Made by a program: the position numbers and the translations under genes. A DNA stretch of 34,334 bases from an uncultured Oscillospiraceae bacterium (GTDB lineage: Bacteria > Bacillota > Clostridia > Oscillospirales > Oscillospiraceae), in assembly GCA_944385095.1 (NCBI GenBank), contig CALWVS010000022.1, positions 1 through 34,334 of the forward strand. The letters are read 5' to 3'. A model generated the notes under the pieces. That model made no database searches. It worked only from the letters and a program-made list of their open reading frames with translations, and was not told the origin of the DNA. This document shows, one piece after another, positions 1-34,334 of the stretch; the stretch's first letter is position 1; each line of letters starts with the position of its first letter.

Positions 1-94
1 TATTCTTCTTGTTCTTCATGGTGTTGTAGTTTCTCTGCTTGCACTCAGAGCACCGCAGGGTGATCTTAATGCGTGCACCGGCCTTGCTTGCCAT
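1..94 (-). CDS. rpmG: 50S ribosomal protein L33 (partial, C-terminus off window)
   Basis: This is a component of the large ribosomal subunit. The visible 31 codons begin [13 protein letters not shown] and continue with the CSEC pair at residues 15-18, the first half of the zinc-binding Cys set of C+ type L33 proteins, followed by the conserved [10 protein letters not shown] stretch. L33 is usually 49-54 residues, so roughly 20 residues lie beyond position 1. An AAGGAGG ribosome-binding site lies directly upstream (about 103-110 on the plus numbering). In Firmicutes rpmG is commonly followed by secE-nusG, which would lie off the left edge. It is driven by the promoter at 344-372 through a folded leader. 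Confidence 0.95.
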
Positions 95-337
95 ACGTTC
101 GGCACCTCCTTATTGTTTTGCGTGAGGCTGCTGCCTACGCTTTGAAGCCGCATAAAGCGAAAAACGCCAGATACGACTGACTGCCGAATCCAGCGACGCA
201 AAGACACAGTACTCCTGTATCATACGTTACGGTGGGACCCGGCGATTGCCTCCCTGTGTTCCTGTCATTGGAGAAGGGGGTCGCAGAAGCACACACCGTA
301 AAAATGCCCACGACGAAAAAGCCCCTTTTCACAGGTG
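95..337 (-). promoter_or_regulatory. Structured 5' leader of rpmG
   Basis: About 240 nt separate the predicted start of transcription (near 337) from the rpmG ATG. On the minus strand the leader forms several hairpins. A GACCC/GGGTC closing stem spans 236-282. A 7-bp stem with a five-base loop lies at 203-221. A CGCTTT/AAAGCG stem lies at 138-159, and a GCGTAGGC/GCCTCACGC stem lies at 120-140. The last two share bases 138-140, so they compete. The final hairpin sits just before the ribosome-binding site. I do not recognise a named RNA family. Control of rpmG by this leader is an inference. Confidence 0.5.
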
Positions 338-343
338 ATTTTG

Positions 344-372
344 ATTATACTCTATCTTTTCATAAAAGTCAA
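344..372 (-). promoter_or_regulatory. Sigma-A-type promoter for rpmG
   Basis: On the minus strand the -35 box is TTGACT (372-367) and the -10 box is TATAAT (349-344), with an exact 17-bp spacer. The match to consensus is near perfect, as expected for a ribosomal-protein operon. Confidence 0.85.
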
Positions 373-373
373 G

Positions 374-411
374 AGAAAAAATACAATCCCAGAGAAAATT
401 CTCTGGGATTG
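374..411 (-). terminator. Intrinsic terminator of the 416-1949 minus-strand operon
   Basis: A perfect 13-bp inverted repeat with a two-base centre lies at 384-411. It is followed on the minus strand by a U-rich stretch (383-374). It begins five bases after the stop codon of the YbjQ gene and separates that operon from the rpmG promoter. Confidence 0.85.
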
Positions 412-415
412 TCCC

Positions 416-736
416 TTATGATAATTTTACCGCTGTACCACTGACTGTGACCATCAACATGCCATTGTCAGAACCCAGCACTTCATAATCCACATCAATA
501 CCAACCACAGCATCTGCACCCATTGCATTCGCTCTCTGTTCCAGTTCTTTGAGTGCCTGCTCTCTTGCGTTCATCAATTCCTCCTCATAGGTATTGGAAC
601 GTCCGCCAAAGAAATTGGTCAGCCCTGCTGCAAAATCTTTGATGACATTGACGCCGGCAATCACTTCTCCAAATACAATCCCCTGATAGGCTGCAATGGT
701 GCGTCCCTCAACGGTTGGGGTGGTGGTTAGAATCAT
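416..736 (-). CDS. YbjQ/UPF0145 family protein
   Basis: This 106-residue protein matches the full length of the YbjQ (UPF0145) family, small cytoplasmic proteins forming symmetric oligomers whose role is not settled (some are labelled putative heavy-metal-binding). Family hallmarks visible here are the N-terminal [12 protein letters not shown], the central [12 protein letters not shown] at about residues 23-34, the helix with [13 protein letters not shown] at about 57-69, and the [13 protein letters not shown] strand near 73-85. A GGAG ribosome-binding site precedes the ATG. It is the last gene of a minus-strand group, 21 bp after the Dabb gene. Family assignment is firm; function is not known. 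Confidence 0.85.
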
Positions 737-757
737 AAGAACACTCCTCTCTTTTTG

Positions 758-1057
758 TCAGTCCTCAATATCACAGCAGTGGCGGTCACAGAAATGGTCA
801 CGAATCAGGGGCAAAATCGCCTGATGGGCAGGGTGATTCTGATACTGTGGCAAATCTTCCACCCGCTCCACTTCAGAATATAATACCAGTTGTGCAGTGC
901 TGCCTTCCAGTGGAGGGCAGTGGGCTTTGATGTCAATCAGGCAGGGAATCTGCCCCTTCAGACCGTCAATGGCAGCCACTGCTTTTGCACCAATTTCCCT
1001 GCGCTGCTCTTCACTCAGCTCTGGCTTAAAATTCCATGAAACGATATGTCGTACCAT
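758..1057 (-). CDS. Dabb (stress-responsive alpha/beta barrel) domain protein
   Basis: This 99-residue protein fits the Dabb domain, a dimeric ferredoxin-like fold. It starts MVRHIVSWNFK, the usual 'hydrophobic-H-hydrophobic' first strand. It continues with an LKGQIPCLIDI segment, an LVLYSEVE strand and the NHPAHQ motif at about residues 74-79, which is typical of the family. The reading frame stays open upstream for about 50 more codons, but this start is chosen because AGGAG lies just before the ATG and the family begins here. Several C-terminal cysteines (HFCDRHCCDIED) are less usual. The enzymatic role, if any, is unknown. Confidence 0.85.
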   Translation of the reverse strand: MVRHIVSWNFKPELSEEQRREIGAKAVAAIDGLKGQIPCLIDIKAHCPPLEGSTAQLVLYSEVERVEDLPQYQNHPAHQAILPLIRDHFCDRHCCDIED

Positions 1058-1112
1058 TGTACAACACTCCTTTGCTTTGATGGCACCATTATACAAAACA
1101 AGGGGGTATTTG

Positions 1113-1949
1113 TCAACGGAGAACCTGTGTTTTTCGTGTGTTGAACAGCCCCAGTTCTCTGGTGGCATCTGCAATATCCTGCCACGCTGCCAACACAGTG
1201 GTAATCCCAAGTCTTGCTGCCAGTTCTACTTTTTTTTGCATGGTCACAGGGTCATCAAACAGGACAAAGTGTGCCCCTGTCTCCTGACTCATATAGGTGA
1301 AGTAACGGGCACAAAATTCATGAGAAAAAAAGATGGATGGATTTCTTGTCTCAATTTTCTGCTTTAATTCTTTTTGTGAAAGTGTGATTCCTCTCCCATT
1401 GGGGGCTGGTAAATAAAAATCCTCCGCGGTACGCTGCAATGCCAGGGCAATCCGATGCTGTCCAAATTCCTGCTGTGCCTCCTGCAAACGTGCTTCCAAG
1501 GTCCCCCCTGAGATGGCAGAAGGAATCATCACAATGGCGTGGGGACTGCTGTGCCCATACTGTTCCGAAACCAACAGGTTCCACCCCCTGTTTGCACATT
1601 GCTCCCCCAACATGTGGATGATTTTTTCCAATGGGGGCAGTCGTCCCCCTTCAAAGTCACACACAATTCCCTGAAATCTACGGTATTGGCACTCCTGTAC
1701 AACCTGCTGGCAAAATGTCTCTGCCCTCCCTGTTCCATCATAACGACTACTATTCAATACAAGATAGCCACCACCCAAACTGCGGGCAGACTGGGCACGC
1801 AGCAGCACAGCCCCTGCTCCCACAGAATACGCCATATGGGCAGCAATCACAGGCAATCCCTGTAACTGGTTTCTCTCCTCTGGTGTGGTCAATACAATCA
1901 TAGGCTCTTTTGACACAGCAAGTCCCCCTTGTTCAAAGTTTTCTGACAT
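1113..1949 (-). CDS. Hypothetical protein, possible GH18-like TIM barrel
   Basis: I do not recognise this 278-residue protein with certainty. It has no signal peptide or membrane segment. Alternating hydrophobic strands and helices suggest a TIM barrel. GIVCDFEGG at residues 94-102 resembles the strand-4 D-x-E region of GH18 chitinase-like proteins, and the C-terminal ARLGITTVLAAWQD resembles the last barrel strands of that group. The full DxxDxDxE motif is not present, so hydrolase activity is doubtful. No good ribosome-binding site precedes the ATG at 1949; an internal ATG at 1901 (residue 17) has only a weak AGAG. It is the first gene of the minus-strand group and 55 bp ahead of the Dabb gene. 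Confidence 0.6.
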   Translation of the reverse strand: MSENFEQGGLAVSKEPMIVLTTPEERNQLQGLPVIAAHMAYSVGAGAVLLRAQSARSLGGGYLVLNSSRYDGTGRAETFCQQVVQECQYRRFQGIVCDFEGGRLPPLEKIIHMLGEQCANRGWNLLVSEQYGHSSPHAIVMIPSAISGGTLEARLQEAQQEFGQHRIALALQRTAEDFYLPAPNGRGITLSQKELKQKIETRNPSIFFSHEFCARYFTYMSQETGAHFVLFDDPVTMQKKVELAARLGITTVLAAWQDIADATRELGLFNTRKTQVLR

Positions 1950-2041
1950 GGTATACTGAAAATGAGAGGTGCAGAGATGTTCTCTGTACTGCTACTCTAT
2001 GATTGATTTTACGGTTTAGAACCACATAAAGGAGATTGACT

Positions 2042-2548
2042 GTGGCCCTTTCACCTATTCCACAGGGATTTTATCCCACTGTAACCGCCCTGAAACCGGA
2101 ACGACTGAAAGAAAAAGGAATTACACTTGTGCTGGCTGATTTGGATAATACTTTAGTCCCCTATGGTGTCCCTGTGCCCACACCGGAGATTGTGGCATGG
2201 AAAGAGGATTTGGAGCGCAACGGAATTCAACTGTTTATCCTATCCAACAGCCGCCGCCCCGGTCGTGCCCAGACCTTTGCAGAAGCCCTGGGAGTCCCCT
2301 ATCAGGGGCACTCTGGAAAACCAAAAAAGGCGGGGTATCTCAAAGCGTTAGAGCGTATGGGACGAAAACCGGAAGAAACTATTATGATAGGCGACCAGAT
2401 TTTCACTGATACATTGGGCGCAAACAATGCTGGAATCATTCCCCTGTTAATTCGCCCCATTCGTCTGGCTGGCAACCCTGGTCGCTATGTCCGCTATGCC
2501 ATTGAAACCCCCTTTCGCTGGATGGGAAAAAAACGACCCTTCCTATAA
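2042..2548 (+). CDS. YqeG family HAD-IIIA phosphatase
   Basis: This is a HAD-superfamily phosphatase of the YqeG/PGP1-like family. Motif I is DLDNT at residues 33-37, inside LVLADLDNTLVPYG. Motif II is the SNS in LFILSNSRRPGR, and the C-terminal motif is IGDQIFTDTLGAN, so the acidic catalytic residues are present. The GTG at 2042 is chosen because it is 7 bases after GGAG; an in-frame TTG at 2036 would sit almost on top of that site. It heads the plus-strand group, 35 bp before the endonuclease-like gene. The substrate is unknown; family relatives include a mitochondrial phosphatidylglycerophosphatase. Confidence 0.88.
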   Translation: MALSPIPQGFYPTVTALKPERLKEKGITLVLADLDNTLVPYGVPVPTPEIVAWKEDLERNGIQLFILSNSRRPGRAQTFAEALGVPYQGHSGKPKKAGYLKALERMGRKPEETIMIGDQIFTDTLGANNAGIIPLLIRPIRLAGNPGRYVRYAIETPFRWMGKKRPFL

Positions 2549-2583
2549 AACCCCTTTTGACACATGACAAGGAGATATATTGT

Positions 2584-3444
2584 ATGAGCGCATTGTTTGG
2601 TCCCGCTGGGAATTCCGATTCTTTTTCCAAAAAACACAAATCCTCTCTGGCTGCCCCTAAGTGGATTTCTGAGTTTGGGTTGGATTGCTATGAGTACCAG
2701 TGTGGAAAAGGGGTTAAAATCAAAGAAGATACTGCACGAAAACTGGGGGAGAATGCAAAACATGCACACATTGCCCTGTCTCTCCATGCCCCCTACTTTA
2801 TCAACCTTGCAAACCCAGAACCGGAGTCCATTCAGAAAACCATTGGCTACATTCTCTCAGCCTGTGAGGCTGCCACATGGATGGGGGCAAATCGTGTAGT
2901 CATCCATACCGGTGCACTGATGAAGCGCAGCCGTCAAGAGGCTTTGGCGATTGCAAAAACAGTGCTTCCACAGGTGCTTACTGCCTGTGACCAACAGGGA
3001 TATGGGCACATTGCCCTATGCCCAGAGACCATGGGCAAGCTGAACCAGCTTGGAGATTTGGACGAGGTATTGGAACTGTGTACGCTGGATGAACGGCTCA
3101 TTCCCTGTGTGGACTTTGGGCATCTGTATGCCCGCTCTCTGGGGGTACTGACTGGAAAAGAGGCGTGTATCCAGATGCTGGACCGTATGGCACAGATTCT
3201 GGGTGAGGAGCGGGCAAGCAAATTTCATAGCCACTTTTCTCATATTGAATTTACTCCAAATGGTGGAGAGAAGTGCCACCGCACCTTTGCAAACGATGAT
3301 GGCTTTGGTCCTGACTGGCTTCCACTGGCAGAGGAAATTGCCCGCCGTGGCTGGTCCCCCACCTTCATCTGTGAAAGTGCTGGCACACAGGCAGAAGATG
3401 CGAAAACCATGAAAGAACAATATCTAGCCGCAAAGGAGCGTTGA
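2584..3444 (+). CDS. Endonuclease IV-like TIM-barrel protein (AP endonuclease family 2)
   Basis: This 286-residue protein has the pattern of endonuclease IV (Nfo), which cuts DNA at abasic sites using zinc. Candidate metal ligands are all visible: SLHAP (H68), VIHTG (H108), CPETMGK (E148), VDFGHLYAR (D177 and H180), the HSHFSHIE segment, and ICESAG near the C-terminus. The ATG at 2584 has AAGGAG nine bases upstream; the more upstream in-frame ATG (2557) has none. The 3' end overlaps the start region of the peptidase gene, suggesting coupled translation. Sequence outside the metal ligands is divergent from E. coli Nfo, so a related sugar-isomerase-like role cannot be excluded. Confidence 0.82.
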   Translation: MSALFGPAGNSDSFSKKHKSSLAAPKWISEFGLDCYEYQCGKGVKIKEDTARKLGENAKHAHIALSLHAPYFINLANPEPESIQKTIGYILSACEAATWMGANRVVIHTGALMKRSRQEALAIAKTVLPQVLTACDQQGYGHIALCPETMGKLNQLGDLDEVLELCTLDERLIPCVDFGHLYARSLGVLTGKEACIQMLDRMAQILGEERASKFHSHFSHIEFTPNGGEKCHRTFANDDGFGPDWLPLAEEIARRGWSPTFICESAGTQAEDAKTMKEQYLAAKER

Positions 3445-3449
3445 TTGAC

Positions 3450-4514
3450 ATGAACCATTTAAAACAAATTGCTCAAAAACTGGAGGAATACCAGTTGGAT
3501 GCTATGCTCATCACCAGTACGCCAGGGGAGCGATATGCCATCGGGTTTCTGGGTGAGGGCTATGTACTGGCAGGCAAACAGGGCTGTCACTACTCCACCG
3601 ATGCCCGCTACATTGAAGCGGCTCAAAAACTGGTCACAGGGACTGACATCTCCCTCACATCCAGAGAACACAGCCATCTGGCTTTGGCTGGGGAACTTAT
3701 TCAAAAACATGGCTATCAACGGGTGGGCTTTGAAGATGGCTCTGTCAGTGTTGCCCAGTTCAACCTTTTAAAAGAAAAGCTGCCCTGCACTCTGGTACCT
3801 GCCCAAAAACTGCTGGATGGGCTGCGTGCCTCCAAGGATGCAGAGGAACAGGCAGTGATGAAACAGGCACAGAACATCACAGATAAAGCATTTGAAGCCA
3901 TTTTGCAGTTCATCCGCCCCGGTATGACAGAAAAACAGGTGGCTGCCAGACTGGTCTATGAACTTTTGAACCGTGGCGCAGATAAAGTATCTTTTGACCC
4001 CATTGTGGCAGCTGGTGCCAATGGCTCCATGCCCCACGCCGTTCCCAGTGATACTGTAATCGAACGGGGTATGTTCCTGACCATGGATTTTGGGTGCATC
4101 TATCAGGGTTATTGCTCCGACATGACCCGTACCATTGCCATTGGTACACCCACAGAGGAAATGAAACAGGTTTATCACATTGTATTGGCTGCACAGGAGG
4201 CAGGAATTGCCGCTGCCAAAGCTGGAATCCCTGGCTGTGAACTGGATGCCGCTGCCCGTCAGGTGATTACAGAGGCAGGATATGGGCAATACTTCAGCCA
4301 CAGCTTTGGGCACTCGGTTGGGCTTGAAATCCATGAAGCCCCCAATGCCCACGCAAAAGAGCAGACTATCCTGCCCGTTGGCACTGTGATTTCCGCAGAA
4401 CCAGGCATTTATATTCCCGGTCGGTTTGGTGTCCGCATTGAAGATGTTTTGATTCTCCACGAAACTGGCTGTGAGGACATTACCCACTCTCCCAAACATC
4501 TGATTGTGCTGTAA
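3450..4514 (+). CDS. pepP: Xaa-Pro peptidase (M24 family)
   Basis: This is a cytoplasmic metallopeptidase that removes N-terminal residues before proline. The 354 residues comprise an N-terminal creatinase-like domain (to about 125) and a C-terminal pita-bread domain. The two-metal ligands are visible: MDFG and YCSDMTRT (two Asp), HSFGHSVGLEIHE (His), SAEPGIY (Glu), and VRIED (Glu). The ATG at 3450 is chosen; an in-frame TTG at 3441 overlaps the previous stop codon and sits only two or three bases from AAGGAG, so it is an alternative. It is placed just upstream of efp, an order also found in Bacillus (yqhT-efp). Confidence 0.9.
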   Translation: MNHLKQIAQKLEEYQLDAMLITSTPGERYAIGFLGEGYVLAGKQGCHYSTDARYIEAAQKLVTGTDISLTSREHSHLALAGELIQKHGYQRVGFEDGSVSVAQFNLLKEKLPCTLVPAQKLLDGLRASKDAEEQAVMKQAQNITDKAFEAILQFIRPGMTEKQVAARLVYELLNRGADKVSFDPIVAAGANGSMPHAVPSDTVIERGMFLTMDFGCIYQGYCSDMTRTIAIGTPTEEMKQVYHIVLAAQEAGIAAAKAGIPGCELDAAARQVITEAGYGQYFSHSFGHSVGLEIHEAPNAHAKEQTILPVGTVISAEPGIYIPGRFGVRIEDVLILHETGCEDITHSPKHLIVL

Positions 4515-4565
4515 CTCCATTTCACAGAAAAATGTAAAATATTCCGGTATTTTTCGTAAACCCCC

Positions 4566-4594
4566 TTGTCAAAATAGAAAAAACAGGGTAAAAT
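4566..4594 (+). promoter_or_regulatory. Promoter for efp
   Basis: The -35 box is TTGTCA (4566-4571) and the -10 box is TAAAAT (4589-4594), with a 17-bp spacer. It lies in the 119-bp gap after the peptidase gene, so efp and the following gene have their own start of transcription. Confidence 0.75.
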
Positions 4595-4633
4595 AAATCA
4601 GTTCATTAAAAACACATATGGAGGATGATTCCA

Positions 4634-5203
4634 ATGGCAATGATTTCCGCCAGTGATTTCCGCAACGGCGTGACCTTTGAGATGGACGGCAAGGTGATGC
4701 AGGTTGTAGAGTTCCAGCATGTTAAGCCCGGCAAAGGTGCCGCATTTGTCCGTACTAAGATGAAGAACATCATCACCGGTGGTGTAACCGAAACCTCTTT
4801 CAACCCCACCGCCAAGTTTGAGCAGGCATTTGTGGAGCGCAAGGAGATGGAGTACAGCTACAGCGACGGCGACCTCTACTACTTCATGGATATGGAGACC
4901 TTTGATATGCTGCCTATCAGCAAGGACCTGCTGGGCGACTCCTTCCGTTTTGTGAAGGAGAACATGACCTGCAAGGTTATGAGCTACAAGGGCAGCGTGT
5001 TTGGTGTAGAGCCTCCCAACTTTGTGGAGCTGGAAGTCACTGAGACTGACCCCGGCTTCAAGGGTGACACCGCTACCAACGTGACCAAGCCTGCCACTCT
5101 GGAGACTGGTGCTGAGATTAAGGTGCCTCTGTTCATCAATCCTGGTGACAAAATCAAGATTGATACCCGTACTGGTGAGTATCTGGAGCGTTGTAAGGCT
5201 TAA
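4634..5203 (+). CDS. efp: Translation elongation factor P
   Basis: EF-P rescues ribosomes stalled on proline runs. The 189 residues cover the three beta-barrel domains of the family. [10 protein letters not shown] opens domain I. The loop [12 protein letters not shown] carries the lysine (K34 here) that is modified in bacteria; the KPGKG context is the type found in Bacillus, where lysine carries 5-aminopentanol. The C-terminal [21 protein letters not shown] is the standard family ending. The ATG at 4634 has GGAGG nine bases upstream; an earlier ATG at 4625 overlaps that site. Codon use is strongly biased, as expected for an abundant protein. Confidence 0.97.
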
Positions 5204-5245
5204 TTTTCCCTATCACACAATCGGTTCTCAGAAAGGAGTATGGTT

Positions 5246-5650
5246 ATGACCATTTCTGAAAAAGTTGCATATCTGAAAGGCCTGGCTGAAGGTCTGAATC
5301 TGGATGTGGAGAAGTCCAAAGAAGGAAAGCTCATCTCTGTGATGATTGGCATTCTGGAGGAGATTGGACTGTCCATTGAAGATCTGGAGGAGAATGCACT
5401 GGCTTTGGGTGAGGAAATCGATGTACTGTCTGATGACCTGTCCGAGGTGGAGTCTGTGGTGTTTGAGGATGAGGAGGATGAGGACCTGGAGGACGAAGCT
5501 TTTGAAGTCCAGTGCCCCAACTGTGAGGAACCTCTGTTCATTGATGATGAGGCTCTCGCCGCTGGTGAAATCCAGTGCCCCAACTGTGAAACCCGCTTTG
5601 CCCTTGACCTGTCTGACGATGAGGAGGAAGCCCAGCTTCCCGAGGACTGA
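5246..5650 (+). CDS. CD1247-type protein with acidic linker and zinc ribbon
   Basis: The 134-residue product begins with the conserved module seen in C. difficile CD1247 and relatives (EKVAYLKGLAEGL at residues 5-17, then a predicted helix-rich region to about 65). A very acidic stretch (about residues 62-88) leads into a four-cysteine zinc ribbon formed by two CPNCE motifs (C90, C93, C111, C114), and the tail is again acidic. The ATG at 5246 is seven bases after AAGGAG; the ATG at 5240 is too close. It follows efp by 42 bp and a terminator follows at once, so the two are probably co-transcribed. The function is unknown; a partner-binding role in transcription or translation is only a guess. 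Confidence 0.8.
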   Translation: MTISEKVAYLKGLAEGLNLDVEKSKEGKLISVMIGILEEIGLSIEDLEENALALGEEIDVLSDDLSEVESVVFEDEEDEDLEDEAFEVQCPNCEEPLFIDDEALAAGEIQCPNCETRFALDLSDDEEEAQLPED

Positions 5651-5660
5651 GAAAATGGAA

Positions 5661-5690
5661 GGCTGTGACCCACTTGGTCACAGCCTTTTT
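5661..5690 (+). terminator. Intrinsic terminator after the efp operon
   Basis: A 10-bp GC-rich stem (GGCTGTGACC with GGTCACAGCC) around a five-base loop is followed by TTTTTCTTG. Confidence 0.9.
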
Positions 5691-5705
5691 CTTGTTGTAC
5701 ACCAA

Positions 5706-5735
5706 AAAGGAGCGAGGCAAAACCTCACTCCTTTT
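5706..5735 (-). terminator. Intrinsic terminator of the LtaS-like gene (works toward the left)
   Basis: On the minus strand a 10-bp stem (AGGAGTGAGG with CCTCGCTCCT, one G-U pair) is followed by a T run. The stop codon of the LtaS-like gene lies inside the first arm. On the plus strand the same repeat has one mismatch but is followed by seven T, so it may also back up the efp terminator. Confidence 0.8.
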
Positions 5736-7728
5736 TTTGCACCAGATACTCCTGTATCACGCGATAATAGTCCTGGTCCAGAATGGATGCAGAATAGGCC
5801 ACCCGGTTTTGTACCTCTTGAATCCGTTCACTGACATATTCCTCACTGACCGGACTGCCATCCCAGTTCTGAAACTGGTCTGTCTGGGAGTTATAGCCGC
5901 CTACATCTGTCAGGAAACTGTAATTTGAGAAAATCACCAGCCCTTCCTCATCGGATAGAATATCCCGTCCTGCCATCAATCTGGAGTCATAAGGCAATCC
6001 AAAGAGATTGGACAGGGTTGGCATAATATCCAGACTGGAACAATACTTATCCACATACACTGGTTCTTCTATGTCTGCACTCCATAAAATCAGTGTATTT
6101 TCAAAAATCTCAAACACTGGGTCCACTTCATGTCCCAGCAGTTCACTATATTGTTCATCGGTCAAGCCATAGGGGTAGTGGTCAGCGGAGAGCACAATGA
6201 CAGTATCATCCAGTTTTCCTGCTGCCTCCAATTGCTCCACAAGACTTTGCATTGCCAGTTCCAATTCCATTTGACAGGCGAGGTAGGCCTGTACCGGCTC
6301 TGTATAGGGCAGGTATGCCACCTCTGCCCTGTGTCTGGCTGACATGGCGTTTTCTTCATAATTGTAATTCAGATGCCCACTGACGGTGAGACAGTACACC
6401 ATAAAGTGTTCTTCATTCACAAACTGGGGGACAATCTGTTCCATCATCTCCAAGTCAGAAGGTGGAAAGACCTCCTCCAACTCCAAACCATTGCCAATGC
6501 CATAGTAGTCATATCCCATATTGGGGTGAGATTTATCTCTGTCATAGTAGGTGTAGAGATAATCGTGATACGCCAAGGTGCGGTAGCCACGTTGCCGAAA
6601 CTGATTGCCAAAGCCAAACGGCATATAATTGTCAGCGGATTCTGAATAGCTCCACACACCGGGCTTTGGAATCAGCCCTGTGGTGGTTACATACTCTCCA
6701 TCTGAAGTGGACACGCCCCACAGTGGGGTGTAAAAGTTCTCACAGATAATCCCCTCATGGGACAGCTTCCACAGGGTTGGTGTGCGCTCTGGGTCTAAAA
6801 TCAATTCTGAAAATCCTTCTGCCACAATCCACACCAGATTTTTTCCTTCAAACTTTCCTGTCCACTGGTTCACTGTGGTAGGCTCCACCTGAGAAAAATA
6901 CTGGTGCATGGTCACAAGCTCCTCATTGTCCTGATCGCGCTCCATTAGCGCCTGAAAATCAATGGGTAAGCTCTGTGCTTGCGGCTTTGCCTCCTCTGGA
7001 ATGGGATAGTACTTCTGCCCCTCTGCCAGCGGTTTCTTTGGTAAAATCTGATGGTCCGGCTCAATCCCAAACAACACCCTATGGATTTCCAACTGTGTTT
7101 TTGTCAGTGCTCCAAAATTCTGCACTTCCAGTTCCGGCACTGCCGCCTGATAGTAGATATAGCGCAGGGATAGGGTACCGCCGCCACAGCAGAACACCAG
7201 CAGCATGGTCAAAGCCTGTACCACCACCCCAGCCAACAGAAAGGACACCAATGCCCGCTTCTGGGGGCGTGGTTTTATGATGTCCCTGCCTTTCCAAACG
7301 GCACAAATCACAGGCAGGCTCATCATCAAAATGGGAAACCAATTCAAAATCAGTTCCCCAGTTGCCATTCCACCAAAGGCACCTGCCACCATACCCATTT
7401 TGGTCAAAGAAAATATGGTCAAAAAGGTTTTGAACAGGTGATAGTACACACATTGGGAGCCAATCCATAGGGAGAGCAATGCAGTGAACACAATCAGCCA
7501 TACACGCCCCTTTTTTCCTCCGAGGCTTCCACAAATTCCACCAAATAAAATGGCCATTGGGATGGAAAACAAAAAGGTAAATCCCAGTCCACTGGGAGAC
7601 ACCTTTCCAAAGCAGTAGATTTTTAAAAACAGCTCCTCATAAAAAATTACAATCAGAAAAAATAGCGTGGGCATTCTCATAGAACTCCACTGCTGCCAGC
7701 GGTTCCTGCACCACAGTTTCGGATTCAT
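5725..7728 (-). CDS. LTA synthase family (sulfatase-fold) membrane phosphotransferase
   Basis: This 667-residue protein has about five or six N-terminal membrane spans (within residues 20-175) followed by a large extracellular sulfatase-fold domain. It resembles LtaS, which polymerises glycerol phosphate from phosphatidylglycerol onto an anchor. In the domain, WIVAEGF supplies the metal-binding Glu, WGVSTSDGEYVTT the nucleophile-type Thr and surrounding loop, and LSADHYPYG the Asp-His metal pair. The start is the third of three consecutive ATGs (7728), eight bases after AAGGAG; upstream ATGs (7734, 7731) are alternatives. It is a single-gene unit with its own promoter and terminator. The exact polymer or donor is not shown by the sequence. 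Confidence 0.88.
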   Translation of the reverse strand: MNPKLWCRNRWQQWSSMRMPTLFFLIVIFYEELFLKIYCFGKVSPSGLGFTFLFSIPMAILFGGICGSLGGKKGRVWLIVFTALLSLWIGSQCVYYHLFKTFLTIFSLTKMGMVAGAFGGMATGELILNWFPILMMSLPVICAVWKGRDIIKPRPQKRALVSFLLAGVVVQALTMLLVFCCGGGTLSLRYIYYQAAVPELEVQNFGALTKTQLEIHRVLFGIEPDHQILPKKPLAEGQKYYPIPEEAKPQAQSLPIDFQALMERDQDNEELVTMHQYFSQVEPTTVNQWTGKFEGKNLVWIVAEGFSELILDPERTPTLWKLSHEGIICENFYTPLWGVSTSDGEYVTTTGLIPKPGVWSYSESADNYMPFGFGNQFRQRGYRTLAYHDYLYTYYDRDKSHPNMGYDYYGIGNGLELEEVFPPSDLEMMEQIVPQFVNEEHFMVYCLTVSGHLNYNYEENAMSARHRAEVAYLPYTEPVQAYLACQMELELAMQSLVEQLEAAGKLDDTVIVLSADHYPYGLTDEQYSELLGHEVDPVFEIFENTLILWSADIEEPVYVDKYCSSLDIMPTLSNLFGLPYDSRLMAGRDILSDEEGLVIFSNYSFLTDVGGYNSQTDQFQNWDGSPVSEEYVSERIQEVQNRVAYSASILDQDYYRVIQEYLVQKKE

Positions 7729-7791
7729 CATCATGGCTCCTTCCTGCCCTATCAATCCTTCCCTTTCCCACACACAGAAAGAATATGGCTC

Positions 7792-7820
7792 ATTGTACCC
7801 GATTGTCCCTATCCTGTCAA
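7792..7820 (-). promoter_or_regulatory. Promoter for the LtaS-like gene
   Basis: On the minus strand, TTGACA (7820-7815) and TACAAT (7797-7792) are separated by 17 bp, about 60 bp before the chosen start codon. Confidence 0.8.
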
Positions 7821-7926
7821 CAAACTCACTGATGGTGACTCTGTACCCTGTGTCTTTTTCTAAATTTTGTATTTATAAACTTTCATTTTTGATACATATT
7901 TTGTATGTTCTAGCCCTAGATTTTTC

Positions 7927-7955
7927 TTGCATTGAGTTGTAAAATCTGCTATATT
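7927..7955 (+). promoter_or_regulatory. Promoter for the hypothetical gene-cstA operon
   Basis: TTGCAT (7927-7932) and TATATT (7950-7955) with a 17-bp spacer lie 45 bp before the TTG start at 8001. The stretch between this and the divergent promoter (7821-7926) is AT-rich and shows nothing else I can support. Confidence 0.65.
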
Positions 7956-8000
7956 ACCCTTTATCGTTTGTTCATACTTTAGAGCACTGGAGGTTCCGCT

Positions 8001-8534
8001 TTGCTGCGTAATCAACTGGAAGCCTATCTTTTAAAGGCATTTTCTGTCCATTATGACATTGAAACAAGAGAATCTGAGTATCCTTTGCGGGCTTTGTGTG
8101 CATTTCACTCCAGAGATTCTCAATATGTTCTGGTTCACAGTGTAGAGCTTTGGGCAGCAGAACACCATGAATATCTGTATCTTTATTCTGTGGAACATCT
8201 GGACCTGAAAACATTGGAACAGATTTGGCAGCAGCTGCTTTCCGATGGTGCTCCCAGAGTAAAACCTCACGCCCAGCATATGTATACTTATCTCACTGCC
8301 ATTGTTCTCTACGACAGTGCAGATGCTGAGGCTCTGTCAGCCCTGAAAAAGCTCAAACAGCGTCGTGAATTCAAGCTATCACTCCATGGATGGATGGAGT
8401 CTCGTATAGCTGCGGTGGATGTGTCCACTGCGGCACTGACAACCAACCGTGCAGCCAAAGTTTTGACCCGTGACTTTGGTGGTCTGGTTCGCCGTGCCAT
8501 ATCTCAATGTAAAGAGAGGGAAAACAAACCATGA
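8001..8534 (+). CDS. Hypothetical protein translationally coupled to cstA
   Basis: The product is a soluble-looking 177-residue protein of no family I recognise. It has no signal peptide, membrane span or metal motif. The first ~100 residues alternate beta strands and helices (YVLVHSVELWAAEHHEYLYLYSVEHLD). The C-terminal third is basic and helical (ALKKLKQRREFKLSLHGWMESRIAAVDVS, residues spread over about 113-142). The start is TTG at 8001, seven bases after GGAGG. The stop codon overlaps the cstA ATG (ATGA), so the two proteins are made in a coupled manner, which hints at a regulatory or accessory role for the transporter. That role is an inference from position only. Confidence 0.75.
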   Translation: MLRNQLEAYLLKAFSVHYDIETRESEYPLRALCAFHSRDSQYVLVHSVELWAAEHHEYLYLYSVEHLDLKTLEQIWQQLLSDGAPRVKPHAQHMYTYLTAIVLYDSADAEALSALKKLKQRREFKLSLHGWMESRIAAVDVSTAALTTNRAAKVLTRDFGGLVRRAISQCKERENKP

Positions 8535-10267
8535 ATGCAGTTCTCATTCTACTGGTCGGCTGCGCCATTCTGTTGGTTGGGTATATCGCATATGGCGGTT
8601 GGCTGGCTAAACAGTGGGGCGTGGACGACTCCCGTCAAACCCCTGCCCATGAGCTGGAGGACGGTATGGACTACGTGCCTGCCAAAGCCCCTGTGCTGAT
8701 GGGACACCACTTCTCCTCCATTGCAGGTGCTGGTCCAATCAACGGTCCCATTCAGGCCGCTGTATTTGGCTGGGTGCCTGTGGTGCTCTGGGTGCTGATT
8801 GGCGGCATCTTCTTTGGTGCTGTCCATGACTATGGCTCCCTGTTTGCGTCCATTCGACACAAAGGTCAGTCTATTGGTGAGGTCATCGCCCTGAACATCG
8901 GGGACCGTGCCAAAAAGCTGTTTCTGATTTTCTCCTACCTGACACTGATTCTGGTGGTGGCTGCCTTTGCCTCCATTGTTGCCAGCACATTCTGCGTTGT
9001 GGAAGGTAATCAGGCATCCACCGACACCAACGCAGCCGTTGCCATGATTTCCATTCTGTTTATTGTGATGGCTGTTCTGTTCGGTTTCTTTGTCTACCGC
9101 CGTGGGGCTCCCCTGTCTGTTGCCACCATTGTGGGTGTAGTTGGAATTGTCATCTGTCTGTTCATTGGTCTGAACTGGCACCCCATTTACCTGTCCAGCC
9201 AAGTCTGGATGTGGATTATTGGTGCCTATATTCTGGTTGCCTCTGTTGCTCCTGTGTGGATTCTGTTGCAGCCCCGTGACTATCTCAGTTCTTTCCTGCT
9301 GTATGCCATGATGGTGATTGCCGCTGCAGGTGTCATCGGTGCTGGTTTCACTGGCTCCAATCTGGATATGGCAATGCCTGCTTTCACTGGCTGGTATGAC
9401 AACATGACCGTCAATGCTGCCACTGGTGCCCCTGCTTCTCTGGGCTATGTGTTCCCTGCCCTGTTTGTCACCATTGCCTGCGGTGCCATTTCCGGCTTCC
9501 ACTCTCTGGTTGGCTCCGGCACCACTGCAAAGCAGCTCAACCGTGAGCGGGATGCAAAGCCCATCGCCTATGGCGGTATGCTCATTGAGTGTGCACTGGC
9601 TCTGGTCTCTCTGTGTGCGGTAGGCTACATCTGGAATGACTATGTGGACGGTCTGCGCACCCCCACCAGTGTATTTGCCACTGGTATTTCCCGCATGGTT
9701 GCCACCATCCCCGGTCTTGAGGGGACACAGGCTACTGTCAGTTCCCTGCTGGTGCTGACTGTCTCCGTGTTCTGCCTCACCTCTCTGGACACTGCCACAC
9801 GTCTGGCCCGCTACATGTTCCAGGAATTCTGGCTGGAACCCGGTCAGACTGCCAAAGATGCAACCGGTTTCAAGGCTGTGTTGTGTAACCCCGTTGTTGC
9901 CACTGGTATTACTGTGGTACTGGGTGTAGGTCTTGGTCTGGGTGGCTACTCCACCATCTGGCCTCTGTTTGGTGCTGCCAACCAGTTACTGGCTGCACTG
10001 GCTCTGTTGGCTGTGTGTGCTTGGCTGGGGAACATTGGCAAAAACAACAAGATGTTCTACATCCCCATGCTGTTTATGCTGGTGGTCACTCTGGTCTCTC
10101 TGGGTCAAACTGCTATGGCTAAGGTGACTGCCATTACCACTTCTGGTGTGACAGTTGCTCCTGTGGTGCAACTGGTGCTGGCTGCCATTCTGTTCCTGCT
10201 GGCTCTGGTGCTGGCAGTGGAGGGCTGCCAGGTCATCTTTGGTAAAAAGAAACCTGCCAACGCCTAA
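8531..10267 (+). CDS. cstA: CstA-family carbon-starvation/pyruvate transporter
   Basis: This is a membrane transporter of the CstA family, whose E. coli members (CstA, BtsT) import pyruvate and possibly peptides. The 578 residues are mostly membrane segments. The family signature region lies at about residues 55-115, with LMGHHFSSIAGAGPINGP, VFGWVPVVLWVLIGGIFFGA and HDYGSLFASIRHKGQSIGE in order, and the SGFHSLVGSGTTAKQL loop near 325. A GAGAGG site lies about 10 bases before the ATG, inside the end of the preceding gene. At 578 residues it is shorter than E. coli CstA (about 700), a length common in Firmicutes. No sensor histidine kinase pair is seen nearby. Confidence 0.93.
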   Translation: MNAVLILLVGCAILLVGYIAYGGWLAKQWGVDDSRQTPAHELEDGMDYVPAKAPVLMGHHFSSIAGAGPINGPIQAAVFGWVPVVLWVLIGGIFFGAVHDYGSLFASIRHKGQSIGEVIALNIGDRAKKLFLIFSYLTLILVVAAFASIVASTFCVVEGNQASTDTNAAVAMISILFIVMAVLFGFFVYRRGAPLSVATIVGVVGIVICLFIGLNWHPIYLSSQVWMWIIGAYILVASVAPVWILLQPRDYLSSFLLYAMMVIAAAGVIGAGFTGSNLDMAMPAFTGWYDNMTVNAATGAPASLGYVFPALFVTIACGAISGFHSLVGSGTTAKQLNRERDAKPIAYGGMLIECALALVSLCAVGYIWNDYVDGLRTPTSVFATGISRMVATIPGLEGTQATVSSLLVLTVSVFCLTSLDTATRLARYMFQEFWLEPGQTAKDATGFKAVLCNPVVATGITVVLGVGLGLGGYSTIWPLFGAANQLLAALALLAVCAWLGNIGKNNKMFYIPMLFMLVVTLVSLGQTAMAKVTAITTSGVTVAPVVQLVLAAILFLLALVLAVEGCQVIFGKKKPANA

Positions 10268-10290
10268 AATACTGCTTTTTTCCATCCACT

Positions 10291-10325
10291 AAGGGGACCG
10301 GGCAAAAAGTCCGGTCCCCTTTCTT
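10291..10325 (+). terminator. Intrinsic terminator after cstA
   Basis: An 11-bp stem (AAGGGGACCGG with CCGGTCCCCTT) around a nine-base loop ends in TTTCTTG. Confidence 0.85.
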
Positions 10326-10352
10326 GTATCTGTCTATCATTTGTGGTATGAT
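10324..10352 (+). promoter_or_regulatory. Promoter for the lit-cbiB-cobD group
   Basis: TTGTAT (10324-10329) and TATGAT (10347-10352) are separated by 17 bp. Transcription would begin near 10359, which argues against start codons at 10324 or 10348 and supports the ATG at 10384. Confidence 0.6.
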
Positions 10353-10383
10353 AAATTTCAGTTTTTTCATTGGATGTGATGCT

Positions 10384-11064
10384 ATGAAACCAAGCAAACG
10401 ATTGTCTGTGGTTACTGCCATAGCGGTGGCTCTGTTGGTGCTGACTGCTTCTGTGGCAGCCCCCATTTTATGTAGACCCTTTTACTATGCCCATATCTCC
10501 TTTCTTCATCTGGACACTGTGCTCTCTTTCCCAGCAGAAGAAATCCGTCGGGCATTTGATGAGATGATGGACTTTTGCATTGGGCTGCGCCCTGACTTCT
10601 CCTGTGGACTTTTGCCCTTTTCAGAATCTGGGCGTGACCATTTTGTAGATGTGAAATTCCTGTTTCAGCTTGACCTTCTGTTGCTGGCAGTGTCTCTTTT
10701 GGTTTTACTGGTGCTGCAACTGGTGCGCAAATATAAAAAATGGACCCCCGCTCCCCTGCTTTCTCACGGTCCAGGTTTTTGGGGAGCAGTGGGACTGATG
10801 GTCGTATTTGTTGTGGTGGCTCTGTTGGCAGCCAGTGATTTTTCACGGGCATTTGTTGTGTTCCATACCCTGTTTTTCCCCGGAAAAAGCAACTGGATAT
10901 TTGACTGGCAGACCGACCCTATCATTCTCCTGCTGCCAGAAGTATTCTTCCGTAACTGTGCCATTCTGATTTTTGCACTGATTCTGTTCTGGTGTGTGAT
11001 TTTGATTGTGACAGACCTTCTGTTGCAGCGCAGACAAAAGCAGCATAGGGAGGCATTGTCTTGA
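10384..11064 (+). CDS. lit: Lit-type lipoprotein intramolecular transacylase (TIGR01906/DUF1461)
   Basis: The 226-residue integral membrane protein has about four spans (roughly 8-28, 95-115, 133-152, 190-212). Two short motifs match the DUF1461/TIGR01906 family, members of which were shown to be Lit: GRDHFVDVK, with H86 before the second span, and VFHTLFFPGKSNW, with H161 after the third, followed by DPIILLLPEVFF. Lit moves an acyl chain within the lipoprotein N-terminal cysteine, giving the lyso form that is less visible to TLR2; from memory the two essential His in characterised Lit lie at nearly the same positions. The ribosome-binding site is weak (GGATGTGAT). The gene overlaps cbiB by four bases. 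Confidence 0.8.
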   Translation: MKPSKRLSVVTAIAVALLVLTASVAAPILCRPFYYAHISFLHLDTVLSFPAEEIRRAFDEMMDFCIGLRPDFSCGLLPFSESGRDHFVDVKFLFQLDLLLLAVSLLVLLVLQLVRKYKKWTPAPLLSHGPGFWGAVGLMVVFVVVALLAASDFSRAFVVFHTLFFPGKSNWIFDWQTDPIILLLPEVFFRNCAILIFALILFWCVILIVTDLLLQRRQKQHREALS

Positions 11065-12014
11065 CCCATTTATCTGCTCTTGTTATAGGATTTCTTTTGG
11101 ATTGCCTCTTTGGAGACCCTTATTGGCTGCCCCATCCCATCCGCTGGATTGGTTCCTTTATCTCCCATTGTGAGCGTTGGTTGCGAAAGTGGCTGCCTTC
11201 CACACCAAAATGGGAACTGTCTGGGGGTGTTCTTCTGGTTCTGCTGGTTTCTCTGGGCAGTACCGGAATCTGTGTGGTGGTTTTGTGGCTGTGCTCTCTT
11301 GTTTCCCCCATTTTATCCTTTCTGGTGGAATGTATTATTTCCTATCAAATGCTGGCAGGCAAATGCCTGAGTGTGGAGAGCGGCAAAGTATTTGCTGCAC
11401 TTCAGGAGGGCAATCTTGCAAAGGCACGTCATGCCGTCTCCATGATTGTGGGACGGGACACGCAACAACTGGACGAAACAGGGGTGACAAAGGCAGCTGT
11501 GGAAACAGTGGCAGAAAATACATCGGATGGGGTGATTGCCCCTATGCTGTTTCTTGCGCTGGGTGGTGCTCCTCTGGGTATCTTTTATAAAGCCTGTAAC
11601 ACCATGGATTCCATGGTTGGCTACCACAATGAAACCTATGAATTTTTTGGTCGGGCTGCTGCCAAATGGGATGACGTTTTGAACTTCATCCCCGCTCGCA
11701 TTTCCGGTTTTCTCATGTGTTTTGCAGCCCCTCTGTGCGGCTGTTCCCTGTCTGGTGCATTCCACATTTTCTTGCGTGACCGCCTCAACCACAAAAGCCC
11801 CAACTCAGCCCATACAGAAGCCGCCTGTGCTGGTGCCTTGGGGGTACAGCTTGCTGGAAACAGTTACTACTTCGGAAAACTGGTAGAAAAGCCCACCATT
11901 GGTGACTCCCTGCGTCCTGTAGAACCAGAGGATATTATCCGGGCAAACCATTTGATGTTTGCCACGTCCCTAATCACCCTTTTGGTACTCGTTCTTGTGG
12001 AGGTGGTACTGTGA
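11061..12014 (+). CDS. cbiB: Adenosylcobinamide-phosphate synthase
   Basis: CbiB (CobD in Pseudomonas naming) is a membrane enzyme of late cobalamin synthesis that joins aminopropanol phosphate to adenosylcobyric acid. The 317 residues include the hallmark N-terminal LDCLFGDPYWLPHPIRWIG segment (in pieces, about residues 11-29). They also include AVETVAENTSDGVIAPM near 144, YKACNTMDSMVGY near 180, and a conserved C-terminal region with SGAFHIFLRDR and NSAHTEAACAGALGVQL. The TTG start is seven bases after AGGGAGG and overlaps the lit stop codon. The next gene makes or handles aminopropanol phosphate, so the pair forms a short cobalamin module; other cob genes are not in the window. Confidence 0.93.
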   Translation: MTHLSALVIGFLLDCLFGDPYWLPHPIRWIGSFISHCERWLRKWLPSTPKWELSGGVLLVLLVSLGSTGICVVVLWLCSLVSPILSFLVECIISYQMLAGKCLSVESGKVFAALQEGNLAKARHAVSMIVGRDTQQLDETGVTKAAVETVAENTSDGVIAPMLFLALGGAPLGIFYKACNTMDSMVGYHNETYEFFGRAAAKWDDVLNFIPARISGFLMCFAAPLCGCSLSGAFHIFLRDRLNHKSPNSAHTEAACAGALGVQLAGNSYYFGKLVEKPTIGDSLRPVEPEDIIRANHLMFATSLITLLVLVLVEVVL

Positions 12015-13048
12015 CAGAATCCATACATGGTGGGAACATTTGGGTTTACAGTGAGGACCTTTTAGATTTCTCGGCAAACCTGCATCCATTGGGCATGCCG
12101 CCCTCTGTCAGAGAAGCGGCACAACAGGCTGTCTGTGATGCGGTTCACTACCCAGACCCAAACTGTACCCAGTTGCGCCATGCCCTTTCCGAAAAAGAGG
12201 GGGTAAACCCTGCCCATATCTTGTGTGGGAATGGGGCCGCAGATTTGATTTTCCGCCTGTGTCTTGCACTGAAGCCCAGACGGGCAATCTTGCTCGCTCC
12301 CACCTTTGCCGAATATGAACAGGCTCTCACCAGTGTAGGCTGTGCAATTTCTTATAAAATTCTGGAACCTACCATGAACTTTTCACTGTCCCAGACGTTT
12401 TTACCCCCTGCTGGTACTGACCTGATTTTTCTCTGTAATCCAAACAACCCCACAGGGCAAGCCATTCCCCCAGAACAACTGGAATCCATTGTGGCACATT
12501 GTTTCAAACTTGGCTGTTTTGTGGTGATTGATGAGTGTTTTCTGGAATTGACAGACCTTCCCCCATGTACCCACCTTATGGAAACCTATTCCAATGTACT
12601 GCTGTTGCGTGCCTTCACCAAAAGCTATGGGATGGCTGGACTGCGCCTTGGCTATCTGCTGAGCCAAAACGAGGCATTGTTACACCTTATCTCTGAAATG
12701 GGACAGCCTTGGGCAGTGTCCACTGTGGCACAGGCTGCCGGTCTCGCCGCCTGCCAGTGTTCCAGTTGGGCAGAACAGGGACGGAACATCATTCGACAAC
12801 AGCGACCCGTTCTACAAGATGCTTTACGGGAATTGGGGTTTTGTGTGTGGGACAGTGCTGCAAATTACATTCTCTTTCAAGCCATTGGCAACCAGCATCT
12901 GAAAGAACAGCTTTTGAAGCATAAAATCCTCATCCGCTCCTGTGGAAACTATCGTGGGCTGTCCAACGACTTTTACCGTGTTTGTGTCAACACTCCTTCT
13001 CGCAACCAGCAGCTTCTCACCGCTCTGTCCGCAATACAAAATCCCTGA
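12011..13048 (+). CDS. cobD: Threonine-phosphate decarboxylase-like PLP enzyme
   Basis: This is a fold-type I PLP enzyme of the histidinol-phosphate aminotransferase group, 345 residues. The N-terminal HGG (residues 6-8) and DFSANLHPLG are typical of CobD, which decarboxylates L-threonine phosphate to aminopropanol phosphate, the substrate of CbiB. CNPNNPTGQ binds the cofactor ring side, IDECFLEL carries the Asp, RAFTKSYGMAGLRLGY carries the Schiff-base Lys, and a C-terminal RSCGNYRGL supplies the substrate-carboxylate Arg. The GTG start overlaps the cbiB stop. Histidinol-phosphate aminotransferase is the alternative reading, but the cbiB neighbour and HGG start favour CobD (Salmonella naming). 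Confidence 0.88.
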   Translation: MTESIHGGNIWVYSEDLLDFSANLHPLGMPPSVREAAQQAVCDAVHYPDPNCTQLRHALSEKEGVNPAHILCGNGAADLIFRLCLALKPRRAILLAPTFAEYEQALTSVGCAISYKILEPTMNFSLSQTFLPPAGTDLIFLCNPNNPTGQAIPPEQLESIVAHCFKLGCFVVIDECFLELTDLPPCTHLMETYSNVLLLRAFTKSYGMAGLRLGYLLSQNEALLHLISEMGQPWAVSTVAQAAGLAACQCSSWAEQGRNIIRQQRPVLQDALRELGFCVWDSAANYILFQAIGNQHLKEQLLKHKILIRSCGNYRGLSNDFYRVCVNTPSRNQQLLTALSAIQNP

Positions 13049-13072
13049 AGGTTATTACCTTCAGGGATTTTG
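13037..13072. terminator. Bidirectional intrinsic terminator between cobD and trxA
   Basis: A perfect 15-bp inverted repeat with a six-base loop (TTATTA) covers the cobD stop codon. The AT-rich arm ends give a short U run on each strand, so it can serve the converging cobD and trxA transcripts. Confidence 0.85.
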
Positions 13073-13076
13073 TATG

Positions 13077-13391
13077 TTAGACATGTTCAGACAGCAGTTT
13101 AACAAAGGATTCCTCTGGCTGTACACCCACCAGACGGGTGACCTCCTGCCCATCCTTGAACAGAATCACAGTGGGGATACTCATCACACCATAGTGCATG
13201 GCAAGTTCTCCCTGCTCATCCACATCTACCTTTCCGATTTCTGCCTTGCCCTCATAGTCACCTGCCAGTTTTTCAATCACAGGTCCCAGCATACGGCAGG
13301 GCATGCACCAGTTTGCCCAGAAATCCACCAGCATTACTTTACCGCTGTTCAAATCCTGCTCAAATCCCTGTAAATCGTAATGTTTTAACAT
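13077..13391 (-). CDS. trxA: Thioredoxin with WCMPC active site
   Basis: This small disulfide reductase has 104 residues and the full thioredoxin fold. The active site is WCMPC at residues 28-32 instead of the usual WCGPC. The cis-proline is P73 in SIPT, and the buried Asp is in LVDFWA. The ATG at 13391 follows GAAGGA; the longer frame upstream is not supported. It lies 16 bp after the flavoprotein reductase gene on the same strand, so the two are very probably a working reductase-thioredoxin pair. The Met in the CXXC loop should shift the redox potential relative to the classical form; how far is not visible. Confidence 0.93.
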   Translation of the reverse strand: MLKHYDLQGFEQDLNSGKVMLVDFWANWCMPCRMLGPVIEKLAGDYEGKAEIGKVDVDEQGELAMHYGVMSIPTVILFKDGQEVTRLVGVQPEESFVKLLSEHV

Positions 13392-13407
13392 AAAAATTCC
13401 TTCTTTC

Positions 13408-14262
13408 TCAATGATTATCACAATATTGTGCAGCGGAAAGACCTGCAATCAGACCTTCTCCCACTGCTTTGGAAATTTGCAGTGGCTCCCCAGTACAGTC
13501 ACCTGCTGCAAATACACCTTCCACACCGGTACTCATGGTACGGTCCACCTGAATCACGCCTTTTTCCACCTGCAAGCCCACCACCAAATCATCGGGGGCA
13601 ACAGCCTCTCGGAGGATAAACACTCCCTGACAGGGAATCACAGCTCCATCGACGACCAGCCCTGTCACTGTCTGTTCTCCCTGGATTTCCAGTCGGTTGC
13701 CTTGTACAAATGGAATCTGTTCTGGCAGGGTGTCTGGACGTTTGGATGCCACATAGGTCACATGACAGCCAATCTGCTGCAAGTAGGCTGCCTCATGGGG
13801 GGCTTCACTGCTGCGCCCTACCACTACAACCTCTTTTCCACGGTATAGCATCCCGTCACAGGTGGCACAATAACTGACGCCACGGCCCAAATAGGTGTCC
13901 TCTCCGGCATACTTTGTCTGTCTCACCACACCAGGGGCAAGAATGAGGGTTTTTCCCTGATAAATCTCTGTGCCCACTGTCACATGGAAACCATCAAATG
14001 CCATCACTGCATCCACTCTGCCCAGCACCAGTTCTGCACCCATATCCAAAGCATGTTTTTCAAACTGCTCCATCATCTCTGCACCGGTCATATTGGGCAT
14101 ACCCAAATAGTTGTCCACACGCTCCGCTTTTGCCAAAGGACTGTCCTGCCAGCGTTTTCCCAGTACCAGCACCTTCTTTCCTCTGCCTCTGGCTGCCACT
14201 GCCGCAGAAAGACCTGCCGGACCTGTGCCCAAAATCACCACATCATAGGTCAATGTGTTCAC
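13408..14262 (-). CDS. Thioredoxin reductase-like flavoprotein, possibly ferredoxin-dependent
   Basis: This 284-residue flavoprotein has the FAD motif GTGPAG (12-17), the redox pair CATC (132-135) and the C-terminal FAD motif GDCTGEP (about 254-260), all as in thioredoxin reductase. The NADPH part is not standard: the expected GGGxSA motif is replaced by VVGRSSEAPHEA (148-158), and the HRRxxxRA motif that grips the NADPH phosphate is replaced by SKRPDTLP. The KAERVDNYLG segment near 45-54 and the short length recall the ferredoxin-dependent FFTR enzymes of clostridia. The start is GTG at 14262 with AAAGG close upstream. A TACAAT -10 lies at 14299-14294 but the -35 is poor. Confidence 0.8.
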   Translation of the reverse strand: MNTLTYDVVILGTGPAGLSAAVAARGRGKKVLVLGKRWQDSPLAKAERVDNYLGMPNMTGAEMMEQFEKHALDMGAELVLGRVDAVMAFDGFHVTVGTEIYQGKTLILAPGVVRQTKYAGEDTYLGRGVSYCATCDGMLYRGKEVVVVGRSSEAPHEAAYLQQIGCHVTYVASKRPDTLPEQIPFVQGNRLEIQGEQTVTGLVVDGAVIPCQGVFILREAVAPDDLVVGLQVEKGVIQVDRTMSTGVEGVFAAGDCTGEPLQISKAVGEGLIAGLSAAQYCDNH

Positions 14263-14330
14263 ACCCTTTCTTCCTGTCTCTCAGGTTGGCTCTATTGTAC
14301 TCAAATGTTTCCCCGTTTTCTGTAACTTTG

Positions 14331-14729
14331 TCACGAAAGGGAATGGGGTCCAAAAAAATGGGGTAACAGCTCTTGTAAGGTTGCCTTTTGGTAGTCCCCT
14401 TTCTCATTGGCTGCCAGTATCTTCAAATCTGGTGCAAACTCACAGAGCATCTGCCGACAGCTTCCACATGGCCAGCAATAGCCATCCCCCTGCCCGGCAA
14501 TCGCAAGAGCCACAAATCCACTCTGCCGTCCCTCGCTGACTGCCTTCACAAGTGCCGTACGTTCTGCACAGATGGTAGAGCCATAGGCTGCATTCTCCAC
14601 ATTACATCCCGTAAACACACTGCCATCTTCACACAGCAGAGCTGCCCCCACAGCAAACTTGGAATAGGGTGTATAAGAAAACTGCCGCATTTCCATGGCT
14701 TTTTGTACCAGTTCCTGTTCTGTCATCAT
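14331..14729 (-). CDS. cdd: Cytidine deaminase
   Basis: This pyrimidine-salvage enzyme converts cytidine or deoxycytidine to uridine. The 132 residues fit the small tetrameric class. YTPYSKFAVGAAL lies near residues 20-32, the zinc site is CAERTA (Cys ligand and catalytic Glu), and PCGSCRQ carries the other two zinc cysteines. Two ATGs (14729 and 14726) follow a GGGGG site by five and eight bases; either may be used. It is on the same strand as trxB-like, 68 bp upstream of it. Confidence 0.94.
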   Translation of the reverse strand: MMTEQELVQKAMEMRQFSYTPYSKFAVGAALLCEDGSVFTGCNVENAAYGSTICAERTALVKAVSEGRQSGFVALAIAGQGDGYCWPCGSCRQMLCEFAPDLKILAANEKGDYQKATLQELLPHFFGPHSLS

Positions 14730-14812
14730 AAGTACCCCCTTTTTCTTTCTATGATACCACACTTCGGTCTTCTTGAGTAGATGTAACAGGGGGAGATTGC
14801 CTCCCCCTTCTA

Positions 14813-14992
14813 TTAGTTGCCCTGAATGGCGTCTGTCATGGCTTCCATGACCTCGCTCATACGGTCCACTGCTTTGTGTGCCATTTTCTTCATCTCACGA
14901 CGGCTGGGGGACATTGCCATCCCCATGGCAGCACCCACCATAAAGCCAGTTGCCATTCCTGTTACAAATTTACCATAACCACAGTTTTGCAT
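14813..14992 (-). CDS. Small YtxH-like protein
   Basis: The 59-residue product starts MQNCGYGKFVTGMATGFMVGAA (in pieces), a glycine- and methionine-rich hydrophobic segment of about 20 residues. It is followed by a basic stretch SPSRREMKKMAHK and an amphipathic helix RMSEVMEAMTDAIQ. This is the layout of YtxH-type proteins: one membrane-associated segment and a charged helical tail. The start at 14992 has GGAAG about eight bases upstream; an upstream in-frame ATG at 15034 lacks a good site. A GGGGGAG/CTCCCCC hairpin at 14790-14808 follows but has no U run. The function is unknown. Confidence 0.7.
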   Translation of the reverse strand: MQNCGYGKFVTGMATGFMVGAAMGMAMSPSRREMKKMAHKAVDRMSEVMEAMTDAIQGN

Positions 14993-15074
14993 ACCAAAAA
15001 CTTCCTTTCTCCTGTATTCTCTTTTGGGGACCATGCCCGCTCCCTTATTATGCCCCAAATTTCAGAAAAATGCG

Positions 15075-15103
15075 TTGCGAAATCCTGCCGTTTCCGCTAT
15101 AAT
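15075..15103 (+). promoter_or_regulatory. Promoter for the pyr operon
   Basis: TTGCGA (15075-15080) and TATAAT (15098-15103) with an exact 17-bp spacer. Transcription would begin near 15110, leaving a 240-nt untranslated leader before pyrC. Confidence 0.75.
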
Positions 15104-15109
15104 TTAGGA

Positions 15110-15350
15110 TAGAGAATGAAGGAATTGCTGATGCAGCCTGTTTTTGGCATCTGGCACAAGAATGGAACGGTATGACTGGCTTAATTTTCCTGTTTTGGGT
15201 GTGTTTTCGACAAATCAGTGCCTTTTTGTCAGCGTATACCCATTCATTGCCACCGCCTTACGCATCAGACCTTCTTTGATACAATTCTGTATCCAATTTG
15301 CGTAGATCTGGAAGGCACCGCCTTCCCCCACTGGAGGGATAGTAGCATTT
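15110..15350 (+). promoter_or_regulatory. Long 5' leader of pyrC
   Basis: The leader has no open frame with a good ribosome-binding site. It contains a GACAAA/TTTGTC stem (15209-15230) and a GGAAGGC/GCCTTCC stem (15310-15326). The latter is followed immediately by CCC bases that could pair with the GGAGGG ribosome-binding site at 15333-15338. I see no PyrR-type binding loop and no intrinsic terminator. Pyrimidine-responsive control is plausible for such an operon but not shown. Confidence 0.4.
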
Positions 15351-16631
15351 ATGAAATTACTCATTCAGAACGGACGTGTGGTTGACCCAGTCAACGCCAC
15401 CGTCTCCATTTTAGACATTTTTGCTGAAAATGGTCGCATTGTACAGATGGAAAAAAACATTGAGGCAGAGGCCGATGTGGTATTGGATGCCACTGGCCTT
15501 ATTGTCTGTCCAGGACTTATAGATATGCACGTCCATCTCCGGGACCCCGGGCTCACCTACAAGGAGGATATTTTCACTGGTACTGCTGCCGCTGCCCGAG
15601 GCGGTGTGACTGCGGTGGCATGTATGGCAAACACAGACCCTGTGGTGGACAGCCCAGAACAAATTCAGTATATCAAAGAAAAAGCGGCACAGGGAAACGG
15701 GGTGCATGTATACCCCATTGGTGCTGTATCGGTGGGGATGCGTGGAGAGGAACCCACCAACGGGGACGCTCTGAAACAGGCTGGTGCTGTGGCTCTGTCT
15801 GATGATGGGTGTAATGTAGACAATGCCAACCTGATGCGGGATGTGATGATTCTTGCCAAACGGTTGCAGTTGCCCGTTTTGTGCCACTGTGAGGACACCT
15901 CTATGGTGGAAAACAGGGCAGTGAATGAGGGCAGTGTCTCCCGTCAGCTCTGGCTGGAGGGTCGCCCTGCCATTGCAGAAGAAATTATGGTCATGCGAGA
16001 TGCCATGCTGGCAGAGGAGACTGGTGCCCATGTCCACATCTGCCATATCTCCACTGCCAAATCGGTAGACATTGTCCGGCGTATGAAAAAACACGGGGTA
16101 CCCATCACCTGTGAAACCTGCCCTCAATATTTCACTTTGACAGAGGACGAAATTCTCACTCAAGGCTCTCTTGCCCGTGTGAATCCCCCTCTGCGTACTG
16201 CCAAAGACATCAAAGGCATTATTGCAGGGCTGAAAGATGGCACCATTGACGCCATTGCCACAGACCATGCACCTCACTCCCCAGAGGAAAAAGCCCGCTC
16301 CCTGACCCGTGCCCCCAGTGGTATGGTGGGACTGGAGACCTCCCTTGCCATCACTCTGACAGAATTGTACCACACAGGCAAAATGAAGCTGCCTGACCTC
16401 ATCCGTGCTATGGCCTACAACCCCGCCTCTATTTTACACCTCAGCTCAAAAGGGCGGCTCTCTCTGGGTGGCGATGCAGATATTACCATCTTTGACCCAG
16501 AACAGGAGTGGGTGATTAACCCAGAGGAATTTGCCTCCAAGTCACGCAACACCCCCTTTGCAGGTCGCAAAGTGAAAGGGCGTGTAAAGTATACCATCAT
16601 TGGCGGCAATGTGATTTATCAGGATCAATAA
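15351..16631 (+). CDS. pyrC: Dihydroorotase
   Basis: This is the third step of UMP synthesis, closing carbamoyl aspartate to dihydroorotate. The 426-residue class I amidohydrolase carries the zinc motif HVHLRDPG at 60-67. Further ligands are in LCHCED (His), HICHIS (His) and AIATDHAPH (catalytic Asp). Length matches the Bacillus/Aquifex type rather than the shorter E. coli enzyme. The ATG lies 12 bases after GGAGGG, a longer gap than usual. It is the first gene of pyrC-pyrF-orf-pyrK-pyrD. Confidence 0.96.
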   Translation: MKLLIQNGRVVDPVNATVSILDIFAENGRIVQMEKNIEAEADVVLDATGLIVCPGLIDMHVHLRDPGLTYKEDIFTGTAAAARGGVTAVACMANTDPVVDSPEQIQYIKEKAAQGNGVHVYPIGAVSVGMRGEEPTNGDALKQAGAVALSDDGCNVDNANLMRDVMILAKRLQLPVLCHCEDTSMVENRAVNEGSVSRQLWLEGRPAIAEEIMVMRDAMLAEETGAHVHICHISTAKSVDIVRRMKKHGVPITCETCPQYFTLTEDEILTQGSLARVNPPLRTAKDIKGIIAGLKDGTIDAIATDHAPHSPEEKARSLTRAPSGMVGLETSLAITLTELYHTGKMKLPDLIRAMAYNPASILHLSSKGRLSLGGDADITIFDPEQEWVINPEEFASKSRNTPFAGRKVKGRVKYTIIGGNVIYQDQ

Positions 16632-16644
16632 AGGAGAATGAACC

Positions 16645-17571
16645 ATGTCTTTTGATAGTTTACAGGAAAAAATCATTGCAAAGAAAAATCCCACTGTGGC
16701 TGGTCTGGATGCCCGTATTGAATATGTACCTGAACACATCCGCAAGGCATGCTTTGCAGAGTATGGAGTAGGGCTGAAAGGGGCATGTGAAGCCATTTAT
16801 CAGTTCAATGTGGGACTGATGGATGCTCTGTGTGACATTGTGCCTGCGGTAAAGCCACAGGCAGCCTACTATGAAAATCTGGGCTGGCAGGGCATGGAAA
16901 TGCTGGAACGCACCATTGCCTATGCAAAAAGCAAGGGGCTGTTTGTCATTGCTGACATTAAGCGCGGTGACATCGGTTCCACTGCCACCGCCTATGCAGA
17001 GGGCTGGCTCAGCGGTGCAGACATTGAAGGTCAGACCTTCAAATCCTTTGACGCTGACTGTGTGACCCTCAATGGCTATATGGGTTCTGACTCTATTCTT
17101 CCCTTCCTGAATGCTGCCAAGGGTGAGGACAAGTGCGCCTTTGTGTTAGTCAAAACCTCCAACCCCGGTTCTGGTGAACTTCAGGACATCAAAACAGCTG
17201 ATGGACAGACCATCTATCAGGTGATGGGGCAGCTCAATGAGCAGATTGCTGCTGGCACAGAGGGCAAGTACGGTTTCACCATGGCAGGTGCTGTCACAGG
17301 AGCCACCTATCCTGAGCAGATTCAGAATTTGCGTACCCTTTTGCCCCGTACCTTCTTCTTAGTGCCTGGCTACGGTGCACAGGGCGGCACGGCTGAGGAT
17401 GTAAAGTATGCATTCAACGAGAAGGGGCATGGTGCCATTGTCAACTCCTCACGTGGAATTATGTGCGCTTGGAAAAAGACTGGCAACAACGGTCTGGACT
17501 TTGGTGAGGCTGCCCGAAATGCTGCCATTGCTATGCGGGATGATATTTCCCGTTTTGTGACCATTCAGTAA
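16645..17571 (+). CDS. pyrF: Orotidine-5'-phosphate decarboxylase (type 2)
   Basis: This enzyme makes UMP from OMP, the last step of the pathway. The 308 residues match the longer type 2 family. The catalytic charge network is DIKRGDIGST (104-113), with K106 as the catalytic lysine. The substrate region LDARIEYVP and the phosphate-binding C-terminal VPGYGAQGG and IVNSSRGI loops are present. An AAAGGAG site lies just before the ATG, 13 bp after pyrC. Confidence 0.96.
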   Translation: MSFDSLQEKIIAKKNPTVAGLDARIEYVPEHIRKACFAEYGVGLKGACEAIYQFNVGLMDALCDIVPAVKPQAAYYENLGWQGMEMLERTIAYAKSKGLFVIADIKRGDIGSTATAYAEGWLSGADIEGQTFKSFDADCVTLNGYMGSDSILPFLNAAKGEDKCAFVLVKTSNPGSGELQDIKTADGQTIYQVMGQLNEQIAAGTEGKYGFTMAGAVTGATYPEQIQNLRTLLPRTFFLVPGYGAQGGTAEDVKYAFNEKGHGAIVNSSRGIMCAWKKTGNNGLDFGEAARNAAIAMRDDISRFVTIQ

Positions 17572-17603
17572 CAGTTCCTGATGAGCCGAAAGGAGGGGTT
17601 TCG

Positions 17604-18071
17604 ATGGAAAAGCGGTGTACCTTCTGCGGAAAAGAATTGGGTTTTTTAGAGCGTGATGTGTTAGGCTGTGGCGGCACAGACCAGCCCTGCTGTAAAAGCT
17701 GCCACAAAAAAATGGTTCCCCTCTCTATGGTGGAGCGGTGCCAACGTGCCCTTCAAACTGGTCGGGCTGTGGACTGGCGCACCATGCAGGGATTTCTGGA
17801 ACAGCACCAGCAGGGAGAGGAAACGGCAAAACGGCAGGCAGAACAATGCAAACAACAGCGTCGCACAGGAAAAAACTGTCTGCGCTGTGGTGCTCCTATG
17901 CTCTCTGTGGGAAAACAGACCTTTAAGCTGGGAGAGGAAACCTTCTTTTTCAGCGACTGGAACCGCCTCTTTTCTGGCTCTCTCGACTTGGAAATGGAAG
18001 TGTGTGAACAGTGCCGGAAGGTGGAGTTTTTCTTGCCGGAAGGTGTCTCTTTGAACTTGAATGAGAGGTGA
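17604..18071 (+). CDS. Hypothetical zinc-ribbon protein inside the pyr operon
   Basis: I recognise no family for this 155-residue soluble protein. It carries two sets of paired cysteines: CTFC (C5, C8) with CCKSC (29-33), and CLRC (C92, C95) with CEQC (C134, C137). Each set could hold one zinc. Between them is a glutamine- and lysine-rich helical stretch (about 66-90). An AAGGAGGGG site precedes the ATG. It lies 32 bp after pyrF and its end overlaps the ribosome-binding region of pyrK, so it is co-expressed with the pathway. A structural or regulatory role is possible; nothing in the sequence shows an enzyme. Confidence 0.8.
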   Translation: MEKRCTFCGKELGFLERDVLGCGGTDQPCCKSCHKKMVPLSMVERCQRALQTGRAVDWRTMQGFLEQHQQGEETAKRQAEQCKQQRRTGKNCLRCGAPMLSVGKQTFKLGEETFFFSDWNRLFSGSLDLEMEVCEQCRKVEFFLPEGVSLNLNER

Positions 18072-18079
18072 TTTTCTAC

Positions 18080-18859
18080 ATGAAGGTAGAACACAAGTGT
18101 AAGATATTAGAGAAAACCATGCTCAATGACAGTGCTGTCTCTATGGTGCTGGAAGTAGGGGATATGGTGAAAACTTCCTTTAAGCATCCCGGGCAGTTTG
18201 TCCATGTAAAGTGTGGGGATGGACTGCTGCTGCGCCGTCCCATCTCTGTTTGCAGTTGTGCTGTGGGTTCTCCATCTGATACCCTGCGCATTGTTTTTGA
18301 GGAGCGAGGTGAGGGTACAAAATGGCTCTCCAACCGTCCCGCTGGGCACCCTCTGGACGTAATGGGACTGCTGGGCAATGGCTTCCCAATGAAAAAAGAG
18401 GGGCGTTACCTGCTGGTAGGTGGCGGCATTGGAGTCCCTCCCATGTTGGGCTGTGCCCAGTTCCCTGACCAAAAAGCCACTGCCATTCTGGGGTTCCGCT
18501 CCAAGGAAAAAGTCATGCTGCTGGATGAATTTGAGGCAGTGTGTGAAAAGGTCCTGCCTGCCACCGATGACGGCTCCTTTGGCTACCACGGTTTTGTGGA
18601 TGCCCTTGTCAAACAGGAGCTGGAACAGGATACCCACTATGATGCTGTCCTTGCCTGTGGTCCAAAACCTATGCTGCGCAATGTGGCAAAGGTGGCTGAG
18701 GCATTTGGCGTTCCCTGCCTTGTCTCTATGGAGGAACGGATGGGCTGTGGCGTTGGGGCTTGTCTGGTGTGTGCCTGTGATATGAACGACGGCAGCCGTA
18801 AGCATGTATGCAAAGATGGTCCTGTCTTTGATGCCAAGGAGGTGGATTGGAATGCCTAA
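18080..18859 (+). CDS. pyrK: Dihydroorotate dehydrogenase B, electron-transfer subunit
   Basis: PyrK carries FAD and a [2Fe-2S] cluster and links PyrD to NAD. The 259 residues have the FAD motif RRPISV (52-57), the nucleotide motif GGGIGVPPM (about 114-122) and CGPKPM near 193. The cluster cysteines are spaced C223-x4-C228-x2-C231-x12-C244, the canonical PyrK pattern. The ATG at 18080 is eight bases after GAGGTGA; the in-frame GTG at 18068 lies within that site and is rejected. It overlaps pyrD by eight bases. Confidence 0.95.
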   Translation: MKVEHKCKILEKTMLNDSAVSMVLEVGDMVKTSFKHPGQFVHVKCGDGLLLRRPISVCSCAVGSPSDTLRIVFEERGEGTKWLSNRPAGHPLDVMGLLGNGFPMKKEGRYLLVGGGIGVPPMLGCAQFPDQKATAILGFRSKEKVMLLDEFEAVCEKVLPATDDGSFGYHGFVDALVKQELEQDTHYDAVLACGPKPMLRNVAKVAEAFGVPCLVSMEERMGCGVGACLVCACDMNDGSRKHVCKDGPVFDAKEVDWNA

Positions 18860-19772
18860 TGTGGATTTACAAGTCAACCTTGCCGGTATGACCATGAAAA
18901 ACCCTGTGGTGGTTGCCTCTGGCACCTTTGGCTTTGGTCGTGAGTATGGGCAGTTCTTTGATTTAAGTGAACTGGGTGGCATTTGTGCCAAAGGTCTGAC
19001 CCTTCACCGCCGGGAAGGCAACCCTGCCCCCCGTATTGCAGAAACTCCCATGGGCATTCTCAACTCTGTGGGTCTGCAAAACCCCGGAGTGGACGCCTTT
19101 ATTGCCTCTGAATTGCCATTTTTACGTCAGTATGATGTGAAAGTCATTGCCAATATCTCCGGTAATACACCAGAGGAATATGGTATCATGTGTGAAAAGC
19201 TGGCAGATGCCGGGGTAGATATGATTGAGGTGAATATCTCCTGCCCCAATGTAAAAGCCGGCGGGCTTGCCTACGGCACCCGTCCAGAACTGGCTGCGGA
19301 AGTCACAAAAGTGGCAAAAGCCCACGCTGGTTCTGTGCCTGTGATGGTGAAACTCTCCCCCAATGTCACAGACATCACCGAAATTGCCAAAGCAGTGGCA
19401 GATGCCGGGGCAGATGCCCTGTCCCTCATCAATACCCTGCGTGGCATGCGGATTGATGTCATGAGCAATCGCCCCGTTTTGAAAATGAACACAGGTGGTC
19501 TGTCCGGTCCTGCGGTGCTGCCAGTGGCAGTGCGTATGGTGTGGGAAGTCGCCAATGCCGTAAAACTGCCCATTTTGGGCATGGGCGGCGTTTCCAAAGG
19601 GGAGGATGCAGTCCAACTCATGCTGGCTGGTGCCTCTGCGGTGGCAGTGGGCACTGCCCTGTTTGCTGACCCCTATACTCCCCTGACTGTCCGTGATGGT
19701 CTTGCAGAGATTGCCCATCGGAAAGGGCTGTCCGCTGTCTCTCAGCTCACAGGCGGGGTCAATCCCTGGTAA
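18852..19772 (+). CDS. pyrD: Dihydroorotate dehydrogenase B, catalytic subunit
   Basis: This FMN enzyme oxidises dihydroorotate to orotate, working as a PyrD2-PyrK2 complex. The 306 residues are of family 1B: PVVVASGTFG near 18-27, GLTLHRREGNPAPRI near 48-61, the catalytic cysteine C131 in NISCPN, and C-terminal FMN-phosphate motifs (LGMGGVSKGED, AVAVGTALF). The ATG at 18852 follows AAGGAGG and overlaps the end of pyrK. A reading frame extending upstream to 18804 is inside pyrK and is not the start. Confidence 0.96.
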   Translation: MPNVDLQVNLAGMTMKNPVVVASGTFGFGREYGQFFDLSELGGICAKGLTLHRREGNPAPRIAETPMGILNSVGLQNPGVDAFIASELPFLRQYDVKVIANISGNTPEEYGIMCEKLADAGVDMIEVNISCPNVKAGGLAYGTRPELAAEVTKVAKAHAGSVPVMVKLSPNVTDITEIAKAVADAGADALSLINTLRGMRIDVMSNRPVLKMNTGGLSGPAVLPVAVRMVWEVANAVKLPILGMGGVSKGEDAVQLMLAGASAVAVGTALFADPYTPLTVRDGLAEIAHRKGLSAVSQLTGGVNPW

Positions 19773-19818
19773 GTCTGTACTCAGGCAAGTACCAACCTTG
19801 GAAAGGAACGATCCAATC

Positions 19819-20985
19819 ATGACAACACTGTATCTCATTCGCCACGCTGAGGCGGAAGGAAATTTATATCGTCGTATTCATGGCTGGTATGACGCATTGA
19901 TTACAGAGAACGGATACCGCCAGATTCAGGCTCTGGAAACACGGTTTACTGATATTCCCATAGATGCCGTCTATTCCAGTGACCTGATTCGTACCCAAAC
20001 CACCGCACAGGCAATTTGCCGTCCCAAAAACCTGCCTCTCACCACACATAAGGGACTGCGAGAAGTCCATATGGGTCTGTGGGAGGATCACCCTTGGGGA
20101 GAAATCCGCCACCTGTACCCGGAGGAACTATCCCTGTTTAACCACAGTGACCCGGCATGGCGTGCCCCAAACGGGGAGAGCCTTCACGAAGTGGGGCACC
20201 GGATGGAAAAGGCGGTGCGTGAGATTGTCTTACAGCATCCCGACCAGACCATTGCCATTTTCAGCCACGGCACTGCTATCCGCCAGTTTCTGGCACGGGT
20301 ACAGGGTATTTCCCCCAGCCAGTGGCACAGCCTGCCCCACAGCGACAACACCGCTGTCTCCTGCCTTGCCTATGACGAGGAGGGGTTTCACATTGTATTT
20401 GAGGGGGATAATTCCCATCTGGATGAATCTATCTCCACCCTTGCCCGTCAGAGCTGGTGGAAAAAAGATAAGGACGGGGAGGAGGATGTAAATCTGTGGT
20501 TCCGTCCTCTGGATTTGAACACGGAGCAGGACCGCTATCTGGCTGCCCGTCGGGATGCCTGGATGTCTGTCCATGGTCCTGCCCTCCCCTTTGATGGTCC
20601 CACCTTTCTGGAGGGTGCCAGAAATGCGGCATCCCAAAACCCATGGGCGGTGTGTGCTGCCATGAATGGGGAACGGTTTGCCGGTGTATTACAGTGCAAC
20701 CCCGCCAGACATGCACAGGAACAGACTGGGTTTATCTCCTTTTTCTATGTCACCTCTGCCTTTCGTCTGAAAGGGCTTGGTGTTCAGCTTTTGGGGCAGG
20801 CAATTTCCTTCTATCGGGCACTGGGTCGCCATCGGCTCCGACTGCGCTGCGCTGTCAGTAATGCCATTGCCCTACACTTTTATCAAAAATATGGCTTTCG
20901 TGCTGTTGGGCAGGAACAAATTGGTCCATTGACCTTGGATACTTTGGAATTGCCCATTCAACAAACTTTGGAGGGGCGGACTTGA
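19819..20985 (+). CDS. Histidine phosphatase-GNAT acetyltransferase fusion
   Basis: The 388-residue protein joins two domains. The N-terminal half (1-about 205) is a phosphoglycerate-mutase-like histidine phosphatase with LIRHAEAEGN (H9 as phospho-acceptor), SSDLIRTQTTA, a REVHMGLWED acid loop and the second His in SHGTAIRQF. The C-terminal part (about 245-388) is a GNAT acetyltransferase with FFYVTSAFRLKGLGVQLL, the acetyl-CoA loop, and ending NAIALHFYQKYGFRAVG. The ATG is about 11 bases after AAAGGA, 46 bp after pyrD. Substrates of both domains are unknown; the operon context does not decide them. Confidence 0.88.
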   Translation: MTTLYLIRHAEAEGNLYRRIHGWYDALITENGYRQIQALETRFTDIPIDAVYSSDLIRTQTTAQAICRPKNLPLTTHKGLREVHMGLWEDHPWGEIRHLYPEELSLFNHSDPAWRAPNGESLHEVGHRMEKAVREIVLQHPDQTIAIFSHGTAIRQFLARVQGISPSQWHSLPHSDNTAVSCLAYDEEGFHIVFEGDNSHLDESISTLARQSWWKKDKDGEEDVNLWFRPLDLNTEQDRYLAARRDAWMSVHGPALPFDGPTFLEGARNAASQNPWAVCAAMNGERFAGVLQCNPARHAQEQTGFISFFYVTSAFRLKGLGVQLLGQAISFYRALGRHRLRLRCAVSNAIALHFYQKYGFRAVGQEQIGPLTLDTLELPIQQTLEGRT

Positions 20986-21021
20986 TGTCCGCTCCTATCT
21001 CACTCTAATGGGAGTTAAACT

Positions 21022-23010
21022 ATGAGCTTTGACCGCACTCTCTTTCTTCCTGTTTCCAGAGAAGATATGGCACAGCGTGGCTGGGACAGCTATGATGTGC
21101 TGTTGATTACAGGGGACGCCTATGTAGACCACCCCTCTTTTGGTCCCACCATCATTGGACGGCTGTTGGAGGCGGAGGGCTATCGGGTTGCCATCCTGTC
21201 TCAGCCAGACTGGAAAACCCCAGATGCCTTTACTGTTTTAGGGCGTCCACGGCTGGCTGTTATGATTTCTGCCGGCAATCTGGATTCCATGGTGGCACAC
21301 TATACCGCTGCCAAAAAACGCCGCCATGACGATGCCTACTCCCCAGGACGTCGGGCAGGGCTGCGCCCCGACCACGCCACAGTGGTCTATTCCAACCGTG
21401 TGCGTGAAGTATATGGGGACATCCCCATTATCATTGGTGGACTGGAAGCAAGTCTGCGCCGATTTGCCCACTACGACTACTGGGATGACAAGGTACGCCG
21501 CTCCATTCTCTTTGATGCACAGGCAGACATTCTCACCTATGGCATGGGGGAGCGTGCTTCCAAAGAAATAATCGCCCGTCTTGCCTCTGGTACCCCAGTG
21601 TCTGAAATTACCGACGTGCGTGGAACCTGCATTGCAGCAAAATTTCCCACTGTCTGCGCCTATCCCAAAGTGGAAGTTCCCTCCTTTGAGGAAGTTTCCA
21701 CCAGTAAGGAAGCATACGCCAGAGCAAATATGGTGGAGTATGAGGAACATGACGCTGTGGTTGGACGAGCGATCATCCAAAAACACGGCAAAGAGTTTTT
21801 GATTGTGAATCCACCAGCCTATCCCCTTACCACAAAAGAAATGGATGCAGTGGCAGAACTGCCCTATGTGAAGGAACCACACCCCATGTATGACGATATG
21901 GGCGGTGTCCCTGCCATTGAGGAAGTCCGCTTTTCTGTGACCCACAACCGTGGCTGTTTTGGGGCATGTAATTTCTGTTCTCTCGCCTTCCATCAGGGGC
22001 GCACCATCTCCTGCCGCAGTCATGAGAGTGTGGTGCGTGAAGTGAAAGCGTTGACCCAGCATCCCGGATTCAAGGGTTATATCCATGATGTGGGGGGACC
22101 TGCTGCCACCTTCCGCCGTCCCTCCTGTCAGAAGCAATTAAAACATGGTATGTGCAAAAACCGTGCCTGCCTTGCCCCAGAAGCCTGCCCCAATCTGGAC
22201 GCCGACCACACCGACTATATGATGCTTCTGCGGAAACTGCGACAGATTCCCAAGGTCAAAAAGGTATTTATCCGCTCCGGTATTCGCTTTGACTATTTGA
22301 TGAAGGACCCCAGTGGGGAATTCTTTACTGACCTCATCCAGCACCACATCTCTGGTCAGCTTAAAGTTGCCCCAGAGCACTGTGTTGCTCACACCTTAGA
22401 CTATATGGGCAAGCCACACATTGAAGTGTATGAACGGTTCAAGGAGAAATACTACAAACTGAATCGCCGGTATGGGAAAGAGCAATACCTTGTGCCCTAT
22501 CTCATTTCCTCTCACCCAGGCTGTACCCTTCAGGATGCAGTCCAACTGGCAGAGTGGCTCAACAAGCAGGGGCACATGCCGGAACAGGTACAGGATTTCT
22601 ATCCCACTCCTGGTACCCTTGCCACCTGTATGTGGTATACCGGTCTTGACCCACGCACCATGAAACCCGTCTTTGTCCCCAAAACGCCACATGACAAAGC
22701 CCTGCAACGTGCTCTGATGCAGTGGAGAAAACCCCAGAACCGAAAACTGGTTCTGGAGGCATTACAAAAGACAGACCGTCAGGACCTGATTGGTTATGGC
22801 AAGCGGTGTCTGGTGCGACCAGACAAGGGACAAACTCCGCACTCCCCTAAACCATCCAAAGAACAACAAAAAAACACTGGTAAACGGAAACCAGTGCAAT
22901 CATCAGACCGTTCACAGGAAAAAAACCGTCTTTCCACAAAACGAAAAGCAGGGTGGGCAAAAGCAAAGCCACCTGTGACCAAAGGAACCAAAAAGAAAAA
23001 AGGACGCTAA
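21022..23010 (+). CDS. YgiQ family radical SAM protein
   Basis: The 662-residue protein matches the YgiQ family of large uncharacterised radical SAM proteins. The N-terminal cobalamin-binding-like domain starts FLPVSREDMAQRGWDSYDV (in pieces), and the [4Fe-4S] motif is CFGACNFC inside NRGCFGACNFCSLAF. A second cysteine-rich stretch (CQKQLKHGMCKNRACLAPEACPN, in pieces) follows about 55 residues later. The last 80 residues are very basic and low in complexity (many K, P, Q), which is usual for this family in Firmicutes. A GGGAG site precedes the ATG. It is the last gene before the terminator at 23014. The reaction is not known. Confidence 0.9.
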   Translation: MSFDRTLFLPVSREDMAQRGWDSYDVLLITGDAYVDHPSFGPTIIGRLLEAEGYRVAILSQPDWKTPDAFTVLGRPRLAVMISAGNLDSMVAHYTAAKKRRHDDAYSPGRRAGLRPDHATVVYSNRVREVYGDIPIIIGGLEASLRRFAHYDYWDDKVRRSILFDAQADILTYGMGERASKEIIARLASGTPVSEITDVRGTCIAAKFPTVCAYPKVEVPSFEEVSTSKEAYARANMVEYEEHDAVVGRAIIQKHGKEFLIVNPPAYPLTTKEMDAVAELPYVKEPHPMYDDMGGVPAIEEVRFSVTHNRGCFGACNFCSLAFHQGRTISCRSHESVVREVKALTQHPGFKGYIHDVGGPAATFRRPSCQKQLKHGMCKNRACLAPEACPNLDADHTDYMMLLRKLRQIPKVKKVFIRSGIRFDYLMKDPSGEFFTDLIQHHISGQLKVAPEHCVAHTLDYMGKPHIEVYERFKEKYYKLNRRYGKEQYLVPYLISSHPGCTLQDAVQLAEWLNKQGHMPEQVQDFYPTPGTLATCMWYTGLDPRTMKPVFVPKTPHDKALQRALMQWRKPQNRKLVLEALQKTDRQDLIGYGKRCLVRPDKGQTPHSPKPSKEQQKNTGKRKPVQSSDRSQEKNRLSTKRKAGWAKAKPPVTKGTKKKKGR

Positions 23011-23013
23011 CAC

Positions 23014-23060
23014 AAACCCCCATACCTGTGTGAATTTTCCACAGATATGGGGGTTTTGGT
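23014..23060. terminator. Bidirectional terminator between ygiQ-like and hydrogenase genes
   Basis: An 11-bp stem (AAACCCCCATA with TATGGGGGTTT) encloses a second stem (CTGTG with CACAG). A short T run follows on the plus strand. The convergent hydrogenase gene ends at 23068, so the same structure probably serves both. Confidence 0.8.
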
Positions 23061-23067
23061 GTATGAT

Positions 23068-24591
23068 TTATTCGTGCTCGGACACTTCACGCAGACGCTT
23101 TACCGCTGCGGACTCCTGCACACTTTTTACTGTTGCCTCACTGGCATAGCGACCCACTGCGGCAGTGCTCTTTTTCACAGGGGTAATGGTGCCAGCTCCT
23201 GCCACACAGCCACCTGGGCAGCCCATACCCTCCAACAGATAGCCATTATACTTACCTGTCTTTGCCATGAGCAGCATTTTACGGCACTCTCTCAAACCAT
23301 CTGCATGCTCCACCTTCACTTCACGCTCAGGGTCAATCTCTGCAATGGCAGCCTTTACCGCAGCAGCCACACCACCTGTGACCGCAAAGCCACGTCCCAA
23401 AGAAGTACCTGTACCAAACTCCTCATCTGGATTGACAGGCATATCCGCAGGGTTGATTCCCTTTGCATCAAAAATACCCTGCATCTCCTCAAAGGTCAGC
23501 ACAAAGTCCACATCACTGCGGATAGTGCGACGGGATGCCTCCAGCTTCTTTGCGGTGCATGGACCAATGAACACAATACGCACATCAGGGTGGTCCTTTT
23601 TATAGAGACGAGCAGTGAGTACCATTGGGGTCATTGCCATAGAAATATAGTCCTTAAACTGTGGGAACAGTTTCTTTGCCATCACACTCCAGGAGGGACA
23701 GCAGGAAGTTGCCATAAAGGGCTGTTCCGCTGGCACTTTCTTGAGGAAATCCTCCGCCTCCTCAGCGGTACACATGTCGGCACCTACTGCCACTTCAATC
23801 ACTTTATCAAACCCAACCTGACGCATCGCCTCACGAAGCTGGGAAGATGTGACCTTCTCGCCAAACTGGCTCACAAAGGCAGGAGCCACCGCAGCCACCA
23901 CTTTATCGCCTCGTTTGATGGCCTGAATGAGCTGGAAAATCTGGCTCTTGTCGGAAATGGCACCAAAGGGGCAGTTGACGAGACACATACCACAGGATAC
24001 ACACTTGTCATAGTCAATTTTTGCTCTGCCCAGTTCATCAGAACCAATGGCATCCATACCACAGGCCTCTGCACAGGGACGTTCAATTTTCAGAATGGCA
24101 CCATAGGGGCACTCATCGGCACACTTTCCACACTTGATACATTTTTCTTGGTCAATCACACTCTTACCCTGTACCAGTGTAATGGCATCTTTGGGGCAGA
24201 CCTCTTTACAGGGGTGTGCCATACAGCCCTGGCACATATTGGTCACTTGCACCCGTTTGGTGGGGCAGGCATTACAGGCAAAGGGAATGATGTTAATCAG
24301 GGGAGGCTCATAATACTTTTCTGCAATGACACTCTCCTCAAGATGGTAGTCTGTTGGTGCATACTCACTCAAATCACGCATGGGCAGACCCATAGCCAGA
24401 CGGATTCTCTCGCTGACCACTGCTCGCTCTACCAGAATGTTCTGGCGATGCTTTGCAGCTTCACCTGGGATAATCTTGTGGGGCAGACGGCGGATTGCTT
24501 CAGAATAGTTTGCATCTTCAAATGCCATTCTGGCAACCTCAGTGAATACCTGACGGCGGATATCATTGATGAAGGTATGGACACCTCGCAT
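23068..24591 (-). CDS. Monomeric [FeFe] hydrogenase-like protein (group B type)
   Basis: The 507-residue iron-sulfur protein carries several clusters and an H-cluster domain. Ferredoxin-like cysteines occur at 120-132 (CQGC...C...CP), 151-161 (CIKCGKC...CP) and 197-207 (CVSCGMC...CP), plus C173 and C177. The H-cluster motifs are TSCCPSW (295-301), GPCTAKKLE (343-351) and EGMGCPGGCVAGAGT (454-468). The second motif lacks the Met of the classical MPC form and the third ends GAGT rather than GGGG, as I recall for group B enzymes such as clostridial CpIII. A GAGGAGG site precedes the ATG. No maturation genes or partner subunits are adjacent. Hydrogen turnover direction is not shown. Confidence 0.87.
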   Translation of the reverse strand: MRGVHTFINDIRRQVFTEVARMAFEDANYSEAIRRLPHKIIPGEAAKHRQNILVERAVVSERIRLAMGLPMRDLSEYAPTDYHLEESVIAEKYYEPPLINIIPFACNACPTKRVQVTNMCQGCMAHPCKEVCPKDAITLVQGKSVIDQEKCIKCGKCADECPYGAILKIERPCAEACGMDAIGSDELGRAKIDYDKCVSCGMCLVNCPFGAISDKSQIFQLIQAIKRGDKVVAAVAPAFVSQFGEKVTSSQLREAMRQVGFDKVIEVAVGADMCTAEEAEDFLKKVPAEQPFMATSCCPSWSVMAKKLFPQFKDYISMAMTPMVLTARLYKKDHPDVRIVFIGPCTAKKLEASRRTIRSDVDFVLTFEEMQGIFDAKGINPADMPVNPDEEFGTGTSLGRGFAVTGGVAAAVKAAIAEIDPEREVKVEHADGLRECRKMLLMAKTGKYNGYLLEGMGCPGGCVAGAGTITPVKKSTAAVGRYASEATVKSVQESAAVKRLREVSEHE

Positions 24592-24645
24592 AGCGTTTCC
24601 TCCTCATTTCTCTTTTGCAAGAAATCTTTCACAATTGGCAGCATT

Positions 24646-24674
24646 ATGGTATCATATCTCTTTCCATTTGACAA
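24646..24674 (-). promoter_or_regulatory. Promoter for the hydrogenase-like gene
   Basis: On the minus strand TTGTCA (24674-24669) and TACCAT (24651-24646) are 17 bp apart, about 55 bp before the ATG. The -10 box is imperfect. Confidence 0.55.
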
Positions 24675-24696
24675 CGGGATTTTTGAAAATTTTCTA

Positions 24697-25316
24697 CTTT
24701 CTTTTTCTTGAAAGAAAAAGAAAGCAAAAAGAACTTCAAGGGTTGCCACCCACAACACTTTCTATGGAACAACTCTCTGCTCTCCAAGGGCATTTGGGTG
24801 GAAAAGTCGCTGAGACTGACTACTCCAAAGGAGTTACCTGAGAGACCTTACAAAATTTTCTTTGCCCACTTTCTTTTTTAAAAGAAAGTGGGTGTAGCCA
24901 TCCCTTCCTTTTTCTTGAAAGAAAAAGGAAGCAAAAAGAACTTCAAGGGTTGCCACCCACAACACTTTCTATGGAACAACTCTCTGCTCTCCAAGGGCAT
25001 TGGGTGGAAAAGTCGCTGAGACTGACAGCAAAAGAAATGTTACTTCAGAGACCTCACAAAATGCTCTTACGGAGTGGAGCAGTTGTTCCTTTCCAAAGGA
25101 GTTGCCTGAGAGACCTCACAAAATGCTCTTACAGAGCGGAGCAGTTGTTCCTTTCCAAAGAAGCTGCCTGAGAGACCTCACAAAATGCTCTTACAGAGTG
25201 GAGCAGTTGTTCCTTTCCAAAGAAGCTGCCTGAGAGACCTCACAAAATGCTCTTACAGAGTGGAGCAGTTGTTCCTTTCCAAAGGAGTTGCCTGAGAGAC
25301 CTTACGAAAATTTCTT
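24697..25316. repeat. Composite repeat block (two elements, gene-free)
   Basis: This 620-bp stretch has no supportable gene. It holds two head-to-tail elements. Each begins with a perfect 13-bp AT-rich inverted repeat (24697-24724 and 24904-24931), followed by GCAAAAAGAACTT and a ~95-bp module A (24725-24820 and 24932-25026) that differs between copies by one inserted base. Element 1 continues with a short piece of a 62-bp unit and closes with another 13-bp inverted repeat (24865-24892). Element 2 continues into 62-bp tandem units (25041 onward). No terminal transposase or target duplication is visible. Confidence 0.85.
25041..25312. repeat. 62-bp tandem repeat (four full copies plus a partial)
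   Basis: Copies start at 25041, 25103, 25165, 25227 and 25289, an exact 62-bp period with only a few substitutions between copies. The last copy decays after about 24 bases. Each unit holds a CTCT/AGAG mini-hairpin and a GCTC/GAGC pair. There are no unique spacers, so it is not a CRISPR array, and 62 is not a multiple of three, so it is not a coding repeat. Confidence 0.92.
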
Positions 25317-25343
25317 GCATTTGTCTGCAAGCTATGGCATACT
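25315..25343 (+). promoter_or_regulatory. Probable promoter for the Rrf2 regulator gene
   Basis: TTGCAT (25315-25320) and CATACT (25338-25343) with a 17-bp spacer lie right at the end of the repeat block. Only moderate match to consensus. Confidence 0.45.
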
Positions 25344-25374
25344 AAGCAGGAAGAAGGGAGTGATTGACACCATT

Positions 25375-25785
25375 ATGATGATTTCCACCAGAGGGCGGTA
25401 TGCCCTGCGTGTGATGCTGGACCTTGCCCAGCAGGAACCAGACCAGTATATCCCCCTGAAAGACATTGCCACCCGTCAGGGAATTTCCGAAAAATATCTG
25501 GAAAGTATCATCCGTGCCCTGTCTCAAAATGGCGACCTGCGAGGCATTCGAGGAAAAGGCGGCGGTTATCAGCTGACCCGTTCCCCAGAGGAATACAGCA
25601 TCGGTCATATTTTACGCCTGACGGAAGGCAGCCTTGCCCCTGTCTCCTGTCTCGAAGATGGTATGAGCGGTTGTGAACGCTCGGATTGTTGCCTCACATT
25701 GCCTGTTTGGAAAAAACTTGACACCATGATTCAGGACTATCTGGACAGTGTTTCTCTTGCAGATCTGCTCAATCAGCAGGATTGA
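25375..25785 (+). CDS. Rrf2/IscR-type transcriptional regulator
   Basis: This 136-residue DNA-binding protein starts MMISTRGRYALRVMLDLA, the standard Rrf2 opening. The winged helix includes IPLKDIATRQGISEKYLESIIRAL (in pieces, about 25-48) and GGYQLTRSPEEYSIG. The effector part has four cysteines in CLEDGMSGCERSDCC followed by LTLPVW, so a [2Fe-2S] cluster as in IscR is likely; the regulator CymR of Bacillus lacks these. The start is the first of two ATGs (25375 or 25378) with only a distant GGGAG site. It is followed by metY from a separate promoter, which makes sulfur or cluster metabolism the likely target; that is inference. Confidence 0.88.
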   Translation: MMISTRGRYALRVMLDLAQQEPDQYIPLKDIATRQGISEKYLESIIRALSQNGDLRGIRGKGGGYQLTRSPEEYSIGHILRLTEGSLAPVSCLEDGMSGCERSDCCLTLPVWKKLDTMIQDYLDSVSLADLLNQQD

Positions 25786-25802
25786 GCAGATCTTTTCTTT
25801 TT
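25761..25802 (+). terminator. Intrinsic terminator after the Rrf2 gene
   Basis: A perfect 13-bp stem (25761-25773 with 25781-25793) with a seven-base loop is followed by TTTCTTTTTCC. It covers the stop codon. Confidence 0.9.
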
Positions 25803-25814
25803 CCTATTTTCCTA

Positions 25815-25844
25815 TTGACAAGGTTGGTTTATCTGTGGTATAGT
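25815..25844 (+). promoter_or_regulatory. Promoter for metY
   Basis: TTGACA (25815-25820) and TATAGT (25839-25844) with an 18-bp spacer. A GTGG/CCAC inverted repeat overlaps the -10 region (25835-25852), a possible but unproven operator. No S-box or T-box RNA fits in the 55-nt leader. Confidence 0.75.
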
Positions 25845-25899
25845 TCCACCATATTTTATGACGCTAAATTGCTATCACAAAAAAGAAAGGGTGTTTCCC

Positions 25900-27186
25900 A
25901 TGTCTCGTCCAGCCTATCACTTTGAAACATTAGCCCTCCATGTTGGTCAGGAAACTCCAGACCCTGCCACAGATGCCCGCTCCGTTCCTATTTATCAGAC
26001 TGCCTCCTATGTGTTTCCCAGTGCAGAAAATGCAGAGGATCGCTTCTCCCTCCGTGCTGGTGGAAACATCTATGGCAGACTGACCAACCCCACACAGGAG
26101 GTACTGGAAAAGCGGATTGCCGCCCTGGAAGGTGGCTCTGCTGCTCTGGCTGTTTCCTCTGGTGCTACCGCCATTACCTACACCATACAGGCGTTGGCAC
26201 AGGCTGGCGACCATATCGTAGCACAGAAAACCATCTATGGTGGTACTTACAATTTACTGGCACACACCCTGCCTCAATTCGGTATCTCCACCAGCTTTGT
26301 AGATGCCCATAACCTAGAAGCAGTGGAAGCTGCCATTGCTCCAAACACCAAAGCCATCTATCTGGAGACACTGGGCAACCCAAATTGTGATATTCCTGAC
26401 ATAGATGCCATTGCAGCCATTGCCCACCGCCATCAGATTCCTCTGGTGATTGACAATACCTTTGGCACACCCTATCTCATCAGACCCATCGAGCATGGTG
26501 CAGACATTGTGGTACACTCTGCCACCAAGTTTATTGGCGGTCATGGTACGTCTCTGGGTGGTATTATTGTAGAATCTGGGCAGTTTGATTGGAAAGCCAC
26601 TAGAAAATTCCCACAGATTGCAGACCCAAACCCCAGCTATCATGGGGTAGCCTTTGCAGAGGCAGCAGGTCCTGCTGCCTTTGTCACCTATATTCGTGCG
26701 GTTTTACTGCGTGATATGGGGGCTGCCATCTCCCCGTTCAACGCTTTTTTGCTCCTACAGGGTACAGAAACTCTGGCACTGCGTATGGACCGCCATATAG
26801 AGAACACCAAACAGGTGGTGGCATTTTTACAGCAACATCCCAAGGTACAGAAGGTCAATCACCCCTCACTGCCTGACCACCCAAACCATGCACTCTATCA
26901 GCGGTATTTCCCAAAGGGCGGCGGCTCTATTTTTACCTTTGATGTCGTTGGCGGTAAACAGGAAGCGCACACCTTCATTGACCATCTGAATATCTTCTCC
27001 CTCCTTGCCAACGTGGCAGATGTGAAAAGTCTGGTCATCCATCCAGCCACTACAACCCACGCTCAACTCACCCCAGAGGAGCTGGAGGAACAGAATATTC
27101 ACCCTGGCACCATCCGCCTTTCTATCGGCACAGAACACATTCAAGACATTCTGGCAGATTTGGAACAGGCTCTTGCAGTCATTTAA
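25900..27186 (+). CDS. metY: O-acetylhomoserine sulfhydrylase (aminocarboxypropyltransferase)
   Basis: This PLP enzyme makes homocysteine, or cysteine from O-acetylserine, using sulfide. At 428 residues it has the long form typical of MetY rather than the ~380-residue cystathionine enzymes. Visible are FETLALHVGQETPDPATDARSVPIYQ (in pieces, 8-32), the YGRLTNPT loop (58-65), SSGATAI, LETLGNP, VIDNTFGTP and the Schiff-base lysine K210 in HSATKFIGGHG. The start at 25900 follows GAAAGGG by about eight bases; an upstream in-frame ATG at 25858 has no site. It is a single-gene unit, followed by the polyamine operon promoter. Confidence 0.95.
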   Translation: MSRPAYHFETLALHVGQETPDPATDARSVPIYQTASYVFPSAENAEDRFSLRAGGNIYGRLTNPTQEVLEKRIAALEGGSAALAVSSGATAITYTIQALAQAGDHIVAQKTIYGGTYNLLAHTLPQFGISTSFVDAHNLEAVEAAIAPNTKAIYLETLGNPNCDIPDIDAIAAIAHRHQIPLVIDNTFGTPYLIRPIEHGADIVVHSATKFIGGHGTSLGGIIVESGQFDWKATRKFPQIADPNPSYHGVAFAEAAGPAAFVTYIRAVLLRDMGAAISPFNAFLLLQGTETLALRMDRHIENTKQVVAFLQQHPKVQKVNHPSLPDHPNHALYQRYFPKGGGSIFTFDVVGGKQEAHTFIDHLNIFSLLANVADVKSLVIHPATTTHAQLTPEELEEQNIHPGTIRLSIGTEHIQDILADLEQALAVI

Positions 27187-27208
27187 CCTCTATTTCACAA
27201 AAAATGTG

Positions 27209-27237
27209 TTGACAAACCACTTTTCATGACTTATACT
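27209..27237 (+). promoter_or_regulatory. Promoter for the polyamine operon
   Basis: TTGACA (27209-27214) and TATACT (27232-27237) with an exact 17-bp spacer, 415 bp before the speD start codon. Confidence 0.85.
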
Positions 27238-27242
27238 TCATT

Positions 27243-27583
27243 CGTCATGTGATATGAGTTTTCATACAGAGTATCTCATGCAAATATTTCTTCTGACCAC
27301 CCAGTCGATTGGGTTAAGGCCATACGGACAGCCGGGTCAACTGCCGATAGGCAATCTTTAGTATTGCCATTATTGATTGAGTTAAAAGCTCAATTTTATA
27401 AGTTGGTTACTCACAACCGCTGCGTGAACCGCATCAACTTGTAAAACGGTCAATAAAGAGTAGTAAAAGTAAGTATTTGCTATATAGACTCTGTAAGAAC
27501 GCAATATCCCCCTCCCTCTGTGCCCCCTTTTCTATTTGGGTGTCGTCAGTGGGTGGACATGGCGTCATTACATTTTGAACCAT
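27243..27583 (+). ncRNA. Highly folded leader RNA of the polyamine operon (candidate riboswitch)
   Basis: The leader is dense with stems. ATGAG/CTCAT with inner ATAC/GTAT spans 27254-27279. ACCCAG/TTGGGT lies at 27299-27314, GGCAAT/ATTGCC at 27350-27368 and ATTGAG/CTCAAT at 27376-27394. AAGTTG/CAACTT (27400-27440) encloses a GGTT/AACC hairpin whose TCAC loop (27411-27414) can pair with GTGA (27424-27427), a possible pseudoknot. CATTAC at 27566-27571 can pair with GTAATG at 27591-27596 inside the downstream terminator. I do not recognise SAM-I, T-box, lysine, cobalamin, THF or guanidine signatures. Ligand and function are not known. Confidence 0.6.
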
Positions 27584-27586
27584 TTG

Positions 27587-27627
27587 ACAGGTAATGTGTG
27601 TCACTCACACATTGCCTGTTTTATTTT
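27587..27627 (+). terminator. Leader terminator (attenuator) before speD
   Basis: A 14-bp stem (27587-27600 with 27606-27619, one G-U pair) with loop TCACT is followed by TTTTATTTT. It stands between the promoter and the first gene, so readthrough must be controlled or partial. Bases 27591-27596 can pair instead with 27566-27571. Confidence 0.88.
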
Positions 27628-27651
27628 GCCGAAAAAAGGGAGATATTGGGT

Positions 27652-28413
27652 ATGGGGGATAAATTGAGACTATATGGCTTTAACAATCTAACCAAGGCAT
27701 TGAGTTTTAACATCTATGATGTGTGTTACGCAAAAACAGCCCGTGAACAAAAAGACTACATTGCCTATATTGATGAACAGTATAACTCCGAGCGTCTGAC
27801 CACCATTCTGACCAACCTCACCGACATGATTGGTGCTAGAGTATTAAACATTGCCAAACAGGACTACGAACCACAGGGAGCATCTGTTACCATTCTGATT
27901 GCAGAAAGTTCCATGATTCCAGTGGGACAGACTCAGCTTGCCCATCTGGACAAAAGCCATGTTACTGTCCATACCTATCCAGAATACCATCCCGAAACCA
28001 GTCTTGCCACTTTTCGTGTGGATATTGATGTGGCTACCTGTGGAGAAATTACTCCACTGTCCACACTGGACTATCTCATTGGCTCCTTTGATTCTGATAT
28101 TATTACCATGGATTATCGTGTACGGGGCTTTACTCGGGATATGAGCGGTAAAAAACTATTTTTGGACCACAAAGTAACCTCCATTCAGGATTACATTGAC
28201 CCCAAAACCCTGCTGCGCTACGATGCTGTAGATGTGAATGTATATGGTTCCAACCTGTTCCATACCAGAATGATGGTCAAAGACATTGACTTACAAAATT
28301 ATCTCTTTAAAACGGATGTCTATGAACTGCCGCCCCAGACACGACTTGAAATTATGAACAACCTGCGAAAAGAAATGATTGAAATTTTCAGTGGACGCAA
28401 TATCTACGACTGA
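27652..28413 (+). CDS. speD: S-adenosylmethionine decarboxylase proenzyme
   Basis: This enzyme makes decarboxylated AdoMet, the aminopropyl donor for SpeE. At 253 residues it is of the E. coli-like long prokaryotic class. Self-cleavage should occur between K101 and S102 in [13 protein letters not shown], leaving the pyruvoyl group on S102; the downstream CGEI and the [16 protein letters not shown] region (in the C-terminal half) fit the family. The ATG at 27652 has GGGAG nine bases upstream; a longer frame beginning at 27598 runs inside the terminator hairpin and is rejected. It is the first gene of the operon. C. difficile has a related speA-speD-speE-speB set. Confidence 0.95.
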
Positions 28414-28435
28414 ACAATGGAAGGAGGGAACAGTC

Positions 28436-29887
28436 ATGGCACAAAATCCCCAGACAAAAGCCCCCATTTATGAGGCGTTACAGCGTTTTCAATCCATGAG
28501 AGTGGTACCATTTGATGTTCCAGGACACAAGCGAGGCAGAGGCAATCCAGAGCTTGCCCAGCTTTTGGGCAGCCAGTGTGTCAGTATGGATGTAAATTCC
28601 ATGAAACCACTGGACAACCTGTGTCACCCCATCTCTGTCATTCGGGAGGCAGAAGAGCTGGCAGCGCAGGCATTTGGTGCAGCCCACGCCTTTTTGATGG
28701 TAGGTGGAACCACCAGTGCAGTACAGAGTATGGTACTTTCCACCGTAAAACGTGGGGACAAAATTATCCTGCCCCGCAATGTCCACCGCAGTGTGATGGG
28801 TGCGCTGGTGCTGTGTGGTGCCATTCCTGTGTATGTAAATCCAGCCTGTGATGACCGGTTGGGAATTCCGCTTGGTATGGGCGTGGCTGATGTGGAAGCT
28901 GCCATTCAAAAGCATCCCGATGCCAAAGCCATTTTAGTCAACAACCCCACCTACTACGGCATTTGTTCTGATTTACGCTCCATTGTAAAACTTGCCCATG
29001 CACATGGTATGTTGTGCCTTGCAGATGAAGCCCACGGAACCCACTTCTATTTTAGTTCCCAACTGCCTGTCTCTGCGATGGAAGCCGGTGCAGACATGGC
29101 AGCCGTTTCCATGCACAAATCCGGCGGCAGTCTCACCCAGAGCAGTCTTTTGCTCATTGGAAACAGTGTCTCCCCTGGTCATGTGCGTCAGATTATCAAC
29201 CTGACCCAGACCACCAGCGGTTCTTATCTGTTACTCAGCAGTCTGGACATTGCCCGCCGGAACCTTGCCCTGCGCGGCAAAGAGGAATTTGAACGGGTCA
29301 TTCAGCTTGCCCAATATGCCCGTGAGGAAATCAACCAGATTGGGGGCTACTATGCCTTTGGTCGGGAGTTAATCAATGGGGACAGCATCTATGATTTTGA
29401 TTTAACCAAGTTGTCTGTCAACACACTGGAGATTGGACTTGCCGGCATTGAGGTCTATGACCTGCTGCGAGATGAATATGACATTCAAATTGAATTTGGA
29501 GATTTGGGCAACATTCTTGCCTATCTCTCCATTGGAGACCGCCCCAGAGAGGTGGAACGACTGGTGGGTGCATTGAGTGAGGTACGCCGTCGGTTTGGCA
29601 GCTCTGGCACCAATTTGATGAAACAGGAGTACATTGACCCACAGGTGGCTGTCTCCCCACAGGAGGCATTTTATGCCCCAAAGAAAAGTTTGCCCATTGG
29701 GGAAACCGATGGGATGATTTGCAGTGAATTTGTCATGTGTTATCCCCCAGGCATTCCCATTTTAGCACCAGGAGAACGGATTACCCGTGAGATTCTCAAC
29801 TATATCCAATATGCCAAGGAAAAGGGCTGTTCTATGACCGGTCCAGAGGATGCGGATATTTTATATTTAAACGTGTTGGACACATAA
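28436..29887 (+). CDS. speA: Arginine (or lysine/ornithine) decarboxylase, aminotransferase fold
   Basis: This is a PLP decarboxylase of the Orn/Lys/Arg family without the N-terminal wing domain, 483 residues, close in length to B. subtilis SpeA. Key parts are PFDVPGHKRG (25-34), the GGTTSA cofactor loop (90-95), NNPTYYG (169-175), DEAHGTHF (197-204) and the Schiff-base lysine K228 in SMHKSGGSLTQSS. The C-terminal domain (about 370-483) ends with the PPGIPILAPGERI motif. The ATG follows AAGGAGGG, 22 bp after speD. The presence of the ureohydrolase gene speB downstream favours arginine as substrate, giving agmatine. Confidence 0.9.
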   Translation: MAQNPQTKAPIYEALQRFQSMRVVPFDVPGHKRGRGNPELAQLLGSQCVSMDVNSMKPLDNLCHPISVIREAEELAAQAFGAAHAFLMVGGTTSAVQSMVLSTVKRGDKIILPRNVHRSVMGALVLCGAIPVYVNPACDDRLGIPLGMGVADVEAAIQKHPDAKAILVNNPTYYGICSDLRSIVKLAHAHGMLCLADEAHGTHFYFSSQLPVSAMEAGADMAAVSMHKSGGSLTQSSLLLIGNSVSPGHVRQIINLTQTTSGSYLLLSSLDIARRNLALRGKEEFERVIQLAQYAREEINQIGGYYAFGRELINGDSIYDFDLTKLSVNTLEIGLAGIEVYDLLRDEYDIQIEFGDLGNILAYLSIGDRPREVERLVGALSEVRRRFGSSGTNLMKQEYIDPQVAVSPQEAFYAPKKSLPIGETDGMICSEFVMCYPPGIPILAPGERITREILNYIQYAKEKGCSMTGPEDADILYLNVLDT

Positions 29888-29900
29888 GGGAGGTTACAGT

Positions 29901-30752
29901 GTGGACTATTGGTTTAGTGAGGTACAAACCCCAAATGTAAAATTTTCCATTAAAGTGGACCACCAGCTCTACAGTGGCAAAAGTGAGTTTCAACGCATTG
30001 ATGTGTTTGACTCCCCGGAGTTTGGCAGATTTCTGGCTCTGGATGGCTATATGATGCTGACCGAAAAGGATGAGTTCATCTACCATGAAATGATTGTCCA
30101 TCCTGCTATGGCAGTGCATCCAAATGTAAAGGATGTACTGGTGATTGGGGCAGGGGATGGGGGTGTCATCCGTGAGCTTGCCCAGTATCCAGAAATTGAA
30201 CACATTGATATGGTAGAAATCGACCCTCTTGTGGTTGAGGTGTGCAAAAAATATCTGCCCAAAACCGCCTGCCGCTTTGATGAACCCCGGCTGACCATCC
30301 ACTATGAGGACGGTTTAAAATTTGTTCGTACCGTCCATGAGCAGTACGATTTGATTATTGTGGATTCTACGGACCCCTTTGGTCCTGGTGAGGGGCTGTT
30401 TACCCGTGAATTTTATGGGAACTGTTTCAAGGCACTGCGCCCAGATGGCATTATGATTAACCAGCATGAAAGCCCCTTCTATCCACAGGATGCACAGGCT
30501 TGCCAGCGTGCCCATAAACGGATTGTGGAGTCTTTCCCCATCGCCAAGGTCTATCAAGCCCATATCCCAACCTACCCATCTGGTCACTGGCTCTTTGGCT
30601 TTGCCAGCAAACAATATCACCCTCTGCGTGATTTGGACGAAGCCAGATGGAATTTACGGGGAATTCACAGTAAATACTACACCACCACCCTGCACAAAGG
30701 TGCATTTTATATCCCTGCCTATGTAGAGGAACTTTTGAAGGAAGTGGAATAA
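29901..30752 (+). CDS. speE: Spermidine synthase (aminopropyltransferase)
   Basis: SpeE moves the aminopropyl group of decarboxylated AdoMet to an amine acceptor. The 283 residues have the gate-loop motif YHEM (61-64), the dcAdoMet motif GAGDGG (83-88), the acidic VEIDPLVV end of the second strand, YEDG (135-138) and the catalytic DSTDPFGPG (155-163). The start is GTG, seven bases after GGGAGG and 13 bp after speA. The acceptor may be putrescine, but agmatine or spermidine are real alternatives given the operon content; substrate choice cannot be read from these motifs. Confidence 0.93.
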   Translation: MDYWFSEVQTPNVKFSIKVDHQLYSGKSEFQRIDVFDSPEFGRFLALDGYMMLTEKDEFIYHEMIVHPAMAVHPNVKDVLVIGAGDGGVIRELAQYPEIEHIDMVEIDPLVVEVCKKYLPKTACRFDEPRLTIHYEDGLKFVRTVHEQYDLIIVDSTDPFGPGEGLFTREFYGNCFKALRPDGIMINQHESPFYPQDAQACQRAHKRIVESFPIAKVYQAHIPTYPSGHWLFGFASKQYHPLRDLDEARWNLRGIHSKYYTTTLHKGAFYIPAYVEELLKEVE

Positions 30753-30782
30753 TTTCTTTCATGCAGAGGAGTTTTGCGAGAA

Positions 30783-31640
30783 ATGTTAAACAAAAATATT
30801 GAGACCTTTATGGCATGTGACAAGGAGCCAAATTACGCCTCCACCATTTTATTTGGTGCCCCCTTTGACTCCACAACTTCTTACCGCCCAGGCACCCGCT
30901 TTGGCAGTGCTGCCATCCGCAAAGAATCCTATGGCATTGAAACTTACAGCCCCTATCAGGACCAGGATTTGGAGGATGCCCCTGTTCTGGATATTGGAGA
31001 TTTGGAACTGTGCTTTGGCAGTGCAGAAAAAGCACTGGATGCCATTGAAACACAGACCCGTGAAATTTTGCAGCTTTCCAAACGCCCCTTTATGATTGGT
31101 GGTGAGCATCTGGTGACTTTGGGTGCAGTGCGTGCTGTAGCGGAACAGTACCCTGACTTGCATATCATCCATTTTGATGCCCACGCTGATTTACGGGATG
31201 ACTATCTGGGTGCCCCCCTGTCCCACGCCTGTGTCATCCGTCGGTGCTGGGAACTGGTGGGAGATGGGCGTATCTTCCAGTTTGGCATTCGCTCCGGTGA
31301 AAAAGCAGAATTTCAGTGGGGACACTCCCATGTGAAAACCCAGCTTTTTTCTTTTGAAGGGCTGGAACAGGTGGTGGAATCCCTGTCTGGAAAGCCAGTC
31401 TATTTTACGGTAGATTTGGACGTACTGGACCCATCTGTATTCCCCGGCACTGGCACACCGGAACCCGGCGGCGTCAGCTTTGAAGATTTGCGCAAAGCGG
31501 TCACTCTGGTCTGTTCCAAAACCAGAGTGGTGGGCTGTGATGTGAACGAGTTAAGCCCCCACTATGACCAGAGTGGTGTCTCTACCATTACCGCCTGTAA
31601 AATCATCCGTGAAATGCTGTTGGCATTCCATCAAATTTAA
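30783..31640 (+). CDS. speB: Agmatinase-family ureohydrolase
   Basis: This is a binuclear manganese ureohydrolase of the arginase/agmatinase family, 285 residues. The metal motifs are GGEH (106-109), DAHADLRD (132-139) and DLDVLDPS (211-218), followed by PGTGTPEPGG and the C-terminal DVNELSP. It would release urea from agmatine to give putrescine, or from N1-aminopropylagmatine to give spermidine. The ATG at 30783 is 11 bases after GAGGAG; the in-frame TTG at 30774 is only two bases from it. It follows speE by 30 bp. Confidence 0.93.
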   Translation: MLNKNIETFMACDKEPNYASTILFGAPFDSTTSYRPGTRFGSAAIRKESYGIETYSPYQDQDLEDAPVLDIGDLELCFGSAEKALDAIETQTREILQLSKRPFMIGGEHLVTLGAVRAVAEQYPDLHIIHFDAHADLRDDYLGAPLSHACVIRRCWELVGDGRIFQFGIRSGEKAEFQWGHSHVKTQLFSFEGLEQVVESLSGKPVYFTVDLDVLDPSVFPGTGTPEPGGVSFEDLRKAVTLVCSKTRVVGCDVNELSPHYDQSGVSTITACKIIREMLLAFHQI

Positions 31641-31669
31641 TTTGTGAGCGATACAAGGAGGAAGTTTCT

Positions 31670-32929
31670 ATGAGCAAGGTACTGATTATCGGCTGCGGTG
31701 GTGTGGCAGGTGTTGCCATCCACAAGTGCTGCCAGAACAGTGAAGTATTTGAGGAAATTTGCATTGCAAGCCGCACCAAGTCCAAGTGCGATGCCCTGAA
31801 AGCCAAGCTGGAGGGTACAACCAAAACCAAAATTACCACAGAACAGGTGGACGCAGACAAGGTGGAGGAAGTGATTGCCTTAATCAAAAAGGTACAGCCT
31901 GACCTTGTGATGAATATTGCACTGCCCTATCAGGATTTGACCATTATGGATGCCTGCCTCGCCTGTGGGGTCAACTATCTGGACACTGCCAACTATGAGC
32001 CTGAAAATCTGGATGACCCAGAGTGGAAGGCAGCCTATGAAAAACGCTGCAAAGAGGAAGGGTTTTCTGCCTACTTTGACTACTCCTACCAGTGGGCATA
32101 CAAAGAGAAGTTTGAAAAAGCTGGGCTGACTGCCCTGCTTGGCACTGGCTTTGACCCCGGTGTGACACAGGCATACTGTGCCTATGCCCAGAAGCATCTC
32201 TTTGATGAAATTGATACCATTGACATTCTGGACTGTAACGGCGGCGACCACGGCTACCCCTTCGCCACCAACTTCAATCCTGAAATCAACCTGCGTGAAG
32301 TATCTGCCCCCGGTTCCTACTGGGAGAATGGTCACTGGGTAGAAATTCCTGCTATGTCCATTAAGCGTGAATACAACTTTGACCAGGTGGGACAGAAAGA
32401 TATGTATCTGCTCCATCATGAGGAAATTGAGTCCCTTGCCAAGAATATTCCCAATGTAAAGCGGATTCGCTTTTTCATGACTTTCGGACAGAGCTACCTG
32501 ACCCATATGAAGTGTCTGGAAAATGTGGGGATGCTGTCCACTACCCCCATTCAGTTTGAAGGTCATGAAATTGTTCCCATTCAGTTCCTGAAAGCCCTGC
32601 TGCCTGACCCTGCCACTTTAGGTCCACGCACCAAGGGAAAAACCAACATTGGCTGCATTTTCACCGGCAGAAAGGACGGCAAGGAGAAAACCGCCTATAT
32701 TTACAATGTCTGTGACCATGAGGAGTGCTACCGTGAGGTAGGCAGTCAAGCCATCAGCTACACCACCGGTGTCCCTGCCATGATTGGTGCCATGATGCTG
32801 CTCACCGGCAAGTGGAACAAACCTGGTGTCTTTACGGTAGAGGAGTTTGACCCCGATCCCTATATGGATGCCCTGAATCAGTGGGGACTGCCCTGGCAGA
32901 TTAACGAACATCCTGAGTTGGTGGACTAA
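31670..32929 (+). CDS. Carboxynorspermidine/carboxyspermidine dehydrogenase
   Basis: This NADPH-type reductase of the saccharopine dehydrogenase family has 419 residues. It couples aspartate semialdehyde with a diamine by reductive condensation (putrescine gives carboxyspermidine; agmatine gives carboxyaminopropylagmatine in relatives). The N-terminal Rossmann motif is GCGGVAG (8-14). NIALPYQDLTIMDACLACGVNYLDTANYE (in pieces, 82-110) and LLGTGFDPGVT (157-166) are strongly conserved in the family. The ATG follows AAGGAGG, and the end overlaps the decarboxylase gene (TAATG). The diamine used cannot be told from sequence. Confidence 0.9.
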   Translation: MSKVLIIGCGGVAGVAIHKCCQNSEVFEEICIASRTKSKCDALKAKLEGTTKTKITTEQVDADKVEEVIALIKKVQPDLVMNIALPYQDLTIMDACLACGVNYLDTANYEPENLDDPEWKAAYEKRCKEEGFSAYFDYSYQWAYKEKFEKAGLTALLGTGFDPGVTQAYCAYAQKHLFDEIDTIDILDCNGGDHGYPFATNFNPEINLREVSAPGSYWENGHWVEIPAMSIKREYNFDQVGQKDMYLLHHEEIESLAKNIPNVKRIRFFMTFGQSYLTHMKCLENVGMLSTTPIQFEGHEIVPIQFLKALLPDPATLGPRTKGKTNIGCIFTGRKDGKEKTAYIYNVCDHEECYREVGSQAISYTTGVPAMIGAMMLLTGKWNKPGVFTVEEFDPDPYMDALNQWGLPWQINEHPELVD

Positions 32930-34056
32930 TGAAAAAGACAAAGCTGAGAACACCCTATTTTTTGGTGGATGAAGCCCTGCTGCGTAAAAATCTGACCATT
33001 CTCAAAGAGGTACAGCAAGAGACAGGGTGTAAAATTCTGCTGGCACAGAAGGCTTTTTCCATGTTCTACACTTATCCCATTCTGTCTGAGTATCTGGCAG
33101 GCAGTACCGCCAGCGGTCTCTACGAGGCACGGTTAGGCAAGGAACAGTTTGGGGGCGAAACCCATGTATTCTCCCCTGCCTACCGTGAAGATGAGTTTGA
33201 AGAACTGCTTCACTATGCCGACCATTTTGTATTCAACAGCCCCAGACAGGTGGAGAAATTTGCAAAACGTGCCAAGGAAGCTGGGAAACAAGTGGGGCTT
33301 CGCATCAACCCAGAGTGTTCTACACAGGAAGGGCATGCCATCTATGACCCCTGTTCTCCTGGCAGCCGTCTGGGGACAACCCTTGCAAATTTTGACCCTG
33401 CACAGCTTCCTTTATTGGATGGTCTGCACTTCCACACCCTCTGCGAACAGGATGCAGACGATTTGGAAACCACTGTTGCAGCCTTTGAGGAAAAGTTTGG
33501 GCAATATCTGTCTGGTTTGAAGTGGCTGAATTTGGGTGGTGGGCACCACATCACCCGTGAGGGCTATCAGCTTGACAAGCTCAAGCAGATCATTCGCCAT
33601 TTACAGGACACCTATCAGGTGGAAGTGTATCTGGAACCTGGTGAGGCGGTTGTACTCAAAGCCGGATTTTTAGTGACCAGTGTACTGGAAACGCTACACA
33701 ATGGAATGGACATTGCCATTCTGGACAGCTCCGCCGCCTGCCACATGCCCGATGTACTGGAAATGCCCTACCGTCCACCCCTTGCCCACTCCGGTGAGCC
33801 ACAGGAAAAGCCCTACACCTATCGACTGGGTGGTCCCACCTGTCTGGCTGGTGACATCATTGGGGATTACTCCTTTGACCAGCCATTACAAGAGGGGGAT
33901 GAGCTGGTTTTTGAGGACATGGCACTTTACACCATGGTAAAAACCAACACATTCAATGGAATGCCCCTTCCTCAAATTGCATGGAGGAATTTACAGGGTG
34001 AGATTTCTGTCATTCGCCAGTTCGGCTATGAGGATTTCAAATCCCGCCTCTCCTAA
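32929..34056 (+). CDS. nspC: Carboxynorspermidine decarboxylase
   Basis: This is a PLP enzyme of the alanine-racemase fold (375 residues) that decarboxylates carboxynorspermidine, carboxyspermidine or related products. The Schiff-base lysine is K41 in LLAQKAFSMF, which is the family form. RINPECS binds the phosphate side with the later LNLGGGHHI and EPGEAVV, and the second-subunit Cys/Asp region is GPTCLAGDIIGDY. The start overlaps the dehydrogenase stop codon. Only the repeat element follows, starting at the base after the stop; I see no classical terminator. Confidence 0.93.
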   Translation: MKKTKLRTPYFLVDEALLRKNLTILKEVQQETGCKILLAQKAFSMFYTYPILSEYLAGSTASGLYEARLGKEQFGGETHVFSPAYREDEFEELLHYADHFVFNSPRQVEKFAKRAKEAGKQVGLRINPECSTQEGHAIYDPCSPGSRLGTTLANFDPAQLPLLDGLHFHTLCEQDADDLETTVAAFEEKFGQYLSGLKWLNLGGGHHITREGYQLDKLKQIIRHLQDTYQVEVYLEPGEAVVLKAGFLVTSVLETLHNGMDIAILDSSAACHMPDVLEMPYRPPLAHSGEPQEKPYTYRLGGPTCLAGDIIGDYSFDQPLQEGDELVFEDMALYTMVKTNTFNGMPLPQIAWRNLQGEISVIRQFGYEDFKSRLS

Positions 34057-34334
34057 CTTCCTTTTTCTTGAAAGAAAAAGGAAGCAAAAAGAACTTCGTG
34101 GGTAGCCATCACTGACATTTTCCAATGGAACAAAGCTGAGCTTTCCAAGAGCATTGGGTGGATAAGTGGCTGAGACAATCCATAAAGGAACTGCTGCCTC
34201 AGAGACCTTACAAAATGCTCTTACAGAGTGGAGCAGCTATTCTTTTCCAAAAAACTTGCCTAAGAGCCCTTACAAAATTTTCTTTGCCCCCTACTTTTTC
34301 TTGAAAAGAAAAAGTAGGCAAAAAGAACTTTGTG
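34057..34334. repeat. Third copy of the composite repeat element, running off the window
   Basis: It begins at the base after the nspC stop with the same perfect 13-bp inverted repeat (34057-34084) and GCAAAAAGAACTT. Module A (34085 to about 34175) is diverged from the 24.7-kb copies but clearly alignable. Two 62-bp-spaced units start at 34195 and 34257. The closing 13-bp inverted repeat (34290-34318) is followed by CAAAAAGAACTT again, the start of another element. The orientation is the same as the block at 24697. Confidence 0.85.

Follow-up and report, generated by a model that had tools for sequence, protein, structure and literature searches.

A structured leader RNA of polyamine genes in Bacillota is a strong riboswitch candidate

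The polyamine operon of an uncultured Oscillospiraceae bacterium is preceded by a structured leader RNA that, judged from its homologues, is a real, widespread and under-described element and a strong riboswitch candidate. Its fold, its intrinsic terminator, an alternative pairing and its gene context are supported by the comparison of homologous loci. Beyond this, we infer that a ligand exists, with a triamine such as spermidine in this role, and that its binding turns the genes off. The leader is very probably a riboswitch, and we favor, with reasonable though not high confidence, a cis-acting terminating OFF switch for the polyamine supply, in which an end-product polyamine, most likely spermidine, would stabilize the stems P6 and P8 of the RNA.

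The operon and its leader

The window, i.e., the whole stretch of 34,334 nt that was analyzed, contains six genes that form a polyamine operon, all on the forward strand. The gene of adenosylmethionine decarboxylase, speD (27652–28413; TIGR03331, 397 bits), is followed by a speA-like gene (28439–29887) for a PLP decarboxylase of the lysine/ornithine/arginine type, whose family scores shown are all below the cut-offs. The next genes are speE for spermidine synthase (29901–30752; TIGR00417 / NF002010), an agmatinase gene (30774–31640; TIGR01230), a carboxynorspermidine-synthase-like (CANSDH) gene (31670–32929; NF043000, 424 bits, the cut-off of 800 not being reached), and nspC for carboxynorspermidine decarboxylase (32929–34056; TIGR01047). 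By the look of the translations, the region upstream of the leader (25288–27186) encodes an Rrf2-like regulator and an enzyme that resembles the O-acetylhomoserine sulfhydrylase/cystathionine gamma-synthase type. A gene run at 15351–19772 resembles pyrimidine biosynthesis (pyrC, pyrF, pyrK, and pyrD) by the same criterion, and no Rfam element was found before it at gathering thresholds.

The first-pass annotation of this DNA described a near-consensus promoter and a leader of about 340 nt ahead of a terminator, all before the first gene, and this description was confirmed. The sigma-70-type promoter (27209–27237, + strand) has the form TTGACA-17-TATACT with 11 of the 12 consensus bases, and transcription is expected to start at about 27244. 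Similarly placed promoters with at least 10 of 12 consensus bases occur in 98 of the 141 homologous loci that have enough upstream DNA, where mononucleotide shuffles predict 6.4, and the median distance from the end of the −10 element to the conserved core is 72 nt. A 5′ hairpin ahead of the core (P0, 27244–27281, + strand) is predicted by folding and is weakly supported: the 60 nt upstream of the core in 72 homologues have a mean z score of −0.99, with 44% below −1. The intrinsic terminator (27586–27627, + strand) consists of a hairpin at 27586–27620, with 15 pairs by scan and a loop of 5, followed by a T tract, and the ATG of speD lies at 27652. Eight terminator-like sites were found in 26500–28500 against 1.7 in shuffles, and apart from this hairpin they contain no more than 5 or 6 pairs each. 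A scripted search detected a terminator in 107 of the 132 homologous leaders tested and missed it in 25, and this count is a lower bound because some of the misses, such as L143, have a hairpin with a T tract that is recognizable by eye.

Conserved fold, domains, and distribution

The 5′ part of the leader belongs to an existing Rfam family. RF02440 (SpF59_sRNA, "Streptococcus sRNA SpF59 (ldcC RNA)") matches 27294–27347 with 72.5 bits (cut-off, 37.2) over all 54 model positions with no broken pairs, and it is the sole Rfam RNA in the whole window at gathering thresholds. This 5′ domain (+ strand) comprises P1 (27294–27298/27335–27339), P2 (27299–27303/27310–27314), and the conserved AAGGCCATACGGACAGCCGGGTC. 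The initial statement that the leader matches no riboswitch class consequently does not stand for the 54-nt 5′ part, which is RF02440, and stands for the full-length form, which is absent from Rfam. In homologous loci, strongly conserved sequence runs for another ~150 nt past RF02440, and the 3′ end motif was present in all 25 distinct loci that were found by RF02440 alone. The Rfam entry covers the 5′ 54 nt only and is typed as a Streptococcus "Gene; sRNA", whereas in the window the same element is a domain of a cis leader of ~215 nt; the 3′ domain, terminator, and antiterminator of this leader are all missing from the entry. On this comparative evidence, RF02440 is a fragment, namely, the 5′ piece of a structured RNA of ~215 nt, and the cis position, the terminator, and the co-varying antiterminator argue for a leader rather than a free sRNA. 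The label "ldcC RNA" in Rfam suggests that someone has linked the RNA to ldcC genes.

An exact scan for the 5′ core gave at least 118 loci in named genomes. The 118 matches listed comprise 115 from Bacillota, one from Synergistota, one from a Spirochaetota MAG, and one unassigned; by class, they are 92 Clostridia, 20 Bacilli, 2 Negativicutes, 1 Synergistia, and 3 unassigned. Faecalibacterium, Blautia, Paenibacillus, and Bacillus are among the named genomes with copies. The 3′ end motif is present in 96 of these 118 and in 121 of 143 loci overall. Among the 22 listed loci that lack it, 5 have less than 200 nt of contig left and 17 have a changed 3′ part, as judged by pattern.

Alignment A1 contains 94 rows, obtained from 107 rows after removal of near-duplicates by excluding 13, most of which have long inserts or deletions. 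The rows were picked for both end motifs; therefore, the identity of the motif columns is partly by construction. Three loci (L049, L079, and L117) have long inserts, with segments of 285–368 nt against a median of 213 nt, and the insert of L079 lies inside the P7/P8 region. The whole conserved RNA corresponds to 27283–27498 (+ strand), and its model, R1, has 214 positions and 52 proposed pairs. R1 scores the window at 198.6 bits (E 2.3e-52), the window being one of its 94 training rows, and it matches the genome of the window once, at the leader only.

The first-pass annotation counted at least five stems and held that a lack of covariation in homologues would speak against its reading. The comparison extended this count to nine stems, P1–P9, of which P2 and P3 covary strongly. 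In A1, 91.7% of the cells of the 52-pair structure are paired, compared with 86.3% (s.d. 0.2) in shuffles and 33–41% when the partners are slid by 1–3 columns. Both sides change in 30 pairs, against 16.9 (s.d. 1.8) in shuffles, and none of 500 shuffles reached A1 on any of five measures. A model-fitted alignment gave 39 such pairs and 94.3% paired cells; this alignment leans towards the structure. The covariation is strongest in P2, P3, and the outer pair of P1, and all six pairs of the P3 hairpin (27350–27368, + strand) change on both sides. P4 (27370–27376/27450–27456, + strand) closes a multibranch region with P5 (27378–27391), P6 (27398–27404/27436–27442), P7 (27405–27408/27415–27418), and P8 (27421–27424/27430–27433). 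In this region, 96–98% of the cells are paired, and the high conservation leaves little covariation. P4, P6, and P9 vary little, so that their support comes less from covariation than from their position. In P8, which is variable, the two arms of the same homologue pair with each other (−7.56 against a permuted −5.57, s.d. 0.19; 0/2000 permutations, n = 88). The 3′ strand shared by P8 and P6, within 27398–27442 (+ strand), is the switching strand discussed below. RNAalifold on A1 replaced P1 by a pairing of GGCC (27318–27321) with GGTC (27335–27338). P1 was preferred over this pairing, as 43 of the 94 rows have changes on both sides of its outer pair; GGCC may pair in an alternative to the fold that contains P1.

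R1 matches 84 of 297 genomes sampled from the order of the window and 25 of 398 genomes of the phylum. The RF02440 model found 74 of the same 297 order genomes, 71 of them above the cut-off, and it gave matches in 9 of 40 genomes of relatives and in 18 of the 398 phylum genomes. It also matches Lactococcus lactis, which was included as a control genome. All 18 RF02440-positive phylum genomes lie within the 25 found by R1, over positions 1–214. Eleven of the 25 are training rows of R1, all of them among these 18, and the remaining 7 of the 18 are independent. The seven other phylum loci, none of which was used to train R1, lie before speD or speA and retain the 3′ part, with the RF02440 5′ domain absent or unrecognizable; no RF02440 match was obtained in any of the seven.

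This 3′ domain (27437–27494, + strand; model R2, 57 positions) contains the 3′ strand of P6, GGTCAATAA, P9 (27458–27461/27488–27491), and an inner helix (27468–27471/27478–27481) around an AGTAAA/ATATAG internal loop. It is absent from Rfam. R2, which represents the 3′ domain alone, matches the same 25 of 398 phylum genomes as R1, a result that is partly by construction because 10 of the 25 are training rows of R2, including six of the seven 3′-only loci. By these counts, the RNA is more constant in its 3′ domain, with 25 phylum genomes against the 18 that also have RF02440, and this domain would represent the functional core. Five speD or speA leaders (L189, L192, L193, L194, and L195) carry the 3′ domain without a recognizable Rfam 5′ domain and may represent a minimal form of the RNA; in some of them, e.g., L193, L194, and L195, a terminator can be seen by eye. 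Four other leaders (L057, L064, L076, and L090, one of which is from an uncultured Spirochaetes MAG) have the 5′ domain but a degenerate 3′ domain, which lies close to the start of speD, and these are possibly a translational form. With both 3′-only leaders and leaders with a degenerate 3′ domain, it is not certain that there is a single uniform aptamer. One exact-pattern scan of viral contigs gave no copies, and a plasmid scan gave one match, in a 2.7-Mb Paenibacillus record.

Copies of the RNA lie before genes of one pathway. The model search that had been proposed at the outset, for copies before speD and speA, returned them in Clostridia and in the wider phylum sample. The first recognized downstream gene of the 25 phylum copies, all found by the RNA alone, was speD in 10, speA in 8, and CANSDH in 7; for the 30 best of the 84 order loci, it was speD in 16, speA in 12, CANSDH in 1, and potA in 1. 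The genes were recognized by BLAST against the six genes of the window and one potA, and they start within ~250 nt of the RNA end. Among the 143 loci, the RNA was followed by speA in 40, by speD in 38, and by CANSDH in 23; in 12 the contig ended before any gene, and 30 had genes that matched none of those in the window. The first frame was examined in 18 of these 30. Eight are spermidine/putrescine ABC ATPases by NCBIfam, with the cut-off of TIGR01187 passed by 8/8 and that of NF043075 by 5/8, and Pfam identified seven further ABC ATPases with a TOBE_2 domain and one ABC ATPase fragment. Another (L085) has no family match. In an Oscillospiraceae MAG (L081), an RF02440 copy is followed first by a gene of the P-II family (1557–1952, − strand), which is not a polyamine gene. 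The constant association with genes of one pathway holds in 25 of 25 phylum loci and in the 30 best of 84 order loci, and L081 is the one exception among the 143 other loci, which were partly examined. Both synthesis genes (speD, speA, and CANSDH/nspC) and importer genes (potA) are found downstream. This context narrows the ligand list given at the outset (spermidine, putrescine, agmatine, arginine, or AdoMet): joint control of synthesis and import favors the end product that they share over substrates such as arginine or AdoMet.

Alternative pairing with the terminator arm

Two tertiary or alternative pairings that were initially proposed are present in the letters of the window and are not shared by the family. 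A loop-loop pairing of TCAC (27411–27414) with GTGA (27424–27427) occurs in 0 of the 57 homologues tested, and the pairing of the P7 loop with the P8 loop (1.61 kcal/mol) did not differ from permuted combinations (1.57 kcal/mol; 1353 of 2000 permutations equal or better). A local antiterminator, CATTAC (27566–27571) with GTAATG (27591–27596), is not conserved in 73 leaders; the own pairings averaged −5.50, the permuted ones −5.86, and 1894 of 2000 permutations were equal or better.

A longer-range antiterminator, formed by the 3′ strand of P8/P6 and the left arm of the terminator, is supported by the same kind of comparison. This strand (GC..A..ACUUGUG) is complementary to the left arm of the terminator. 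In the window, the 5′ half of the antiterminator (27430–27442, + strand) consists of CGCAT (27430–27434), which pairs with 27594–27598, and ACTTGT (27437–27442), which pairs with 27587–27592, with −10.1 kcal/mol; the 3′ half is the left arm itself (27587–27598). In 73 dereplicated leaders, the mean energy of the strand with its own terminator arm was −13.42 kcal/mol, compared with −10.51 (s.d. 0.27) for permuted arms, and 0 of 2000 permutations reached the own-arm mean. The variable 8 nt alone gave −6.82 against −5.10 (s.d. 0.21; 0/2000). Control permutations with the right arm (158/2000) and with shuffled arms (449/2000) gave no significant signal in the same leaders.

Stricter tests were made because kinship among sequences inflates permutation tests. 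A swap of arms between nearest relatives was not significant, either for the full strand (48 better, 40 worse, p 0.46) or for the 8 nt (43:41, p 0.91). A matched-pairs test, devised after the swap test had proved non-significant, used each locus once and required at least 3 of the 8 nt to differ; coupling was seen in 37 pairs and not in 8 (p 1.5e-5), and restricting the test to the 8 nt gave 33:11 (p 0.0013). With thresholds of at least 2, 3, and 4 differing nucleotides, the ratios were 34:9, 37:8, and 39:5 for the 17-nt strand and 31:12, 33:11, and 33:9 for the 8 nt. Coupling nearly vanishes in pairs of loci with a similarity of at least 0.65 (−0.09 to −0.26 kcal/mol); therefore, the co-variation signal comes from the more distant comparisons.

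The antiterminator of the window is weaker than the family mean (−10.1 versus about −13 kcal/mol). When the transcript is folded up to 27600, P6 is preferred over the antiterminator by 14 kcal/mol (−105.4 versus −91.0), and equilibrium folding of the full leader strongly prefers the terminated state (−124.7 versus −97.9 kcal/mol). Folding energies thus favor P6 and termination; therefore, switching would have to be kinetic, occurring during transcription, or the energy model is off.

Proposed mechanism and known systems

The layout of a transcription-attenuating riboswitch, which had been recognized early, is borne out by a cis-acting, terminator-bearing, structured polyamine leader with a covarying fold. 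Features of this kind of RNA that are found here are a conserved, covarying fold in a 5′ leader and an expression platform in which a strand of the aptamer forms an antiterminator incompatible with the terminator. The non-significant swap test and the folding energies of the window count against the latter feature. In the proposed mechanism, the folded P6/P8 and the antiterminator would be mutually exclusive, and the antiterminator would exclude the terminator. At high levels of an end-product polyamine, most likely spermidine, this ligand would bind the fold and hold P6/P8, the left arm of the terminator would remain free, and transcription would stop. When the polyamine is scarce, the P8/P6 strand would pair with the terminator arm, and the speD-speA-speE-agmatinase-CANSDH-nspC operon would be transcribed.

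The same cis switch may respond to another trigger, such as putrescine, agmatine, cadaverine, decarboxylated AdoMet/MTA, AdoMet, or a signal such as Mg2+. The sequence cannot reveal the ligand, and, by family, SpeD uses AdoMet, and the products of speA and agmatinase are diamines. However, an end-product triamine is the simplest common factor of the copies before potA and those before CANSDH-nspC, and an OFF switch driven by a substrate would be illogical; we consider another trigger unlikely, though it is the most credible of the alternatives. Binding of a protein or a tRNA that sets termination seems less probable still. Proteins, too, can impose long conserved stretches like those of this large RNA, but no constant gene of an RNA-binding regulator accompanies it on the downstream side, where the first recognized genes encode enzymes or an importer, and neither T-box nor any other leader family was matched at E values up to 10.

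In the E. coli speF leader, attenuation depends on a leader peptide and ribosome stalling. A 35-codon open frame that starts at ATG 27254 crosses the 5′ core in the window and would be compatible with such a mechanism. However, when the three frames are counted separately in 121 loci, an upstream start with a frame open over the core occurs in 37, 60, and 58 of them, so that no open frame is conserved in one fixed reading frame; the P1–P2 length modulo 3 is distributed as 43/38/35 in 116 measurable loci; and conservation tracks the stems. A leader peptide attenuator was rejected on these grounds and has the lowest probability of all the explanations, close to negligible. Only slightly more credible, and still very improbable, is a terminated leader that acts mainly in trans as a small RNA. 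The RNA is catalogued as F59/srn235 in S. pneumoniae in the accessible texts of three papers (PMC3395615, PMC12323649, PMC4387999). Against a main role in trans, each of the 25 copies of the phylum sample has polyamine genes immediately downstream, and a trans-acting RNA would not require the co-variation seen between its terminator arm and the aptamer strand. Roles in cis and in trans could coexist. The pneumococcal F59 upstream of SP0916 is given as 82 nt in the available text of one report (PMC3395615), and srn235/F59 upstream of SP0916 as 327 nt in that of another (PMC12323649); a terminated leader should have about this second length.

The terminating OFF switch proposed here resembles a known system in its action. 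According to the accessible text of PMC10853860, a SAM-I-variant spermidine riboswitch in the leaders of ldcC, speE, and speB undergoes spermidine-triggered intrinsic termination; like the window leader as proposed, it is a terminating OFF switch before polyamine genes. By Rfam, the two RNAs are unrelated: no SAM-family model, and hence no SAM-I aptamer architecture, matched 551 nt at E values up to 10. The consensus of the SAM-I variant is based on 13 representatives in the same text (PMC10853860), compared with matches of the window RNA in 84 of 297 order genomes. The odc1 motif, in which a pseudoknot joins the 5′ end and a loop (PMC8632094, accessible text), and the speF motif, an alphaproteobacterial element (PMC11477304, accessible text), also precede polyamine genes; the leader has no Rfam match to any speF family.

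In the open-access texts covered, we found no account of the function of this RNA, and the main texts of PMC11109978, PMC6429828, and PMC6296669 contain none of the terms looked for. Prior unpublished or closed-access knowledge of it is possible. We give about even chances to the broader reading that the leader belongs to an undescribed and widespread class of polyamine riboswitches in Bacillota, with a two-domain, triamine-sensing aptamer of ~215 nt that turns off both synthesis and import and a 3′ domain that is the ligand-binding core. As part of this reading, the RNA would be far more common than the SAM-I-derived spermidine riboswitch. Polyamine riboswitches have long been sought without definitive proof, and more classes are expected, according to the accessible text of PMC10853860. 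If the present RNA senses a triamine, it would be a main polyamine feedback device of Gram-positive bacteria. The case also shows that what is curated as a 54-nt "sRNA" may turn out to be the end piece of a large cis-regulator.
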